This document shows, piece after piece, positions 1-64,000 of a stretch of DNA of 64,000 nucleotides. The position numbers were made by a program, and so were the translations under genes. Positions within the stretch are counted from its first letter, which is position 1; each line of letters opens with the position of its first letter. The notes beneath the pieces are model-generated. The model was not told the DNA's origin, did not search any database, and saw nothing but the letters and a program-made list of their open reading frames with translations. The stretch is taken from positions 248,001 through 312,000 of the forward strand of contig NZ_SHNN01000004.1 of NCBI RefSeq assembly GCF_026262625.1. The letters are read 5' to 3'. This stretch comes from Candidatus Litorirhabdus singularis. Its GTDB lineage: Bacteria; Pseudomonadota; Gammaproteobacteria; Pseudomonadales; Halieaceae.

Positions 1-1320
1 GCAGCGAGTATACGTTTCTCGGTTGCTGACACTGGCCCGGGCATTGAACCTGAGCAGCAGGTCCAGCTGTTTGACGCTTTCTCTCAGGCCGACAACAGCA
101 TGACCCGTGAGCACGGCGGCACCGGCCTTGGCCTGGCGCTGGCGCAGAAGTTGGTGCAACTGATGCAGGGAAATATCACGCTACAGAGCGTGCCTGGTGC
201 AGGCAGTACTTTCAGTTTCGAACTCATGTTACCGATCACCGACGCCCTCCCTGCTGAGGTAAGCGATAACCAGCCGCTAGACCTGACGCCGATTCGCGGC
301 GCGCGCATTCTGCTGGTGGATGATGCACCGCTCAACCTGCAGGTGGCAGGGGAACTGCTGCGTCAGGCAAAACTGATCGTCGATACCGCGGAGAATGGTG
401 CAGAGGCGGTGGAGAAAGTGAATGCAGCACCCTACGATCTGGTATTAATGGATGTACAAATGCCAGTAATGGATGGCTATACGGCTACCCGTGCTATTCG
501 CGCCAACCCACAATTCACAGCATTGCCGGTACTGGCAATGACCGCCAACGCTATGCCGCAGGATCGTGAGCAGGGTGAGGCGGCGGGCATGAATGCCTAT
601 ATTCCCAAGCCAGTTGCTCCGGATGACCTGTACGCCGCATTGCTCAAGTGGATAGCGCCCGGTGAGCGCGATTTTGACGAAACGGAGTTTGCCGCTACCG
701 AGCCAGCTGCATCCGTCGATGAATTGCCTGAGTCAATGCCCGGACTGAACCTTAAGGAAGGACTGGCGCGAGTGGGTGGTAACACCACGCTCTATCTTAG
801 TTTGCTGCAGGACTTGTGCAGGGACTATGCGGATGCTGGCGAACAGATCAAAGCAACACTGGCTACAGGGGATACCGACAACGCTGCGGCCCTGGCGCAT
901 AAACTGCGGGGCATTGCCTTTAATCTGGGTGCGGGTGAGTTAGGTGCCGCAGCGCAGGTCATTGAGCAGGGCATAAAGAGCGGCAGCGAGGTGACTGAGC
1001 AAGATCAGGCGCAGTTGGCAGAGGCGATTGCACTGACACGCGACTCCCAGCGCCAGCTGGCAGACTATAGTGACAACGAGTCACCCGCGGAGGCGCTCGA
1101 TGCGCAGCAGCGCAATGCGACGTTTGCCAATATTGTTGCGGCGGTTGCGGAGAACAATCCTGAGGCACTGGATATGGCGCAGTCGCTGCTGGAAAATCTT
1201 GACGAAGCAGCGCCCGGTTATGCTGAAGTAGCTGCGGCTATGGCGGCACTCGATATGTATGACTTTGAACAGGCAGCGGAGCAGTTGGCGGCGGCAGAGC
1301 CGCACTTCAGCGCCAGCTAA
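1..1320 (+). CDS. Hybrid sensor histidine kinase, C-terminal part (HATPase-REC-HPt)
   Basis: This is the 3' part of a BarA/TorS-like phosphorelay kinase; the reading frame is open from base 1, so the sensor and dimerisation domains lie outside the window. The order is the end of a HATPase_c domain (G1 box DTGPGI, F box around LFDAFSQAD, G2 box GGTGLGLA), a receiver domain (ILLVDDAP, phosphoacceptor Asp in LVLMDVQMPVMDG, conserved Lys in IPKPV) and an HPt domain whose phosphorylatable His lies in LAHKLRGIAFNLGA. About 100 Ala/Glu-rich residues follow. It should autophosphorylate and pass phosphate His-Asp-His to a separate response regulator, which is not seen here. Confidence 0.93.
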   Translation, partial: AASIRFSVADTGPGIEPEQQVQLFDAFSQADNSMTREHGGTGLGLALAQKLVQLMQGNITLQSVPGAGSTFSFELMLPITDALPAEVSDNQPLDLTPIRGARILLVDDAPLNLQVAGELLRQAKLIVDTAENGAEAVEKVNAAPYDLVLMDVQMPVMDGYTATRAIRANPQFTALPVLAMTANAMPQDREQGEAAGMNAYIPKPVAPDDLYAALLKWIAPGERDFDETEFAATEPAASVDELPESMPGLNLKEGLARVGGNTTLYLSLLQDLCRDYADAGEQIKATLATGDTDNAAALAHKLRGIAFNLGAGELGAAAQVIEQGIKSGSEVTEQDQAQLAEAIALTRDSQRQLADYSDNESPAEALDAQQRNATFANIVAAVAENNPEALDMAQSLLENLDEAAPGYAEVAAAMAALDMYDFEQAAEQLAAAEPHFSAS

Positions 1321-1509
1321 TGACTGGCCTGAATATCGAATGCAGCCCCGGCTGTCAGCTGGTCTACGGATAAGCTGGTTGCGCGCAAGGCACCGAGGTT
1401 CAGTAGAGCATTGCAGTACGAGTGCGGAAGTTACTCTGCGGCACCCGAGGTGCTCACAATGGTGTAAGGTAAGGCTTCCAATTTGGATCGAGCTGGGGAG
1501 CTGAGCCCT

Positions 1510-2127
1510 ATGTCACCCGAACATCTTCGCGTTATCACCGTCGTCTATACCAGTGCCTTGCTGCCGCTCATTATTGTGCCGTGGTTGCGCAGTCGGGGGC
1601 GCCTGCCTGACTGGGTGCCTGCGGCTTATCTGGGGAGTTTTTTGTTGTGCGCGCTGGGCTGGGAGATCTGGTTTACCTATGGGCTGGTGGCGGGCGATGC
1701 GGTCGACCTGCGGCGAGTGGATGTACTTAATCAATTCCTGCCCATGCACATCAACTGGCTGCTGAACTCGCTGGCCGATGCCGGCAGTATTACCCTGGTT
1801 GGCCTGTGGCTGATGTGGCTGAGCGCCGGTAAGCGCGCCGAGGTATTTGAGTCCTGGCAGTGGTGGCCATTCGCGGTCTTTATGGTGTGGGCTCTGGGAC
1901 AAAATGTTGTGGTAGAGATGTTTCTTTATCACGACCAATTGGCCGTGGGTAAGCCGCTTTCGTGGGCACCGCTGGCACCCGGAGGGCCTTGGTGGAACCC
2001 GCTGTTGTTCGAGTTCAACGGACGCACTATTACCTTTCAGGGGCAGGTGCCCTGGCTGCTGGCGCCCTGGCTGATCTACGGCGGCGTCATTGCATTGGTG
2101 CGGCGCCAAAACCAGGCTGGCGCTTAG
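1510..2127 (+). CDS. Multi-pass membrane protein of unknown function
   Basis: A hydrophobic protein of 205 residues with about five predicted membrane segments, rich in Trp (for example WQWWPF and GGPWWNPLLFEF). I do not recognise the family and no catalytic motif is evident. I chose the ATG at 1510 because GGGGAG lies nine bases upstream; a TTG at 1483 is open but has no comparable ribosome binding site. The stop overlaps the 3' end of the convergent flavin oxidoreductase by four bases. About 190 bases without a clear feature separate it from the kinase. Confidence 0.72.
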   Translation: MSPEHLRVITVVYTSALLPLIIVPWLRSRGRLPDWVPAAYLGSFLLCALGWEIWFTYGLVAGDAVDLRRVDVLNQFLPMHINWLLNSLADAGSITLVGLWLMWLSAGKRAEVFESWQWWPFAVFMVWALGQNVVVEMFLYHDQLAVGKPLSWAPLAPGGPWWNPLLFEFNGRTITFQGQVPWLLAPWLIYGGVIALVRRQNQAGA

Positions 2128-3281
2128 TGCTCTTGCCTTGTTTCACCGTCAAGTGATGGCCGCACGCCCTTATAGATCATCTTCCGCACGGCTAGCGGAA
2201 ATAGGAGGCTCTGCACCGACCAGCGCGGAAACCGAAAACTGCCACCATCGGGTTGGAATACGCGCAGGCCACTGTCGGGTAAGTTAGGGTCCTGCACACC
2301 ATAAATCGAACCCCAGCGATTTTCCGGCGCTGAATAGGGCTTCATGCGGTCCGGTTTGCCCTGCAGGCTGGCGCGTATATTGTGGCCGAGCAATCGATAC
2401 CCCCAGTTGCGCGCGGAGGAGCGGTTAGGGTCGGTGGCGGCAATATCGCCCACCGTGAAAATATTGTTATAGCCGGGTACCCGCAGAAACTCGTCTGCTT
2501 TTACAAAGCCATCACGGTTAAGCATATCCGCAGGAACAAAGCTGTTGTTGGGTGTCACCTTACCCAGAGCCCACAGGGTGATATCGGCCTGAAAGTCGTC
2601 CTGCCCGCTGGACCAGTTGACTGGCTCAGTGGTCAAGCGGTCGCCGCTAAAGTCAGACTCTACCTTAGCCCGGTGCTGGGGGTGCAGATGCACACCCACA
2701 TTTTCCAGATGCTTGGTTACTTGAGCTCGGGTGCGTGGGTGATAGCCGGGCAGGGGTTGTTCCTGGCTGTAGAAGAAGTGCACGGCCTTTGCCGGGTGCT
2801 GCGCCGCCAAATTTGCGGCCACGCTCACTCCGGTAGCACCACCACCAATAATCGCCGCCGAGTTGGCAGCCAGTAATTGCTGCGAGGCGGCCTCTATCTG
2901 GTTATTAATAGTCGCCAAGTCCGCCAGAGAATTGTCGCGCCAAAAACCATTGGTAACGCCGGAGGCAATAACGAGTGCATCGTAAGGCTCTACCATCTCA
3001 GTACCATCGGCTCGCGTTATCGTGACAGTGGACTGGTCGCTGTTAATAGCGCTGATAAGTCCTTGCACTGTGCGCACACCGTCCAGTTTGCGGTAGCGCT
3101 CATACGGCATCAGGTAATCTCGCTTCCAGGCCTGAGGTTGGGTCAGGCGCAGGCCTAATTCTTGACCGCTCACCAGGCAGGGTTTGGGGCTGACGCCCAG
3201 TATGTCGTAGTGCTTGCTGAGGTTTATGGCGACCAATAAACCGGTGTCCCCAAAACCGGCGATGAGGATGCGTTGCTTCAT
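2124..3281 (-). CDS. FAD/NAD(P)-dependent oxidoreductase, NDH-2/AIF-like
   Basis: A pyridine nucleotide-disulfide-fold flavoprotein of 385 residues. The N-terminal Rossmann motif is ILIAGFGDTGLL, a second dinucleotide site is AAIIGGGATGVSVAANLA near residue 140, and the FAD-closing segment is NNIFTVGDIAATDP near residue 280. Size and arrangement fit the type II NADH dehydrogenase or AIF-like family, which oxidises NAD(P)H and passes electrons to a quinone or other acceptor. The C-terminal part (RMIYKGVRPSL) could be a membrane-association segment. The substrate cannot be told from sequence. It is transcribed alone, converging on the membrane protein gene. Confidence 0.82.
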   Translation of the reverse strand: MKQRILIAGFGDTGLLVAINLSKHYDILGVSPKPCLVSGQELGLRLTQPQAWKRDYLMPYERYRKLDGVRTVQGLISAINSDQSTVTITRADGTEMVEPYDALVIASGVTNGFWRDNSLADLATINNQIEAASQQLLAANSAAIIGGGATGVSVAANLAAQHPAKAVHFFYSQEQPLPGYHPRTRAQVTKHLENVGVHLHPQHRAKVESDFSGDRLTTEPVNWSSGQDDFQADITLWALGKVTPNNSFVPADMLNRDGFVKADEFLRVPGYNNIFTVGDIAATDPNRSSARNWGYRLLGHNIRASLQGKPDRMKPYSAPENRWGSIYGVQDPNLPDSGLRVFQPDGGSFRFPRWSVQSLLFPLAVRKMIYKGVRPSLDGETRQEH

Positions 3282-3616
3282 TGCTGGGCCTTATGGATTT
3301 GCGGCTCAAGGTTAGCATAGTGCAGCGTGATCGACAGGAAGCAGTGAGCCGGCAATAAGCGGGAATGTTTGCTCACTGGCACTATAACCCGGAGAGAGGG
3401 GTTGCTGATCAAGCCGGTTAGATTGCTCAATTCACCTGACGAAATGTAGGGATAAAGCGGGCTATAACTGCTTATAAATTGCACCATTTCTGTTGACTTG
3501 CAGAGCAATCTCCTTAAACTTACTTGACGCAAGCAAGCCAATTTAACGATAACTTATAATTAGCTGGCAGCAAGACATGGCGGTAGCAAGAGCGCCAAAG
3601 TCCAGCAGAGGCAGTC
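3282..3616. other. Intergenic region with candidate promoter elements
   Basis: This 335-base gap holds no convincing gene. It contains a TATAAT at 3555-3560 and a 20-base block at 3519-3538 that recurs at 11236-11255 with 18 of 20 bases identical. It is the likely regulatory region for the SnoaL/TonB-receptor unit that starts at 3617. Confidence 0.5.
3519..3538 (+). promoter_or_regulatory. 20-base block shared with the promoter at 11236
   Basis: CTTACTTGACGCAAGCAAGC here matches CTTACTAGACGCAAACAAGC at 11236-11255 at 18 of 20 positions. Both copies lie upstream of rightward catabolic genes. This copy contains the small inverted repeat CTTG-ACG-CAAG. A common regulator site is plausible but inferred. 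Confidence 0.4.
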
Positions 3617-4105
3617 ATGGCAACCGAAGCAGCTACTCTAGAGGCGCTGACGGCAAGAATCACCGAGCTCGAGAGCAGGTCGTCCATTCGCGACCTGGTA
3701 TCTGACTATTGCCATGGCTTTGATAAACGAGATTACGACAAGTTTCTCTCTATTTGGTGGGAAGACTGCGTTTGGGATATTGGTCCGCCGTTTGGCCGCT
3801 TCGAGGGACACTCGGGCATTCACGAAGCTATTTATGACGTGTTGTGGCCAGCGTGGGGCGAATCTCACCACTTGAGCACTAATCTCAAGATTACGTTCAG
3901 CGATACAGACAACGCCACTTCCATTTGTGATGTTGATTGCATGGGCAAACTGATTGATGAAGATACCTGCACCATTGTGGGTGCCACTTATGCCGATCAG
4001 TTACAGCGCCGCGCCGGAGTCTGGAAAATCTTGCAGCGCACAGTCACCATCCATTATTTCAATCCCATTCCAGGTACTGTGCTGTCGGCCCCGGAGGCTG
4101 GCTAG
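3617..4105 (+). CDS. SnoaL-like (NTF2 fold) protein
   Basis: A protein of 162 residues with the SnoaL_4/NTF2-like pattern: an N-terminal helix with acidic charge, then IRDLVSDYCHGFDKRDYDKFLSIWWEDCVWDI, and a C-terminal sheet ending WKILQRTVTIHYF. Members of this fold are small cone-shaped enzymes (isomerases, dehydratases, cyclases) or the small subunits of ring-hydroxylating oxygenases. Conserved polar residues (His and Asp in the DYCHGFD segment) would line the pocket. It lies just before a TonB receptor and is the first of three SnoaL-like genes in the cluster, so action on the imported compound is likely. The exact reaction is unknown. Confidence 0.8.
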   Translation: MATEAATLEALTARITELESRSSIRDLVSDYCHGFDKRDYDKFLSIWWEDCVWDIGPPFGRFEGHSGIHEAIYDVLWPAWGESHHLSTNLKITFSDTDNATSICDVDCMGKLIDEDTCTIVGATYADQLQRRAGVWKILQRTVTIHYFNPIPGTVLSAPEAG

Positions 4106-4190
4106 TAACTGGAGTGAAACAATAAAAACCTAACCGCACGAATACTGTAAACCCATAAAAATTTTGATGAATCAAGTCAGGAGTCTACAC

Positions 4191-6497
4191 ATGAAAAAAA
4201 GAGCCTTAACAACCGCAATTGCTGTTGCTACTACGTCGATGGGAGTCTCGCTCGTGTCGCCACTTGTTGGCGCCCAGGAAGGAGGAGCGCTGGAAGAGAT
4301 AGTGGTCACTGCCCGTAAACAGAACGAGAGCCTGCAGGACGTCGGCCTGGCTGTCAGCGCAATGAGCAAGACAGAAATCGAGCGTACTTTTGCTCGTGAC
4401 ATAATGGACCTTGCCAGCATCTCTCCTAACATGATTATTGATGACACCGGGCAGGGACCTGGTGGAGTAGCGGCAATCTTTATTCGCGGCATTGGTGCAG
4501 CTGACGTCGAGAAAAACTTCGACCCGGCTGTGGGTGTGGTAAAAGATGGCATCTTTATAGGTGCCAATGCCGGCTCACTGCTGCGCAGTATCGACCTGGC
4601 CAGCATTGAAGTCCTGCGCGGACCACAGGGCACGCTGTTTGGACGCAACACTATTGGCGGCCTGATTAATGTTACCACTACCCAGCCTACTGGCGAGTTG
4701 GGCGGCAAGGTTCGAGCGGGTCTAGAGGATTACGACACCTATTATGTTGACGGTATTCTCAACTTTGGTATTACGGATACGCTGGCCGCTAAAGTCAGCC
4801 TTGCCAAACGCGATCAAGGTGAAGGCTACTACGACAACGCCACCACCGGTGAAGACGGCCGCGGAGCGGTTGACTACCAAAGCTATGGCTTGAACCTGCT
4901 GTGGGCTGCCACCGACACACTGGAATTTGAGGTCACTTACCAGAAAGAAGAAACAGAGCAGGATACGCCGGAGCTGATCAACACCGGACAGGATCGTCAC
5001 CTGTTCTGTAACAACACCGGTCAGCAGCCCGGTAACGATGTCGACTATGGCTACTGCTCGCCTTCACTGAAGGCGCCTATATCTGGTGACCGATACACGA
5101 CTTTGAACCGGGGTCTCAGGTCGGGCGGAGGACCCACTGCGACCAGAGACAACCCCGTCGTCATTACCAGTGCAGCGGATGCCGTGGCTATCCCGCTTGA
5201 GGCTACTTTTGATACTGAATTTTATTCCTTGGAAGGTCGCTGGAACATCACTGACAGCTATCGCGTCGACTACCTCTTCGGTCACTGGGAGTCAGACGAA
5301 GAGGCTATCACCAACTGGGATGGCACCCCCGAGCTGTTATACAGTACCAGCCGTCCTGGCACTTACGAGCAGGATAGCCACGAAATGCGCCTGACTTATG
5401 ATGGCGGCGGTAATCTTAGCTTCGTCGGCGGTCTTTACTACTGGGAGAACAGCTACGTTGCTATCTCCAATAGCTGGGTAGGCTTTCCTATCCCGGGTTC
5501 AATATTGGATATTTATCAGTTCACCGAGCAGGACACAAAGTCCACGGCCATATTCTTTGAAGGTGACTACGCGGTAACAGATGCGTTGACACTGACTTTG
5601 GGTGGGCGCTATACCGAGGACGAAAAGAAATCCCGACAGGAAGGTAATGTTGAAACCATCTCTGGCGAATTCACCAGCAACCCCGCAGAAGAGTGGGAGG
5701 AGTTTACCCCCAGGGTTGGAGCGCGTTACGCCTTCAATGATGACCTGATGGCATTTTTCACCTACTCGAAAGGTTACCGTAGTGGCGGCTTCAACGGTCG
5801 GGTGGCCTCGGTTGAAGAGGCGCGCGACCCCTACGATCCGGAAACTGTTGATAACTATGAGCTGGGTATTAAGTCCGAGTGGCTTGATAATCGCCTGCGT
5901 GTGAACGCCAATATGTTCTACATGGAGTATGAGGACAAGCAGGAGGAGCTGCAGCTGCCTGACTCTAGCGGTACAGGGCAGAAGACGATCGTTACCAATG
6001 CTGCCAGCGCTACCATTCAGGGTATAGAAGTCGATATACAGGCGTACATTACTGATAATCTCAGTCTGCGCGGTAATCTCGGCTATCTGGATACCGAGTA
6101 TGATGGGTTCCAGTACGAAGACCTGGGTGGCAACATTGTAGATTTGTCAGACTTGGAGTTTCGTCGGGCGCCAGACTTCACTGGTACTCTGGACGCAACC
6201 TACGAGTGGGATATGGCCGGCGGCAACGCATGGGTCAGAGGCTCTTACCACTACATTGGCGAACACTATACCAACGTGACCAACTCGCCTGAACTGGAGA
6301 ACGATGCCCAGCACCTGGTGGATGCCTCGGTGAACTACGCCATGGAAAACGGACTGCAGTTTAGTTTGTTCGGGCGTAACTTGACCGACGAAGACGGCTA
6401 TTCGCACGGTTATGATGTAGCGGGTCTGTGGTCGTACGCAGCAACACGTGCACCGCGTACTTATGGTGTCGAAGTGGTTTACAACTTCGGTCAATAA
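4191..6497 (+). CDS. TonB-dependent outer-membrane receptor (first of two)
   Basis: A 768-residue TonB-dependent receptor. The start at 4191 has AGGAG seven bases upstream and gives a clean signal peptide (MKKRALTTAIAVATTSMGV, cleavage near VGAQ). A TonB box-like EEIVVTARKQ follows. The plug domain has IFIRGIGAADV and VLRGPQGTLFGRNTIGG, and the rest is a 22-stranded barrel pattern ending in an aromatic strand (TYGVEVVYNFGQ). The family takes up substrates too large or scarce for porins using TonB/ExbBD energy. The IroN-like type next to catabolic genes is common in marine and sphingomonad-like degraders. The ligand here is presumably the hydrophobic substrate of the cluster. Confidence 0.93.
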   Translation: MKKRALTTAIAVATTSMGVSLVSPLVGAQEGGALEEIVVTARKQNESLQDVGLAVSAMSKTEIERTFARDIMDLASISPNMIIDDTGQGPGGVAAIFIRGIGAADVEKNFDPAVGVVKDGIFIGANAGSLLRSIDLASIEVLRGPQGTLFGRNTIGGLINVTTTQPTGELGGKVRAGLEDYDTYYVDGILNFGITDTLAAKVSLAKRDQGEGYYDNATTGEDGRGAVDYQSYGLNLLWAATDTLEFEVTYQKEETEQDTPELINTGQDRHLFCNNTGQQPGNDVDYGYCSPSLKAPISGDRYTTLNRGLRSGGGPTATRDNPVVITSAADAVAIPLEATFDTEFYSLEGRWNITDSYRVDYLFGHWESDEEAITNWDGTPELLYSTSRPGTYEQDSHEMRLTYDGGGNLSFVGGLYYWENSYVAISNSWVGFPIPGSILDIYQFTEQDTKSTAIFFEGDYAVTDALTLTLGGRYTEDEKKSRQEGNVETISGEFTSNPAEEWEEFTPRVGARYAFNDDLMAFFTYSKGYRSGGFNGRVASVEEARDPYDPETVDNYELGIKSEWLDNRLRVNANMFYMEYEDKQEELQLPDSSGTGQKTIVTNAASATIQGIEVDIQAYITDNLSLRGNLGYLDTEYDGFQYEDLGGNIVDLSDLEFRRAPDFTGTLDATYEWDMAGGNAWVRGSYHYIGEHYTNVTNSPELENDAQHLVDASVNYAMENGLQFSLFGRNLTDEDGYSHGYDVAGLWSYAATRAPRTYGVEVVYNFGQ

Positions 6498-6532
6498 GGT
6501 AGGCAGCTAAATAGCTAACGGAGGCAATAACC

Positions 6533-7102
6533 ATGACCGATAATCGGCTGGAAGAGTTACTGAAAAAACAGGCGATTGTGGAAGTTGTCTACCGTTATGC
6601 TCGGGCTATTGACCGTCTGGATGAAGCGCCGCTACGCAGTTGCTTTCATCCGGGCTCTATTCACAATCATTTCTTCGAGGGGCCCTCATCGGATCCCTCG
6701 TTACCCTCTACTGCTGAAGATCCAGCAGATTTTGTGGGGTTCGCTCTGGAGCGTCTGCGCACCTATTCGCGCACACATCATCAGATGGGCAATATAATGA
6801 TCGACTTCACCAGCGCCGATCAGGCGACGGTAGAAACCTACTTCACTGCGTTCCACCGGGTCAGACCCATTGGCGATCCGCTGGCGGGTGCGCAGGCCTG
6901 CGATACGGAGATGGACTATTTCGTGGGTGGTCGTTACATTGATAAGTTCCAGTATATAGACGGCGTCTGGGGCATAGTCAGTCGCATCGGAATGACTGAT
7001 TGGGCCAGGTTGGAGGCACCCTGTTCGCAGGGGTTTGGCAGCATCGCGCCCGAGACCATTGGTAAACGTGCACCAGATGACCTGATTTGCGAACACTATT
7101 AG
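6533..7102 (+). CDS. SnoaL-like (NTF2 fold) protein
   Basis: A protein of 189 residues in the SnoaL_4/NTF2-like family. It has an N-terminal helix (LLKKQAIVEVVYRYARAIDRLD), then CFHPGSIHNH and RTHHQMGNIMIDF with clustered His residues, and a terminal sheet (YIDKFQYIDGVWGIVSRIGMTDW). The ATG at 6533 follows GGAGG. It sits 35 bases after the receptor gene and is probably cotranscribed; a terminator follows. The His-rich pocket suggests a small dehydratase, isomerase or hydrolase, but the substrate is unknown. Confidence 0.8.
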   Translation: MTDNRLEELLKKQAIVEVVYRYARAIDRLDEAPLRSCFHPGSIHNHFFEGPSSDPSLPSTAEDPADFVGFALERLRTYSRTHHQMGNIMIDFTSADQATVETYFTAFHRVRPIGDPLAGAQACDTEMDYFVGGRYIDKFQYIDGVWGIVSRIGMTDWARLEAPCSQGFGSIAPETIGKRAPDDLICEHY

Positions 7103-7130
7103 GCCTGGCTTAGCTCAGGTTCGAATCTAT

Positions 7131-7152
7131 AGGGGCTTCGGCCCCTTTTTTA
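7131..7152 (+). terminator. Rho-independent terminator
   Basis: AGGGGC-TTCG-GCCCCTTTTTTAT forms a short GC stem with a tetraloop followed by a T tract. It closes the unit 3617-7102 and separates it from the SDR at 7171, whose own ribosome binding site (GGGAG) comes right after. Confidence 0.8.
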
Positions 7153-7170
7153 TAAGGGAGATACAGTCTC

Positions 7171-8007
7171 ATGAGATTGGCCAACAAATTTGCTCTGATC
7201 ACCGGCGGCGCCAGCGGACTAGGTGCCGCGGCCGCGGCGCGCTTTATTGAAGAAGGCTGCGCTGTTTGTATTTGCGACATTCAGGACGGGCCAGGCGAGG
7301 CGTTCGCCGCGACCTTTGGTGACAAAGCGTTCTACCAACATTGCAACGTTACGATTGAAGATGAGGTGGCCGGCGCAATCGATGCCGCCGTGGAGCGCTT
7401 CGGTCGACTGGATGTGGTTTTCCACAGTGCCGGCATCGTCGGTGCCGTTGGCCCCATTGCTACCACGCCCGGTGACGAATGGCGCTTTAGCATGGACGTA
7501 CTGCTCAATGGCACCTTCTACGCGCTGAAACATGCGTCTCGTGTTATGGGCCCTCAGGGCAGCGGCTCTATTATCTGTATGGCCAGTACGGCTGGGCTGA
7601 TGGGTGGATTGGGCCCGCATGCCTACGCTGCCGCCAAGCATGGTGTGGTTGGTCTGACCAAAAACGTGGCCGTAGAGCTTGCTTCGAAGGGCGTAAGAGT
7701 CAATGCGATCGCGGCGGCGAGCATGGCAACTCCCATGGTCGCCAGCGTGATTACCGGCGACCCCTCCGACCTGGCTGGAGCCCGTGAAAAGCTTGCCGAA
7801 GCGTCGCCCCTGCATGGGCGGGCCGGCCTGCCGGAAGATGTGGCCAATGCCGCACTGTTTCTTGCCAGCGACGAAGCGGGATATACCACCGGGCATACTT
7901 TCACCACTGACGCAGGGTTCACAATCGGCGCCACCGTCGAAGGACCGGCGTTTGCGGAATATGAGCCTATCGTAAGAGAAGCGGGAAAGTCCGGCCTGGA
8001 CGCCTGA
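7171..8007 (+). CDS. Short-chain dehydrogenase/reductase (SDR)
   Basis: A classical SDR of 278 residues. It shows the cofactor motif TGGASGLGAA, an acidic residue after the second strand (CDIQD) suggesting NAD(H) preference, HSAG in place of NNAG, the catalytic Ser in MASTAGL, and YAAAK with Ser-Tyr spacing of 13. The C-terminal region (TTDAGFTIG) matches the family. It should interconvert a hydroxyl and a ketone on a cluster intermediate, for example giving the ketone used by the neighbouring Baeyer-Villiger enzyme. A bidirectional terminator separates it from that convergent gene. Confidence 0.9.
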   Translation: MRLANKFALITGGASGLGAAAAARFIEEGCAVCICDIQDGPGEAFAATFGDKAFYQHCNVTIEDEVAGAIDAAVERFGRLDVVFHSAGIVGAVGPIATTPGDEWRFSMDVLLNGTFYALKHASRVMGPQGSGSIICMASTAGLMGGLGPHAYAAAKHGVVGLTKNVAVELASKGVRVNAIAAASMATPMVASVITGDPSDLAGAREKLAEASPLHGRAGLPEDVANAALFLASDEAGYTTGHTFTTDAGFTIGATVEGPAFAEYEPIVREAGKSGLDA

Positions 8008-8075
8008 CCGTGACGCAGGTGAAGGCAGAGTGGCGGGGCTGAGTATGCCCGCCACCTCAATTCACAGGCAAAAAA

Positions 8076-8097
8076 AACCGCGCAGGCTGCGCGGTTT
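8076..8097. terminator. Bidirectional hairpin terminator
   Basis: AACCGCGCA-GG-CTGCGCGGTTT style hairpin between two convergent genes. It is flanked by an A run on the left and TTT on the right, so it can act for both the rightward SDR and the leftward monooxygenase. Confidence 0.75.
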
Positions 8098-8152
8098 GAT
8101 GTCATCGCAGCGAGCTGCGGTGACAGTATTAACTACCTGAATAACTACCTGA

Positions 8153-9811
8153 TTAACTCGCCAGCTGCTCAAAATCCAGCTCCGGAAAGCCGCCATCTGC
8201 AGATTCGCGCAGCCGGTCGTAGTAAACGTGAGCGCCGCCGAAGTAGATCAAGACTCTGGGTTTGTGATTCTCGATATTGGCGCCCATCATCCATGAATTC
8301 ACTTTGTCGCCCTGAGCCATCAACGTTTGCTCGTGAATTTCAGAGACGTGAGCTGACCACTCATCCTCAGCTGCCTGCTTGGGCTTGAATACATCGTAGC
8401 CTTCGCTCTCCATTTTCTTGATGCAGTCGGTAATCCAGATCGCATTTTGTTCGATGGAGGTGGGCAGGTTAGCGAAGGGCGCCTGTGGTCCGGTTACCAT
8501 GAACAGGTTGGGGAAGTCGGCAGCGCAGACACCCATAATGCAGTTGGAGGTATCGTGCCACTTCTCGTGCAAGCTCTGGCCGCTGGCTCCGCGAATTGGG
8601 AACGCTTCAAGGGCACCGGTGTAAGCTCTGAAACCGGTGGCGAGTACGATGATATCGAACTCAAACTCGTTTTCAGTGGTGCGTACGCCGGTTTCCGTGA
8701 CTTCGACAATCGGCTCCTGGTTTTTAATATCAACGAGGTGAACGTTATCGCGGCTAAAGGCTTCCAGATAGCCGTGGTCCAATGGCGGACGCTTCGCGAA
8801 CAGCGGATAGTCATCAACCGACGGCACCAGAATATCTGCGATAGCAGGGTCTTCGACCCGCTCACGCATTTTATCGATGATAAACTGCGATGCCATTTTG
8901 TTCGCTTCCGGGTTTGATAGCAGATCGTCAAAGGTCTCAAACACCCAGCGGAAGCTGCCGTTCCAGTTGTCCTCGAAAATTTGCTGTATTTCCTCCGGCG
9001 GCGTGTCTGCCAGATTACGACCGGCCGTGCCAAATGCCATGCCAAATACATGGTTGCGGCACATGTCGACGATCTCGTCGTAGTTGTCCTTGATCTCTTT
9101 TTCCCATTCCGCTGTCATGGGCTTTTGCATGGCCGGCAGAATGTAGTTCGACGTGCGTTGGAATACGGTTACCGAACCTGCGGTCTTGGCCATCACTGGT
9201 ACCATCTGCACGGTGGTTGCCCCCGCACCAATGATACCTACTCGCTTACCCGCAAAGTCCAGACCTTCCTGCGGCCAGCGGGAGGAGTGAAACAGGGGTC
9301 CCTTGAATTTATCCATGCCCGGGATCTTTGGAATTACCGGTTCGGAAATCATGCCCATGCCACTGATGAAGTACTTGCAGGTATACGTCTTGCCGTCTCC
9401 GGTAGTCACCAACCAATGGCCGGCGTCATTCTGATAATCGGCGCTGACTACCTCAGTGTTCAACTGAATATGTGGCCACATGTCGCATTTGTCGGCAATA
9501 AAGCGGAAGTACTGGTGGGTTTCTTTCCAATCGGGATAACGTGCAGTCCAGGACCATTCTTGCAGAAGTTCTTTGGAGAACGTCAGGCAGTAATAGTAGC
9601 TCTCACTGTCTGTCATCGCGCCCGGGTAGCGATTCCAGGTCCAGGTACCACCAACATCGGCAGCTTTATCAAACACCTGTACCGACATTCCTGCTTCACG
9701 CAGATGGTGTATGAGTGCGAGTCCAGCAAAGCCGGCACCAATGACGATCGTGTCAAAGTCGACTTTACCTGTGGAGGCTGCATTACGGCTTGGCTCTTGC
9801 TCTGTAGTCAT
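8153..9811 (-). CDS. Flavin-containing Baeyer-Villiger-type monooxygenase
   Basis: A protein of 552 residues when started at the ATG at 9811, which has GAGGAA before it; the upstream open extension lacks a good site. It has two Rossmann motifs (GAGFAG at residues 25-30 and GIIGAGATTVQ near 192), the Baeyer-Villiger fingerprint F-x-G-x3-H-x3-W-P at residues 169-180, and the late ATG motif IIVLATGF. The family uses FAD, NADPH and O2 to insert oxygen next to a ketone, giving an ester or lactone. The alpha/beta hydrolase at 15328 could open such a product. It lies downstream of the acyl-CoA dehydrogenase on the same strand, with a large inverted repeat between them. Confidence 0.92.
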   Translation of the reverse strand: MTTEQEPSRNAASTGKVDFDTIVIGAGFAGLALIHHLREAGMSVQVFDKAADVGGTWTWNRYPGAMTDSESYYYCLTFSKELLQEWSWTARYPDWKETHQYFRFIADKCDMWPHIQLNTEVVSADYQNDAGHWLVTTGDGKTYTCKYFISGMGMISEPVIPKIPGMDKFKGPLFHSSRWPQEGLDFAGKRVGIIGAGATTVQMVPVMAKTAGSVTVFQRTSNYILPAMQKPMTAEWEKEIKDNYDEIVDMCRNHVFGMAFGTAGRNLADTPPEEIQQIFEDNWNGSFRWVFETFDDLLSNPEANKMASQFIIDKMRERVEDPAIADILVPSVDDYPLFAKRPPLDHGYLEAFSRDNVHLVDIKNQEPIVEVTETGVRTTENEFEFDIIVLATGFRAYTGALEAFPIRGASGQSLHEKWHDTSNCIMGVCAADFPNLFMVTGPQAPFANLPTSIEQNAIWITDCIKKMESEGYDVFKPKQAAEDEWSAHVSEIHEQTLMAQGDKVNSWMMGANIENHKPRVLIYFGGAHVYYDRLRESADGGFPELDFEQLAS

Positions 9812-9867
9812 TGCTGCGTTCCTCGTCTTGTCTATTTTATTTATATTACAGTCTAGTCTGTGCAACG

Positions 9868-9899
9868 CTGCAAGCACTCACTACTGCAAGTGCTTGCAG
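9868..9899. promoter_or_regulatory. Perfect 11-base inverted repeat between ACAD and monooxygenase genes
   Basis: CTGCAAGCACT (9868-9878) and AGTGCTTGCAG (9889-9899) are perfect inverted copies with a ten-base spacer. No T tract follows on the minus strand. The site lies about 57 bases upstream of the monooxygenase start, so an operator for that gene is at least as likely as an attenuator or terminator. Confidence 0.5.
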
Positions 9900-9907
9900 A
9901 TCTGAGA

Positions 9908-11212
9908 TCATGCGTCGGCATCGGGCAGGTAGTGCCCGTACTTTTCAAAAGCTGCGACGGACTGTGTCGGTGTGTGATACGTCGGAAACATTCCCGGAGC
10001 TGCTTCATACTCGCGCAGTACCGTGCGTGCCACAGTGACTTTGTGAACCTCTGACGGGCCGTCGACGACACCCAACTCGGGAATGTTTGCCCACATGTTC
10101 ATCAGTGGCACCTCATCAGACATGCCCAGGCTGCCGTGCAGGTGCATGGCTCGGTACACAACGTCGTGCAGAATTTTTGGGGTAGCCGCCTTGATAGCCG
10201 CTATCTCTTTGCGCACTTCGCGGTTGTACTCTTTATGCTTGTCGATCAACCAGGCGGTGTAGAGCACGTGCAGGCGGTACTGCAGAATCTGTGTGTAGCT
10301 GTCGGCGATTTTTTCCTGGGTAAACTGCTTATTAGCCAATAATTCGCCCTTGGTGGTGCGGCTGAGAACTCGCTCGCACATCATGTCCATGGCCTTTTTC
10401 AAAACCCCAACGCTGCGCATGGCGTGGTGAACACGTCCGCCGCCGAGACGGGTTTGCGCCACCAGAAAGCCTTTACCTTCCTCGCCCAGTAGGGCGTCAG
10501 CGGGCACGCGGCAATCGGTGAAGCGAATATAACCGTGTACACCGTCGCCTTGTTCCACATAGGGACCAACGGCGGAATTGCGCAGGATATCCATGCCGGG
10601 AGTGCCTTGCTCCACCAGTACGATGGACGCACCTTCATGGATGGGAACCTCGGTGTTGGTAACGACCATCACCAGCAGAAATGCGGAGAATCGGGCGTGA
10701 GAGGCAAACCACTTTTCGCCGTTGATCACCCATTCATCACCATCGCGGGTTGCGGTGCAGGTGAATTCAGCAGGGTCGGCGCCGGCCTGCGGCTCTGTCA
10801 TTGAATAACAGGAAGCGATTTCGGCGTTCAACAACGGCTGAAGATATTTTCTCTTTTGTTCGGGAGTGCCGAAGTGGGCGAGTATTTCCGCGTTGCCACT
10901 GTCGGGTGCCTGACAGCCAAATACACTGGGACCGAAACGCGAGCGACCGAGTATTTCATTCATCAGACCCAGCTTGACCTGGCCATAGCCGCCGCCACCG
11001 AGTTCGGCGCCAAGGTGGCAGGCCCACAGTTTTTTCTCTTTGACGATGGCCCGCAGGGGTGCCATCGCTTTTGCTGCTGGTGAGTCGGGATCCCACGGAT
11101 CGCCGGGACCGCGGAACACCAGGTCCAGCGGCTCAATTTCGTCGCGGGTGAATTGATCGATCCAGTCTAACTGCTTCTGGAATTCGGGGTCGGTTTCAAA
11201 GCTCCAACTCAA
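9908..11212 (-). CDS. Acyl-CoA dehydrogenase family protein (ACAD10/11-like)
   Basis: A protein of 434 residues covering the three ACAD domains. The signature CYSMTEPQAGAD binds flavin and substrate, WVINGEKWFASHA lies in the beta domain, and MHLHGSLGMSDE with the GPSEVHKVTVAR helix is in the C-terminal domain. The start is a TTG at 11212 with AGGAG eight bases upstream; no suitable ATG is near. The usual role is alpha,beta-desaturation of an acyl-CoA using FAD. Its position next to an APH-type kinase and an SDR also fits the ACAD11/LvaC-like reaction, removal of a phosphorylated 4-hydroxyl group from an acyl-CoA. The gene is divergent from the SDR at 11290. Confidence 0.9.
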   Translation of the reverse strand: MSWSFETDPEFQKQLDWIDQFTRDEIEPLDLVFRGPGDPWDPDSPAAKAMAPLRAIVKEKKLWACHLGAELGGGGYGQVKLGLMNEILGRSRFGPSVFGCQAPDSGNAEILAHFGTPEQKRKYLQPLLNAEIASCYSMTEPQAGADPAEFTCTATRDGDEWVINGEKWFASHARFSAFLLVMVVTNTEVPIHEGASIVLVEQGTPGMDILRNSAVGPYVEQGDGVHGYIRFTDCRVPADALLGEEGKGFLVAQTRLGGGRVHHAMRSVGVLKKAMDMMCERVLSRTTKGELLANKQFTQEKIADSYTQILQYRLHVLYTAWLIDKHKEYNREVRKEIAAIKAATPKILHDVVYRAMHLHGSLGMSDEVPLMNMWANIPELGVVDGPSEVHKVTVARTVLREYEAAPGMFPTYHTPTQSVAAFEKYGHYLPDADA

Positions 11213-11231
11213 GGTGTTTCTCCTGCTATGA

Positions 11232-11260
11232 TTGACTTACTAGACGCAAACAAGCATATT
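11232..11260 (+). promoter_or_regulatory. Sigma-70-type promoter candidate
   Basis: TTGACT (11232-11237) and CATATT (11255-11260) are separated by 17 bases in the divergent region. The palindromic operator at 11261 begins immediately after the -10 element, a typical position for repression of the gene at 11290. Confidence 0.5.
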
Positions 11261-11275
11261 TTGAATAAAATTCAG
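11261..11275 (+). promoter_or_regulatory. Shared operator, copy 1 (TTGAAT-N3-ATTCAG)
   Basis: TTGAATAAAATTCAG matches the motif TTGAAT-N3-ATTCAA with one mismatch at the last base. It lies 15 bases before the SDR start and abuts the candidate -10 box. The same motif occurs at 17806 and 24529. Confidence 0.6.
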
Positions 11276-11289
11276 GAAAATTACTACAC

Positions 11290-12021
11290 ATGACGGAAAA
11301 AAAAGTTTGGCTGGTCACTGGCGCCTCCCGTGGCATTGGCCTGGCCATCGCCAAGAGAGCCTTGGCAGCAGGGGATTTAGTGGCACTGCTGGCCCGTGGC
11401 GAGCAGGTTGAGCAAGTCGCATCAGAACTGGGAGACAAGTGCCTCGGTATTCGCTGTGACGTGGCTGATCGAGCGGCGGTAACGACTGCCATAGATCACA
11501 TTATAGCCACTTGGGGCCGCCTTGACATGGTGGTTAATAACGCCGGAGTCCATCGCGGCGGCAAGGTGCGCCGCTTGAAGCTCGAGGACTGGAATACCGT
11601 GCTGGATACCAATCTTACTGGCGCGCTCAATATCATTGCAGTGGCCGCGGCTCATATGGAGCCTGGAGCGGCAATAGTCAACGTGGGAGCCGTGGTCGGT
11701 TTTCGTGGTTTTCCCGGCGATTCTGCCTATGCGGCCTCCAAGGCCGGGCTTGCCGGCATGACGCGGGCTTTGGCAATAGAGATGGCGCCCAAGAATATTC
11801 GGGTCAATCTGGTAATACCGGGTTTGGTATTGACTGAAATGACCGGAGAACTGTCGGAATCTGCGCTTGAATCCATGCGCAAGACCATACCCATGGGGCG
11901 CTACGGCGAAGCTGACGAAGTTGCTGAAGTGGTGGAATGGGTGGCTCGTTCCCGCTATATGACCGGTGCCTTTGTGCCCGCAGACGGCGGTCTAATGAGC
12001 AGTTTTGGAACGATGGGTTAG
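11290..12021 (+). CDS. SDR family protein lacking the usual catalytic serine
   Basis: An SDR-fold protein of 243 residues with TGASRGIG, NNAG and YAASKAG. The position 13 residues before the catalytic Tyr, normally Ser, is Ala here (segment NVGAVVGF); in the two other SDRs of this window the Ser is present. The protein may therefore use another residue, have lowered activity or be specialised. It heads an apparent four-gene unit with the kinase, the CoA ligase and a TetR gene. By analogy with LvaD-type proteins it could reduce a 4-oxoacyl-CoA to the 4-hydroxyacyl-CoA; this is inference. Confidence 0.87.
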   Translation: MTEKKVWLVTGASRGIGLAIAKRALAAGDLVALLARGEQVEQVASELGDKCLGIRCDVADRAAVTTAIDHIIATWGRLDMVVNNAGVHRGGKVRRLKLEDWNTVLDTNLTGALNIIAVAAAHMEPGAAIVNVGAVVGFRGFPGDSAYAASKAGLAGMTRALAIEMAPKNIRVNLVIPGLVLTEMTGELSESALESMRKTIPMGRYGEADEVAEVVEWVARSRYMTGAFVPADGGLMSSFGTMG

Positions 12022-12026
12022 AGACT

Positions 12027-13037
12027 ATGAGCACGGCAAACAATTTTCAGCAGTGGATGCAGGCCGAGCTGGGCCTGACTAATGCCCGGATAGAGCGTGA
12101 GCTCAGCGGCGGTAATTCAAATCTGACCCAGCTGGTGTCCACCGACAGTCGAGCGTTAGTACTGCGCTCGGCGCCGGCTGCGACCATCAGTCCCAAGGCG
12201 CATCTTGGTGTGCAACGAGAAGCGCGCTTTATGGGCGCGCTGCACGGCAGCGTAAAAGTGCCGCAGGTGCTGGCCTGGTGTGAATCTACTGACGTGCTGG
12301 GATATCCCTTCGCGGTCATTGAGCACGTCAGCGGAGTATCAATTACCGACACTATGCCCGCCGCCTACGACAATGCCGAGTCCATCAATACGCTGGGACG
12401 GCAGTTGGCGGAGAGTCTTGCGTCTATAGCAGCAGCTCCCTGGCAGGAATTGGGTCTCACTGATATGGGAAAGCCTGATCGTTTTCTGCAACGGCAGGTG
12501 GAGCGCTGGCTTGATATCCGGCGTGGTCAACCAACCCGGGACTTGCCCGAGATCGAACGGTTAGGACAGTGGTTACTGGATAACTGCCCGCCTGCCGGAC
12601 CGGTAGGCATCGTGCATGGCGACTTTCATCTCGACAACACACTGTGCAGTGAGTCGCAGCCAACTATGTTGGCGGTCATCGATTGGGAGATGGCAACGAT
12701 TGGTGATCCGCTGGCAGACCTTGGATTGTTTCTGATGTTCTGGGGCCCGCGCCCGCTGGAAAAACCAGGCTTCGCCCATGTGCAGGCGGTCACACGACGC
12801 GAGAACGTGGTTGCCCGCAGGGAGCTAGCTTCGATTTGGGCCGCTGCTAGCGGGCTGGATATTGAGCAACTGGATTATTATATGTGCTTTGCTTTCTGGC
12901 GTTTGGCGGCGATTGTCGAAGGCGCTTACGGCTTGTTTCTTAACGGCAAGGTGGACACGCCGTACGCTCGTGGTCTGGAGTACGATGTGCCCGCGCTGCT
13001 TACTGAGGCTGCAATGGCAGCGCAGGGGGAGTGGTGA
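12027..13037 (+). CDS. APH-family phosphotransferase (ACAD10/11 kinase-like, LvaA-like)
   Basis: A protein of 336 residues in the aminoglycoside phosphotransferase fold. The Brenner-type catalytic loop HGDFHLDN is near residue 196 and the Mg-binding DWEMATIGDPLADLG near 217. The N-terminal part has the glycine-rich SGGNSNLTQLV loop. The ATG at 12027 lies six bases after the SDR stop. Bacterial and mammalian relatives (LvaA; the kinase domain of ACAD10/11) phosphorylate 4-hydroxyacyl-CoAs before removal of the oxygen. With an ACAD, an SDR and an acyl-CoA ligase beside it, that role is the best fit. Antibiotic resistance is unlikely in this context. Confidence 0.88.
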   Translation: MSTANNFQQWMQAELGLTNARIERELSGGNSNLTQLVSTDSRALVLRSAPAATISPKAHLGVQREARFMGALHGSVKVPQVLAWCESTDVLGYPFAVIEHVSGVSITDTMPAAYDNAESINTLGRQLAESLASIAAAPWQELGLTDMGKPDRFLQRQVERWLDIRRGQPTRDLPEIERLGQWLLDNCPPAGPVGIVHGDFHLDNTLCSESQPTMLAVIDWEMATIGDPLADLGLFLMFWGPRPLEKPGFAHVQAVTRRENVVARRELASIWAAASGLDIEQLDYYMCFAFWRLAAIVEGAYGLFLNGKVDTPYARGLEYDVPALLTEAAMAAQGEW

Positions 13038-14680
13038 TGAACTCAAGCACTGTGACGGCCCATTCCATGACGACAACGATGATGCACATGCCGATGACCG
13101 TGCAAATGATTATGAGGCATGGTCTGTCGGTGTTTCCTGATTCCAGGGTTGGTACTTTTGACGGCGAAACTCTGCACTACAAGAGTTATGCAGAAATCGG
13201 TTTAGAAGCGGCCAAGCTGGCCACCGCGCTGCAATCCCTGGGAATCGCTCCCGGAGACCGGGTGGGAACCTTCAGCTGGAACAATAACGCGCACATGGCA
13301 GCTTACCTGGCCATACCGTCGATGGGCGCAATCATGCATACGGTGAATATCCGTTTGTCGCCCGAACATATCGCCTACATCATCAATCACGCCGAGGACC
13401 GGGTGCTGTTGCTCGACGCCAGTTTACTGTCTGTGTTCGAGCCAGTGCTGCCGCTGCTGGATTCGCTGGAGCACTTGATCATCATAGATGGCGACAGTTT
13501 GCCCGCAGGGTTCGCAGCCAGTCATTATCATGACCTTGTTGATGCCAGTGAGCCTATGCAGGATTGGCCCGACCTCGATGAAACCAGTGCCGCCGCTGCC
13601 TGCTACACCAGTGGCACCACCGGTAATCCGAAGGGCGTGGTATACAGTCATCGCACCACGTTTGTGCATTCTTTGGCTTCGCGAGCTGCCGATACCTTTG
13701 GCATTTCTGAACGAGACAGAATTCTGCTGTTGCCACCAATGTTCCACGCTAATGCCTGGGGCTTGCCCTATAGCGGCTGGTTCAGCGGCAGTGATTTTAT
13801 TTTGCCAGGGCCGCATTTGCAGGTGCCGGCAATTATGAAAATGGTGGCTGCTGCACGACCCACGATCACCGCAACAGTGCCCACCATATTGGGTGACTTA
13901 CTGCGCTTTGATAGCAGCGAGCTGGATATGAGTTGTTTTCGGATGCTGGTGTGCGGCGGCTCCGCAGTAGCGCCGGCTATGATTGACGCCGTGCGTGAGC
14001 AGTGGGGCGTTCCGGTATTACAGGGCTGGGGTATGACGGAGACCAGTCCGCTGTGTGCGTTGTCACATCCGCCTCGTGACCCTGGTGAGCAGGGTGAGAC
14101 CGCCTGGCGCGCCAAGAGTGGACGACCGGTGTCCGGCGTTGAGGTGCGGGTTGTCGACGACGCTGGCAAGGCGTTACCCCATGATGGTGAATCGGTGGGT
14201 GAATTGCAGTTACGTGGCCCCTGGATTACCGGTGGCTATCACAATAACGACTCCGCCGATGCTATCTCGGCAGATGGGTGGTTACGTACTGGCGACGTAG
14301 GACATATTGACCAGAAGCACTATGTGCAGCTGACGGACCGTACCAAGGATGTGATAAAGTCGGGAGGTGAATGGATATCCTCAGTAGACTTGGAAAACAC
14401 GCTGTTGGCTCACCCCGATGTAACAGAAGTCGCCGTCATAGCGACCGCCGACGAGCGCTGGCAAGAGCGCCCGCTGGTCGTCATGGTTGCCGCTAATGAT
14501 GAAGTTGAGGCGTCTACTTTGCGCAATTGGCTGCAAGATAAAGTCGCGCGATTCTGGGTGCCTGAGTATTGGTGTCTGGTGGCGGAGATTCCCAAGACCA
14601 GCGTCGGCAAGTTTGATAAGAAGCGTTTGCGCGAAATGAACGAAGCCGGTGAATTAGATGTTGAGGTTCTCGGCAAGTGA
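13037..14680 (+). CDS. Acyl-CoA synthetase (AMP-forming)
   Basis: A protein of 547 residues in the ANL superfamily. It has the P-loop-like YTSGTTGNPKGV, the A5 motif QGWGMTETSP, the A7/A8 region WLRTGDVGHIDQKHYVQLTDRTKDVIKSGGEWIS and the C-terminal catalytic Lys in PKTSVGKFDKK. It forms an acyl-adenylate and then the CoA thioester, activating an acid for the cluster's beta-oxidation-like steps. The start at 13037 shares its A with the stop of the kinase gene, indicating translational coupling; a second ATG at 13067 is possible. The sequence resembles long- or medium-chain and ring-containing acid ligases of the FadD type. Confidence 0.92.
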   Translation: MNSSTVTAHSMTTTMMHMPMTVQMIMRHGLSVFPDSRVGTFDGETLHYKSYAEIGLEAAKLATALQSLGIAPGDRVGTFSWNNNAHMAAYLAIPSMGAIMHTVNIRLSPEHIAYIINHAEDRVLLLDASLLSVFEPVLPLLDSLEHLIIIDGDSLPAGFAASHYHDLVDASEPMQDWPDLDETSAAAACYTSGTTGNPKGVVYSHRTTFVHSLASRAADTFGISERDRILLLPPMFHANAWGLPYSGWFSGSDFILPGPHLQVPAIMKMVAAARPTITATVPTILGDLLRFDSSELDMSCFRMLVCGGSAVAPAMIDAVREQWGVPVLQGWGMTETSPLCALSHPPRDPGEQGETAWRAKSGRPVSGVEVRVVDDAGKALPHDGESVGELQLRGPWITGGYHNNDSADAISADGWLRTGDVGHIDQKHYVQLTDRTKDVIKSGGEWISSVDLENTLLAHPDVTEVAVIATADERWQERPLVVMVAANDEVEASTLRNWLQDKVARFWVPEYWCLVAEIPKTSVGKFDKKRLREMNEAGELDVEVLGK

Positions 14681-15312
14681 GTGGAAGAAAGCAGGCAACG
14701 ACAGGGAAACTGACGCAGGCTGAAAGAACAGCGCGATCAGACGAGGCAATGTTTACTGCGGCCATTGAGCTTATCAATGAGCGCGGCACCCAAAAAACGA
14801 CGCTTAAAGACATTGGTGAGCGCGCCGGCTATAGCCGTGGCATGGCCAACTATAGATTCGGCTCCAAAGAAGGCCTGATGATGGAACTGTTTGCGCAGTT
14901 TGATCAACGCTGGAAAGCGCACCTCAGTGAATATCTGGAAGGACACTCCGGGATCAGTGCGGTTATTCAAGCGGCTAATGCCCTGCGTGAGTTCTTGAAG
15001 CTCGAATCGGACTACATGCGTGCCATGTATCTATTGTGGTATGAAAGTCTTGGACACCAATCTGATATGCGCTCTACACTCGCCGAGCATCATGATGTTT
15101 ATCGGTCAGATGCGCGCCGCTGGATTGAGCAGGGCATTGCGGCGGGAGAGATTCGTCCCGATATCAATGCAGAGCAGTTTGCGGTGCAATACTGCTCATT
15201 TATTTTTGGGGTCGTTTATCAATGGCTGGTGAATGCAGACGCGCTGGACCTCGATGCGGCTTTTGACAGCTACGAACAACTTACAGTCCAACTCCTGCGT
15301 AGCCAGGAATAA
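14677..15312 (+). CDS. TetR family transcriptional regulator
   Basis: A protein of 211 residues with an N-terminal TetR DNA-binding domain (AAIELINERGTQKTTLKDIGERAGYSRG, then YRFGSKEGLMMELF) and an all-helical ligand domain. The GTG start at 14677 overlaps the ligase stop by four bases (GTGA), so the gene is in the same operon and probably part of a feedback loop. The ligand is likely a CoA thioester or pathway acid. It is one of two TetR genes that could bind the repeated cluster operators. Confidence 0.9.
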   Translation: MSGRKQATTGKLTQAERTARSDEAMFTAAIELINERGTQKTTLKDIGERAGYSRGMANYRFGSKEGLMMELFAQFDQRWKAHLSEYLEGHSGISAVIQAANALREFLKLESDYMRAMYLLWYESLGHQSDMRSTLAEHHDVYRSDARRWIEQGIAAGEIRPDINAEQFAVQYCSFIFGVVYQWLVNADALDLDAAFDSYEQLTVQLLRSQE

Positions 15313-15327
15313 TACAGGGAGACAGCA

Positions 15328-16134
15328 ATGACATTTCTAGCCCGAGAACACGGTAAACAGGTTTATTTCGAAGATTATGGTACGGGTGATAGCGCCATCG
15401 TGTTGGTGCACGGTTGGGGTATGGGTGTACGGACCTGGGATTACACCTTACCTCGGTTGGTTGCCGCCGGTCACCGTGTGGTGCTTATGGATCACCGCGG
15501 TTGCGGGCAGTCCAGCAAGGACTTCGCCGATATGGGTATTCAGGCCATTGCCGATGACCTGGTGGCGTTGGTGCACAAGTTGGAACTGAAGCAGGTTGTG
15601 CTCAATGGCTGGTCTTTAGGTGGCGCGGTGGTGGTAGAAGCGGCGCGGCAGTTAGCTGAGCGTTGCAGTGGTCTGGTACTGACCTGTGCCGCCACGCCCT
15701 GTTATCTGCAGAAGCCTGACTATCCCCACGGTGGTACCGATGAGGCGTTGGCCGAAACCATGGGCGCCATGGCCGCTGACCGGGTCAACTTTCTCGCCGC
15801 ACTGTCTGCGGGCGTTTGCGCCTCTGAGGTCAGTCCGCAGCTGGTGGATTGGATGTGGGCCATATTCATGGAGTCATCGCCGCTGGCGGCGCAGTCGCTG
15901 GGCGAGCTGGGTCCGCTCGACCAGAGAGACATTCTGGCTACCTTTAAGATGCCGGTATTGAGTTTCGTTGGCGCTGAGGATGGGGTGGTTGACGCCAATG
16001 TTTGCCGCTCGATAACAGACTATGTGTCGCATGCTCATGTGGTGGAATGCCCAAATTCTGGTCACGCACCGTTTATCGAAGAGGCTGAGTTGTACCACGG
16101 CGAGCTGCTCACCTTCCTGGCGGCCAACCTCTGA
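15328..16134 (+). CDS. Alpha/beta hydrolase
   Basis: A protein of 268 residues with the alpha/beta-hydrolase fold: oxyanion-hole segment LVHGWGMG, strand DHRGCGQS, nucleophile elbow GWSLGG with Ser96, acid residue in GAEDGVVDA and catalytic His in NSGHAPF. A GGGAG ribosome binding site precedes the ATG. It is 15 bases after the TetR stop and likely in the same unit. A role in opening an ester or lactone made by the Baeyer-Villiger enzyme, or cleaving a C-C bond as in meta-cleavage hydrolases, is plausible. The motif alone does not decide. Confidence 0.9.
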   Translation: MTFLAREHGKQVYFEDYGTGDSAIVLVHGWGMGVRTWDYTLPRLVAAGHRVVLMDHRGCGQSSKDFADMGIQAIADDLVALVHKLELKQVVLNGWSLGGAVVVEAARQLAERCSGLVLTCAATPCYLQKPDYPHGGTDEALAETMGAMAADRVNFLAALSAGVCASEVSPQLVDWMWAIFMESSPLAAQSLGELGPLDQRDILATFKMPVLSFVGAEDGVVDANVCRSITDYVSHAHVVECPNSGHAPFIEEAELYHGELLTFLAANL

Positions 16135-16144
16135 GGAGATGAGT

Positions 16145-17149
16145 ATGAGTAACCCGGTAAACTATGGCTTATGGTACGACTTTCGTAATCCGGCGCAGTG
16201 GCACCAGCCTTTTGATAGCTTTTACCCAGAGCGTCTGGCGCAAATCAGCGATGCTGAAAACCTCGGTTTTGATTCCTGCTGGCTGACGGAGCATCACTTC
16301 TGCGAAGACGGTTACACGCCATCACCGCTGGTGCTGTCCTCGGCAATATTGGCACGTACGCAGCAGATGCGTGTGGGCACCAACCTCATGCTGCTGCCGC
16401 TGCATGACCCGGTGCGTATCGCTGAAGATGTTGCCACGTTGTCGCTGATTAGTGGTGGTCGCTTTGACCTGGGCGTGGGCATCGGCTATCGACAGCTGGA
16501 GTTTGATCACTTTCAGCGCAAATTGTCGCACCGACCTAGTCTGGTTGAAGAGGGTATAGAAATTCTGCGTCGCAGTTGGACCGGCAAGCCGGTTAACTTT
16601 TCTGGCAAACGCTTTGAAGTAGGCGATTTAGCGGTAACCCCAGCGCCAGTGCAAGTGCCCAAAATTTATCTGGGTGGCATGGTGGAGCCGGCCATACAGC
16701 GCGCCGCGCGTGTAGCTGATGGATTTCTGAGTACCGGCGGTATCGGCATGGATGTCTATAACGAGGCGCTGTTGCAAAACGGCAAGTCGATACAAGACGG
16801 CGATATTATTATGGGTTGCTGGGCCATTATCGCAGAGGACCCTGAGGCCGAAGCCGACAAAATTGGCGACCATGTGCTGTACCATATTAATGAATATATT
16901 AAGTGGGGAGCCTTTGGACCGCCGGATCAGACGCCGCTGTTTGAAAACGCGGCAGCTGCCATTGAGGGTGGGCTCTACGAACTCTGGGATGCAGATACTG
17001 CGGTTAGCCGCCTGAACGAAATGATGGAGACCTACCCGAATATTCGCGATATCCATTTTTGGGCACAGTTTCCGGGTGAGCCGGCGGAGTCAGGTTCTCA
17101 ACGTATGCGCTATATTGCAGAGAAGGTGCTCCCCAGGCTGCGTAAGTAG
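16145..17149 (+). CDS. LLM class flavin-dependent oxidoreductase (luciferase-like)
   Basis: A protein of 334 residues in the bacterial luciferase-like TIM-barrel family. Typical features are FDSCWLTEHHFCEDGYTPSPL near the N-terminus, VGTNLMLLPLHDPVRIAEDVATL and GRFDLGVGIGYRQLEFDHF. These enzymes use reduced FMN (or F420) supplied by a partner reductase to oxygenate or oxidise a substrate. The ATG at 16145 is preferred because AGGAG is correctly spaced; the ATG at 16139 is too close. It begins ten bases after the hydrolase gene and is probably cotranscribed. The substrate is unknown. Confidence 0.9.
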   Translation: MSNPVNYGLWYDFRNPAQWHQPFDSFYPERLAQISDAENLGFDSCWLTEHHFCEDGYTPSPLVLSSAILARTQQMRVGTNLMLLPLHDPVRIAEDVATLSLISGGRFDLGVGIGYRQLEFDHFQRKLSHRPSLVEEGIEILRRSWTGKPVNFSGKRFEVGDLAVTPAPVQVPKIYLGGMVEPAIQRAARVADGFLSTGGIGMDVYNEALLQNGKSIQDGDIIMGCWAIIAEDPEAEADKIGDHVLYHINEYIKWGAFGPPDQTPLFENAAAAIEGGLYELWDADTAVSRLNEMMETYPNIRDIHFWAQFPGEPAESGSQRMRYIAEKVLPRLRK

Positions 17150-17152
17150 CCG

Positions 17153-17752
17153 TTAGGTATGGCCGGACATGGACAGGATACTGTTCAGGAAAAGGCGGTG
17201 AGCTTCGTCCAGATTGATGTCAGAATCGAAATAGACGGCGGAGCGCAAGCCGATCATTAGCGCGTAGGAAATTTCTGCCGCGTCCTTGGTGCTCTCCATG
17301 AACACTGCGGGTGAGGCCTGAAAAATATCCACCAGGTGCGCTTTGCAGCTCTCGTCGAACTCCGCTTTGGTGATACGCAACACATCATCGTTGACCGCAG
17401 CACCAAAGCACTCGAGCATAAAGCCGATTTCCTTGATGGTACTGGTCTCGCCTTTGAACCAAAAATCGGCCAGTGACTGAATCTGCACCCGGGGTTCCTG
17501 GCTGCTGAACTCTGCTATGCGGGCCATGAAACGCACAGAAACGCTGTCAAAGTACTGCTCCAGTATGTCTTCCTTGCCCTTGAAGTAATAGAGCAGGTGA
17601 CTGGCAGACATGCCCGCACCTTCAGCCACGTCAGCAAGAGTGGTTTTGACATAGCCCTTGGCGAGAATACAGTCGTGCAGAGATTTGAATATCTGGTGAC
17701 GACGCTGGTCGCCGCGGCTTTCACGGCGTTTAGGGAGTGTTGTTGTAGGCAT
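17153..17752 (-). CDS. TetR family transcriptional regulator
   Basis: A protein of 199 residues. The TetR helix-turn-helix is at residues 20-65 (TTLADVAEGAGMSASHLLYYFKG) and the C-terminal helical ligand domain is like those of acyl-CoA-responsive members. The gene converges with the luciferase-like gene and is divergent from the SDR at 17866. The 113-base divergent region carries two palindromes, one near this gene (17766) and the shared cluster operator near the SDR (17806). It is the leading candidate to bind the shared operator; this is inferred from position. Confidence 0.91.
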   Translation of the reverse strand: MPTTTLPKRRESRGDQRRHQIFKSLHDCILAKGYVKTTLADVAEGAGMSASHLLYYFKGKEDILEQYFDSVSVRFMARIAEFSSQEPRVQIQSLADFWFKGETSTIKEIGFMLECFGAAVNDDVLRITKAEFDESCKAHLVDIFQASPAVFMESTKDAAEISYALMIGLRSAVYFDSDINLDEAHRLFLNSILSMSGHT

Positions 17753-17765
17753 GTTCTAAAACCTT

Positions 17766-17780
17766 AGCACGGTCCGTGCT
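17766..17780. promoter_or_regulatory. Perfect palindrome beside the tetR gene
   Basis: AGCACGG-T-CCGTGCT is a 15-base inverted repeat with seven-base arms, 14 bases upstream of the TetR start codon. Size and place fit an autoregulatory TetR operator. Confidence 0.55.
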
Positions 17781-17805
17781 GCACTTGCAGCCTAAAACGT
17801 ATTTC

Positions 17806-17820
17806 TTGAATATAATTCAA
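17806..17820 (+). promoter_or_regulatory. Shared operator, copy 2 (TTGAAT-N3-ATTCAA)
   Basis: TTGAATATAATTCAA is a perfect six-base inverted repeat with a three-base centre. It contains the hexamer TATAAT (17811-17816), a likely -10 box for the SDR at 17866, so protein bound here would block the promoter. Confidence 0.62.
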
Positions 17821-17865
17821 AATACACCTACTATTTCTTTCCCGCAAGCGTTGGAGGAAAGCAGT

Positions 17866-18681
17866 ATGGGTGTGCAGGGTTTACGCATGGTAATTACCGG
17901 AGGTGCTGTTGGCATAGGTGCTGGCACGGCTCGACTTGCAGCCAGCAAGGGCGCGCAAGTGGTTATATCAGACCTCAACGATGAAGCCGGTCAAGCGCTG
18001 GCTGAGGAAATCACGGCGGCGGGCGGCGAAGCTATCTACCACCATGCCGACGTCACCATTGATGCTGACGTAGAAGCACTGATGGCTGCAGCTGCGGCTG
18101 CTTTTGGTGGTATCGATGTGTTGCACAACAATGCTGGCATCCACGAGAGCATGCTGACCAAGGAGTTGTCGCTGGAAACGATGACCCGCGATACCTTTGA
18201 AAAAGTCATGTCTATTAACGTCACCGGCGTGTGGCTGTGTGCGAAGTACGCACTGCCGTATCTGCGTGAGAGCGACTGCGCATCGATTATTAATGCCGGC
18301 TCCACCAGCTCGATTTCGGGTTACCCACAATGCCAGGCCTACGGGGCGAGCAAAGGGGCGGTTATGCAGCTGACAAAAATGTTGGCAGTAGACCTCGCCG
18401 TTGATGGTATCCGGGTTAATTGTTATTGCCCCGGTTCCATTCACACGCAAATAGTCGACAAATTTCTCGAGGCGGCTCCCGACCCTCAGGCGATGCTTAA
18501 TACGATGACCATGACTCATCTGATCCCTCGCATGGGGCAACCGGTGGACGTGGCTGAGCTGGTGTGTTTTCTCGCTAGCCCGGAATCCCAATTTGTTAAT
18601 GGCGCAGTGTGGACGGTTGACGGTGGTTCATTGGCCTGGCGCGGCACCCTGGATGTACTTGGAATGGAGGTACAAGCATGA
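17866..18681 (+). CDS. Short-chain dehydrogenase/reductase (SDR)
   Basis: An SDR of 271 residues started at the ATG at 17866, which has GGAGG before it; the longer open frame would run through the operator. It shows TGGAVGIGAG, NNAGIHES, the catalytic Ser in AGSTSSIS and YGASK with normal spacing, and TVDGGSLAWRG near the end. This pattern is typical of NAD-dependent hydroxysteroid or cyclic alcohol dehydrogenases, though substrate assignment is not possible. It opens the long rightward unit 17866-24486 and its stop overlaps the next start (ATGA). Confidence 0.92.
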   Translation: MGVQGLRMVITGGAVGIGAGTARLAASKGAQVVISDLNDEAGQALAEEITAAGGEAIYHHADVTIDADVEALMAAAAAAFGGIDVLHNNAGIHESMLTKELSLETMTRDTFEKVMSINVTGVWLCAKYALPYLRESDCASIINAGSTSSISGYPQCQAYGASKGAVMQLTKMLAVDLAVDGIRVNCYCPGSIHTQIVDKFLEAAPDPQAMLNTMTMTHLIPRMGQPVDVAELVCFLASPESQFVNGAVWTVDGGSLAWRGTLDVLGMEVQA

Positions 18682-19094
18682 GCTTAAGCGTAGAAGAAAA
18701 GTTGGCAATACACGAACTACTGAGTCGGGCAGCCTATGCCTACGATGAGCGCGATACAGCGATGCTGGAGAATTGCTTCAGTGTAAGCGCGGGTTTCAGT
18801 ATGCGTATCGCCAAGGGCGACCTGGTGGGTCCGTTCGAAGGGCGCGACGCCATTATGGGCCTGATGACCGGCTCCATGGCAGAGCAGACCGACGTGCGCA
18901 GACACGTGGTGTCGAATATATTTTTTGACGACAGCGGCGAGCAGCTGCTGGCGATTTCTAATCTGACGTTAATGGCGACTGAGAACGGCGACATCAATCT
19001 GCTTTCGGCCGGCGTCTACAAAGACACCGTGGTCAATGAGAACGGTGACTGGCGCATAGTGAACCGGCATCTTGAGCTGGATAAAGCTTACTAG
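18678..19094 (+). CDS. SnoaL-like (NTF2 fold) protein
   Basis: A compact NTF2-like protein of 138 residues (SnoaL_4). It starts LSVEEKLAIHELLSRAAYAYDERD, has the FEGRDAIMGLM turn and ends DWRIVNRHLELDKAY. The start overlaps the SDR stop by four bases, so the two are translationally coupled and probably act on the same intermediate. Delta5-3-ketosteroid isomerase belongs to this fold, but the catalytic residues cannot be assigned confidently here. Confidence 0.82.
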   Translation: MSLSVEEKLAIHELLSRAAYAYDERDTAMLENCFSVSAGFSMRIAKGDLVGPFEGRDAIMGLMTGSMAEQTDVRRHVVSNIFFDDSGEQLLAISNLTLMATENGDINLLSAGVYKDTVVNENGDWRIVNRHLELDKAY

Positions 19095-19103
19095 GAGCGC
19101 CCC

Positions 19104-20660
19104 GTGAATATCGGAAACATACCGGCGAAAGCCGCACGCCTCAATCCTGCTGCAGAAGCGCTGATCGACGTAGACAGTGGTCGCCGCATCACCTTTGGTG
19201 TACTTGAAGACCACGTGTGCAGATTGGGTAATGCACTGGTAGACACTCTGGCTCTCAGTAAGGGCGACAGAGTTGCCATACTGTCGCGCAACTCTATTGA
19301 GTACATGGAAATCTATTACGCTTGCGCGCGCGTGGGTATGATCGCCCAGCCTTTGAACTGGCGCCTGGGCGTACCTGAGATGGTGCGTATATTAGAGGAC
19401 GGCGAACCTGCCGTCATCGTGTGTTCCGATGAATACCTGGAAGTAACCGGCGAACTTAAGGGGCAGATTTCTATAGCCAACTGGCTTAGTTTTGGAGCGA
19501 ACAGCGACGGCAGCTATGAGAAATTACTGGCAGAGTCTAGCGCGGCTGAGCCCGAGGTTGCAGCATCAGTAGGTGGTGACGACCCGGTGCTCATTTTGTA
19601 TACCGGTGGCACCACTGGTGAGTCCAAGGGCGCATTACACACGCATCGCTCGCTGTATATGGGCATGATTAACCAAACGGTAGCGGAACGTGTCGTACCG
19701 GGTGATGTATACATGCTCACCGGCCAGATGTTTCATATTCCGGTGGCACTGGCCATGAATTATCAGGCCCACGGCTGCCCGGTGGTGTTGATCAACTTTG
19801 ATGCCCGGCTGGCACTGGAGACTATTCAAAAAGAGCGTGTATCAGCCTTTTTGGGTATCACCACTATGCTCAACTGGATGATGGCCGACGAAAAGTTTAG
19901 CGAGTTTGATCTCAGCAGCCTGCGCAATATTCAATATGGCGGCGGGCCCATGCCGCGCAGCGTAGTTGCCGCCGCATTGGAAGCCTTTCCCTGCACCATT
20001 ATTCAGGGCTACGGGCAGACTGAAGGTATGACCATGAGCTTCCTGTCGCAGGAGGATCATATTCTGGCGCTGAGCGGTGAGCATGCGGAACGTTTGAGTA
20101 GCTGCGGTCGTGAGGGTTTTGTGACCAGCATTCGCCTGGCTGACCCCGACGGTAATACCGTGCCGCGCGATGGTAAAACACCGGGTGAAATTCTGATCAG
20201 TTCAGAAGCTAATATGGTCGGCTACTGGCGGCGGCCAGACCTGACCGAGCAGACGATTCGCGAGGGCTGGATGTGGACCGGAGACATAGCGGTTTGGGAT
20301 GAAGACGGTTACGTCTTTATTGTCGACCGCGCCCGCGACATGATTATTTCCGGCGGCGAGAACATCTATAGCACCCAGGTCGAGGCTGCCATTCATCAGC
20401 ACCCCGCGGTGCTGGAGTCTGCCGTTTTTGGCGTGCCTGATGACCAGTGGGGCGAGGCGGTCAAGGCGGTAGTGGTGCTGAAGCCTGGCCAGAGCGCTAC
20501 TGAGCAAGACATTATCGCTGCCGCAGCCGCGCATTTGGCCTCCTACCAAAAGCCCCGCTCTGTAGATTTTGTGGACAGTTTGCCCAAGGCACCTACAGGA
20601 AAAATTCTTAAACGTGAGCTGCGCGACCCCTATTGGGCCGCGGCGGAGAAACAGGTATGA
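19104..20660 (+). CDS. Acyl-CoA synthetase (AMP-forming), FadD-like
   Basis: An ANL superfamily ligase of 518 residues. The P-loop-like motif is YTGGTTGESKGA, A5 is QGYGQTEG, the hinge region is MWTGDIAVWDEDGYVFIVDRARDMIISGGENI and the catalytic Lys is in KAPTGKILKRE. The GTG start at 19104 has AGGAG seven bases upstream. It activates a carboxylic acid to a CoA thioester. Being in the unit with the hydratase/aldolase genes, it likely loads the side chain or ring-cleavage acid that those enzymes shorten. Its stop overlaps the next start (ATGA). Confidence 0.92.
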   Translation: MNIGNIPAKAARLNPAAEALIDVDSGRRITFGVLEDHVCRLGNALVDTLALSKGDRVAILSRNSIEYMEIYYACARVGMIAQPLNWRLGVPEMVRILEDGEPAVIVCSDEYLEVTGELKGQISIANWLSFGANSDGSYEKLLAESSAAEPEVAASVGGDDPVLILYTGGTTGESKGALHTHRSLYMGMINQTVAERVVPGDVYMLTGQMFHIPVALAMNYQAHGCPVVLINFDARLALETIQKERVSAFLGITTMLNWMMADEKFSEFDLSSLRNIQYGGGPMPRSVVAAALEAFPCTIIQGYGQTEGMTMSFLSQEDHILALSGEHAERLSSCGREGFVTSIRLADPDGNTVPRDGKTPGEILISSEANMVGYWRRPDLTEQTIREGWMWTGDIAVWDEDGYVFIVDRARDMIISGGENIYSTQVEAAIHQHPAVLESAVFGVPDDQWGEAVKAVVVLKPGQSATEQDIIAAAAAHLASYQKPRSVDFVDSLPKAPTGKILKRELRDPYWAAAEKQV

Positions 20661-21112
20661 GCGAGCTGCTTTCGGCAGAGCTGCTGACAAACATTGGCCG
20701 CCAGAGCGAGCCGCGCAGGGAAATTGTTACGCGCAGGGATATTCGCAAGTACGCGGTAGCTACCGGTAATCGACAGCGTAAATATCTGGACGGCGACCTG
20801 GCTCCACCTATGTTCCACGTGCCCTTGTTCTGGGATGTGGTTGAGTTGGATCAGCTGACACCAGACGGTGTCTCTATTGATGCGTTGCTACCCAAGTTTC
20901 CTTTAGAGAAAGCGATGGCAGGGGGATTGAATATTGAGTACCACAAGCCGATTCGTCCCGGTGACTGGTTGACCTCCACCCGCACCCTCACCGCTATTTA
21001 CGATAAGAAAGGCCGCTCTGGCGCGCTCATCTTTTATGAGGTGGTGATGGATATTGTTGACGATGATGGTGAACTGGTTATCCGTGAAAAAACCACAAGG
21101 ATTTTGCGATGA
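20657..21112 (+). CDS. MaoC-like hydratase, N-terminal-type hotdog protein
   Basis: A protein of 151 residues resembling the MaoC dehydratase N-terminal/FAS1-DH hotdog domain (PPMFHVPLFWD, YHKPIRPGDWLTSTRTL, GALIFYEVVMDIVD). Stand-alone half proteins of this type pair with a second hotdog protein carrying the active site, as ChsH1 and ChsH2 do in steroid side-chain degradation. The ATG at 20657 overlaps the ligase stop. The next gene is the expected partner. Confidence 0.82.
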   Translation: MSELLSAELLTNIGRQSEPRREIVTRRDIRKYAVATGNRQRKYLDGDLAPPMFHVPLFWDVVELDQLTPDGVSIDALLPKFPLEKAMAGGLNIEYHKPIRPGDWLTSTRTLTAIYDKKGRSGALIFYEVVMDIVDDDGELVIREKTTRILR

Positions 21113-21546
21113 CTACGACGTCACAGCAGGCTCGCCTGGCCGCCGTTAGCGTCGGCGATGAATTGCCGCAGCGTGAGTTTGAATGCGGTAACGTGCAGTT
21201 AATGCTCTATAACGCGGCATTGTGGAACGGCCACCGCATTCACTTTGATGAGCCTTACGCCAAGGAAGTAGAGGGTTACCCAGGCTTGGTTATAGCCGGC
21301 CCCTTACTGGGCGATTGGTTGCATCAGGGCGTTGAAGAGTGGTTAGGTGATGACGGTCGCATAGTGTCGATCGATTATTCCAACCGCGTGGCCACTTATG
21401 TGGGGGATATCCTGACCTCCGGCGGCACCGTGGTTGAGTTATTCAATGATACCCAAGAGGCGCTGGTGGATGTGTTTGTAAAGAATGCCGCTGGCGATGT
21501 TGTAACCCCCGGGCAGGTGCGCGTGAGGTTTGGCGATGTCTGGTAG
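21109..21546 (+). CDS. MaoC-like hydratase, second hotdog subunit
   Basis: A hotdog-fold acyl dehydratase-like protein of 145 residues. The segment WNGHRIHFDEPYAKEVEGYPGLVIAGPLLGDWL matches the active-site region of MaoC/HTD2-like enoyl-CoA hydratases, with His/Asp in HRIHFDE. It overlaps the preceding hotdog gene by four bases and the thiolase-like gene by 11, so the three are tightly coupled. The pair probably hydrates an alpha,beta-unsaturated acyl-CoA to the 3-hydroxyacyl-CoA used by the aldolase-like partner. Confidence 0.83.
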   Translation: MTTTSQQARLAAVSVGDELPQREFECGNVQLMLYNAALWNGHRIHFDEPYAKEVEGYPGLVIAGPLLGDWLHQGVEEWLGDDGRIVSIDYSNRVATYVGDILTSGGTVVELFNDTQEALVDVFVKNAAGDVVTPGQVRVRFGDVW

Positions 21547-22711
21547 TGCTTTACGCGGTCAGGTAGCCATTGTCGGCGCCGCAGATACTGATGTCGGCGT
21601 GCTGCCGGGTCGCACGCCTATGGAGTTGTGCGTGGAAGCCGCATTGGCGGCTATTGCTGATGCGGGTCTGGATAAGAGTGATGTCGACGGACTGATCACC
21701 TGTAACGCTATGGCGCAGCCCATGCTTTACCACGCGGAAGCTGCGGCAGAATATATGCAGATATTTCCGCGCTACTGCTTTGCCGCAGGCGCCGGTGGTG
21801 GCACTACCTTCTCGGTGATTCACCATGCGATGTCGGCCATTGCCACCGGCATGGCCGACGTGATTGTAGTGAGCATGGCCGATGCGATGCGCAGCGGTTT
21901 GACCAGAGAGCAAGCCATGCTGGTCCAGGCCTCTACGGGCCACCCTGAGTTTGAGCAACCCTACGGTGTTACCGTGCCCGCTTACTACGCCCTGATTGCA
22001 CAGGCACATATGGCAGAGTTTGGCACTACCGAGGCACAGTTTGCCGGTATCGCGGTTGCCTGCCGGGAACACGCAAGCCGTAATCCAACAGCGCAGATGC
22101 GCGACCCGATAACCGTTGCTGACGTGCTTGAATCAAGGCTGATTGCTGATCCACTGCACCTGCTGGATTGCTCGTTGGTATCTGATGGCGGCTCGGCGGT
22201 GGTACTGATGTCCGCAGAACGAGCGGCAGATACGGCACACGCACCGGTTTATATATTGGGTGCTGGTGAAGGCCATAGCCACGAACATATTTCAGCAGCG
22301 CGCAGTCTGACCACGTCGGCGGCGAAAGAGGCCGGCGAGAGGGCGTTTGCCATGGCGGGTCTGGGTCCGGCAGAGATGGACTTTGCTCAGCTCTATGATT
22401 GCTTCACGCCTACCGTGATGGTTGAGTTGGAGGATCTTGGATTCTGCGCCAAAGGCGAGGGCGGGGCTTTTGTGGACAGTGGTGCGTTACTGCCTGGAGG
22501 CGCTTTACCCGTGAATACCCACGGCGGACTCTTGTCCCACTGCCATCCGGGTAATCCCGGCTCGATGTTTGCCCTGACTGAGTCAGTCTGGCAATTGCGT
22601 GGTAGTTGCGGCGAGCGCCAGGTAGCCGGAGCTACCAACGCGCTGGTACATGCGCAAGGTGGCATCATGTCCTCCCATGCGGCATTGGTACTCGGCAAGG
22701 AGGTGGGTTGA
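21536..22711 (+). CDS. Thiolase-fold lipid-transfer-type protein, probable Ltp2-like aldolase
   Basis: A thiolase superfamily protein of 391 residues of the SCP2/Ltp group. The position of the thiolase nucleophilic Cys is Gly in the GAGGGTTFSVIHHA segment (residues 85-98), while the HP segment NTHGGLLSHCHPGNPGS is retained near 327-343. Loss of that Cys is typical of Ltp2-like retro-aldolases, which cleave 3-hydroxyacyl-CoAs with a branched carbon. The ATG at 21536 overlaps the hotdog gene, and the DUF35 gene that such aldolases need follows directly. It likely releases acetyl- or propionyl-CoA. Confidence 0.85.
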   Translation: MSGSALRGQVAIVGAADTDVGVLPGRTPMELCVEAALAAIADAGLDKSDVDGLITCNAMAQPMLYHAEAAAEYMQIFPRYCFAAGAGGGTTFSVIHHAMSAIATGMADVIVVSMADAMRSGLTREQAMLVQASTGHPEFEQPYGVTVPAYYALIAQAHMAEFGTTEAQFAGIAVACREHASRNPTAQMRDPITVADVLESRLIADPLHLLDCSLVSDGGSAVVLMSAERAADTAHAPVYILGAGEGHSHEHISAARSLTTSAAKEAGERAFAMAGLGPAEMDFAQLYDCFTPTVMVELEDLGFCAKGEGGAFVDSGALLPGGALPVNTHGGLLSHCHPGNPGSMFALTESVWQLRGSCGERQVAGATNALVHAQGGIMSSHAALVLGKEVG

Positions 22712-22712
22712 G

Positions 22713-23120
22713 ATGAACGCTGAAATACCCAGTCGCGTCCAACCGACTCCCAACGCCGTCTCGGCACCTTACTGGGAAGCCTGCGCTCGCGGAGAGTTGA
22801 GCCTGCAGCATTGTAACGGTTGCCAACAGTTCCAGTTTTACCCACGCACTATCTGTAGCCATTGTGGTGGTACAGATCTCGCTTGGCAGGTTGTCAGCGG
22901 CAGCGGCAGGGTCAAAAGTTTTACCGTGGTACGGCGCGGAATATCCAAAGCGTATGCAGCGCCCTACGTGGTGGCGCTGATCGAGCTGAAGGAAGGCCCG
23001 AGTATGATGAGTACCATCGTAGGCAGCGAGCCGGAGGTTGTAGCCATCGGAGCGAGTGTGCAGGTCGGCTTTGAGGCCTGGAGCGAAGATATTCAAATGC
23101 CGGTATTTTCTCTGACGTAG
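22713..23120 (+). CDS. DUF35 OB-fold/zinc-ribbon protein (aldolase partner)
   Basis: A protein of 135 residues with an N-terminal zinc ribbon (Cys34, Cys37, Cys48, Cys51 in the C-x2-C-x10-C-x2-C pattern) and a C-terminal OB fold (GRVKSFTVVRRG, PYVVALIELKEG). DUF35 proteins bind Ltp2-type thiolase-fold aldolases and are needed for their activity. Here the domain is free-standing, whereas in ChsH2 it is fused to a MaoC domain. AAGGAGG precedes the start, and the gene begins one base after the aldolase stop. Confidence 0.88.
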   Translation: MNAEIPSRVQPTPNAVSAPYWEACARGELSLQHCNGCQQFQFYPRTICSHCGGTDLAWQVVSGSGRVKSFTVVRRGISKAYAAPYVVALIELKEGPSMMSTIVGSEPEVVAIGASVQVGFEAWSEDIQMPVFSLT

Positions 23121-23130
23121 GTTGAACGTA

Positions 23131-24486
23131 ATGAATAGTCCCAAGACACCCTTTGCAGTGATTAGCCCGGGAGCCTCGCCGGATGCATTGGAAGCCAAGC
23201 AGCCGCACATTGATCACGGCACTGAGGTGTATTCCAAGGAAGGCTACTTCAGTCGCGATTACATGGCGCTGGAGTGGGATCGCCTGTGGACCCAGACCTG
23301 GCTGATTGCCGGTATGGAAACCGATATTCCGCAGAGCGGCGATTATTTTCTGTTCGATATTGGTGACGAGTCGATCATCATTACCCGCACCGAGGAAGGC
23401 ATTAAAGCGTTCTATAACGTCTGTAGTCACCGCGGCGCCAAGCTAGTGTGGGAGGAGCGAGGCAATCGCAAAGTATTTGTGTGTCCGTTTCATAGCTGGA
23501 GTTTTCACAATAACGGAGAACTGCGACGGATTACCGACGAAGACACCTTTCAGCCAGACCTGATAGCCCATCGCCCGGGTTTACAGGCGCTGGCCTGTGA
23601 AACTCATGCGGGCATTATATTTATCAGCATGGCCGAGGATCCTGCGCCATTAGCGGAGAGTATTGGTCTGCCAGAGGGTTACCTTGAAGGCTATCGCCTG
23701 GATCAGATGAAGGTGGTACGGCATGTGCGCAGCGAGTGGGGCTCTAACTGGAAAGTGGGGGTGGAAGCGTTTTACGAGAGTTACCACTTACACGCAGTCC
23801 ATCCCGAGACGCGCGGCATCATGGGCGATCTTAATGTGCAGTACGACCTGTACCCAAATGGCGCCAGCCGCATGATTGTGCCGCTGGGACAGCCCAGCCC
23901 ACGTTTTCATGACCAGCACACCGTTACCGAAGGGTTGGAGATGATGCTGCGTGATGCGGGCGTTGACCCCGCTGACTTTACTGGTGATGCCAGCGAGGTA
24001 AGGCGAGCCATGCAGCTGGGTAAACGGGAGCGCGCTGCGCGACTGGGCCTGGATTACAGTCACTTTGAAGACAGTCAGCTGTCTGACAGCTGGGCCACGG
24101 GCGTGTTTCCTAACGTGCAGATTGGTTGTCACCCGGAAGCGGTATTTCTGATGCGATTTTTGCCCCATGAAACCGACCCAGAGCGCTTTTACTACGACAC
24201 CATGACGTTGTTGCTACCCGTTGATGACCCGGACTACTGCCCGCCAGCCTGGATGGGTCTACCCGAGGGTACCGATGTCAGCGGACGTGTGCGCCCGGCC
24301 ACAGAGCATTATTCACTGGAGGAAGATGCCGACCTGGGTATGGTTCTGAGTCAGGATGCCGACTTTCTGCCGGTGGTGCAGAAGGGAATGCGTAGTCGCG
24401 GCTTCAAGGGGCAGCTGTGGGGTGAGCAGGAGCAGCGTTTGCGGCATTTCCACGTGGAGCTGCAGCGTTATTTAAGCGGCAATTAG
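23131..24486 (+). CDS. Rieske non-heme iron oxygenase, alpha subunit
   Basis: A protein of 451 residues. The Rieske [2Fe-2S] ligands are Cys98, His100, Cys118 and His121 (C-x-H-x17-C-x2-H). The mononuclear iron site is in EAFYESYHLHAVH, near residues 212-224, with a distal Asp or Glu expected. This is the catalytic subunit of an aromatic-ring or alicyclic hydroxylating oxygenase. No small subunit, ferredoxin or dedicated reductase is next to it, so electrons must come from elsewhere. It ends the long unit and is followed by the operator and second TonB receptor. The substrate is unknown; terpenoid or steroid-like compounds are possible. Confidence 0.93.
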   Translation: MNSPKTPFAVISPGASPDALEAKQPHIDHGTEVYSKEGYFSRDYMALEWDRLWTQTWLIAGMETDIPQSGDYFLFDIGDESIIITRTEEGIKAFYNVCSHRGAKLVWEERGNRKVFVCPFHSWSFHNNGELRRITDEDTFQPDLIAHRPGLQALACETHAGIIFISMAEDPAPLAESIGLPEGYLEGYRLDQMKVVRHVRSEWGSNWKVGVEAFYESYHLHAVHPETRGIMGDLNVQYDLYPNGASRMIVPLGQPSPRFHDQHTVTEGLEMMLRDAGVDPADFTGDASEVRRAMQLGKRERAARLGLDYSHFEDSQLSDSWATGVFPNVQIGCHPEAVFLMRFLPHETDPERFYYDTMTLLLPVDDPDYCPPAWMGLPEGTDVSGRVRPATEHYSLEEDADLGMVLSQDADFLPVVQKGMRSRGFKGQLWGEQEQRLRHFHVELQRYLSGN

Positions 24487-24528
24487 CCCATGATTTTTGC
24501 TTGACAAATTTTCATCATAAGTACAAAG

Positions 24529-24549
24529 TTGAATTTGAATCAAATTCAA
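24529..24549 (+). promoter_or_regulatory. Shared operator, copy 3 (extended palindrome)
   Basis: TTGAATTTGA and TCAAATTCAA form perfect ten-base arms around a central A. The right part contains TTGAATCAAATTCAA (24535-24549), the cluster motif. A TTGACA (24501-24506) lies upstream as a candidate -35 box. The palindrome ends 39 bases before the start of the second TonB receptor. Confidence 0.65.
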
Positions 24550-24588
24550 AACACCTAAAAAAAATTGGATCAACAGGAGTCCATTATA

Positions 24589-27021
24589 ATGAAAACAATC
24601 CCGCGCACCCCGCAATACCTGAACTGGCAACGTTTTAGAGCCGGCCTGCTGATAGGCATGGCCCCGGCACTGGCCTTGACGCCTCAATTTTCGCTGGCCC
24701 AGGGGCCGGTACTGGAAGAAGTAACGGTTACTGCTACCCGACGTGGCGATACCGATATCATGAAAACCGCGGTGGCCGTAACGGCATTGACCGCTAGCGA
24801 TATCGAAGCATTTTCGCCGCGTGACCTGAACGACATTGCTGTGATGGTACCCAGCCTGTCGGCCGGTACGGTGTCGGCGTTCAAGTCGGCATCCTTTGCC
24901 ATGCGCGGTGTGTCTGAGACCACCATCATTGTCTACAAGGAGTCGCCAGTAGGCGTCATCATTGATGACTTTGTGGTTAACCATGTGCAGACCCAGAACC
25001 TGGAGATGTTCGATATCGAACAGATTGAAGTTCTGCGTGGCCCCCAGGGCACACTGTTTGGTAAGAACACCACCGGCGGCACCATCAATATTAAAACCAA
25101 ACGCCCCGACCATGAAGTGCGCAATGCTGAGCTGCGTTATGAGTTTGGAGATTTCGGCACCCAAAAAATCACCGGCGCTCTGAACGTACCGCTTATTGAA
25201 GACACACTGTCGTTTCGCTTTGCTGGCCAGTGGCTGGAGAGCGATGGCTATTATGAGAACAATGCATCCTATGGTCCTTTGACCATCGCACCAGGCCTTG
25301 CTGCTCCGGGTGGCGCGATCGACGGACAGACTGGTCAGGGTGATGGTGGAGACCTCGGTGGTGACGACGTGCAGTCCATGCGCCTCAAGCTGCTGTGGTC
25401 ACCGACAGAAGACTTCAATGCCCTGCTGCAGTACGAGTACATCAAAGATCAGGGCGACACACCGCCCGTAGTGAATGAGTCTGGTCCAGGCTACCTGTTC
25501 GACGCTTGGGGCTTCACCTCTGCAGGGGGCGATCCGCTGAAGGATGCGGGGATTACTAACAACGACGATTTCCTATTCGAAATGTCAAAGGGGCACCAGA
25601 TTGATATTGAGGGTTTCTACCTGAATATGGACTGGACCATCGGCGACTACACCTTGTACTCGGTGACTGGACAGCGCAATCAGGAATCCCATCTTCCCAA
25701 CACTTACAGTGGCGAAGTTTTCCAAACACTGTTTGATGCGACCCGTGACGACGAGCGAGAGACATTTCAGCAAGAAATTCGACTCGCTTCCGATCTTGAC
25801 GGTCCGTTCAACTTTGTGACTGGTCTCTACTACCAGAAAGAAGACATCGACTTCTGTGTGGTTCAGGTGGTCGGCTTTGTTGACCTGTTGCTCGACGGCG
25901 AGCCCGCCTTCCTGAGCGCAAACCCACTGATTCTTTGTAACAAGCAGGAAGCAGAGGCGCTGGCGGTCTACATTGACGGTACCTACGACATCTCTGATAA
26001 CTTCCACATCAGTGCTGGTTTCCGCTACACCGATGAGGAAAAGGAATGGACTGGACGGCCGCGGGTCCCCATTCAGGCACTGCCTGACGGTGGCTTTGAT
26101 CCTAACTTCACCTGGGAAGAGTTGGGCACCCCGCTGGCGGGCGCAGATTTTGAGCGCTTCCCCGACGGTGTTGTCACCGATAAAGAAGACTGGCAGGAAC
26201 CGACCTACCGCTTGCAGTTTGCTTATGACTTCAGCGAAGACCTGTTCGGTTGGGCCGGTTATTCCCGCGGTTTCAAAAGTGGCGGCTACAATGACCAGAC
26301 CGGTACCGTCCTGAACCCGATTCCAGCGGTAGCGGCACGTCCGACAGACCCTGAAATTGCTGATTCGTTTGAAGTGGGTGTGAAGTCTATACTCGCCGGC
26401 GGCGCTGCCAACATACAGGTAACCGGTTTCTACGTGGAATACAAAGATGCCCAGAGAACCTTCAATGCCACTTTCCCCACCGGGCAGGAGACATTGTTCT
26501 TCAACGCTGCAGAGCTTGAGGTGATGGGTATTGAACTGGAAGGCTCCTGGGCGATTACTGATAGTCTGGTGCTGCGCGGTAACGCGATGTGGCAGGATGC
26601 GGAGTTCAACGAGTTTCGTGCTGACACCGACTTCGACGGCATTGACGATATCGATCTGAGTGGCAAGCCACCTACCCGTACTCCCGAATGGATGGGCGCA
26701 TTGGATGCGATCTATACCTGGGATCTGGACATGGGCGATGTCGACTTCAACTTGCGTGTTTCCTATGAAGACGAGTCTGTTGCTGGTTATTCCGATGTGG
26801 ACGAAAGTTATGACACCACATTGAATTCCAGAACCGTCTGGGACGCCGGCGTTACCTTCAAGCATTCCAGTGATAAATGGTGGGTTCGCGGCTTTGCCAA
26901 GAACTTTACCGATGAGCGCTATCGCACAGGTTCACTGTCAGTCGGTAACTTTTGGATCATGTCTGCCTATGCACCGCCTGAGTACTACGGCATGGAGTTG
27001 GGCGTCAATATCGACTTTTGA
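24589..27021 (+). CDS. TonB-dependent outer-membrane receptor (second of two)
   Basis: An 810-residue receptor started at the ATG at 24589, with CAGGAG nine bases upstream. A long signal peptide ends near FSLAQG, followed by a TonB box-like EEVTVTATRRG, the plug (FAMRGVSETTIIV, VLRGPQGTLFGKNTTGG) and a 22-strand barrel ending in ELGVNIDF. It belongs to the IroN-like type of the receptor at 4191 but is clearly divergent, for example in its extracellular loops. It carries its own copy of the shared operator, so it is probably induced with the catabolic genes. A strong terminator follows. Confidence 0.93.
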   Translation: MKTIPRTPQYLNWQRFRAGLLIGMAPALALTPQFSLAQGPVLEEVTVTATRRGDTDIMKTAVAVTALTASDIEAFSPRDLNDIAVMVPSLSAGTVSAFKSASFAMRGVSETTIIVYKESPVGVIIDDFVVNHVQTQNLEMFDIEQIEVLRGPQGTLFGKNTTGGTINIKTKRPDHEVRNAELRYEFGDFGTQKITGALNVPLIEDTLSFRFAGQWLESDGYYENNASYGPLTIAPGLAAPGGAIDGQTGQGDGGDLGGDDVQSMRLKLLWSPTEDFNALLQYEYIKDQGDTPPVVNESGPGYLFDAWGFTSAGGDPLKDAGITNNDDFLFEMSKGHQIDIEGFYLNMDWTIGDYTLYSVTGQRNQESHLPNTYSGEVFQTLFDATRDDERETFQQEIRLASDLDGPFNFVTGLYYQKEDIDFCVVQVVGFVDLLLDGEPAFLSANPLILCNKQEAEALAVYIDGTYDISDNFHISAGFRYTDEEKEWTGRPRVPIQALPDGGFDPNFTWEELGTPLAGADFERFPDGVVTDKEDWQEPTYRLQFAYDFSEDLFGWAGYSRGFKSGGYNDQTGTVLNPIPAVAARPTDPEIADSFEVGVKSILAGGAANIQVTGFYVEYKDAQRTFNATFPTGQETLFFNAAELEVMGIELEGSWAITDSLVLRGNAMWQDAEFNEFRADTDFDGIDDIDLSGKPPTRTPEWMGALDAIYTWDLDMGDVDFNLRVSYEDESVAGYSDVDESYDTTLNSRTVWDAGVTFKHSSDKWWVRGFAKNFTDERYRTGSLSVGNFWIMSAYAPPEYYGMELGVNIDF

Positions 27022-27063
27022 TAGTGGCATGATCCACAACTTATTACATTGGGTGTAATTATT

Positions 27064-27091
27064 GGGCCGACTTTTGTCGGCCCCTTTTTTT
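27064..27091 (+). terminator. Rho-independent terminator
   Basis: GGGCCGAC-TTTT-GTCGGCCC forms an eight-base stem followed by C and seven T. It ends the TonB-receptor transcript. Confidence 0.92.
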
Positions 27092-27133
27092 GTCCGTAGA
27101 AAAATAAATAGGCTGCCAGCGGAGAAGTCGCTT

Positions 27134-28939
27134 ATGGGTTTACAGCATTGGACATTGGGTGGGGTGGTCAGCCTGGCCCTGCTGGCAGGCAGTCCAGTAT
27201 GGGCTGATGACTATTCGCCAGGCGTTGGACCACCCTTGCCGCGCCAGGCGTTGTTTGGTGACCTGCACCTGCACTCGCGCGCTTCTGCCGACGCTAATGC
27301 CATGGGTAACGTTTCGCTGACGGCGGCGGATGCCTATCGGTTTGCCAGTGGTGAGCAGGTAACCAGCAGCTCCGGTTTACCGGTGCGTTTGCGGCGCCCG
27401 CTGGATTTTTTGGCGGTAACGGATCACGCTGAATTTCTAGGTATTCTCAACGCCTTTGCTGAAAAGAACCCGCTGCTCATGGATTCGCCGTTAGGTCGGC
27501 GCTGGGGTGCTCTGTCTGGCGATGAATTTCTGCAGGCGTTTGTTGCCTCGCTGTCTGACCCTGACCCGGTGCGCGATGATGTGCCTGATTCACTGGAATG
27601 GCAGATATGGAAGGACCTGACCAGTACCGCCGACGACTTTTACAAGCCGGGTCAGTTCACCACGTTTTCCGCCTATGAATGGACGGCGGCCAATGAAGGT
27701 AACAACTTACACCGCTGTGTGATTTACCGTGATGCGGCCGATGTCACTTCAACCGTTATGCCGTTCTCATCTTTCTCTGGCGATGACCCCGAGCAACTGT
27801 GGTCGGCGTTAGAGCGGTATGAGCAAGCCACCGGCGGACGAGTGATGGCTATTCCTCACAACGGCAATCTGAGCAATGGCATTATGTGGGATACCCAGAC
27901 CTTGTCAGGTGCTCCGCTGGATAAAGACTACGCCATCAAGCGCATGCGCTGGGAGCCGGTCGCTGAAGTCACTCAGGTTAAGGGCGACAGCGAAACCCAT
28001 CCTATACTCTCACCGGAAGATGAGTTCGCCGACTTTGAACGCTGGGACCGCTACAACATTATGAATACAGCGACGACAGGGCCAGAGAACCTGCCTGGCT
28101 CTTATGCGCGCTCGGCGCTGAAGCGTGGCCTGTCTCTGGAGAAGACGCTGGGTGTTAATCCCTATCAATTTGGCATGATTGGCTCCACGGATTCACACAC
28201 CGGTTTGGTGACCGCAGCAGAAGATAACTTCTTCGGTAAGTTCGCCAACTCTGAGCCAGGCGTGCGCACCAGTGGCAGTCATATGGCCGGCATGAAAAAT
28301 GCCGATTGGGAGCTGGGAGCGTCTGGCCTGGCTGCTGTGTGGGCTCATGAAAACACCCGTGAAGCGATCTTCGATGCGCTGGAGCGCAAAGAGATTTATG
28401 CCACCACCGGTTCGCGAATACTGTTGCGATTTTTTGCCGGCTGGCAGTACCAGGGCGGTGAGCTGAATTCACCGGAGTTTACTGAGCTGGCGTATGAGCG
28501 CGGCGTGCCCATGGGCGGCGAATTGGGCCCAGGGCCACGCGGCCAGGCCCCGAAGTTTTTACTCTATGCCCTGAAAGACCCCGACGGCCCGAATTTGGCA
28601 CGCCTGCAGGTGATTAAGGGCTGGCTGGATAAATCTGGCAAGCCGCACGAGCGGATTTATGAAGTGGCACAAGCCCAAGAGTTACCCGCCGCTACCAGTA
28701 AAGAGCCGCAGGACTATTCCAATGCCTTTGGCGCTGCAGAATTAAAGGCCGAATGGCAGGACCCGGATTTTGATAAGCGCGCCAGTGCGTTTTACTATGC
28801 CCGGGTTATTGAAATTCCACGCTTGCGCTGGACTATGCATGACCAGAAATATTTCAAGGTAGCGGCGGCTAAAGAAGCACCCGTAACCGTTCAAGATAGA
28901 GCCTATTCATCACCTGTTTGGTACCGCCCTCATGATTAA
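27134..28939 (+). CDS. Secreted DUF3604 protein
   Basis: A protein of 601 residues with a signal peptide (GLQHWTLGGVVSLALLAGS, cleavage near VWADD). It matches the DUF3604 family, which has PHP-like metal-binding motifs: FGDLHLHSRASAD, LAVTDHAEFLG and GSTDSHTGL with many His/Asp residues. Function in the family is not established; a metal-dependent hydrolase of the periplasm is likely. The ATG at 27134 gives the best signal peptide; an upstream frame without a ribosome binding site is open. The stop overlaps the next gene by eight bases, so it is coupled with the PQQ dehydrogenase. DUF3604 genes often sit beside TonB receptors in marine degraders. Confidence 0.85.
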   Translation: MGLQHWTLGGVVSLALLAGSPVWADDYSPGVGPPLPRQALFGDLHLHSRASADANAMGNVSLTAADAYRFASGEQVTSSSGLPVRLRRPLDFLAVTDHAEFLGILNAFAEKNPLLMDSPLGRRWGALSGDEFLQAFVASLSDPDPVRDDVPDSLEWQIWKDLTSTADDFYKPGQFTTFSAYEWTAANEGNNLHRCVIYRDAADVTSTVMPFSSFSGDDPEQLWSALERYEQATGGRVMAIPHNGNLSNGIMWDTQTLSGAPLDKDYAIKRMRWEPVAEVTQVKGDSETHPILSPEDEFADFERWDRYNIMNTATTGPENLPGSYARSALKRGLSLEKTLGVNPYQFGMIGSTDSHTGLVTAAEDNFFGKFANSEPGVRTSGSHMAGMKNADWELGASGLAAVWAHENTREAIFDALERKEIYATTGSRILLRFFAGWQYQGGELNSPEFTELAYERGVPMGGELGPGPRGQAPKFLLYALKDPDGPNLARLQVIKGWLDKSGKPHERIYEVAQAQELPAATSKEPQDYSNAFGAAELKAEWQDPDFDKRASAFYYARVIEIPRLRWTMHDQKYFKVAAAKEAPVTVQDRAYSSPVWYRPHD

Positions 28940-30755
28940 ACGAATTCTATTGTCTGCCAGCCTGTGCGCCTTGCCACTATTCTCCTTTGCCGCTATCGAC
29001 CCCGGTGCTCAGTTGTATCAGCAGCACTGTGAGCAGTGCCATGGTGGATCCGTATCCAAAGCACCGCAGCTCAGTTTGCTGCAAATAATGTCGCCCAGCT
29101 CGATTTACCGCGCTATGACCGAAGGCATTATGATGGAGCAGGCACGCGGCCTTAAAGCATCAGAGCGACAGCTGATTGCCGAACACCTGACCGGCCAACC
29201 GCTCAACGGCGGAGGCGAAGTGCCCTTGCCACAAGCCTGTTCCGGCGCCGACGCTGCTTTTTCTGCTGCTGGTAATACCCCGCTGGCCGGCTGGGGCACC
29301 GACCTGCGCAATCAGCGTTTTCAGGGCAAGCTGCACACATCGCTAAACTTGGCTGACATGCCAGGCATGAAACTGAAATGGGCATTTGCTTACCCGGATG
29401 CAGTACGTGCCAGGTCTCAGCCACTGGTGGTGGGCAATACACTATTCGTAGGCGCCCAGGACGGCTCAGTCTTTGCACTGGATCGCAGTAGCGGTTGTCT
29501 GCGCTGGCGCTTTGAAACTGTGGCCGAAGTTAGAACCGCCATTGTCTTAGGTGACCAGAAACCCGGCAGTGACATGCTGCTGTTTTTTGGTGACATCGTT
29601 GGCAATGTATACGCGGTAAGGGCTGCCACGGGTGAACTGGTTTGGCGTGACCGACCCGACGATCACCCCAGCCTGACGCTGACTGCGGCTCCGGCTTTGC
29701 ACGAGGGGCGGCTCTACGTTCCCCTTAGCGCGTTAGAAGTGACCGCGGCGGCTGACCCTGAATATGCCTGCTGCACCTTTCGCGGTGGGGTAGCGGTCTA
29801 CGAGGCCAAAACCGGTGCGCGTCACTGGACCGGCTATACCATTGACGTGCCGCCGCAAGAAGTCGGTAAAAATTCTATCGGTACGCCGCGCATAGCACCG
29901 TCCGGTTCACCGATCTGGAATACGCCGGTGCTGGACCTGAAGCGCCAGCTGATCTATGTGGGTACCGGCGAAAACTATTCCTCGCCTGCCAATGGCACCA
30001 GCGATGCCATTATTGCCCTGAGCATGAAGGACGGCTCTATTGCCTGGGTACAACAAATGACCGCGGGTGATGCCTGGAACATGGGCTGCGAGACCGAGGA
30101 AAAAGTAAATTGCCCGCCTGAAAATGGACCTGATTATGATTTTGGTGCCGCGACTATTCTGGCTCAAACCAGCACCGGTAAAGACATAGTGCTGGCAGGA
30201 CAGAAGTCCGGTGACGTGTATGCACTGGACCCGGATAACGGCGGCAAGATTTTGTGGCAACAGAAAATGGGCCGTGGCGGTATTCAGGGCGGCGTGCATT
30301 TTGGCATGGCTGTGGACGGCGATACATTGTATGTGCCGATGTCTGACTTTGACGGCGGGCCGCGCTGGCCTGGCGTTGCGCGACCGGGGATGTCTGCCGT
30401 TGATATCAGTACTGGCACTGTACATTGGTTTACGCCAGCACAAGATATCTGTGAGGGGCGGGAGTTCTGCCAACCGGGCTTGTCGGCACCGGCTACCGCG
30501 ATGAGCGGCGGTGTAATCTCGGGATCAATGGATGGTCACCTGCGCGCCTATGACAAGAAGAACGGTAAAGTCCTCTGGGACTACGACACGGCCCAGACCT
30601 ATACCACCGTCAACGGTGTTGAAGCCAATGGCGGTTCCATCGGTGGCGGAAGTGGGCCGGTACTGGATGGCAATATGCTGTTCGTTAACTCTGGCTACGG
30701 TATCTACTTTCACATGCCGGGTAATGTGCTGTTGGCGTTTGAGTTGGCGCCCTGA
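28932..30755 (+). CDS. Cytochrome c-PQQ dehydrogenase (polyvinyl-alcohol-dehydrogenase-like)
   Basis: A periplasmic protein of 607 residues with a signal peptide (MIKRILLSASLCALPLFSFA). An N-terminal c-type cytochrome domain has CEQCH at residues 33-37 (distal Met in a MMEQARGL-like segment), and an eight-bladed PQQ beta-propeller follows, with repeats such as NTLFVGAQDGSVFALDRSSG and DIVLAGQKSGDVYALDPDNGG. Cytochrome-first order is typical of polyvinyl alcohol dehydrogenase relatives. It should oxidise an alcohol or related substrate and hand electrons to the respiratory chain. A Cys pair (AGDAWNMGCETEEKVNC) may form a disulfide. Loss of substrate information prevents a finer call. Confidence 0.9.
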   Translation: MIKRILLSASLCALPLFSFAAIDPGAQLYQQHCEQCHGGSVSKAPQLSLLQIMSPSSIYRAMTEGIMMEQARGLKASERQLIAEHLTGQPLNGGGEVPLPQACSGADAAFSAAGNTPLAGWGTDLRNQRFQGKLHTSLNLADMPGMKLKWAFAYPDAVRARSQPLVVGNTLFVGAQDGSVFALDRSSGCLRWRFETVAEVRTAIVLGDQKPGSDMLLFFGDIVGNVYAVRAATGELVWRDRPDDHPSLTLTAAPALHEGRLYVPLSALEVTAAADPEYACCTFRGGVAVYEAKTGARHWTGYTIDVPPQEVGKNSIGTPRIAPSGSPIWNTPVLDLKRQLIYVGTGENYSSPANGTSDAIIALSMKDGSIAWVQQMTAGDAWNMGCETEEKVNCPPENGPDYDFGAATILAQTSTGKDIVLAGQKSGDVYALDPDNGGKILWQQKMGRGGIQGGVHFGMAVDGDTLYVPMSDFDGGPRWPGVARPGMSAVDISTGTVHWFTPAQDICEGREFCQPGLSAPATAMSGGVISGSMDGHLRAYDKKNGKVLWDYDTAQTYTTVNGVEANGGSIGGGSGPVLDGNMLFVNSGYGIYFHMPGNVLLAFELAP

Positions 30756-30916
30756 TGCTCGGACCTGCGGCGGCCGTCGGGGGTGTATTCAGGCTGGGAG
30801 CGCACCTGGCCTTGGCCTGGCATTATCGGGCTATAAGGATTAGTGCGTTTAAAGAATACGGTACGGCCGCCTGATAGCCATCAGCTGGATGTCCATTTCC
30901 TCAGAGGCTGAATGTG

Positions 30917-30931
30917 CCAGAACTGTTCTGG
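30917..30931. promoter_or_regulatory. Palindrome, candidate enhancer-binding site
   Basis: CCAGAAC-T-GTTCTGG is a perfect inverted repeat with seven-base arms. It lies about 115 bases upstream of the sigma-54-type promoter, within the usual distance for an enhancer-binding protein such as PrsR-type regulators. Confidence 0.5.
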
Positions 30932-31045
30932 TAAATAGAGGGGCGGCCTCACGAGTGCTCCAAAACGTCAATAATTCTTACAATCCCTTGGAAACCACGC
31001 ATCCTTTATTTTGTATCTCATTGATACCTATGGAAAAAACACTAG

Positions 31046-31061
31046 TGGCTTGATATTTGCA
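31046..31061 (+). promoter_or_regulatory. Sigma-54 (RpoN)-type promoter
   Basis: TGGCTTGATATTTGCA matches the -24/-12 consensus TGGCACG-N4-TTGCA with only two mismatches, and GG and GC are separated by the required ten bases. It points at the small gene at 31104, with transcription expected to begin near 31072. Confidence 0.7.
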
Positions 31062-31103
31062 TCTAAGGCTATACGGCCTGTCTATGGACCTTTATGGAGC
31101 AAG

Positions 31104-31304
31104 ATGATGTTGAGCAAAAGAATAATCACGGCTATGGCTACTCTGTTATTTGCTAATAGCGTGCTGGCCAGCCAGCCACTGGGTACGCCTTTGGTGCTGC
31201 AGCTTGGAACGGAATCGACCCTCGCTACGGGCGGGATAATGATGATCGCTGCTGTCTCATTGGCTGTCGGCATCCGCATGGTGAAGCAAAAACAGCAAAG
31301 GTAG
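31104..31304 (+). CDS. Small secreted protein with C-terminal anchor, candidate exosortase substrate
   Basis: A protein of 66 residues (65 from the ATG at 31107). The N-terminus is a signal peptide (LSKRIITAMATLLFANSVLA, cleavage near LAS-QP). Then come about 22 residues including QPLGTPLVLQLGTEST, a hydrophobic segment (GGIMMIAAVSLAVGIRMV) and a basic tail KQKQQR. The sequence of motif, helix and basic end is the layout of exosortase sorting signals, though no PEP motif is present. It stands directly downstream of the sigma-54 promoter and 40 bases upstream of the exosortase fusion. Substrate status is inferred. Confidence 0.7.
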   Translation: MMLSKRIITAMATLLFANSVLASQPLGTPLVLQLGTESTLATGGIMMIAAVSLAVGIRMVKQKQQR

Positions 31305-31344
31305 TATTTTTTCTCCGTCGCTTGCTAGCAAGAGCGTTCGCTAG

Positions 31345-33585
31345 ATGAACCTCTCATTTGCTGGCATTCATGCGCTGATATTTTTTGGCAGCGCATTGCT
31401 ATTACTCATCCTGGAGACATTGAGGAGAAGCCAGCGTGAGCCCGTTAGGGGCAGGGAGCGCTGGATCGTGAACCTGAGCCTTATGCTCGTGGTTAGTATG
31501 GGCGGAACGCTGATATTTGCGGCGGGTCCACTTGATATCGCGCAAGCACAGCAACAGGCTGGGGAGTCGGGCTGGAATCTGCCGCTGATAGTCGAAATTC
31601 TGCTGGTATTTCTGCTGTTGGATTTTTGGCGTTATTGGGAGCACAGAGTTTTCCACGAGGTGCCGCTGCTCTGGCGAGTGCATCTGGTTCACCACAGCGA
31701 TACGTTTGTCGACGTGACTACAGCGGAACGCCACCATCCCTTTGAGGCGCTGCTCACGCTGCCGTTGGCAGCCATGCTGGTGCTGGCGCTTGGCCTGCCG
31801 CCAGCCGGCCTGATGCTGTACATGATTATTGCGGGCATGAGTGCGTTGTTTACCCACGCTAATGTTCGTTTGCCCGATAGGGTAGACAGGCGGCTGCGCA
31901 GGGTACTGGTAACGCCCTCTGTTCACGCGATTCACCACGGCAGCACACCGGCTTTGGCAGACAGTAATTATGGCGCCATATTCAGCTGCTGGGACCGGAT
32001 GTTTGGCACTTACTCTGACCCCGAAACCACGCGGGTTGATCACTTCGGGCTGGAATATTTTCATCGGCGCAGCGAGCGCACCCTGGTGCAGACAATGCTG
32101 CAGCCATTCCTCTATCGCGCAAAGATGACTGCCTATGAGCGTGAACCGGATGAGCTCGCCGCAGTTGCGGCTATCACCCTGGGGCCCACCTGGGTGCGAG
32201 CACTTACCTTATTAGGACTGATCCTGGCCTTTTCTGGTCTGGCCATGTGGCCAACTGTTGTTAACCTGACCTCTATCTGGGCGTCCACAGAGAGCTACCA
32301 GTACGCTTGGCTGGTGGTGCCATTTTTCGTATACGCCATGGGCTGGCACTATCGCGAGGAGCTCCTGCGACAGACTCCGCAGCCAGACGCTGCCGGTTTG
32401 TTGCTGACCGCAGCTGCGTTGCTGCTGTGGTCGACCGCCGCGCTGGTGCAAATCGACCTGCTACAACATATTGCGCTGGTTATACTCCTGCAGGGTATTT
32501 TCCTGGCGGTGCTGGGGCGGGGACTGTGGCTGCGATTTCTGCCGGTGTTTCTGGTACTGCTGTTCATGATTCCATCGGGCGATGTGCTTGAGTTTCCGCT
32601 GCGCGTGCTGACGTTGGATATGATTGTTTTCTTCTGCCAGTTGGTAGATTTACCCTACGTATTGGATGGCTTCAGAATTAACGTGGGTGACAATAATTAC
32701 GTGGTCCTAGATGCCTGCTCTGGCCTCAGCTTTGTCCTGCTGGCAATGTTCCTGAGCTACAGCCTGGGGTCATTGTTGTATCGCAATCTTTTTAAAGTTG
32801 TCGGCCTGACCATGCTGGGCGGATTGCTGGGCATAGTTGCCAATGGGTTGCGGGTCAACGCAATAGTCTGGGTAGACTGGATTAGCGGCACCCAAATGGA
32901 TTTAGGCGCTCACCAGGAATACCAGCTACTGGCTCTCATCTTTATGTTAGGAGGTATTTTTTTGGTGCTCTCGCGATTATCGCTGGAAGCACCCACTGAA
33001 AAAGTCACCCCGACGAGGCCTGTCGAGCCTTCCAGTTTGGCGCGCTACTCACCGGCGGCAGTTGCTATGACCATCGGGCTGATGACACTCCTGCAGCTTT
33101 TCAGCGGAGGCAACACGACATCTGGCGCGGAGTATCAACTGCCAATTGAGGATGATTGGGTGGTCGATGCGGCACGCAAAACCGGGACCTTGCAACTGCA
33201 GCGCGCGGGGGCCTTCCAGGCCACGGTAGTGCTGGCTTTACCAGGCAACGAAAGTCTGCAAACGCCCCGACCGACCAAGGCTGCCGGCGCCTGGCGAGAG
33301 ACCCGGGTGGAAAAGCACGAGGCCTGTGCTGAGCAGCGCTGCTACCCATTGATACACACGCAATGGAATATGGCTAAAAGCGATGCGGAAAAGCATATGT
33401 ATTATGCCTACCATATAGGCGGCAGGGTAACCGACTCCAAATTACTGTACCGACTGGCATCGGGCTGGAACCGGCTTCTGGGACGGGAGGAAAGTACCGG
33501 CCTGATCTCAATGATGATTGACGGCGACTCGCCGCCGATTCATGAACTCGCGGGCTCCTACTCGCGTATCTTGCAGAGGCTATAA
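31345..33585 (+). CDS. Desaturase-exosortase-EpsI-like fusion protein
   Basis: A protein of 746 residues in three parts. Residues 1 to about 260 are a fatty acid hydroxylase/sterol desaturase domain with His boxes (HRVFHE, HLVHHSD, HH in AERHHPFE, HAIHHG). Residues about 280-560 are an eight-helix exosortase domain with Cys458 in DACSGLSF, Arg503 in NGLRVN and His523 in GAHQEYQ, the expected catalytic triad. Residues about 570-746 resemble EpsI, the exosortase-associated domain. Exosortases cleave C-terminal sorting signals of exported proteins. The fusion suggests coupling of protein processing with lipid modification. It probably shares the sigma-54 transcript with the small gene upstream. 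Confidence 0.9.
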   Translation: MNLSFAGIHALIFFGSALLLLILETLRRSQREPVRGRERWIVNLSLMLVVSMGGTLIFAAGPLDIAQAQQQAGESGWNLPLIVEILLVFLLLDFWRYWEHRVFHEVPLLWRVHLVHHSDTFVDVTTAERHHPFEALLTLPLAAMLVLALGLPPAGLMLYMIIAGMSALFTHANVRLPDRVDRRLRRVLVTPSVHAIHHGSTPALADSNYGAIFSCWDRMFGTYSDPETTRVDHFGLEYFHRRSERTLVQTMLQPFLYRAKMTAYEREPDELAAVAAITLGPTWVRALTLLGLILAFSGLAMWPTVVNLTSIWASTESYQYAWLVVPFFVYAMGWHYREELLRQTPQPDAAGLLLTAAALLLWSTAALVQIDLLQHIALVILLQGIFLAVLGRGLWLRFLPVFLVLLFMIPSGDVLEFPLRVLTLDMIVFFCQLVDLPYVLDGFRINVGDNNYVVLDACSGLSFVLLAMFLSYSLGSLLYRNLFKVVGLTMLGGLLGIVANGLRVNAIVWVDWISGTQMDLGAHQEYQLLALIFMLGGIFLVLSRLSLEAPTEKVTPTRPVEPSSLARYSPAAVAMTIGLMTLLQLFSGGNTTSGAEYQLPIEDDWVVDAARKTGTLQLQRAGAFQATVVLALPGNESLQTPRPTKAAGAWRETRVEKHEACAEQRCYPLIHTQWNMAKSDAEKHMYYAYHIGGRVTDSKLLYRLASGWNRLLGREESTGLISMMIDGDSPPIHELAGSYSRILQRL

Positions 33586-33607
33586 CCCGCCACCGTTGGT
33601 CTGGGAA

Positions 33608-33634
33608 TTAAGGGGGCAGACTCCTTTAACCTGG
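33608..33634. repeat. Degenerate REP-like repeat
   Basis: TTAAGGGGGCAGACTCCTTTAACC here resembles the hairpin arms at 41756 and 42776 and the degenerate copy at 63605. It lies between the exosortase fusion and a convergent membrane-protein gene. Confidence 0.5.
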
Positions 33635-33692
33635 AAGTAGCCCGGTGACCTGAATGCATCGACCTCGGTTATTGTGCCTCCGGTGGGCAGTG

Positions 33693-34106
33693 TCACTCTG
33701 CCTTGGGATGGCGCACGCTCCACATGAAATAAAGTGATGCAACAATGCAGGCGATGTTGAGCGCGATGCCGAAGAACGTGTACTCCGGGCTTACTGTCGC
33801 TATTTTCTCATTGCCCGAGACCATGGCGTACTGGTTGGCAAAGCCAACAATAGTCAGGCCGCCCGTGAGCAGGCTGAAAACTGACGCGCCCGATACGGCG
33901 AGGTAGAGGGCATTGAGAATGGCGGCCTGTACCTTGGTCAGCTGGCTTCCCACGAAGTAAGCAACCAGTAAGTAACCAAACAATACCCCGGTCCATAATG
34001 CGAGATCGTTGGCGACCAGCCCGGCCTGCGTTTGCATGAGTCCAATCAAGCCCTGTTCGCGGGCGTACACCATGTACTCCAGTTGCGCTAACTCGAATTC
34101 GGTCAT
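33693..34106 (-). CDS. Small membrane protein of unknown function
   Basis: A protein of 137 residues with an N-terminal amphipathic part (MTEFELAQLEYMVYAREQG) and four hydrophobic stretches (LALWTGVLFGYLLVAYFVG; AAILNALYLAVSGASVFSL; LTIVGFANQYAMV; YTFFGIALNIACIVASLYFM). AAGGAG precedes the ATG at 34106. I do not recognise the family. It is divergent from the next membrane protein gene and could be functionally linked, but nothing in the sequence shows it. Confidence 0.68.
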   Translation of the reverse strand: MTEFELAQLEYMVYAREQGLIGLMQTQAGLVANDLALWTGVLFGYLLVAYFVGSQLTKVQAAILNALYLAVSGASVFSLLTGGLTIVGFANQYAMVSGNEKIATVSPEYTFFGIALNIACIVASLYFMWSVRHPKAE

Positions 34107-34245
34107 ACCGTTTCTCCTTATTGTTTTGTGGTCATAATAGTACATAAAGCGTAGGCTTTGGTCGGGTTTGTCCGGGCGCAGTGGTCTACCTGAAATGGGC
34201 GTATGCTGTTCAATTCACTGAAACAAAAGCAAAGAGAGCGTGCTC

Positions 34246-34668
34246 ATGCTGGACCTTGTTAGAGAAGCCGTAACAGCGCTGCAGGCGGAAACTGCCGCTT
34301 ACCCGCAGGGTGTTCAGGTATGGATGAAACTGATGGGGTTTTCGTTCCTGGCCAGTATTGTATTCGTGTACTCACGAGTGGGCGCCCGCTGGATTCTGGC
34401 TGCCTTGCTACTGAACGTGCTGGGTCTGGTTACAGGGAAACTGTTATTCCCTGAAGCGAGCAGAATGGTGATTGGTACCTACGTGCATATTCTGTTCTGG
34501 CCAGCGATGCTGTGGGGCGTGTGGCGCTCCGCCAAACCGCTTTTACTGTCACGCGCAGCGAACGGTCTGGCCGACTGGGCGTATATGGCCTGGTTGGCGT
34601 GGGCGAGTGTATTGATTGCCATCTCGCTGGTGCTGGATTTTGGCAACCTCATTGCTATGTGGGTTTGA
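34246..34668 (+). CDS. Small membrane protein of unknown function
   Basis: A protein of 140 residues with four predicted membrane helices (MKLMGFSFLASIVFVYS; WILAALLLNVLGLVTGKLL; MVIGTYVHILFWPAMLWGV; YMAWLAWASVLIAISLVL). An AGAGAG stretch lies before the ATG at 34246, and a GTG at 34240 is also open. No known motif is seen. Confidence 0.68.
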   Translation: MLDLVREAVTALQAETAAYPQGVQVWMKLMGFSFLASIVFVYSRVGARWILAALLLNVLGLVTGKLLFPEASRMVIGTYVHILFWPAMLWGVWRSAKPLLLSRAANGLADWAYMAWLAWASVLIAISLVLDFGNLIAMWV

Positions 34669-34807
34669 TGCTATCTGGTGGCGGCGATTTTGGCGTTATC
34701 CTCGTATCTTGATGTCTGAACCCTTGAACATGTCATTTTTTGGAGCGTGGACCTTTTAACGATATTGGTGGTCTACTGTTGCTCAACCTTCCGGGAGCTC
34801 GTGAACC

Positions 34808-35395
34808 ATGCGCCATTTCATCTTATCCATCCTGCTACTTGCGGGTAGCCTGCCTGCGGCGGCTGAGACCGCGATCGCGCATTTTGCCGGCGGCTGTTTC
34901 TGGTGCATGGAGTCTGACTTTGAGGGGCGTGAAGGCATTGTGAATGTGGTCTCAGGGTTTACCGGCGGAACCATGAAAAACCCCACCTACAGCGGTAAAC
35001 ACGACGGCCACTTTGAGGCCATTGAGGTCACCTACGACCCAGCCTTGGTGAGCTACCAGCAGCTGTTGGATATTTTCTGGGTCAACATCGACCCGTTTGA
35101 TAACAGAGGCCAGTTTTGCGATAAAGGCTTTAGCTATCGCAGCGCCATTTTTCCCGCCAATGCCACCGAGAAAGCTTTGGCTGATAAGTCTCTGAGTAAA
35201 GTGGCCGAACGCTTTAAAGGCCAACAGGTTTATACCGAGATTCGCGCTGCCGGCGCCTTCTGGCCAGTGGAGAAATTTCACCAGAACTACGCGGCAAGGA
35301 ACCCTGTGCGTTACAACTACTATCGCTGGAGCTGTGGTCGCGACCAACGCCTTGAGGCGATTTGGGGCGACGATAGCGGTGCAGGCCACCATTAA
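34808..35395 (+). CDS. msrA: Peptide-methionine (S)-S-oxide reductase, exported
   Basis: A protein of 195 residues. A signal peptide (MRHFILSILLLAGSLPAAAE) is followed by the MsrA domain. The catalytic Cys is in AHFAGGCFWCMESDFEG, with GxTGGxxxNPTYxxV-like FTGGTMKNPTYSG and the HFEAIEVTYDP segment. A C-terminal AAGAFWPVEKFHQNY matches the end of the family. It repairs methionine-S-sulfoxide in periplasmic proteins using thioredoxin-like electrons. Export marks it as an envelope protein. It appears to be a single-gene unit. Confidence 0.93.
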   Translation: MRHFILSILLLAGSLPAAAETAIAHFAGGCFWCMESDFEGREGIVNVVSGFTGGTMKNPTYSGKHDGHFEAIEVTYDPALVSYQQLLDIFWVNIDPFDNRGQFCDKGFSYRSAIFPANATEKALADKSLSKVAERFKGQQVYTEIRAAGAFWPVEKFHQNYAARNPVRYNYYRWSCGRDQRLEAIWGDDSGAGHH

Positions 35396-35530
35396 GGGTG
35401 ACAGCTGCTTTTGGAGCTGGCATTGGCCGCGGCACCAAACGGATTTTTCGCGTAAGCATGTGACCCGGGAGACGGTAGTGTTACGTATGCTTGATGATGG
35501 CAGTACGGACAAGATTAGAGACGCTACCCT

Positions 35531-36232
35531 ATGAACTTTGAACAATGGCTTGTCGCAATTGGCATGTCACCCAAGACAGCCAAGAGCCATTCGGTAGCCA
35601 TTGCGGGTGGTCTATCCAGTTGGGCCGCTGCTGCCGACTTGGTTAAGCAATCGCTGCATGAAATTGATAGCGTCAGTGACTTTCGTCATACCTGCGAGAA
35701 GCTGCGTCGGCTTGAGATATACGACGCTCGCAATACCGTTGGTAAGGGACTGTACAATGCAGCCCTTCATAACTATGCCGATTATCTTGCTGAAATTACC
35801 CAAAGCGCTTTAGAACAAGACCTGAGCGATATCGTAGCGGATGCCCGGCTAACTAATACCGAGAAAACGACTCTCATCAATACCCGTGTGGGGCAGGGTA
35901 AGTTTCGTAAGCAGCTTATAGCGCACTGGGGTGGCTGTGCGGTTACGGGTTACGCTGACACCCGGTTCCTGGTGGCTTCGCACATTAAGCCCTGGGTGAG
36001 TGCCAGTCATCCGGAGAGGCTAGACCCCTGCAATGGATTACTGCTTGTGCCCAACCTTAGTAAGGTATTTGATCTTGGGTACATTAGCTTCCAGTCTTCA
36101 GGTGATATTTGTATATCGGAACAGTTGGAAGATTTTCAGGTGCTGGGTATCGACAGCGCAATGCGCGTGAGTTTGGGTGATGAGCATCAGGACTATTTAA
36201 GCTTTCACCGCCGCACAGTATTCAGGCGCTAA
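35531..36232 (+). CDS. HNH endonuclease family protein
   Basis: A protein of 233 residues with a variable N-terminal helical part and a C-terminal HNH motif: GKFRKQLIAHWGGCAVTG, then LVASHIKPWVSAS and LDPCNGLLLVPNLSKVFDLG. The conserved His-Ile-Lys-Pro-Trp and Asn-Gly-Leu-Leu/Leu-Phe-Asp pattern is that of HNH nucleases often used in restriction. No methyltransferase stands next to it, so it may be an orphan nuclease or part of a Type IV-like defence. It is about 11 kb from the dnd island. Confidence 0.85.
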   Translation: MNFEQWLVAIGMSPKTAKSHSVAIAGGLSSWAAAADLVKQSLHEIDSVSDFRHTCEKLRRLEIYDARNTVGKGLYNAALHNYADYLAEITQSALEQDLSDIVADARLTNTEKTTLINTRVGQGKFRKQLIAHWGGCAVTGYADTRFLVASHIKPWVSASHPERLDPCNGLLLVPNLSKVFDLGYISFQSSGDICISEQLEDFQVLGIDSAMRVSLGDEHQDYLSFHRRTVFRR

Positions 36233-36249
36233 GCGCTGGCTAAAGTGGA

Positions 36250-36792
36250 TTAGCCTGCTTCCCACTGATCCAGAAACCGCCACAATGTCGCGCACACTAG
36301 CGCATGATCAATCGTCCCATCGAGCATGTAGCCTTTAAGCAGAGCGATATCGACCAACTCGACTGTTGTATTTTCTGTCTCGCTTACATGGACTTTGGCC
36401 TCCGTGCCAACAACATGGCCGACAAAGGTATGCAGTTCGTTATTGAATACGGCGGGGTTAGGGTTCAGTACTCCCATCGAAGCGACCTTATCAACAATAT
36501 GGCCCGTCTCCTCAAGGCACTCACGCTTGGCTGCGTCTGCAGGCAGTTCGCCCGCATCTACCATGCCGCCGGGAATCTCCAGCGTTACCCGCTGGCTGCC
36601 GTGGCGATACTGCTTAACCATGACGATTTCACCCTGGCTGGTGACGGGGATGAGATTCACCCAGTGCAGACTGTCTATGACGCAAAACGTGTGGTCTTTG
36701 GTGGTATGCGGTGACTGGTCGAGTACCTCCAGCAGTCTGAAAATGCGTGTTTCATTGAGTACTGTGGACTGCAGGCGTTGCCAATCTTGCAT
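36250..36792 (-). CDS. Nudix hydrolase
   Basis: A protein of 180 residues. The Nudix box G-x5-E-x7-R-E-x2-E-E-x-G is complete (GGMVDAGELPADAAKREC, then LEETGHI). It resembles ADP-ribose/nucleoside diphosphate sugar pyrophosphatases (VMVKQYRHGSQRVTLEIPGG). AAGGAG precedes the start. It should hydrolyse a nucleoside diphosphate linked to another moiety with Mg. It is convergent with the HNH gene and stands alone. Confidence 0.92.
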   Translation of the reverse strand: MQDWQRLQSTVLNETRIFRLLEVLDQSPHTTKDHTFCVIDSLHWVNLIPVTSQGEIVMVKQYRHGSQRVTLEIPGGMVDAGELPADAAKRECLEETGHIVDKVASMGVLNPNPAVFNNELHTFVGHVVGTEAKVHVSETENTTVELVDIALLKGYMLDGTIDHALVCATLWRFLDQWEAG

Positions 36793-36939
36793 AAAAAACT
36801 ATCTCCTTGGGATGTTGCACGGTGCCTGGCTATGACCGCCACTGCGCGACGTTGGCATAGTCAGGATCTGCTATAAGTACGCGACAAACACCGGTTTGGT
36901 TGCGTGCGGCGCCGCATAAAACCGCAATCAAGGGCCAGA

Positions 36940-37848
36940 CTAGCCCGAGTCATGCAAGCAGGGCTCACCCCGCAACCGTTGTGCCAGCAAGTCGATAAAG
37001 GCCCTGACCCGGGCTGAGGCATGGCGACTTTCCCGGTGCACAATATGCACCGGATAGTCGGCCGGTTGGTATTGCGGCAAGAGTATCTGCAGCGCCCCGG
37101 CCTCGATCTCGGCGGTCACCTGGTAAGACAGCTGTCGGGCGATACCAAAACCAGCCAGCGCTGCGCTGATAGCGGCATCGTTGGAGGTGACGGTTAATCG
37201 TGCGTCGGTTTTTAACGGGTGGTCGCTGTCTGCGCCTGAGAAGCGCCAGCCGCTGCCAAAGCCACCAGCTGCCGAAGCGATCAAGCTGTGTTGACGCAGG
37301 TCCTGTGGCACTTGCGGTGTGCCATGGCGTGCAAGATAAGCGGGCGTCGCCACCAGTACATGGTGGACCGAGCCTACCCGCAGCGCGCGCATGGAGGAGT
37401 CGGGGAGTTCGCCAATACGCACGCCGACATCCAGCCCTTCTTCCAGCAGATTCACCGAGCGATCAAGAAATACAGCCTCTACTTCCATACCCGGGTACTG
37501 CTCCAGGTAATCCACGATACCCGGCATTACAAACAACCGGCCGAACATGACGGGCGCTGTCACTGCAAGGTGGCCACGCGGCTCGGCGTTAATGCCGGCC
37601 GCAGCATCGTCGGCGGCTTCCAGCCCTGCCAGAATTTGCCGGGCGTCATCAAGGTAGCGCCGGCCGGCTTCGGTGACGCGCACATGGCGGGTGGTGCGAT
37701 CGAGTAGTTTCACGCCGAGCGTGTCTTCCAGCGCCGCCACCGCGCGGGTGACAGCCGGGGGTGAGAGTTGCAGGCGCCGGGCTGCCGCGGCAAAGCCCTC
37801 CTGCTCGGCGACTGCCACGTACACCTGCAGCTGGTGAAAGCGATCCAT
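36940..37848 (-). CDS. LysR family transcriptional regulator
   Basis: A protein of 302 residues. The LysR helix-turn-helix is at the N-terminus (MDRFHQLQVYVAVAEQEGFAAAARRLQLSPPAVTRAVAAL) and the periplasmic-binding-like effector domain follows. It is divergent from the oxidoreductase fusion at 37978, with about 130 bases between them, so it most likely regulates that gene and the GST downstream. A TTCC-AATA-GGAA inverted repeat at 37899-37910 in the gap is a possible binding site. Confidence 0.93.
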   Translation of the reverse strand: MDRFHQLQVYVAVAEQEGFAAAARRLQLSPPAVTRAVAALEDTLGVKLLDRTTRHVRVTEAGRRYLDDARQILAGLEAADDAAAGINAEPRGHLAVTAPVMFGRLFVMPGIVDYLEQYPGMEVEAVFLDRSVNLLEEGLDVGVRIGELPDSSMRALRVGSVHHVLVATPAYLARHGTPQVPQDLRQHSLIASAAGGFGSGWRFSGADSDHPLKTDARLTVTSNDAAISAALAGFGIARQLSYQVTAEIEAGALQILLPQYQPADYPVHIVHRESRHASARVRAFIDLLAQRLRGEPCLHDSG

Positions 37849-37977
37849 TAATTATTCCACTTAACGCAACAATGAATTTACATAATAGAGGATTCTTCTT
37901 CCAATAGGAATTTGAGAAAGTAGCTACATCGCAACGCAAAGGGCGCTACTGCCCCGCCCAGCAAAGGAAGATTGACC

Positions 37978-39306
37978 ATGGCTCACAAATTCGCCGAGAT
38001 CGCATTTACCCCTGTCGTTCGGGCCATCCAGACACAACAGGGCAGCCGCGGCGGTTATGCCCGCATGGATGGCGGCGATGACTACAACCACCAACTGAGT
38101 GGCCGTGAGGCAATGTTTATTGCTGCCCGCGACAGCTTTTACATGTCCAGTGTGAGCGAAAGCGGCTGGCCTTACTTGCAGCACCGCGGTGGGCCCGCAG
38201 GATTTATGAAGGTCCTGGACGAGCGCACCATCGGCTTCGCAGACTTTGCCGGTAACCGCCAGTACGTGAGCACCGGCAACTTCAGCACCAACAACCGCGT
38301 GGCGCTGTTCTTTATGGACTACCCCAATCGCACGCGCCTGAAACTGCTGGGCCGGGTACGCACCATTGGGCTGGACGAGCCAGAGCTGCTGGCGCGGCTG
38401 GAAGATGCCGACTACCCCGCTCAAATAGAGCGTGGCTTTGTGATTGAGGTAGAAGCCTTTGACTGGAATTGCCCGCAACACATTACTCCTCGATTTACCC
38501 AGGCCGAGGTTGAACACGAACTCACCGAGCTGCGCGCAGAGAACCAGCACCTGCAAGACCTGCTGGCAGGCTCGGTAGAGCGGCAACCGGCCGCGACTCA
38601 ACCCAACCCGCCACCAACATCAGAGGTGCTGGGCGAGGGCCCCTTAGAGCTTATCGTCAGTGGCGTACGCCAACTGGCACCCAAGGTGAGAGCGTTTGAG
38701 CTGCGTGACCCCAAAGGCGGCGAGTTGCCGCCGGTGGAAGCGGGTTCGCACCTGCGCGTTCCCGTGCGCCTGCCGTCTGGCGCAGTGGTAGACCGCCATT
38801 ACTCCATTGCCTCTAACCCGCAGCGCACTGACATCTACGAGATTGCCGTGCTGCGTGAAGAGGCGGGCAGCGGGGGCTCTGCCGCCGTGCACGACAGCTA
38901 TAGCATTGGCACGCGTTTGCGCGTCGACCTGCCCGCTAATCACTTTGGATTACACGAGGACAAACGTCCGGCGCTGCTGATTGCCGGCGGTATTGGCATA
39001 ACTCCCATCAAAGCTATGGCCCAGGCACTGGCGGCACGTGATTCCAAGTTTCATCTGCACTACGCAGGTCGCAGCCGTTTGGCGATGCCATTTCGTGATC
39101 GTCTGCAGCGCCAACTGGCTGATCGGTTGACCGTATACAGCAGCGACGATGGGCAGCGGATGGACGTTGCGGCCCTGTTGGTTGCCGCCGCAGACGACAC
39201 CGTGATTTACGTGTGCGGACCACACAGCCTGATTAGCGCGGTAACCGCCGCGGCAAAGGCGCTGGGCATAGCGCGCGAGCGTGTGCGCCTGGAACTGTTT
39301 GCCTGA
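37978..39306 (+). CDS. Pyridoxamine-oxidase-like / ferredoxin-reductase-like fusion flavoprotein
   Basis: A protein of 442 residues started at the ATG at 37978 after AAAGGAAG. The first 200 residues are a split-barrel PNPOx-like FMN domain (REAMFIAARDSFYMSSVSESGWPYLQHRGG). After a short linker comes a ferredoxin-NADP reductase-type module: FAD motif RHYSIASNP, NAD motif LLIAGGIGITPIKAMA and VYVCGPHSLI. The protein ends soon after, so the C-terminal [2Fe-2S] domain usual for phthalate-dioxygenase-reductase-like members is missing. It probably reduces a small molecule or electron carrier with NAD(P)H. It is divergent from a LysR gene. Confidence 0.87.
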   Translation: MAHKFAEIAFTPVVRAIQTQQGSRGGYARMDGGDDYNHQLSGREAMFIAARDSFYMSSVSESGWPYLQHRGGPAGFMKVLDERTIGFADFAGNRQYVSTGNFSTNNRVALFFMDYPNRTRLKLLGRVRTIGLDEPELLARLEDADYPAQIERGFVIEVEAFDWNCPQHITPRFTQAEVEHELTELRAENQHLQDLLAGSVERQPAATQPNPPPTSEVLGEGPLELIVSGVRQLAPKVRAFELRDPKGGELPPVEAGSHLRVPVRLPSGAVVDRHYSIASNPQRTDIYEIAVLREEAGSGGSAAVHDSYSIGTRLRVDLPANHFGLHEDKRPALLIAGGIGITPIKAMAQALAARDSKFHLHYAGRSRLAMPFRDRLQRQLADRLTVYSSDDGQRMDVAALLVAAADDTVIYVCGPHSLISAVTAAAKALGIARERVRLELFA

Positions 39307-39383
39307 TGAACAACGTTTAACAAACCTTTAATAACTGACTAACAAACCCGTGCAACCGTGCGGGTCACCCAAGGAGAACCATC

Positions 39384-40007
39384 ATGACTACCATCAAACT
39401 TCACAGACACGCATTATCCGGCCACTCTCACCGCGCGCAGCTGCTGCTGTCGCTGTTGGGCATTGATGCCACCCTGGTCGACGTGGACCTGGCCGCCGGT
39501 GAACACAAACAGGCCGAGTTTCTGGCCAAAAACGCTCTGGGCCAAGTGCCCGTGTTGGAAGACGGCGATACTGTTATTGCCGACTCTAACGCGATTCTGG
39601 TGTATCTGGCCGAGCGCTACGATACCAGCCATACCTGGTTGCCCACCGAGCCGCTGGCGGCCGCGCAAGTGCAGCGCTTTCTGTCGATAGCGGCGGGGCA
39701 GGTAGCCTCGGGGCCGGCGTCAGCCCGACTGGTCAATGTCTTTGGTGCTGCCCTTGACCATCAGCGGGCCATGACAGTAGCGCACAACCTGCTGGAGGTA
39801 CTGGAGTCTCACCTGATTGAGCGCGAGTGGCTGGTGGGTAGTCATCCGACCCTTGCCGACGTGGCCAACTACGCCTATATCGCCCATGCCCCCGAAGGCG
39901 ATGTGTCGCTGGCAAACTACCCCAACGTGCGGGCGTGGCTGGCGCGCATCGCAGCGTTGCCCGGGTTTGTACCCATGCAGGCCACTGCGGTAGGGCTGGC
40001 TGCTTAA
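39384..40007 (+). CDS. Glutathione S-transferase family protein
   Basis: A protein of 207 residues. The N-terminal thioredoxin-fold domain has KNALGQVPVLEDGDTVIADSNAILVYLAERY, with the cis-Pro in VPVL and the DSNAI glutathione-binding motif. The C-terminal helical domain includes the HPTLADVANYAYI N-capping motif. It lies 77 bases after the oxidoreductase fusion, probably in the same LysR-controlled unit. It should conjugate glutathione with an electrophile or act in glutathione-dependent reduction. GAGG-like AAGGAG precedes the start. Confidence 0.92.
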   Translation: MTTIKLHRHALSGHSHRAQLLLSLLGIDATLVDVDLAAGEHKQAEFLAKNALGQVPVLEDGDTVIADSNAILVYLAERYDTSHTWLPTEPLAAAQVQRFLSIAAGQVASGPASARLVNVFGAALDHQRAMTVAHNLLEVLESHLIEREWLVGSHPTLADVANYAYIAHAPEGDVSLANYPNVRAWLARIAALPGFVPMQATAVGLAA

Positions 40008-40013
40008 AGGCTT

Positions 40014-40043
40014 GCCTCTGCGGGCGTTAAGGTGCGCAGAGGC
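40014..40043 (+). terminator. Hairpin terminator candidate
   Basis: GCCTCTGCG (40014-40022) and CGCAGAGGC (40035-40043) are perfect nine-base arms around a 12-base loop, just after the GST stop. Only ATTTG follows, so the T tract is weak. Confidence 0.5.
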
Positions 40044-40133
40044 ATTTGTCCCGCTTTAAGCTGGGTCAGGCACTTGCATCATTGGCTGATTAGGCAATAC
40101 TGTCGGGATAAAATCTAACGAAAGGAAATTCTC

Positions 40134-41669
40134 ATGCTACTGACCCGCATGCAAAGTGCAGCGCTCACCCTTCTTCTGTTACCCGCGTGGGTGCTGGCAG
40201 CCGACAGGCCCAACGTTTTGATCATCTGGGGGGACGATATTGGTATCAGCAATATTAGTGCTTACAGCGATGGCATGATGGGGTATCGCACCCCCAATAT
40301 TGACCGAATCGCCGATGAAGGCGTTCGGTTTACCGATTATTACGGTGACCAGAGTTGTACCGCCGGTCGCTCAACCTTTATTACGGGTCAGGCTGGCCTG
40401 CGTACCGGGCTGACCAAAGTGGGGCTTCCTGGGTCCGAACTGGGCCTGCAGGACAGGGATATCACTATTGCCGAAGTGCTCAAGTCGCGGGGCTATGCGA
40501 CCGGGCAGTTTGGCAAAAACCACCTGGGTGACAAAGACGAATTCCTGCCCACTGCCCATGGTTTTGACGAGTTCTTTGGCAACTTGTACCACCTCAATGC
40601 CGAGGAAGAGCCGGAAGATGAAGACTACCCCAAGGCAGAGTGGTTTCAGCAACGGTTTGGCCCCCGTGGCGTCATTCGTTCCTATGCCGATGGACGCATA
40701 GAAGACACCGGTCCGCTGACGCGCAAGCGCATGGAAACTACCGACGAAGAATTTGTCACAGCCGCGCAAAAATTTGTTGATACCCAGGTCAAGGCCGACA
40801 AGCCGTTTTTCGTCTGGCTCAATACCACCGGCATGCACTTTCGGACCCATCGCGCCGAGAAGCACGTGGGCAAATCGGGGCAGGGCTTCTACAACGATGT
40901 GATGGTGGCTCACGATGCGCTGGTTGGCGATATGTTGAACCAGTTGGATGAGTTGGGTATTGCCGATGACACCATCGTCTTTTATTCCACCGATAATGGC
41001 GTGCATTACAACACCTGGCCCGATGCCGGTATTACGCCTTTTCGCTCCGAGAAAAACTCTAACTGGGAAGGTGCCTATCGGGTACCTGCCATGGTGCGCT
41101 GGCCGGCCAAAATACCAGCGGGTAGTGTCTCTAACGACATTATGTCGCACCTGGACTGGATGCCGACGCTGGCAGCGGCGGCCGGAGAGCCCGACCTGAA
41201 ACAGAAGTTTCTTAAGGGTGATACCGGCGTCACGGGCAAGACCGGTCGCAAATACCGTCTGCATCTGGATGGCTATAATTTTATGCCCTACTTGAGTGGG
41301 GAGGCTGCCAAGGGCCCGCGCCAGGAATTTCATTACTTGAGCGACGAGGGTATGCCGGTGGGTGTGCGTGTGGGTGACTGGAAAATTGTCTACGCAGAGA
41401 ACCGCGCCAAGACCATGGCGCTGTGGGCGGAGCCGTTTGTGACCCTGCGTATGTTCAAGATCTTCAACTTGCGCCGGGACCCGTTTGAGCGAGCCGATCA
41501 CAACTCCAATTCCTACTGGGACTGGATGATCGACAAGGCCCCGCAAGGCTACCTGGGTCTGGCGACCACGCAGCAGTTTCTGATGACCTTCAAGGACTAC
41601 CCGCCCAGCCAAAAAGCCGACTCCTGGTCAATCGACAAGTTAACTGATGAGCTGTTAAAGCAGGAATAG
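40134..41669 (+). CDS. Arylsulfatase-type sulfatase, exported
   Basis: A protein of 511 residues with a signal peptide (MLLTRMQSAALTLLLLPAWVLA). The alkaline phosphatase superfamily metal-binding segment is NVLIIWGDDIGISNIS. The formylglycine signature is Cys75-Thr-Ala-Gly-Arg79, a variant of C-x-P-x-R with Ala in place of Pro. Later come FGKNHLGD and DNGVHYNTWPD. It hydrolyses a sulfate ester in the periplasm and must be activated by a formylglycine-generating enzyme, not seen in this window. A stem-loop follows the gene. The GAAAGGAAA ribosome binding site supports this start. Confidence 0.92.
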   Translation: MLLTRMQSAALTLLLLPAWVLAADRPNVLIIWGDDIGISNISAYSDGMMGYRTPNIDRIADEGVRFTDYYGDQSCTAGRSTFITGQAGLRTGLTKVGLPGSELGLQDRDITIAEVLKSRGYATGQFGKNHLGDKDEFLPTAHGFDEFFGNLYHLNAEEEPEDEDYPKAEWFQQRFGPRGVIRSYADGRIEDTGPLTRKRMETTDEEFVTAAQKFVDTQVKADKPFFVWLNTTGMHFRTHRAEKHVGKSGQGFYNDVMVAHDALVGDMLNQLDELGIADDTIVFYSTDNGVHYNTWPDAGITPFRSEKNSNWEGAYRVPAMVRWPAKIPAGSVSNDIMSHLDWMPTLAAAAGEPDLKQKFLKGDTGVTGKTGRKYRLHLDGYNFMPYLSGEAAKGPRQEFHYLSDEGMPVGVRVGDWKIVYAENRAKTMALWAEPFVTLRMFKIFNLRRDPFERADHNSNSYWDWMIDKAPQGYLGLATTQQFLMTFKDYPPSQKADSWSIDKLTDELLKQE

Positions 41670-41688
41670 CGGCAGATTTGATGCTTGC

Positions 41689-41711
41689 CTGCACGCCGAC
41701 TTGGCGTGCAG
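41689..41711 (+). terminator. Stem-loop after the sulfatase gene
   Basis: CTGCACGCC-GACTT-GGCGTGCAG forms a nine-base stem with a five-base loop 20 bases after the stop. There is no T tract, so termination would be weak or factor-dependent. Confidence 0.4.
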
Positions 41712-41755
41712 CGGCATGGCCATTGAACCCCAAAAAACCGATTGCCGCTTCTAAA

Positions 41756-41812
41756 AAGGGGTCAGAGCCCTTTATGATCATTGTTCTTTCAAGAAAAGGG
41801 CTCTGACCCCTT
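41756..41812. repeat. REP-like hairpin, copy 1
   Basis: AAGGGGTCAGAGCCCTTT (41756-41773) and its exact reverse complement (41795-41812) form 18-base arms around a 21-base loop. The same hairpin recurs at 42776-42833 with the loop slightly changed. Confidence 0.88.
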
Positions 41813-42061
41813 ATAGTTAATCTTGTCGTATTTTTGCTCGGAATCGTGATGACCTGGGCGGCCCTGCACACCAAATCTGCTCGTTCCTGAGGTAAGGCGC
41901 ACACCTGTCTGTACCCAATGATTCGCCCCCTCGCTGCTAGCGCCGCAAAGATAAGGTCGCTTCACATTGATCTTCACACGAACTTCGCCCGTATACCCCG
42001 CACTAATTGCTCTGAACACACCCTCTGTCCAAACCTATACTGGCCGCTCAGGAAAATATTT

Positions 42062-42724
42062 ATGTCACTTAAAGCTATTGCATTCGGTTCCATTGGAACC
42101 TTGATTGAAACCTCAGAAATCCAGCGAAGCGCGTTCAATAACGCATTCAAGGAACACGGTCTGGACTGGAACTGGACGCGAGATGACTATAGCAGGATGC
42201 TCCTACAATCTGGAGGGCGCCAGCGCATTGCAGCCTATGCCAATACTCATAACGCCGATGTCGACGCCAACGAAATCCATCAGACGAAAACAAAGCTTTT
42301 CGATGCTCATATTGAGGAGCATGGCGCGCCAATACGCGCCGGCGTAAAAGAGGTCATTGAGTTTGCCAAACAAACTGGCAGGAAACTGGCTCTGGTCAGC
42401 ACAACCAGTGAAGACAACATTATTGCCACTTTGACAGTTCTGAGTGGCCTTGTGGATCGTGACGACTTTGCATTTATTGGCAATGCGTCAATGGTCGAGA
42501 ACGGGAAGCCGGCGCCAGATATTTATATCAAAGCGATGCATGACATGGCCATAAAACCAGACGAGGTTATCGCTATCGAAGACTCAGAACCCAGCCTTGA
42601 ATCTGCGGTGGCGGCAGGAATTCGCTGCATTGGATTTCCGGGTGAGAATACGGCAGAACAAAATTATGACGGTGCTATTGTTCGAGTTGATGCTCTGACC
42701 ACAGCAATGTTCTCTGACAAATGA
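42062..42724 (+). CDS. HAD-like protein lacking the catalytic aspartates of motif I
   Basis: A protein of 220 residues with the HAD-IA/CbbY-like layout. Motif I, normally D-x-D-G-T-L, reads FGSIGTL, so both Asp residues are missing. Motif II (LVSTTSE), motif III (NGKPAPDIY, with Lys) and motif IV (AIEDSEPSLESAVAAG) are retained. Without the nucleophilic Asp it cannot act as a standard phosphohydrolase; a binding or regulatory role, or another chemistry, is possible. The ATG at 42062 follows AGGAAA. It sits between two REP-like hairpins. Confidence 0.87.
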   Translation: MSLKAIAFGSIGTLIETSEIQRSAFNNAFKEHGLDWNWTRDDYSRMLLQSGGRQRIAAYANTHNADVDANEIHQTKTKLFDAHIEEHGAPIRAGVKEVIEFAKQTGRKLALVSTTSEDNIIATLTVLSGLVDRDDFAFIGNASMVENGKPAPDIYIKAMHDMAIKPDEVIAIEDSEPSLESAVAAGIRCIGFPGENTAEQNYDGAIVRVDALTTAMFSDK

Positions 42725-42775
42725 GCTAAGTCGTCCAACGCTTCAATCGAAGGCGAGTTTAAAGGGCTCAGGTTA

Positions 42776-42833
42776 AAGGGGTCAGAGCCCTTTCATGATC
42801 TTTGTTCGTTCAAGAAAAGGGCTCTGACCCCTT
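42776..42833. repeat. REP-like hairpin, copy 2
   Basis: The same 18-base inverted arms as copy 1 (42776-42793 and 42816-42833). A partial arm, TTTAAAGGGCTCAGG, lies just before it at 42757-42771. The repeat separates the HAD-like gene from the proteorhodopsin gene. Confidence 0.88.
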
Positions 42834-42874
42834 ATAGTTTTAGACTCTCCAAACAAATGATCGAGCCCGACGGA

Positions 42875-43660
42875 TCAGGCTTTTTGACTGGTGTCTTCGT
42901 TTGCTGCGTACCAGATGAACAGACCAAATGCGATTTTGTTTAAAACGTCGGCGAGGTTGTAAACGATGTTAAGAGTGCCAGCGTCCGTACCACCGGCCAT
43001 ATAGCCGAAGAAGTAGCCCAGCGGGTAGATCGACCATCCGATTGTCACAGTCCACTTCATAAGGCTGTACGATTTTTGCACGGCCGGGGGCGCTTCTGAA
43101 GCCGCCACTTTACTCGCTTCTCCGAAGAAGATTTCATAGAGTATGAAGGCCCAGCCAACCATTCCAATGCTGAACCCGAGCGTGACATTCATGTAGCCAG
43201 CTTCACCCATGTAGCCGGGGACAAGCATAACCAGAGTGCCGATGAGCAAACGCCAAAAAATGCCGCCGGAAACTTTGGCGATGGCAGCAAGGATAAGATA
43301 GAACTCAATCATCAGCAGCGGCACGGTTAACAACCAATCAATGTACCTGAAATCGGTTGGTGTGCTGCCGGTAGAAACCCAGACTTCGCGCATGTAAAAG
43401 TAGTGAAACGCTGCGATAAAAGTCACCAGCGCTGAGACGGTGAGCGACGTTGCCCACTTACCCCCCATCCTCAACGATTCCATGAGGAAGAAGATGGTAG
43501 CCGCGGCGAGTGCCATTGAAATCAACCAAAATGAGTAGCCGACGAAGTCGCCAGATTGAAGCATCGCCGAGTCGCCTGCCGCGGCTGTAGCGAGAGGGCT
43601 GAAGAAAAACAGACTTAAGAGTGTTGTAGCTAGAGATGTAAACGTAAATTTACTTTTCAT
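42875..43660 (-). CDS. Green-absorbing proteorhodopsin (light-driven proton pump)
   Basis: A seven-helix rhodopsin of 261 residues with an N-terminal signal peptide (cleavage near ATAAAG). Using standard green proteorhodopsin numbering (offset 11), the proton acceptor D97 is Asp108 in RYIDWLLTVPLL, the tuning residue 105 is Leu116 (green), the donor E108 is Glu119, H75 is His86 and the retinal Lys231 is Lys242 in LADVLNKIAFGLF. It should pump protons outward in light and supply energy. No retinal synthesis gene (blh, crt) is adjacent. A GGAG site precedes the ATG. The gene is flanked by hairpin repeats, which may point to transfer. Confidence 0.97.
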   Translation of the reverse strand: MKSKFTFTSLATTLLSLFFFSPLATAAAGDSAMLQSGDFVGYSFWLISMALAAATIFFLMESLRMGGKWATSLTVSALVTFIAAFHYFYMREVWVSTGSTPTDFRYIDWLLTVPLLMIEFYLILAAIAKVSGGIFWRLLIGTLVMLVPGYMGEAGYMNVTLGFSIGMVGWAFILYEIFFGEASKVAASEAPPAVQKSYSLMKWTVTIGWSIYPLGYFFGYMAGGTDAGTLNIVYNLADVLNKIAFGLFIWYAANEDTSQKA

Positions 43661-43836
43661 AAAAGACTCCGAGATTGTAAGTTATTAAAGGTACCTCGGC
43701 TGGCTTTTTTGTAACCAGTCAATAAGCGTACGATAAAAAATCGGTACTGGATTACTGTGCCGTTTTGGCAGCTCGAGTGTTCCGTGTAATTGCATTAAGG
43801 CGTGCTGCCCGTTTCTCTTTTTACCGGATGAGTTTT

Positions 43837-43854
43837 AAGGGGTCAGAGCCCTTT
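43837..43854 (+). repeat. REP-like single arm, copy 3
   Basis: AAGGGGTCAGAGCCCTTT, identical to the left arm of copies 1 and 2, without its inverted partner. It lies between the proteorhodopsin gene and the divergent molybdopterin oxidoreductase. Confidence 0.8.
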
Positions 43855-43932
43855 AAGAGGCTTGTCATCAGGTAGCCTAATCACGCAACATAGCCTGAGT
43901 GACCAAAGCTCTAATAATAATCGGGTTCAAAC

Positions 43933-46077
43933 ATGGCTATTGAAACCAAAAAAACTTATTGCCGCTTCTGTCTGGGCTGCTGCGCTATGGACATAGACGT
44001 GGATGGCGATGAGCTTATTGCCCTGCGCGGCGACCCTGATAATGTTTTGTCTGGCGGTTATACCTGCCTGCGCGGCCGCGAGCTGATTACCATGCACCAG
44101 CACCCGGACCGGATTCGCGGCGTGCTCAAGCGCGAGGGCGACAACTTTGTCGAGATGGACCAGTCACAGGCGCTGGATGAAGTTGCGGCCAAGTTGCAGT
44201 CCCTGCTTGAACAATACGGCGGTCGATCCATTGCCACCTATAACGGCAGTTGGGCCTTTACCAACTACCCGACACTGTTTGTGTCCAAAGCCTTTCATCG
44301 GGCCATAGATTCTCCGTCACTGTTCTCGCCCATCACCCTGGACCAGCCCGCCAAGGCCTATATGCCCGCGCGCTTTGGCGCCTGGTCGGCGGGGGTCCAC
44401 TCCTTCAAGGATGCCGACGTGGTGATGTTCATTGGCTGCAACACGGTGGTATCGCAATATTCGTCCGCCGGTGGCTTGCCACCCTACAACCCCTACCGGC
44501 GCCTGCAGGACGCGCTGGACAAAGGCGTTAACGTGATTGTAATAGACCCGCGCGAAACCGAAACCGCGCGCAGGGCCAGGCTGCACCTGCAGGTGCGCCC
44601 CGGCGAAGACCCCACCCTGCTGGCAGGCATCATCAGAATCATTATTGACGAGCGGCTCTACGACAAAGCCTTCTGTGACGAGTTTGTCGACAGCATCAGT
44701 GCCCTGCGCGACGCACTGGAACCCTTTACCCCGGACTATGCTGCCAAACGCAGTGATGTACCTGAGCAGCAACTGTATGAGGCCGCACGCATGTTCGCCG
44801 GCGGCAACAAAGGCGCCGCCTCCACCGGCACCGGCCCGGAAATGGCGCCCAATGGCTCACTCACCGAACATATGGTCACCACTCTCAACGCCATTTGCGG
44901 GCGCTTCTATCGCGAAGGGGAAAACCCCACTGGCTGTGCACCGCTATCACCCGCGCGGCCGCGCAAGGCCCAGGTTATTTTTCCGCCCAAGGCCTGGGGC
45001 GAGCATTCACAGCCCACTCGGTTCCGGGGCCTGACCCAGCTGGGTGATGAGCTACCCTGCAACGTTATGGCCGATGAAATATTGACCCCCGGTGCAGGCC
45101 AGATAAGAGCCCTGTTTGTGAATGGCGGTAACCCGGTGGTGGCGTTCCCCAATCAGGACAAAGTGGCCCGGGCCATGGAAGACCTGGAACTACTGGTAGC
45201 CCTGGACCCCTGGTTCTCGGCCACCTCGCGCCGGGCCCATTATATTTTTGGTCCCAAGCTGCAGCTGGAGCGAGAAGAAGCCACCCTGCTGGGGGAGATC
45301 TACTTTGAGGAGTCTTACTCCCATTACACCGACAAAGTCACCAGTGCCAACGCCAACCTGCTGGAAGAGTGGGAGCTGTACTGGGAGTTGGCCACCCGCA
45401 TGGGCATACCGCTGGAGGTGAATGGCGTTGCCCTGGATATGACCCAACGGCCCAGCAAGTTTGAGATTACCGAAATCATGACCCAGGGCTCAGCAGTGCC
45501 TTTGCAGCAGGTACGTGACGAGACCATCACCAGCGGCGGTAAGATTTTTAATCAAGCCGTGCGCCCGGTAGCCCCCAAAAGTGAAAGAAACCAGCACCGC
45601 TTCAAGCTGCTGCCTGAAGATGTAGCCCAGCAGCTCAAAGACGTTATCACCGAACCCCTCAATGAGCAGGGCCAGCCCCAGAGTAATGCGAGCTACAGCC
45701 ACCTGCTGGTATCGCGGCGCATCAAACAGTTCTTCAACTCTACCGGCCACAACTTCAATAAGCTCAAAGACAAAGGCACCACCAACTACGCCTATATCCA
45801 CTCCAGCGACCTGGCCAAGCTGAACCTGGCATCAGAGACCCTGGTCGAAATCGTTTCAGAAGCGGGCACCATAGCCGGGGTGGTCAAGGCCAGTGACGAT
45901 GTAAAGCCGGGAGTCATCTCCATGGCCCACGCCTTTGGCGACACCACCAGCAACACAGACAATGTTAGGCAGCAGGGTTCATCGACCAACGTACTGGCGA
46001 GTGATGAGAAGTATTATGACCCTATTACCGGACAGGCACGGCAGAGTGCTATTCCGGTTAATATTCGGGTGGTTTGA
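43933..46077 (+). CDS. Molybdopterin-dependent oxidoreductase, catalytic subunit
   Basis: A protein of 714 residues in the DMSO reductase superfamily. The N-terminal [4Fe-4S] site has Cys10, Cys13, Cys17 and Cys45 (C-x2-C-x3-C-x27-C). Molybdopterin-binding regions include FIGCNTVV, VIVIDPRETETARRA and, near the end, the MGD-binding molydop_binding domain (SHLLVSRRIKQFFNSTGHNF). There is no Tat signal, so it is cytoplasmic. It is not accompanied by electron-transfer or membrane subunits. The reaction is unknown. Formate dehydrogenase-like or thiosulfate/acetylene-hydratase-like relatives are possible. Confidence 0.9.
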   Translation: MAIETKKTYCRFCLGCCAMDIDVDGDELIALRGDPDNVLSGGYTCLRGRELITMHQHPDRIRGVLKREGDNFVEMDQSQALDEVAAKLQSLLEQYGGRSIATYNGSWAFTNYPTLFVSKAFHRAIDSPSLFSPITLDQPAKAYMPARFGAWSAGVHSFKDADVVMFIGCNTVVSQYSSAGGLPPYNPYRRLQDALDKGVNVIVIDPRETETARRARLHLQVRPGEDPTLLAGIIRIIIDERLYDKAFCDEFVDSISALRDALEPFTPDYAAKRSDVPEQQLYEAARMFAGGNKGAASTGTGPEMAPNGSLTEHMVTTLNAICGRFYREGENPTGCAPLSPARPRKAQVIFPPKAWGEHSQPTRFRGLTQLGDELPCNVMADEILTPGAGQIRALFVNGGNPVVAFPNQDKVARAMEDLELLVALDPWFSATSRRAHYIFGPKLQLEREEATLLGEIYFEESYSHYTDKVTSANANLLEEWELYWELATRMGIPLEVNGVALDMTQRPSKFEITEIMTQGSAVPLQQVRDETITSGGKIFNQAVRPVAPKSERNQHRFKLLPEDVAQQLKDVITEPLNEQGQPQSNASYSHLLVSRRIKQFFNSTGHNFNKLKDKGTTNYAYIHSSDLAKLNLASETLVEIVSEAGTIAGVVKASDDVKPGVISMAHAFGDTTSNTDNVRQQGSSTNVLASDEKYYDPITGQARQSAIPVNIRVV

Positions 46078-46190
46078 AACGAGAGCATTATTCTCGTGGC
46101 TGATCCCAGCCAACGTCGTTGGCGCGCTATGTAAGGCTGATGGCGGTTACGGCCATTTATTCAAGAGACTCCGTGATTGAAAATTGCGAG

Positions 46191-47216
46191 ATGAAAACTC
46201 TGTATGTTGGTATCGATCTAGCGATCGCGAAGAAGAAGTATCTGCCCATTTGCCTTTGTTCATGGGACGGAGAAAGGCTACTGCCGGTAGATTTGACGCA
46301 GCTGACTTGTAGGCCGCCCAGAGGCAGAGGGAACCTGGCAGTATTGGACGCGGAGCTGGTTAAGCGCTTTGTAGACGAGGCAGCGACTTACCTTCAGGCG
46401 GTAGCTACGAAACTGGGTGGCAGGATTGTCCGAATTGGCATTGATGCGCCGAGATCACCGCGTGTCGAAAACCAGAAAAGGCGCGCCGCTGAAGTCGCCA
46501 TGGACCAAGCGGGAATCAGCTGCTTCACTACTCCTAGCGCCAGCGAATTTGAAATGATTTTTGGAAAAGTAAGGCGCCACATCGCCAATGGTGGTGAGGA
46601 AAGCCGCCTACCTCATGCTAACCAGTTATGGATGCAGGTAGGTTTTCGACTGTTCGAAAGGCTTTCGTCAATTGCTCCATGTATAGAAGTTTTCCCTCAG
46701 GCCACAGTTAGGGCTATAGGCTCTGGTGCCATTCATAAGAGTCAGGCGGGAGTTGTGGAGAGTCAATTGAGCACGGCGGCGCAGTACACGGGGTGGCCAG
46801 CTGGCGGTGGACGAGAGGTAGTGCTCGGCCAAATAGGTTTTGGTAGTAACCACGACCTGCTGGATGCCTACTTGTCGGCTTGGGTCGCAGCGCTGCCAGA
46901 GTCAGAGCGACGAGCTATGGGTGTACCGCCTGAAGATGTTGTATGGGTGCCCAGAGTAGGGGAGCCAGCCTTTGAGCGCCCAAAGGTTATCAACAAGCCA
47001 ATAAGGGCTGTAGGGTCGCAAGATACCCCTCGAGCCTCAGACGGCCTACAAAGGCTGTGCCCAGGCTGTGGGCAACATCAGTTCAAGCGCTGGCCATTCG
47101 GCTGGGATGTCCATGCTGCACATCGTTGTGTCGGTCTTAAGTCTACCGACCCAATAGCGCGGAAGGCTGAGTATCGTGGTTTATATGCGCATCTTTTCCC
47201 CGGCAGAAAGAAATGA
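46191..47216 (+). CDS. DUF429 family protein (RNase H-like fold)
   Basis: A protein of 341 residues if started at the ATG at 46191. The segments YVGIDLA, GIDAPRSPR, IEVFPQATVRAIG and HDLLDAYLSAWVAAL carry the acidic residues of the DUF429 ribonuclease H-like fold. The C-terminus adds a zinc-ribbon-like cluster (CPGCGQHQFKRWPFGWDVHAAHRC). The family is thought to be a nuclease, with no proven role. It lies on the edge of the phosphorothioation island and could be part of the defence module or only a neighbour. Confidence 0.78.
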   Translation: MKTLYVGIDLAIAKKKYLPICLCSWDGERLLPVDLTQLTCRPPRGRGNLAVLDAELVKRFVDEAATYLQAVATKLGGRIVRIGIDAPRSPRVENQKRRAAEVAMDQAGISCFTTPSASEFEMIFGKVRRHIANGGEESRLPHANQLWMQVGFRLFERLSSIAPCIEVFPQATVRAIGSGAIHKSQAGVVESQLSTAAQYTGWPAGGGREVVLGQIGFGSNHDLLDAYLSAWVAALPESERRAMGVPPEDVVWVPRVGEPAFERPKVINKPIRAVGSQDTPRASDGLQRLCPGCGQHQFKRWPFGWDVHAAHRCVGLKSTDPIARKAEYRGLYAHLFPGRKK

Positions 47217-47639
47217 TGCCGGCTGGGTCTCTCTATCATGCTGATGGCTGTTACGGACTCGCCCCTGAAAGTCGAGCTGACAGACAATTCCCCAATGAGG
47301 GCTGCTATAGCACTTATGGCTTAGAATTCAGCTTGGTTCAGAATCTAAGGACAAGAAGTTGATCTATGTAGGCCGCATAACCGCAAACTATGCTGTATCT
47401 TTACAAATCTTCAATTCCTTCCACTAGAATTGGGTAGCGTAGCAATGCGTCTCTGTTGATCAAGATAATGGCGAAATGGTTAAGGCCAGTGTGTTTTATG
47501 AATGTTGAATAATGTATTCAGTGGAATTACAACGAGTTCTTTAAGAGGCCCGGTAGTAGCTTGCTACGAATACAAATAATATGAATATTGTTATCAGAAT
47601 ACTCGGGAAATCAAAAATATCTACTAGAGTGAATTGTAA
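47217..47639. other. AT-rich region upstream of dptF
   Basis: No gene is seen. An imperfect inverted repeat CAATTC-N9-GAATTG is at 47412-47432, and TGAAT-N5-ATTCA is at 47506-47520. The promoter for the dpt operon should be here, but no convincing -35/-10 pair is evident. The drop in GC from here on marks the start of the island. Confidence 0.4.
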
Positions 47640-49229
47640 ATGCGTCTAAAAAAAGCGTTAAGCATGCTCTCAAAGTCATCGCCCTATGCAGTTTCAACTG
47701 TTGGCGAAAGCATTGATAAAGAGCTAGAGAAAATTAAGCAGTATCTCTATGTAGAGACGGATATCGAAAGAGCATTTAGAGAAAAACTGAACGAAATTCA
47801 GTCACATGAGATCATTTTTCTGTGTGGTAGTAGTGGAGACGGAAAGTCAGAAATACTGACCCGATATAGAGAGGCATACCAAGGCAAAGTTGATTTTCAC
47901 CTGGATGCCACACATAGCTTCAAGCCCGATGACACGGCCGTGGAGACGTTGGACTCGATTTTTGCTAAGTTCACTAATTCTGACAGGCCACTAGTAGTCG
48001 GAATAAATATCGGAATGCTGGGTAATTATGAACGTGAGGGTGATGATGCTCATAGTAATGTCAGATCTGCTATAAAGTGTTTTTTGGAAGGCGAGCAGCT
48101 AGCAGGTGACTATACATTTATTGATTTCGAGGCGTTTCCAAAATTTCAGATCGTAAATGGCGAGGTCGACTCAGAGTTTTTCAGCGGACTAATGGATAAG
48201 GTGGTAAAAGATGAAGTGGATAACCCATTTCGAGAAGCCCTCAATGAAGAAATTTCCCGCGGTACTCACAATCTCCTAGTCGCCAACTTTCTCCTGCTAG
48301 GTGAGCATTCAGTACAAAAAATAATTGTAGAGCTGCTTCTTTGTGCGCGCATAAGAAAGGATCAGTTTATTACCGCACGTATGCTTTTAGATTTTGTCTA
48401 TTGCCTTTTAACTGGACCGGGCTATCTTTTCGACAACCTATTCAGTGGGGGTGACAATGAGCTTTTGGCTGCTTTGGCTGATTTCGACCCGAGTATCATA
48501 CGTAATAAGCAGTTGGATTTGTTTGTTATACACAGGACTCTCGATTTCCGGGACGACAGCTATCTCGACTTCGTGAACGAATTGGAGTCAAGATATAGGG
48601 TTAAAGGTGATCTAGATCCTACCTCTCTAATTAGATGCTTCTATTTGCTTAAAAGCACTGAGCTAGAGAATGGCTATCACCTAAGATTCTCTGATTCTTT
48701 TGACGAAGCATCTTTGACGCTATACAAAAAAATATGGCAGCTGCATAAGGAATTTGACGGCAGTAGTGAAAGCAGAGCGCTACTAAAGCCATTTTACAAC
48801 GAGATAGTCCTTCTTTCGATTAACAAGTATGCAAATAAGAACGCCTCATATCTAACGAAAGATGAATTTTACATTTCTTCTCATGGGTTATCTGACCTTG
48901 CAGCTGAGGTAGATATCGCTATCAGCTACCCGCGCATTCAAGCTGATGAAATACATGATATCTCTGAATTTAACCTGCATATTATTGTTAACGAAGATCA
49001 GCTAGAGCCGGTTCCGGTAAATGTGAATTTGCTGGCGATGATGATGGATATCTGCGCTGGTTTCCGGCCAAATAAGCACAACAAAAATAGCGTTGTTCTT
49101 TTGGATGAGTTAGTGAATAAGATCACTCGTCATGCGAGTAACTCTAAAGTGCTTTTCCTCCATCGAAACGGATTGCGTATTAAGATAAAAGAGAATCCTG
49201 ATGGCGATATTCGAGTGGGTGGCCTTTAA
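47640..49229 (+). CDS. dptF: DptF, phosphorothioation-dependent restriction ATPase
   Basis: A protein of 529 residues with a Walker A motif (CGSSGDGKSE, residues 62-71) and the AAA-like N-terminal pattern of the DptF family. DptF, DptG and DptH form the restriction part of the Dnd system and attack DNA lacking phosphorothioate. The gene is followed two bases later by dptG. I chose the ATG at 47640; an internal Met at residue 9 is possible. The low GC and codon use differ from the catabolic genes. Confidence 0.88.
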   Translation: MRLKKALSMLSKSSPYAVSTVGESIDKELEKIKQYLYVETDIERAFREKLNEIQSHEIIFLCGSSGDGKSEILTRYREAYQGKVDFHLDATHSFKPDDTAVETLDSIFAKFTNSDRPLVVGINIGMLGNYEREGDDAHSNVRSAIKCFLEGEQLAGDYTFIDFEAFPKFQIVNGEVDSEFFSGLMDKVVKDEVDNPFREALNEEISRGTHNLLVANFLLLGEHSVQKIIVELLLCARIRKDQFITARMLLDFVYCLLTGPGYLFDNLFSGGDNELLAALADFDPSIIRNKQLDLFVIHRTLDFRDDSYLDFVNELESRYRVKGDLDPTSLIRCFYLLKSTELENGYHLRFSDSFDEASLTLYKKIWQLHKEFDGSSESRALLKPFYNEIVLLSINKYANKNASYLTKDEFYISSHGLSDLAAEVDIAISYPRIQADEIHDISEFNLHIIVNEDQLEPVPVNVNLLAMMMDICAGFRPNKHNKNSVVLLDELVNKITRHASNSKVLFLHRNGLRIKIKENPDGDIRVGGL

Positions 49230-49231
49230 CG

Positions 49232-50575
49232 ATGTCTATACTGAAAAAAGACCTTGCTGTGTCTAACGTTAACTCGCTGAACGGCTATTTTCCAGTACGT
49301 ACAAGTGTTACTGAATCTGCCTTTGATTGGGAAGTTGCCAAAGGCGTAGTAGTCCGAAATGTTTACCGCAAGATACTGGCGAAAGACATGGCAGTCAAAG
49401 AAGGTGAAGGGGCTAGTTATTCGAAGTTTCGAGAGGTCTGCCAAAAGGATTTCACGGAACGATTGGACGAAATTCAGCTATGGGAATATTTGGAAGATAT
49501 GTATTTTTCCCAGGATACATTTTTCACCATAGCGCCTGAATGTCTCTTATTTCGAATCGCTAATCTGCCAGTTAGCTCTCCAAAGAATAGACTTGGTGAC
49601 CTCTTTTCAAGCCTGATGCAGGACTATCATAATCCGCAGCCGGAGAGGATGAAGAGGAATTTTTTGGAGCAGCAACTAGTAGACTCGCTGCGCTCCCCAG
49701 ATGTCTTGAAGGATTTTTTCGGGCCGAGAAATTCCAAAAATATCGAAGAAGAGCCGTTCCTGCCTTTCCTTACATGCCACTTCCGTAAGGACATAAAATT
49801 TCTGTCTGACCACCCTGGTTATCTTATACATTGCCTTGAAGAGTTCTTGAGGCTTTATGGGTATTTGTATACAGCCCAATTGGCGCTGAATATAGATGGT
49901 TATAAGAGTGAGCCTGCGGCAAGGCCGTTGTATTTCATTATGGAAAACGAGACGGCGAGCCTCGAACGAACAGACCTAGTGCGTAACGGTCACCAAAAAG
50001 TTTCATCGAATATCCAAAAGATTTTCCCTTACCTGACGATGGCTGAAACCTTACAGGAAGTCGCTGAAGACCGTCCTCGAATACCCCTCTGGCATTTTGC
50101 GTCGCAGTTGGCGCCATTAGACACACCGCGACTGCGGCAGTATGCAAAGGATTTTGCAGAGGATCGCGATTTAGCGATAGATTCTGACGATTCAAATGAA
50201 GACCCGCTTTACTGGCTGCAACAATTATTGAAGCTATCGCTTATGCAGTTTGAGAAGGGGCAAACAAGATCTGCAGCCCAAGGTAAGTTTGTTAGGGCTG
50301 CCGAAGTTGAGCTATGCAGTACTTTTGTTAGAGCACGTGGCCGTGTTGGTAAAGTTCTGGTGATGAATCAGGATTACCTTGCTCTTCTAACCAATTTGGC
50401 GATAGGTGAGAAGCAGCGCTTGCGGTTTCATGAGTTACTCGAAGAGTTCAGAGCACGAGGAGTGTATTTTGACAAGAAGACACAGCAGAGCTTGATCGGC
50501 TTCTACGAGCGCGTAGGCAATGTCGAAAGAATGAGTGACAGTGGAGATGCAGTGTATGTCCGTAAAACTATTTGA
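49232..50575 (+). CDS. dptG: DptG, phosphorothioation-dependent restriction protein
   Basis: A protein of 447 residues, largely helical, in the position and size of DptG between dptF and dptH. Recognition rests on gene order and on overall size rather than a distinct motif. It is needed, with DptF and DptH, for cutting non-modified DNA. The gene starts two bases after dptF and its end overlaps the start of dptH by 20 bases. Confidence 0.8.
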   Translation: MSILKKDLAVSNVNSLNGYFPVRTSVTESAFDWEVAKGVVVRNVYRKILAKDMAVKEGEGASYSKFREVCQKDFTERLDEIQLWEYLEDMYFSQDTFFTIAPECLLFRIANLPVSSPKNRLGDLFSSLMQDYHNPQPERMKRNFLEQQLVDSLRSPDVLKDFFGPRNSKNIEEEPFLPFLTCHFRKDIKFLSDHPGYLIHCLEEFLRLYGYLYTAQLALNIDGYKSEPAARPLYFIMENETASLERTDLVRNGHQKVSSNIQKIFPYLTMAETLQEVAEDRPRIPLWHFASQLAPLDTPRLRQYAKDFAEDRDLAIDSDDSNEDPLYWLQQLLKLSLMQFEKGQTRSAAQGKFVRAAEVELCSTFVRARGRVGKVLVMNQDYLALLTNLAIGEKQRLRFHELLEEFRARGVYFDKKTQQSLIGFYERVGNVERMSDSGDAVYVRKTI

Positions 50576-53500
50576 AGAGTTTCTTGCATCCTACTTCCTG
50601 AACTGGGCGAATACTGGAGTGGAGCCAGGTTTTCGCTATCAGTTTCAATCGCCGAACCTGGAGAACAGCGCGAAGCTTTACAAATCTTTTATCAATCCTG
50701 AGCTGGTTTCTGGTTTCGTCGATGCACGGGGCTCGAAGTTGGCCTACACCAGCTGCGGTAATGCGAAGCTTATACCTGTAATACATAATGACCAAGATGG
50801 TCTTGGATATACAGAGAATTTCATTTCGTTTTTACGCGATGAAGTTGCTGGTCAGCAAGGTGAATTTGAATCAACCGCTTTACTGATTATTCACAACAGC
50901 TTGTTGGACACCATTGTTAATAGTGCGGAGGACCTAACAAGTTCCCACTCTGTATTTAACCCGGAGGAGATAAAGGCAGCTTTGCTTGATCTCGTCGATA
51001 GATCAGGCAAGCCAGAGAGTGTTGAGATCTCACGTATCCTCTTAGAGTATCAATTTGACTTGATCACAGAAGACCAAGGCAGCATGTTTGGCTTTGGAAC
51101 GCTTTATACTGCGATTGCCGACGGTGTAATAGAGTTTCATGAACTTGGCCTGTTGCGTGACCCTGCAATACAGAAAATGCACGGGCCTCGGGCTGCAGAG
51201 CAGATACGCAAGCGTCTGGACAGCAATAGAGCCCTTTATGAACAGATTGAAGACGTGCAGGAGCACTATCCTGATCAGTTGGCGGACAACCTCCCTGACT
51301 TAGGTAAACCGTTCATAGCTAGGCACTTTCCGCCCGAAAAACCCTATTCTTGGAAGGACCTCACCTATGATGAGATTCGAAAGGAACAAGACCGTAATCG
51401 TGATCAAATTCTTGAAGTCAGATCTGAGAAATCGGCGACGGGTGAGCTAATAGTTCGAACGCGTGGTGCTAGTAAGTCAGCGCTGAGAGCCCGCCATATG
51501 CTTCTAGTGGTTGATCGAGAGAGGCAGGATTTTGATATTTCCCTGGAATTTACAGGCGGAAAGATCAAGCTTGGCGAGTTAAAGATTGTCGATAGTTGTC
51601 AGGTTAGTCCGATTACAGTCGGTAATCTTCAGCTCAGCAGTGGTAATGTGAACACTTCACTCGTCTTAATCGGCGCTATGCGTGAGTTACCGCGATTCTT
51701 TCGGATTGATTTAACCCGTGAAAAAACGTCTGAAAATTTCAAGTTTCACTGTCTCGTTCTTCAGAAGGGCCAGTTTAATATTGATGCGATAAGAAATAGT
51801 TTCCTAGTCGATGTAAGAAATAGTCTAGTAAAGCTTCAGTCTCAAGAGACCACTCTTCCCATCTCTAGCGCTGGAGCCGGTAGCACCGCGATCATGACTG
51901 AGGTTGGCCAGTCGTTTAACGTGATCGATCAAGATGTAATAGATTTCACTGATATCTCCAATGAAGTCGACAGAATTGATTTCGAGGTGATTAGTGGCGA
52001 AGCTAAACTCAAGTTCGACGTAGAAGGTGCCGCGGCAACGGACGTATTATCGTTACCATTGCTTTTAGATCTATCAAACAAGTCAAACCTTTTTAATGAC
52101 GGGCTTTTTGGCGTATACAACAGAACCAAAGAGCGTGTGTATATCAATAATCAAGAAGTTAAGGGTACATCACGTAGTACCGAATTATTGAATTATGAGG
52201 CCGGTTTTATAGATGGGGGCCTGCTGTATTGTGATGATGGAACCGGCGAGCAGCTTAGCCATGTAGACTTACAAGAGCATGCGCCCGCTTTGTCGGCCGC
52301 CTATAGGGCGCTCTACCAGTACTATAGTGAGAAGAATACCTTGCCCTCTTTGTGCGGCTGGGGCCCTGAGTACCAGCGACTTGTCGGCTCAGTAGTTAAG
52401 GAATATCGACTTTACTTGGACGCAATTCCACAGAAGCAGTATCTTGAAGCAGGCCACAAGCGTGTACTGCAATTAGGTATGGCCAAGCTGGGTACGAAAG
52501 AGTACATCCTTCCTACCCATCCGTTGGTGCTGGCCTATTATCATTATCTGGTATCAAGTGCTGTCAGTGATAAATCAGCAAGTTTCTTTGAGCTACCCAC
52601 GGTCACGCTTGAAAGACTGAATCCTCAAGGATTGTTGCCGTTTATTTATGATTCGGAGCACGATTTCTCCTATGTTAAAGCTGAAGAAGACAACTGTTTT
52701 TGGTTGCATTGCGTTGCTCACAAGGATGCCAACTACAGCTACATTACCAAACTAGTTAAGGACAAAATATCAGAATTTTCAGCCGCGTTCGACTCACTAT
52801 TCCACAATATCAAGAACAGTGAAGCCAGAACTACGTTGATTATTAATTCAGTCAATAACTACGACAACCATGAAGTCTTTATGGGTGTGGTTGCGCATGT
52901 TGTTAAACTAAGAACAAAAACCTTTAATGTGCACATCAATATATACGACGAAGAGCTCATGGAGAATGAGTTCGATCGTTTCGCGGAGATGGGAAGTTAC
53001 GATCGTATAAAGCAGCACTACGGCTTGAATACCGGTGTGGCGAAGGACCACGCAGACACGATTGTTGATATGCTTAGAACACGTGTCACATACAGCAAGT
53101 TCACGCATACTGAAGTTGATTCACAGGCCTATGCGCACTTAACGTTTTTTAGAAATAATCAAAAAGTCAAAGTTATCGATGTTAATCCAGTAGAAAAACT
53201 TTCTGGTGTTTGTTGTCATGGCCTTATCAACGGCGAGGCATCGGCAAGTGAGCAGGGCAATTACATCACAGGGTTTGGTCTTAAAGGTGTTGAGCATAGC
53301 GAGCTGCCGCATGTTGAAATTGCCAAGCTAGTTGGCAGGCTCATTCATCCGGCCAGAGAGTCGACAGTTGAATATCGCGACAACAGCGCGATAGCTCTGG
53401 CAGTAGATGATCACTTCAAACGATTACTGGAGCGGTCTTATGATAGCTCTATATGGACGTCCATTATTGACCCCAAAGTGACGCTGGATTTCTTTGAAAA

Positions 53501-55706
53501 TAGCGAGAATATGTTATTGATCCACTACTCGGATCAGTACACAAGCTCCGCGAGCTACGATGCAATCACCGTTACCAGGCAGACTGATCTTTATGATCGT
53601 GTCCTGGCAAAGGAAGACGGAGGGCTGATAGGGGAGTTCAACGCCTTTAATGGTGAGTGGTTGCTCCAGATGGTGACCGCCAATCCAAAAAATCGTAAGG
53701 AACGAAAAGGCATTCTGGCGGCTTATAAGCTCGTAAGTTGCCTCCTCGCTGAATCTGACATCACCTGGGTACCAATGTCAGCCGCCGAGATGATTCGCGT
53801 GTCTGGCAATATTGGACTGAATATGTCTGGAATCGAATTCTCCAGGCACGCGCAGGGTTTTCGCTCGGGCCCTATTTCAGATGACGTATTGTTTGTGGGG
53901 ATCAAGGACGACAGCCTTTATGTGCTACCTCTCGAGGTCAAAACGGGCGTTAGTTATGATTCCAAAAAGGCGATTACACAGGCCCAGGAGTTAGCGCGAT
54001 ACATTGTGGAGGATGTGCTCAACGGTGATGCATTGGAGCGCAAAATATATCGCAGTCTCTTCATTCGCCAGTTGCTGATGCAAGTTGATAAATATTTGCT
54101 GTACTCGGTCTACCCCGATGACTACTTTGCTCCATTGCTGGAGACCAAGGAGTGGTGGCTACAAGGAGACTACGACGTGGCAGCCGTTGCAGAGTATCCT
54201 AGCGGTTTCGTAGTCGCCAATTTGGAAAGTGATACTTGCCTTGAAACAAGCGCAGTCGAGGTAGACGGGATTCTTAAGATTGAGGTGCCTTATAGCTTTA
54301 TACCCGCGACAATCTCTACTTCTCTAAAAACTCTAATGGCGGATAACAGTTCCACTGCTGTTGCTCCCCTGGCAGACAAGTACTTTATGAAGGAGACGCG
54401 GCCTCGAGTATTTAGTTACCAAGAGGCAAAAGCAGAAGATGAGGGTGAAGAGCAGCAACCTGAGGCTTCTAGAGTCGATGCGGGAGCAACCGAGCAAGAG
54501 GCTCCTGAGATTGATGATCCTCAAACCACTGAAGAGCGGGAGACCGCTGGAGTTATTACGGAAAATTCTGGTGATTCTCTTAAGGTATTGATTGGGCATG
54601 AGGTCAATCATAATGAAGCAGTATACTGGGAGCCCACCAACACAGCCAAATTTATGAATACCAACTCAGGTATTATTGGAACCATGGGGACCGGTAAAAC
54701 GCAGTGCACAAAGTCTGTTGTTACCCAGCTGCATAGAAGCCAGCATCTAAACGTAGACGGTAAGCCGATTGGTATGCTGATTTTCGACTATAAGTCTGAC
54801 TACGTAGATGATGATTTTATGGCTGCCACATCGGCAAAGAAGTATCGACTGCACAAGTTGCCCTACAACCCTCTCAGCCTATTTGGCGATACTCCAATGC
54901 TGCCTGTTCACACGGCCAGAGGTTTCTCTGAAACGATGGGTAAGGCATTCGGTCTAGGGCAGAAGCAGCTGCTAAGGCTGCGTAAGCTGATTGCAGAAGC
55001 TTATGAGCTTGCAGGAATTAGCAAGTCTGATCCTAATACATGGTCTAAGTCGGCACCTACCGTAGCCGATGTTTGGTCGCTCTTTATTTCGCAGGAAAAG
55101 GTGGAAGAGGACTCTCTTTATGCCGCCCTGGAAAGCCTTCATGAGCTGGAGATTTTTGAGGACGATGTAACCAAATGTACAAGCCTCTATGAGTTGATTG
55201 ATGGCATTACGGTCGTTGAGCTAGCTGGATATCCCCCCCAAATACAGAACCTGGTGGTAGCCCTTACATTGGATCTCTTCTACTCGCAGATGCAGAAGCA
55301 GGGTAAGCCGAAGGTTAGAGGCGATTATCGACAAATAACGAAACTAATATTGGTTGATGAAGCCGACAACTTTATGTCTCAAGACTTTCCGAGCCTTCGA
55401 AGGGTGTTGAAGGAGGGGCGGGAGTACGGTGTTGGCGTGATATTGTCTACTCAAGATATCACTCACTTTAAAACAAAAGAAAATGACTACTCCTCATATA
55501 TACTTAGCTGGGTCATTCATCGCGTTTCGCAGATCAAGAATCAGGACATTAAGTCGCTCTTCAATAAGGACGATAAGAGTGAGCAGGAACACTTGATGAA
55601 GACGATACGCGGATTAGATAAGCACTATAGCTTGTATGTGGATGGTGATAAGAAGGTCGTCAAAATAAAAGATCGAGCTTTCTGGGAGCTTTTTGATGGA
55701 ATATAA
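50556..55706 (+). CDS. dptH: DptH, phosphorothioation-dependent restriction helicase/ATPase
   Basis: A very large protein of 1716 residues. The C-terminal third carries a HerA/FtsK-type ATPase with Walker A GTMGTGKT near residue 1375 and Walker B LILVDEADNF near 1597. An acidic linker (roughly residues 1290-1340) and an N-terminal region of unknown fold precede it. DptH is the main motor and DNA-cutting component of the Dnd restriction complex. The ATG at 50556, with GGAG nine bases upstream, is preferred to a GTG at 50535. The end overlaps the membrane protein gene. Confidence 0.88.
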   Translation: MSVKLFEEFLASYFLNWANTGVEPGFRYQFQSPNLENSAKLYKSFINPELVSGFVDARGSKLAYTSCGNAKLIPVIHNDQDGLGYTENFISFLRDEVAGQQGEFESTALLIIHNSLLDTIVNSAEDLTSSHSVFNPEEIKAALLDLVDRSGKPESVEISRILLEYQFDLITEDQGSMFGFGTLYTAIADGVIEFHELGLLRDPAIQKMHGPRAAEQIRKRLDSNRALYEQIEDVQEHYPDQLADNLPDLGKPFIARHFPPEKPYSWKDLTYDEIRKEQDRNRDQILEVRSEKSATGELIVRTRGASKSALRARHMLLVVDRERQDFDISLEFTGGKIKLGELKIVDSCQVSPITVGNLQLSSGNVNTSLVLIGAMRELPRFFRIDLTREKTSENFKFHCLVLQKGQFNIDAIRNSFLVDVRNSLVKLQSQETTLPISSAGAGSTAIMTEVGQSFNVIDQDVIDFTDISNEVDRIDFEVISGEAKLKFDVEGAAATDVLSLPLLLDLSNKSNLFNDGLFGVYNRTKERVYINNQEVKGTSRSTELLNYEAGFIDGGLLYCDDGTGEQLSHVDLQEHAPALSAAYRALYQYYSEKNTLPSLCGWGPEYQRLVGSVVKEYRLYLDAIPQKQYLEAGHKRVLQLGMAKLGTKEYILPTHPLVLAYYHYLVSSAVSDKSASFFELPTVTLERLNPQGLLPFIYDSEHDFSYVKAEEDNCFWLHCVAHKDANYSYITKLVKDKISEFSAAFDSLFHNIKNSEARTTLIINSVNNYDNHEVFMGVVAHVVKLRTKTFNVHINIYDEELMENEFDRFAEMGSYDRIKQHYGLNTGVAKDHADTIVDMLRTRVTYSKFTHTEVDSQAYAHLTFFRNNQKVKVIDVNPVEKLSGVCCHGLINGEASASEQGNYITGFGLKGVEHSELPHVEIAKLVGRLIHPARESTVEYRDNSAIALAVDDHFKRLLERSYDSSIWTSIIDPKVTLDFFENSENMLLIHYSDQYTSSASYDAITVTRQTDLYDRVLAKEDGGLIGEFNAFNGEWLLQMVTANPKNRKERKGILAAYKLVSCLLAESDITWVPMSAAEMIRVSGNIGLNMSGIEFSRHAQGFRSGPISDDVLFVGIKDDSLYVLPLEVKTGVSYDSKKAITQAQELARYIVEDVLNGDALERKIYRSLFIRQLLMQVDKYLLYSVYPDDYFAPLLETKEWWLQGDYDVAAVAEYPSGFVVANLESDTCLETSAVEVDGILKIEVPYSFIPATISTSLKTLMADNSSTAVAPLADKYFMKETRPRVFSYQEAKAEDEGEEQQPEASRVDAGATEQEAPEIDDPQTTEERETAGVITENSGDSLKVLIGHEVNHNEAVYWEPTNTAKFMNTNSGIIGTMGTGKTQCTKSVVTQLHRSQHLNVDGKPIGMLIFDYKSDYVDDDFMAATSAKKYRLHKLPYNPLSLFGDTPMLPVHTARGFSETMGKAFGLGQKQLLRLRKLIAEAYELAGISKSDPNTWSKSAPTVADVWSLFISQEKVEEDSLYAALESLHELEIFEDDVTKCTSLYELIDGITVVELAGYPPQIQNLVVALTLDLFYSQMQKQGKPKVRGDYRQITKLILVDEADNFMSQDFPSLRRVLKEGREYGVGVILSTQDITHFKTKENDYSSYILSWVIHRVSQIKNQDIKSLFNKDDKSEQEHLMKTIRGLDKHYSLYVDGDKKVVKIKDRAFWELFDGI

Positions 55707-56229
55707 GCTGAGTGATTTTTTCAGGGAAATTTGGCGAAAACTCAAATGTGTGAAAGAGAACCATCTCTTTCTCTGCTTTTTCTTTGTATTTATCGTGTTC
55801 CTGGGAACATGTGGATTATGGATTGAGCCGCTTTTAGGTGAATACCCACCCAACTGGGATAGGTTTACAGGTGGTCTAAACACCACTGGACTGCTATCAA
55901 TTAGTGCGCCATTGGTAGCGGTAACGATATTCGATTCTGTACTAAGACTCGTAACCAAGTATCGCATCGATCCTGAGTCGATAGATGCGGATCTATTGGT
56001 GTGGTTGACGCTTTTTACGATTATTCTCATCGTGGTTCTTGCCGTGCTGTTTGCACTTGGAGGGAATACGACTAACGGCTACTCGCTATGTGCTATCTCA
56101 GCATGGGTTTTGGTAATCTTCTACTGGGCTATCGCCAATATCGATAATCCTTCATACCAGATACCCGGGGACCCAGGTAACGCCAATGGTACCGATAGCT
56201 ATGATGACCTGATGACGGGAGGGAGTTGA
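55696..56229 (+). CDS. Small membrane protein in the dpt operon
   Basis: A protein of 177 residues with about four hydrophobic segments (HLFLCFFFVFIVFLGTCGLW; GLLSISAPLVAVTIF; LLVWLTLFTIILIVVLAVLF; SAWVLVIFYWAIANI) and a polar C-terminus. I do not recognise the family. It overlaps dptH by 11 bases and is followed four bases later by a DGQHR gene, so it is in the restriction operon. A role as membrane effector or anchor is conceivable. No signal peptide cleavage site is apparent. Confidence 0.78.
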   Translation: MEYKLSDFFREIWRKLKCVKENHLFLCFFFVFIVFLGTCGLWIEPLLGEYPPNWDRFTGGLNTTGLLSISAPLVAVTIFDSVLRLVTKYRIDPESIDADLLVWLTLFTIILIVVLAVLFALGGNTTNGYSLCAISAWVLVIFYWAIANIDNPSYQIPGDPGNANGTDSYDDLMTGGS

Positions 56230-56233
56230 AACT

Positions 56234-57403
56234 ATGGACTATTTCTATTCTGAAGACGCAATACTTGTTGAACAACCCTTTGGTAGTTTTTACATAGCTG
56301 TTATACCGGCTTCGCAACTTGTCGAAATTGCATACTCTCTTCCTGCCACGTACGGTGAGCTAGAGTTAGACGGAGTTCAAAGAGGCCTCAACAAGAAGAG
56401 AGTCGAGAGCATAGCTAGGTTTTGTAAAACTGAGAATGCGCTCTTTCCGAATTCGATTATATTGGCTGCCAATATATTGGAAGACGGATCCGCCATCGCT
56501 AGTGAGCTAGCGTGGACTGTTTTAGATGGCAAACTAAACGTGCCTACGGAGGTTCGCGCCGCATCCATTGTAGACGGTCAGCACCGAATTGAAGGCCTAA
56601 AACTTGCGTTAGCAGAAGGGCTAGACGACTTTGACTTGGTTTGTTCCATCTACTTCGACTTGCCCGCGCCCAGACAGGCGGAGGTGTTTGCTACCATCAA
56701 CTTCAATCAACAGAAAGTTGACAAGAGTTTGGCATATCAACTTTTTGGATATGACCTTGATTCATCAGACCCCAAGTATTGGGCGCCGGATACTTTGGCG
56801 ATTTCCCTTACTCGAATATTGAACAACAACGATAGCTCACCTTTTAAGAACCATGTCTCCTACGGTACATCCAAAAAGTACCTTTCATTCACCAGTGAGA
56901 AAGAGGAAAAAGCATATAGGGAGGACCCTTGGAAAATATCAACATCCACAATGGTGGAGGGTATATCAAAGCTAATATCTTCGAACGCCACGGTTGATAG
57001 ATATGAGCTTCACAAGAAAAGGGTTATAAAGAGGGATCGCAGTGTTCTTCGAGAAAACAAGAGACGTGCTTCTGAACCGTGGAGAGATTTATATTTGTCA
57101 TACTGTGACGCGCAATTATATGACATTGTGGAAAAATATTTCAAAGCTGTGGAAGGTGTTTTATGGGCAGGTTCCGGCTTACCTATATTGAGAAAAACAA
57201 TTGGTATTCAGGCGCTATTTGACCTGTTGAAGGTTGTCGCGGAAGTGGAAAAGGGTGCCCCTGATTTTTCCGTGGACGAATTCAGTCATATTTTGGAAAA
57301 AGTTGATCTTAATGATGTGGGCAACCTTGAAACAAACTATTCTGGATCGGGTCGAAGCCTAATAAAGCAATTACTGGTAGATGCATGCTTTCCAGGCCAC
57401 TAA
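56234..57403 (+). CDS. DGQHR domain protein (DndB-like paralogue)
   Basis: A protein of 389 residues with the DGQHR motif at residues 114-118 (IVDGQHRIEG) and the following INFNQQKVDKSLAYQLFG, as in the DndB family. It is distinct from the dndB gene at 61342, so the locus has two DGQHR proteins. GGGAG precedes the start. It is the last rightward gene before dndE. DndB proteins regulate or tune phosphorothioation; this copy may act on restriction, perhaps with the membrane protein. Confidence 0.87.
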   Translation: MDYFYSEDAILVEQPFGSFYIAVIPASQLVEIAYSLPATYGELELDGVQRGLNKKRVESIARFCKTENALFPNSIILAANILEDGSAIASELAWTVLDGKLNVPTEVRAASIVDGQHRIEGLKLALAEGLDDFDLVCSIYFDLPAPRQAEVFATINFNQQKVDKSLAYQLFGYDLDSSDPKYWAPDTLAISLTRILNNNDSSPFKNHVSYGTSKKYLSFTSEKEEKAYREDPWKISTSTMVEGISKLISSNATVDRYELHKKRVIKRDRSVLRENKRRASEPWRDLYLSYCDAQLYDIVEKYFKAVEGVLWAGSGLPILRKTIGIQALFDLLKVVAEVEKGAPDFSVDEFSHILEKVDLNDVGNLETNYSGSGRSLIKQLLVDACFPGH

Positions 57404-57407
57404 ATTA

Positions 57408-57758
57408 TTAGAGGTTGTCGATTAATCCCATGATGGAATTTCTCTGATCTAACTTCGTAGCTCCGTCAGCAACATGGCAGGCCCATGCGTGATGAGTATC
57501 CCTTCGATTCAGTCCCGGGTATTTTTCTCCAAGTAAGAACTCAACAACCAGGCTATGCTCGCCGAGCCATGTGAATTTGTCTAGCTCGCGGCCACCAAAT
57601 TCCATCGCTCTTTGCTGCACGTCAAAAGTAAATCCTTGCTCTATGGAAACAAAAAACGCTAACCTTGCTCCGATGTTGACCGTCAGGCCGGTATTCGACT
57701 GTAGGCGTCTTAGGCAGTGAGTAGCGCTTTCTGAAATTTTCATTTTGTTTGGCAGCAT
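57408..57758 (-). CDS. dndE: DndE, DNA phosphorothioation protein
   Basis: A protein of 116 residues matching DndE, including LNRRDTHHAWACHVADG near the C-terminus. DndE is a small DNA-binding protein needed for phosphorothioate insertion. The gene is the last of the dndBCDE operon and starts 12 bases after the dndD stop. It ends five bases from the converging DGQHR gene. The ATG at 57758 has no clear ribosome binding site; an ATG at 57743 is possible. Confidence 0.88.
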   Translation of the reverse strand: MLPNKMKISESATHCLRRLQSNTGLTVNIGARLAFFVSIEQGFTFDVQQRAMEFGGRELDKFTWLGEHSLVVEFLLGEKYPGLNRRDTHHAWACHVADGATKLDQRNSIMGLIDNL

Positions 57759-57770
57759 TTTTTTAAATCC

Positions 57771-59765
57771 CTATAACTTAGAACGCCAGAAATAGCCTTC
57801 GTTGAATTCAGAGCAGCCGGCCTTAGAGTCGTAATCAACGGAGAATGCATGTGATATCTCCGGAGATAGTTCACTATAGAAATCCTCATCTATCTCAGTG
57901 TCAGTAGAGAGGATCAGTACTTGATGACTAGCAGTAGGGAAGTAGTTCTTAACGAGTTTGGTTCGGTGTTTAGAATCCAGTCTTCCTAGTGGCGTGTCAA
58001 TTATTATAGGCAGGCTGCGGCCAGATGTGCGGCCAAGAGCTTCTAGCATGGCGATGGCATAAATCTGTTTTTCGCCGGCAGAGAGTTTCTTTTTGTTGAT
58101 TGCCTTTCCATGTCTATCTGAAAGGTTGACGTCGAAAGTGGTAGGGTCAATTTTTGCCTGGATATCCATATCCTCTTTGCGGGCCAGCTTGCCAAATGAT
58201 TTGACGAATTCTTGTTCTAGAATAGCCAGTTTGCGTACTCGCGTTTGCTCAGAAAATTCGCTTAACATGGCTCTAGAATTTGCGGCCAGTTCTATACCTT
58301 GCCCATGGCTCATAGACTTGCTGAATTTCTCGTCAAGATCTCTAAGTCTCCTTAGGTTATCCATAGCCGCTCGCAGCGAACGCTTCGCCTCTTCTTTGTT
58401 CACTTCGATTTGTTTGACTAGCCCACCTCTTTTGCCTTGTAGTTCACCAAGCTCTGCCAATATGTCGTCTAATCGCGACTGCTCAGGTGCACGTGCGATG
58501 TTGGCCGCGGCATTGGCTAGCTCTTCTTCTAACCGTTCTGCTCGCGAACTGAGTTTCTTTAGCTGTTGAACTTGCTGAGGAACATAAGAAGTTACCAATG
58601 TCTGAATTCGACTTAGCTCACTGTCAGAAATATCGTGGATAATGTCGACGCTGTTGTTATCTGAGTTCAGCGGCTCGAGCGTTGATGCGATAGCCTCGTC
58701 AATCGCTTTTTGGTTGCTCTTGCCAACCGCCTTGGTTAGTTCAGCACGCAATTTTCCCATATGTTTGTTGAGTTCTTTTTGAGTCGCTAGTCGATTCTTG
58801 GCAGCTTTTTCCGCTTCCAGCTGTTTCAGCAGGCTCTCTATCGATTTTTTTGCCAACGCTAGGGGAATCGCATCAGAAAAGAGTGCCTTGATTTCATCGT
58901 TCACGCTTGTCTTTTCCTTGATGAGTTGCTCGGAGCGAATCTCTTCGGCCTCTCTAGATTTCGCCCAGGCACCTCCTAGGTCGTTCAGTCGTTGCTGTGT
59001 TGTAGCTACATCGGCGGTGACTGCCACAAGCTCCGTATTAAGCTCTTCACTTTGCGATAAGTAGCTTTGATATTCGGCATAACTCTTCTGATATTGTTTC
59101 TCGAAAGCCTTTAGTTCCTGGGCTATATCTTTAGGGTGCTTTGTCTGCGTGTTTTCGCGCAAATACACGCCAAGATCGGCTCTCAGTCGATCGATGATGT
59201 CTAAACCCAGCAGCCTTTTAATCGCATCTGCTAGCGCCTCATTGCCTTCATCTTCAGCTAAGTCTGCAATTTTTTCACCATCAAAGAAAAACAGATCAGC
59301 AACGCCGATGGGTATAAGTTCATTGAGGAAGCTCTGGAGTTGTTCGCTGCTGAGCCCTTCCAGTACTTGGCCATCTTTATGTATTTCTAGATGCTCGGTG
59401 GTTTTGGTGCCCGTGTGTTCCCAACTACGTACAATTTTGAAATCGTTTACCGTGCCTTGTTTGCCAAAGGTAAAATCTAATTCAATAGAGGATGCGTTTG
59501 GCGCTACAACGCTTTTACGTGGTTTGTGAATATACTCAATCAGTTGTTGATGATAGGCCTGCGTAGAAATACTGCGTCCCATACTGCGCCGACCATAGAG
59601 CGCCAACCTCACAGCGGTCAAGGTAGTAGTTTTTCCCGCACCATTGAGGCCGCCAAAGAGCACAATAGGGCGCTTGTGGCCGTACTTCACTCTTGGAGCT
59701 AGGTCGACAACATGCTGGCCGCTGAACACGCCGAAGTCACTAAGCGTTAGAGATTTTAGAATCAT
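57771..59765 (-). CDS. dndD: DndD, SMC-like ATPase of DNA phosphorothioation
   Basis: A protein of 664 residues. The Walker A motif is GGLNGAGKT at residues 38-46, a long coiled-coil occupies the middle, and the ABC signature LSAGEKQIYAIAML and Walker B PIIIDTPLGRLD are near the C-terminus. It matches DndD, the ATPase that probably opens or nicks DNA for sulfur insertion. The start overlaps the dndC stop by four bases. The gene is in the operon dndB-C-D-E. Confidence 0.93.
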   Translation of the reverse strand: MILKSLTLSDFGVFSGQHVVDLAPRVKYGHKRPIVLFGGLNGAGKTTTLTAVRLALYGRRSMGRSISTQAYHQQLIEYIHKPRKSVVAPNASSIELDFTFGKQGTVNDFKIVRSWEHTGTKTTEHLEIHKDGQVLEGLSSEQLQSFLNELIPIGVADLFFFDGEKIADLAEDEGNEALADAIKRLLGLDIIDRLRADLGVYLRENTQTKHPKDIAQELKAFEKQYQKSYAEYQSYLSQSEELNTELVAVTADVATTQQRLNDLGGAWAKSREAEEIRSEQLIKEKTSVNDEIKALFSDAIPLALAKKSIESLLKQLEAEKAAKNRLATQKELNKHMGKLRAELTKAVGKSNQKAIDEAIASTLEPLNSDNNSVDIIHDISDSELSRIQTLVTSYVPQQVQQLKKLSSRAERLEEELANAAANIARAPEQSRLDDILAELGELQGKRGGLVKQIEVNKEEAKRSLRAAMDNLRRLRDLDEKFSKSMSHGQGIELAANSRAMLSEFSEQTRVRKLAILEQEFVKSFGKLARKEDMDIQAKIDPTTFDVNLSDRHGKAINKKKLSAGEKQIYAIAMLEALGRTSGRSLPIIIDTPLGRLDSKHRTKLVKNYFPTASHQVLILSTDTEIDEDFYSELSPEISHAFSVDYDSKAGCSEFNEGYFWRSKL

Positions 59766-61345
59766 TTAGCGAGCTTCTCGTATTCCGCAGCAAGTTCTTC
59801 CAGCTTTTCGTTGTAGCCAAGTTCTAGTGCTTTTAACTGTGGCTTATGCGTATTGGCGTCCATTTTTATCTTGATATCTTCCAGCGAACCCCAATCTCTG
59901 TTCAGCAGCGTTCCCATTTTCTGGTACAAGCCCTTACGTCGGCTCAGACCGTCCATTGAAAGCTCTAGCTCGATCAACTTCATGGCAAGCTCGAAAGGAA
60001 CCTCATGTTGATTTTCTAACTCTTTTAGTAAATCAGCATCGGTCTGGGTAAATGCTCCTGAATCCTGGTCAGCCCAGTCAAGATCGGTGCCATAGACCTC
60101 TCTATAAATTTGAGGAAGTGTATCGGCCCAGTCTGGCTCATTGGGATCAAACATCCATTCGCGTCGAATGGCATACAATTCCTCGGCTTGGATCAAAGAA
60201 ATGGCTATGCCTTGGTCGTTGAGTTTTTTCTCAATGGAAAGCAGTTCTTTCAACCACTCTTTGCGTTGTTTCATCCAATAGGGGCCAGGAATAGTTTTTA
60301 TTAGAGAGTCTGAATCGTCATTGATAGCCTTGCGTGCATACTGGACTTTACCTGTGCGCCGCTTGTAGTTGCGATACTCGCTCTTGTTCTCTGGTAGTGT
60401 GCTTTTGTAGAGTTTATTGCGAAATTTCTTCAGCTCGATTAGCCATTCATTTCCATTACCAGATTCAATGAGGCCTTCTATTGCTCGGTCTTTGGTTACC
60501 ACAGTGCAGGTCCAGCAGCCAAAACGGGAATTGCCACACGAGGGTGTGCTAGTGTCCGTTACCAATGGGCATTCCCCATCCTCGGTTGAGTCTTTATATA
60601 GATGGAACAGCTCGAAATGATCACCACCCCATGGAGCAGGCGCACCAAGTAAATACATCCAAACGTCGTCATGAGTCCAATCTTCAACCGGGGTGTACGT
60701 TAGCGCACCGGTTAGCGTTGAATGTCGATTGAATCTAGATCCCTTTATCTCGCGCGCCGCTTTCTTTAGCTTCCCATCTTTGTCGCGAACCTCCTTTCCT
60801 TCAATATTGCCTTTTCGGTTGCCACCTTCTTGCTTACGAGCTCCCAGAACGACCACGACTTCCCCAAAGCGGGCAACCTTATCCAAAATAAACTCACTAA
60901 CAGGGTCTATTTTCATGCGCTCAGTGCACCACCTGAAGCTCTGTGTGGGTGCAGGATAGCCCTTACCGAGCAGATTGGCCCAGAAGGTTTGATCCATCTT
61001 GGGTAGCACTATGTGGGCAGATAAGGGGAGTCCCTGCTTCTTCGCTTGCGCATTGATTTGCTCGATAGTGGTAGTAACCATGTTTACTACCATGGGCGTC
61101 TCAACGAGCGTATCGGACGAGATGACATAGATATGCTTGTGGCGCTGAGCCTTCTTCAGCTTGGTGAGTGCCACGTAGATAAGAGACAGAATAGTGGTGC
61201 TGTCCTTGCCGCCGCTGAAGCCAATCACCCAGGGTTTTTCATCTTCCAGGTATAGGGTTTGTATCTCAGTGATTAGGGCAGGTAGTTTGGGGTCATCTGC
61301 TAGCAATTCGTCCATTGATTCATAGAGTGGCTGTTGTTTGCTCAT
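59762..61345 (-). CDS. dndC: DndC, DNA phosphorothioation sulfurtransferase
   Basis: A protein of 527 residues in the PAPS reductase-like family. The PP-loop SGGKDS is at residues 44-49. A Cys cluster (CPLVTDTSTPSCGNSRFGC, then WTC) binds the [4Fe-4S] cluster. DndC activates the DNA backbone with ATP and transfers sulfur. The start overlaps the dndB stop by four bases. Sulfur should come from IscS or another cysteine desulfurase, as dndA is not present. Confidence 0.95.
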   Translation of the reverse strand: MSKQQPLYESMDELLADDPKLPALITEIQTLYLEDEKPWVIGFSGGKDSTTILSLIYVALTKLKKAQRHKHIYVISSDTLVETPMVVNMVTTTIEQINAQAKKQGLPLSAHIVLPKMDQTFWANLLGKGYPAPTQSFRWCTERMKIDPVSEFILDKVARFGEVVVVLGARKQEGGNRKGNIEGKEVRDKDGKLKKAAREIKGSRFNRHSTLTGALTYTPVEDWTHDDVWMYLLGAPAPWGGDHFELFHLYKDSTEDGECPLVTDTSTPSCGNSRFGCWTCTVVTKDRAIEGLIESGNGNEWLIELKKFRNKLYKSTLPENKSEYRNYKRRTGKVQYARKAINDDSDSLIKTIPGPYWMKQRKEWLKELLSIEKKLNDQGIAISLIQAEELYAIRREWMFDPNEPDWADTLPQIYREVYGTDLDWADQDSGAFTQTDADLLKELENQHEVPFELAMKLIELELSMDGLSRRKGLYQKMGTLLNRDWGSLEDIKIKMDANTHKPQLKALELGYNEKLEELAAEYEKLAK

Positions 61346-62439
61346 TGTCTAAATTGCTCTTCCAAAATTTTGCTATCTGCGTTTAGCGGTACGTTTATGT
61401 GCTGCTTGATTAGGTTGGCTGTTAAGGCAACGTTGGCTCTTGCTTTACTGAGTTTGCCATAGACTAGGGCCCTGCCTTCCCAGACTTCTGTGTTAGCGCG
61501 TGACCAATCTATAGTGCTCAGATTCTTGAGCTCTTTCTTCCATGTTTTGGGCTTCTGGCTTATTAGATCTGCACCTGCACTCCCAAGAGCTTGTAGTGTT
61601 ACACCATGCGCGTGCACGTAGTTCTGTCTCAGCTCAGCGGTACTGACTTCTTTGCGTTGCGCGGCTTTCCAATCATGGATATTGCTACAGACTTCCGTCC
61701 AGAACTCCGCGGCTAAGTCCTTCTCCTCTTGGCTTATTGAGTCTTTAGCTGATTTTCTCAAGAGTGCTCGACTCGCGAGTTTGATACTGCTTAATGTGAA
61801 TAACTTGATGCTGCGGTTTGAGAGGCTGGATTTATCCATTTCAGTCAGCCGCCGGAAACAATCTACATTGGCGACGACGTGGCGCGCTAATTCTGAGCTT
61901 GGGTCCCTATGATCATAGAGCGTGCTCAACGAATCATTCGGTCGTACAGCATGTTTGTTCAAGTCAGCGAACATTTGCTGGCTGCGTTTGAGATCTTCGT
62001 CGACAAAGAAGAGCACAGGGATGTGATCATGGCCCAGTTCGTGGGCCTCTTTAATGGCTTCCTCGATGGCCGCACGGCGATGTTGGCCGTCGTTGATCAA
62101 AATTTGAGCGTTCATTGAGACCGTGAGCATTCCTAGGTTTACCGCCGGTCCGGTATCGGCCATGGGTTCAAAGTGGACTTGCTCGTCAACTGAGGCCGTA
62201 ATCGCAGAGAGGGTGTAATTGTTTGGGTTGGCTATCAAATAGTCGGCTATTTCGGGTATACGGCTTTTGTTGAGAGTACGCTGTGCTCTTAGCTCCGGTG
62301 GCACCTCTTCTTCGTCAAAGACGAAAATTTTCGGTACTAGGCGCATGGGGCACATAGCTATATAGCAGGGCCTCCCCGCCTGCACACCCCTAGCGGCTGG
62401 AAAGGTGTGGCTGTACTCGTCGATTAGCGTCTTGGCCAT
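61342..62439 (-). CDS. dndB: DndB, DGQHR domain protein of DNA phosphorothioation
   Basis: A protein of 365 residues with the DGQHR motif at residues 117-121 (LINDGQHRRAAIEEA) and the typical LFFVDEDLKRSQQMFADLNKHAVRP segment. DndB controls the level or specificity of modification and in some bacteria represses the dnd promoter. It is the first gene of the leftward dndBCDE operon. A 20-base palindrome lies about 75 bases upstream (62512-62531), suggesting a regulated promoter. Confidence 0.94.
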   Translation of the reverse strand: MAKTLIDEYSHTFPAARGVQAGRPCYIAMCPMRLVPKIFVFDEEEVPPELRAQRTLNKSRIPEIADYLIANPNNYTLSAITASVDEQVHFEPMADTGPAVNLGMLTVSMNAQILINDGQHRRAAIEEAIKEAHELGHDHIPVLFFVDEDLKRSQQMFADLNKHAVRPNDSLSTLYDHRDPSSELARHVVANVDCFRRLTEMDKSSLSNRSIKLFTLSSIKLASRALLRKSAKDSISQEEKDLAAEFWTEVCSNIHDWKAAQRKEVSTAELRQNYVHAHGVTLQALGSAGADLISQKPKTWKKELKNLSTIDWSRANTEVWEGRALVYGKLSKARANVALTANLIKQHINVPLNADSKILEEQFRQ

Positions 62440-62850
62440 AGCTCACTCACTTGAAATGCAGATTACTGCTGAAGAGGCAGAGGGCGATTGTATGTAAAAA
62501 AGCATTAGAGAGGAAGTCATAAATGACTTCCATATCGCTTAATCAGGCAGGTTTATTGATTTTTATGACAAGGGGGAAGTCTTTATCGGTCACTAGATGG
62601 TATTGGTAAACTGGCCCTAGTTGGGGGTAAGGGGTGCCTCACCTTTGCGAGCTGCGAGTACATGTGAGCCAAAAAAAATCAGAAAAATCAATATGTTGGC
62701 CGCACAGTCTAATTTTGGTGTCTGGCTCCAAAGTGACCGATGACTTTAACTTCTGCTCTATGCCGCAAGGTTCTCTGTGCTGCTTTCCATATGCAACTTT
62801 TTCAGGCAGATATTAATTTTCTGGGTGCAGAGCGGGAGTTTTCCAACGGC
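62440..62850. other. Regulatory region upstream of dndB
   Basis: No convincing gene is seen in this 411-base gap. It holds the palindrome at 62512-62531 and, on the minus strand, a possible -10 box TACAAT at 62487-62492. The rest shows nothing recognisable. Confidence 0.5.
62512..62531. promoter_or_regulatory. Palindromic operator candidate of the dnd operon
   Basis: GGAAGTCAT (62512-62520) and ATGACTTCC (62523-62531) are perfect nine-base arms separated by AA. The site overlaps the expected -35 region for a minus-strand promoter with the -10 TACAAT at 62487-62492, about 75 bases upstream of dndB. Repression by a dimeric regulator is likely. Confidence 0.6.
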
Positions 62851-63441
62851 TCAGTAAGCTTTCTTCAGCGATTCAGCGGTTTTCCAAGGACCATGAGTTT
62901 TGGGGCGCAGGCGCTTATATTCATCACCTTTCTGTTCAATCAGACCAAGCTCTCCAAGCGCCGCTGGTTCTGTATATACCTGTAATATCTTGCGCGCGAT
63001 TTGCTGGTTTAGCTTACTACCCGGTCCAAAGTGTTTCATGCTGTGAGGGCCAAGTTTTTTTGCCAAGCCTTCGAGCAGGTCGTTTTTAGAAAATGTGGAA
63101 TGCTTTGGCAGAAACTCGAGTGCGAAGTAATGCCATGCCTCTGCGCGCTCTTCATCGGTGACTAGCTCATGATGCAAGAACCATAGGGATGTAATGGACT
63201 CAAGTTCTGGGTCCTTGTCTATCACGATGCGGCCCATCGGTGTCAGTACCAATGGCAAACCCTGTTCCGCCAACCCTGTCTTATGTAGCCAACTTCTGTA
63301 GGTGGCAGCGAAGGGAGGGCCATAGCCAAAAGGCTTCGCTAAGTCTTTGTCTTTCAGGTTGGGGGTTTTCAGGGCGCGATCAATGAGCCCGGCCATTCTT
63401 GGACGATCTAATGCAAAATTACCGTGGAATAGAACTGTCAT
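62851..63441 (-). CDS. DUF4007 family protein
   Basis: A protein of 196 residues with the DUF4007 pattern (FHGNFALDRPRMAGLIDRA at the start; LVLTPMGRIVID; SLWFLHHELV; GWxF-like AWHYFALEFLP; KKLGPHSMKHFGPG). DUF4007 proteins occur with PAPS-reductase-like genes in DNA modification islands; function is unknown. The gene is on the same strand as dndB, 411 bases upstream, so it may be an accessory factor or regulator. The start has no good ribosome binding site. Confidence 0.8.
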   Translation of the reverse strand: MTVLFHGNFALDRPRMAGLIDRALKTPNLKDKDLAKPFGYGPPFAATYRSWLHKTGLAEQGLPLVLTPMGRIVIDKDPELESITSLWFLHHELVTDEERAEAWHYFALEFLPKHSTFSKNDLLEGLAKKLGPHSMKHFGPGSKLNQQIARKILQVYTEPAALGELGLIEQKGDEYKRLRPKTHGPWKTAESLKKAY

Positions 63442-63939
63442 GTGCGCAACCTAGGGATATCACGAATGGGGAATACAGGTGTAGTTAGCTTAGGCGTGCT
63501 GGTGCTTAAAATCCACTTGAGATTCTTACGCTCCAAGCTGGGACTAGGAAGTAGGAATTCGGCCGCCCTGGGTTCAGAATTACCGGCTTTCAAGAAGAGG
63601 CGGGTAAGGGGGCAGAGCACTTTAACCTTGCTAATTCCAGGCGGATAGCAGATCGGTTATTACGGCTCCGACCCCTTTATCTTTTTAGGGCTCTGACCCC
63701 TTTAACTAGTGGGCTGTTTCAGGGGTTTTATGTAGCGCGGTTTGTCTGAGACAGGCTTGATGTATCGCTGGTGGGGTGAAGGGGGAGGTACCCCCGTAGG
63801 CGAGTGTGTCTAGGCGTCCGGTACCTGTGGTCGCTGTCGCAGCCTCAGGATCATTGCGTTGAGTGAATGGAGTAGGCTAGTTGCTTGGGAATCAAGGCCG
63901 GACTACCGCAGTCACAGATCGTTAAATCTCCAATACCCT
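63442..63939. other. Non-coding region with degenerate REP-like repeats
   Basis: This 498-base stretch has short open frames but none with coding character. It holds the degenerate repeats at 63605-63705. The rest (63706-63939) shows nothing recognisable. Confidence 0.5.
63605..63705. repeat. Degenerate REP-like hairpin, copy 4
   Basis: TAAGGGGGCAGAGCACTTTAA (left arm, shown to 20 bases as AAGGGGGCAGAGCACTTTAA), then GGCTCCGACCCCTTTA at 63664 and AGGGCTCTGACCCCTTTAA at 63687. These are diverged versions of the arms in copies 1 and 2. Confidence 0.65.
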
Positions 63940-64000
63940 TCAGAAGCCTTCAATAATACTCTTGCGCTTATTTGAATATTCTTCCTCAGTCAGCACGCCC
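63940..64000 (-). CDS. SHOCT-domain protein, C-terminal end (partial)
   Basis: On the minus strand the last 19 codons before a TGA at 63940-63942 read GVLTEEEYSNKRKSIIEGF, which fits the end of an SHOCT domain (the pattern G-hydrophobic-T-E-E-E-F/Y-x3-K). The rest of the gene lies beyond the window. The call rests on this short motif only. Confidence 0.6.
   Translation of the reverse strand, partial: GVLTEEEYSNKRKSIIEGF

Follow-up and report, generated by a model that had tools for sequence, protein, structure and literature searches.

Most exosortase systems handle many large substrates and are encoded within EPS clusters, and their chemistry is hard to follow. Dedicated exosortases with a single target are also known. 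To our knowledge, the acceptor to which bacterial exosortases attach their targets is still an open question.

Exosortase targets may either be attached or released (PMC12188702). For the archaeosortase ArtA of Haloferax volcanii, which processes C-terminal signals in a Cys-dependent manner and has genetic and genomic links to lipid-making enzymes, a model has been proposed with archaetidylethanolamine as the nucleophile and PssA and PssD as partners (PMC7157517). PEP-CTERM/exosortase genes have been associated with N-acyl amino acid synthases (Craig et al. 2011, as cited in PMC7293339), and OlsE hydroxylates the headgroup of ornithine lipid, an amino-acid lipid (PMC11631085). Among the named exosortases, XrtA (TIGR03109) of the EpsH-PEP-CTERM system is the closest model to the protein described here, with which it shares the Cys and Arg. 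XrtA-EpsI fusions carry an EpsI-like C-terminal extension, and in XrtD (VPLPA-CTERM, TIGR04152) and XrtW (NF038142) the exosortase is likewise joined to an EpsI region. OlsE (NF052566) and the FA_hydroxylase family (PF04116) comprise His-box membrane hydroxylases, of which OlsE is the nearest named family of the N-terminal part of this protein.

The window, that is, the whole stretch of 64,000 nucleotides from Candidatus Litorirhabdus singularis (contig NZ_SHNN01000004.1) that was analysed, encodes an exosortase fused to such a hydroxylase domain and to an EpsI-like tail, directly preceded by a small gene. We see about even chances that these two genes form a self-contained exosortase module with a dedicated micro-substrate, in which the hydroxylase part tailors a lipid acceptor.

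Domains and conserved residues of the fusion protein

The fusion protein (31345..33585, + strand) has 746 amino acids and the domain order hydroxylase, exosortase and EpsI-like tail, based on an ORF that is open throughout, domain scans and the family alignment. Using hmmscan against Pfam, residues 86-222 (31600..32010, +) matched FA_hydroxylase with an E-value of 2.6e-30 and 106 bits at a cut-off of 31, and residues 297-544 (32233..32976, +) matched Exosortase_EpsH (PF09721) with an E-value of 6.2e-33 and 114.7 bits at a cut-off of 25.7. The preliminary description of this DNA had claimed a triple fusion with the exosortase domain within residues 280-560. The hydroxylase and exosortase parts of this claim stand, both well above the model cut-offs. 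The EpsI-like tail (residues 648-726; 33286..33522, +) is the weakest part, with a match to DUF3485/EpsI below the cut-off (1.6e-4, 21.9 bits, cut-off 26.1) and an E-value of 0.023 for the EpsI model TIGR02914 (score 14.2, cut-off 42.8), yet it is conserved across the family. These partial matches below the cut-offs suggest that the tail is a diverged EpsI relative. A CX4C pair in the tail (EACAEQRC in the window copy) is kept in each fusion row of the alignment that reaches this region, and probably forms a periplasmic disulfide.

In the hydroxylase part, the His boxes HRVFH (100-104), HLVHH (113-117), ERHH (128-131) and HAIHH (194-198) were found. Their histidines (HX3H, HX2HH, HX2HH) are invariant across the aligned fusion rows and follow the pattern of the FA_hydroxylase superfamily. 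The score of this part against the OlsE model was 85.8 bits, below the equivalog cut-off of 475.

The exosortase residues named beforehand, Cys458 (codon 32716-32718, +), Arg503 (32851-32853, +) and His523 (32911-32913, +), are present and invariant across the aligned fusion rows despite an overall identity of only about 40 %. In the alignment, Cys458 and Arg503 correspond to the Cys and Arg residues in XrtA and XrtD from the same genome. The invariant His523 is located one residue nearer than the His of these two enzymes. XrtA was the best NCBIfam exosortase type with 149.3 bits at a cut-off of 208, and the fusion family members tested reached 140-150 bits, each below this value. Since none of the NCBIfam subtype cut-offs (XrtA, XrtD, XrtW, XrtV, XrtN, XrtT and others) was reached by the fusion, with all types other than XrtA scoring far below, it is best described as an exosortase of no named type. 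These scores, together with the one-residue shift at the His, would fit a degenerate exosortase. The protein would then serve mainly in lipid hydroxylation, with its exosortase and EpsI parts retained as a membrane scaffold only. Such a degeneration is very improbable, as the three residues are invariant at this level of overall identity and a neighbouring substrate-like gene accompanies the fusion at each readable locus.

Relatives and distribution of the fusion

The same domain order was found in eight further genomes, with 39-48 % identity to the window protein where aligned. The relatives stem from Nitrosomonas aestuarii (L001), a gammaproteobacterial MAG (L002), a betaproteobacterial MAG (L003), the gammaproteobacterial MAG B33_G6 (L004:4985-7335), three genomes of the window's own family (G009, G477 and G538) and one more genome (G994). 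Three of these eight copies are incomplete: L003 is cut by a contig end before the tail, G994 is cut at a contig end near the N terminus, and in L004 a frameshift divides the gene inside the exosortase part, reflecting either a real pseudogene or an assembly error. This split copy is the one observation in line with an assembly or annotation artefact in which neighbouring genes were joined by error; nothing of the kind was seen for the window itself. Because the architecture recurs in eight other genomes from different sources, the fusion is not an assembly accident, and an artefact is almost certainly the wrong explanation.

The distribution of the fusion is rare and patchy. Within the same family, it was detected in 4 of 140 genomes, the window's own included, and in a sample across the phylum the window's own genome was the only one among 398 (0 of 397 others). 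It occurred in one of 369 genomes of the class of Nitrosomonas, and in 2 of 245 and 1 of 210 genomes of two further orders, with the centre genomes counted in each case. In a tree of the hydroxylase part, the fusions fall into a single clade (100/99), separate from the eight stand-alone relatives included, and the window copy branches with the two betaproteobacterial copies (99/99) and not with those of its own family. This clade and the grouping of the window copy suggest a single origin of the fusion followed by horizontal transfer. No relatives of the module were found in plasmid and viral collections, and the cassette is inconspicuous in base composition. The stand-alone hydroxylase relatives have ordinary neighbours that are not shared, with no obvious exosortase adjoining them in the four loci inspected by eye.

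The small upstream gene and its genomic context

Directly upstream of the fusion lies a small gene (31104..31304, +) encoding a protein of 66 amino acids, which the preliminary description did not list. The distance to the window fusion is 40 bp, compared to 39-58 bp at the loci with a clear start. A GGAG ribosome-binding site (31096..31099, +), read from the sequence, is located 4 nt before ATG 31104 and 7 nt before ATG 31107. A homologous gene of 66-89 residues was found directly before the fusion in all eight loci with readable upstream DNA. Inspection and alignment revealed the same layout in all eight copies, comprising a signal peptide, a core, a GG pair, a short transmembrane helix and a Lys/Arg tail. 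For the window copy, these are the signal peptide ending in SVLA before SQ (31104-31169, +), the core SQPLGTPLVLQLGTESTLATGG (31170-31235, +) and the transmembrane helix with the basic tail IMMIAAVSLAVGIRMVKQKQQR (31236-31301, +). With the sites placed by eye, the signal peptides of the eight copies end in SVLA, AIA, VLA, AMA, VIG, AAA, ANA and SMA. The cores, about 20-40 residues long and Gly/Pro/Leu-rich, vary in length and are of low complexity. An LP precedes the GG pair, as (LPxxx)GG, in seven of the eight proteins and is missing in the window copy (STLATGG). Judged from these sequence features, the small protein has the tripartite layout of an exosortase substrate.

The small ORF had no match in NCBIfam and Pfam at E-values of up to 1 and lacks the TIGR02595/PEP motif. 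The other copies had no PEP-CTERM match either, and no Pfam or NCBIfam model recognises the family. In the window's genome the gene is single-copy (a single match, 1.1e-22), and within the family small gene and fusion co-occur in the same 4 of 140 genomes and nowhere else among them. A profile was built from the first five copies before the remaining three were read, and its best match adjoins the fusion in G538 (2.5e-15), G477 (1.6e-7) and G009 (0.004). From its anatomy, adjacency and co-occurrence with the fusion, we infer that the small protein is a candidate for the dedicated substrate of the fusion.

Large membrane enzymes often have small partners with a single helix, and a subunit would account for the strict 1:1 pairing no less well than a dedicated substrate. 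The small protein could act as a subunit or chaperone in the membrane, stabilising the large enzyme or regulating it, with the true targets encoded elsewhere in the genome. We consider this quite unlikely. Each copy has a cleavable-looking signal peptide, a C-terminal helix and a basic tail, which is the standard layout of exosortase substrates, and the intervening region is variable in length and of low complexity, whereas stronger conservation would be expected of a subunit interface.

The genome also encodes a genuine XrtA (355.9 bits) and a genuine XrtD (555.5 bits), both in EPS clusters. The fusion is a third exosortase system of this genome, separate from the XrtA and XrtD systems. In line with the preliminary description, no EPS genes were found within about 8 kb on either side of it, and its surroundings consist of catabolic and housekeeping genes. 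The genome has 14 PEP-CTERM matches over the cut-off, and since the small protein is not among them, a private substrate fits. Across the fusion loci, the small gene is the one conserved neighbour. With this candidate substrate gene upstream in eight of eight loci and no other common neighbour, the suggested stand-alone sorting system is well supported.

Several further observations were made around these loci. Downstream of the fusion, 33693-34145 (-) and 34240-34668 (+) are small membrane-protein ORFs for which Pfam gave no match and NCBIfam none close to a cut-off. Upstream, 27062-30755 encodes a DUF3604 protein (1e-218) and, immediately after it, a cytochrome-c/PQQ beta-propeller dehydrogenase; together with the TonB-dependent receptor and Rieske oxygenase that precede these genes, the region looks like a catabolic island. 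In Nitrosomonas aestuarii, the small gene is preceded, at a distance of about 0.6 kb, by a gene for a CDP-archaeol-synthase-like lipid enzyme (L001:6566-7051; NF003114, 3.5e-24, below the cut-off), which was not seen at the other fusion loci. Rfam searches around the locus returned nothing, and sigma-70-type promoters and terminators were at chance level. A sigma-54 -24/-12 site upstream of the small gene was considered and dismissed as not convincing, since the best candidates agreed at 6-9 of the 10 core positions and their distances were inconsistent.

Proposed mechanism and comparison with known systems

In the proposed two-gene module, the small gene would give rise to a Sec-exported protein of 66-89 residues, anchored in the inner membrane by its C-terminal helix and Lys/Arg tail. 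After removal of the signal peptide, the exosortase part would cut near (LPxxx)GG before the helix via Cys458, Arg503 and His523, which are predicted to be periplasmic. Cleavage near the GG pair is proposed because of exosortase family knowledge and the gene pairing in eight of eight loci. By analogy to the archaeosortases, the thioester-linked peptide of about 20-40 residues might then be passed to an amine-bearing acceptor. The hydroxylase part, with its predicted cytoplasmic His-box site, may make or tailor the lipid acceptor, or its acyl chain or headgroup, before it crosses the membrane, which is the weakest step of the mechanism. The product would be a Gly/Pro/Leu-rich peptide with a C-terminal lipid tag at the cell surface. 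The retention of all three parts and of the catalytic residues at 39-48 % identity counts in favour of this module. The missing LP in the small protein of the window counts against it, and the score of the hydroxylase part far below the OlsE cut-off counts against lipid tailoring.

Attachment of a processed peptide to a hydroxylated or desaturated lipid, as suggested in the preliminary description, is plausible by analogy. The archaeosortase model, the N-acyl amino acid synthase link and the headgroup activity of OlsE support the analogy of lipid transfer. A bolder reading, which we put forward tentatively as a possible one, is a minimal, horizontally spread pathway of two genes with a membrane product of a new class. 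In it, one multifunctional membrane enzyme would hydroxylate a lipid and, through its exosortase part, attach this lipid to the new C terminus of a ribosomal micro-peptide of about 20-40 residues, giving a ribosomal lipopeptide. Ornithine lipid as an obligatory acceptor was rejected, as two of the eight fusion genomes, one of them only 81 % complete, gave no match to the OlsB-type PF13444. In the window's own genome, a PF13444 acyltransferase (C11:436151) and a PEP-CTERM match (C11:438911) lie about 2.5 kb apart. This pair (C11:436151-438976) lies about 26 kb from the XrtA gene and agrees with the link between N-acyl amino acid synthases and PEP-CTERM.

The topology of the fusion was predicted from hydrophobicity and charge distribution using the positive-inside rule. 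The basic loop at residues 24-40 and the His-box loops at 95-132 and about 172-275 are predicted to be cytoplasmic, and the exosortase loops with Cys458 and His523 as well as the EpsI-like tail are predicted to be periplasmic. The Cys/Arg/His site and the His-box metal site are thus predicted on opposite membrane faces, and a cavity shared by the two membrane domains, as had been suggested, is unlikely. For the same reason, coupling between hydroxylase and exosortase would need lipid flipping. The AlphaFold model of the fusion, computed from a 4-row alignment, was too poor for cavity or fold analysis (pLDDT 43.8, pTM 0.31), and a PDB sequence search with the fusion family profile gave no match.

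Alternatively, the exosortase part may merely release a Gly/Pro/Leu-rich peptide as a secreted signal, a bacteriocin-like peptide or a surfactant, with the hydroxylase performing an unrelated or housekeeping lipid modification and being fused for co-expression only. The mature core of only about 20-40 residues without a recognised domain, the repeated (V/L)Gxx units in five of the eight cores and the release of targets possible for exosortases in general (PMC12188702) are consistent with this. A glycine zipper in the mature peptide was rejected, since a Gly spacing of 4 had a shuffle p < 0.05 in two copies only and is absent in the window's own, which also speaks against a released peptide. 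Moreover, none of the genes conserved beside the fusion is a partner for immunity, export or regulation, and the covalent joining of the parts, retained at about 40 % identity in both beta- and gammaproteobacteria, suggests that they are functionally coupled. Release alone is, on balance, a rather unlikely account.

If the small protein is the sole substrate of the two-gene module, exosortase chemistry could be tested in a minimal system and the acceptor could be named. The module may need two genes only, the small size of its candidate substrate would allow intact-mass analysis, and the presence of a hydroxylase in the fusion points to a lipid as the acceptor. The open literature outside the main exosortase family papers yielded no paper on a hydroxylase-exosortase fusion, and an earlier description is possible. 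What is new is the hydroxylase within the fusion, the very small size of the putative private substrate and the completeness with two genes.

Compared to XrtA and PEP-CTERM, the fusion adds the N-terminal hydroxylase domain and is located outside an EPS cluster. In addition, its candidate target lacks the PEP-CTERM motif and is one dedicated mini-protein instead of many. The VPLPA signal of XrtD loosely resembles the LPxxxGG before the helix of the small proteins. However, the fusions reached only 59-86 bits against the XrtD model (cut-off 400), the window's genome holding a separate genuine XrtD, and 64-98 bits against XrtW (cut-off 425). Against OlsE they scored 77-101 bits (cut-off 475), and differ from it in being fused to an exosortase and in forming a clade of their own. 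ArtA is archaeal, and its lipid enzymes PssA and PssD are separate proteins that make the headgroup, whereas in the fusion of the window a hydroxylase-like domain is covalently joined to the exosortase.
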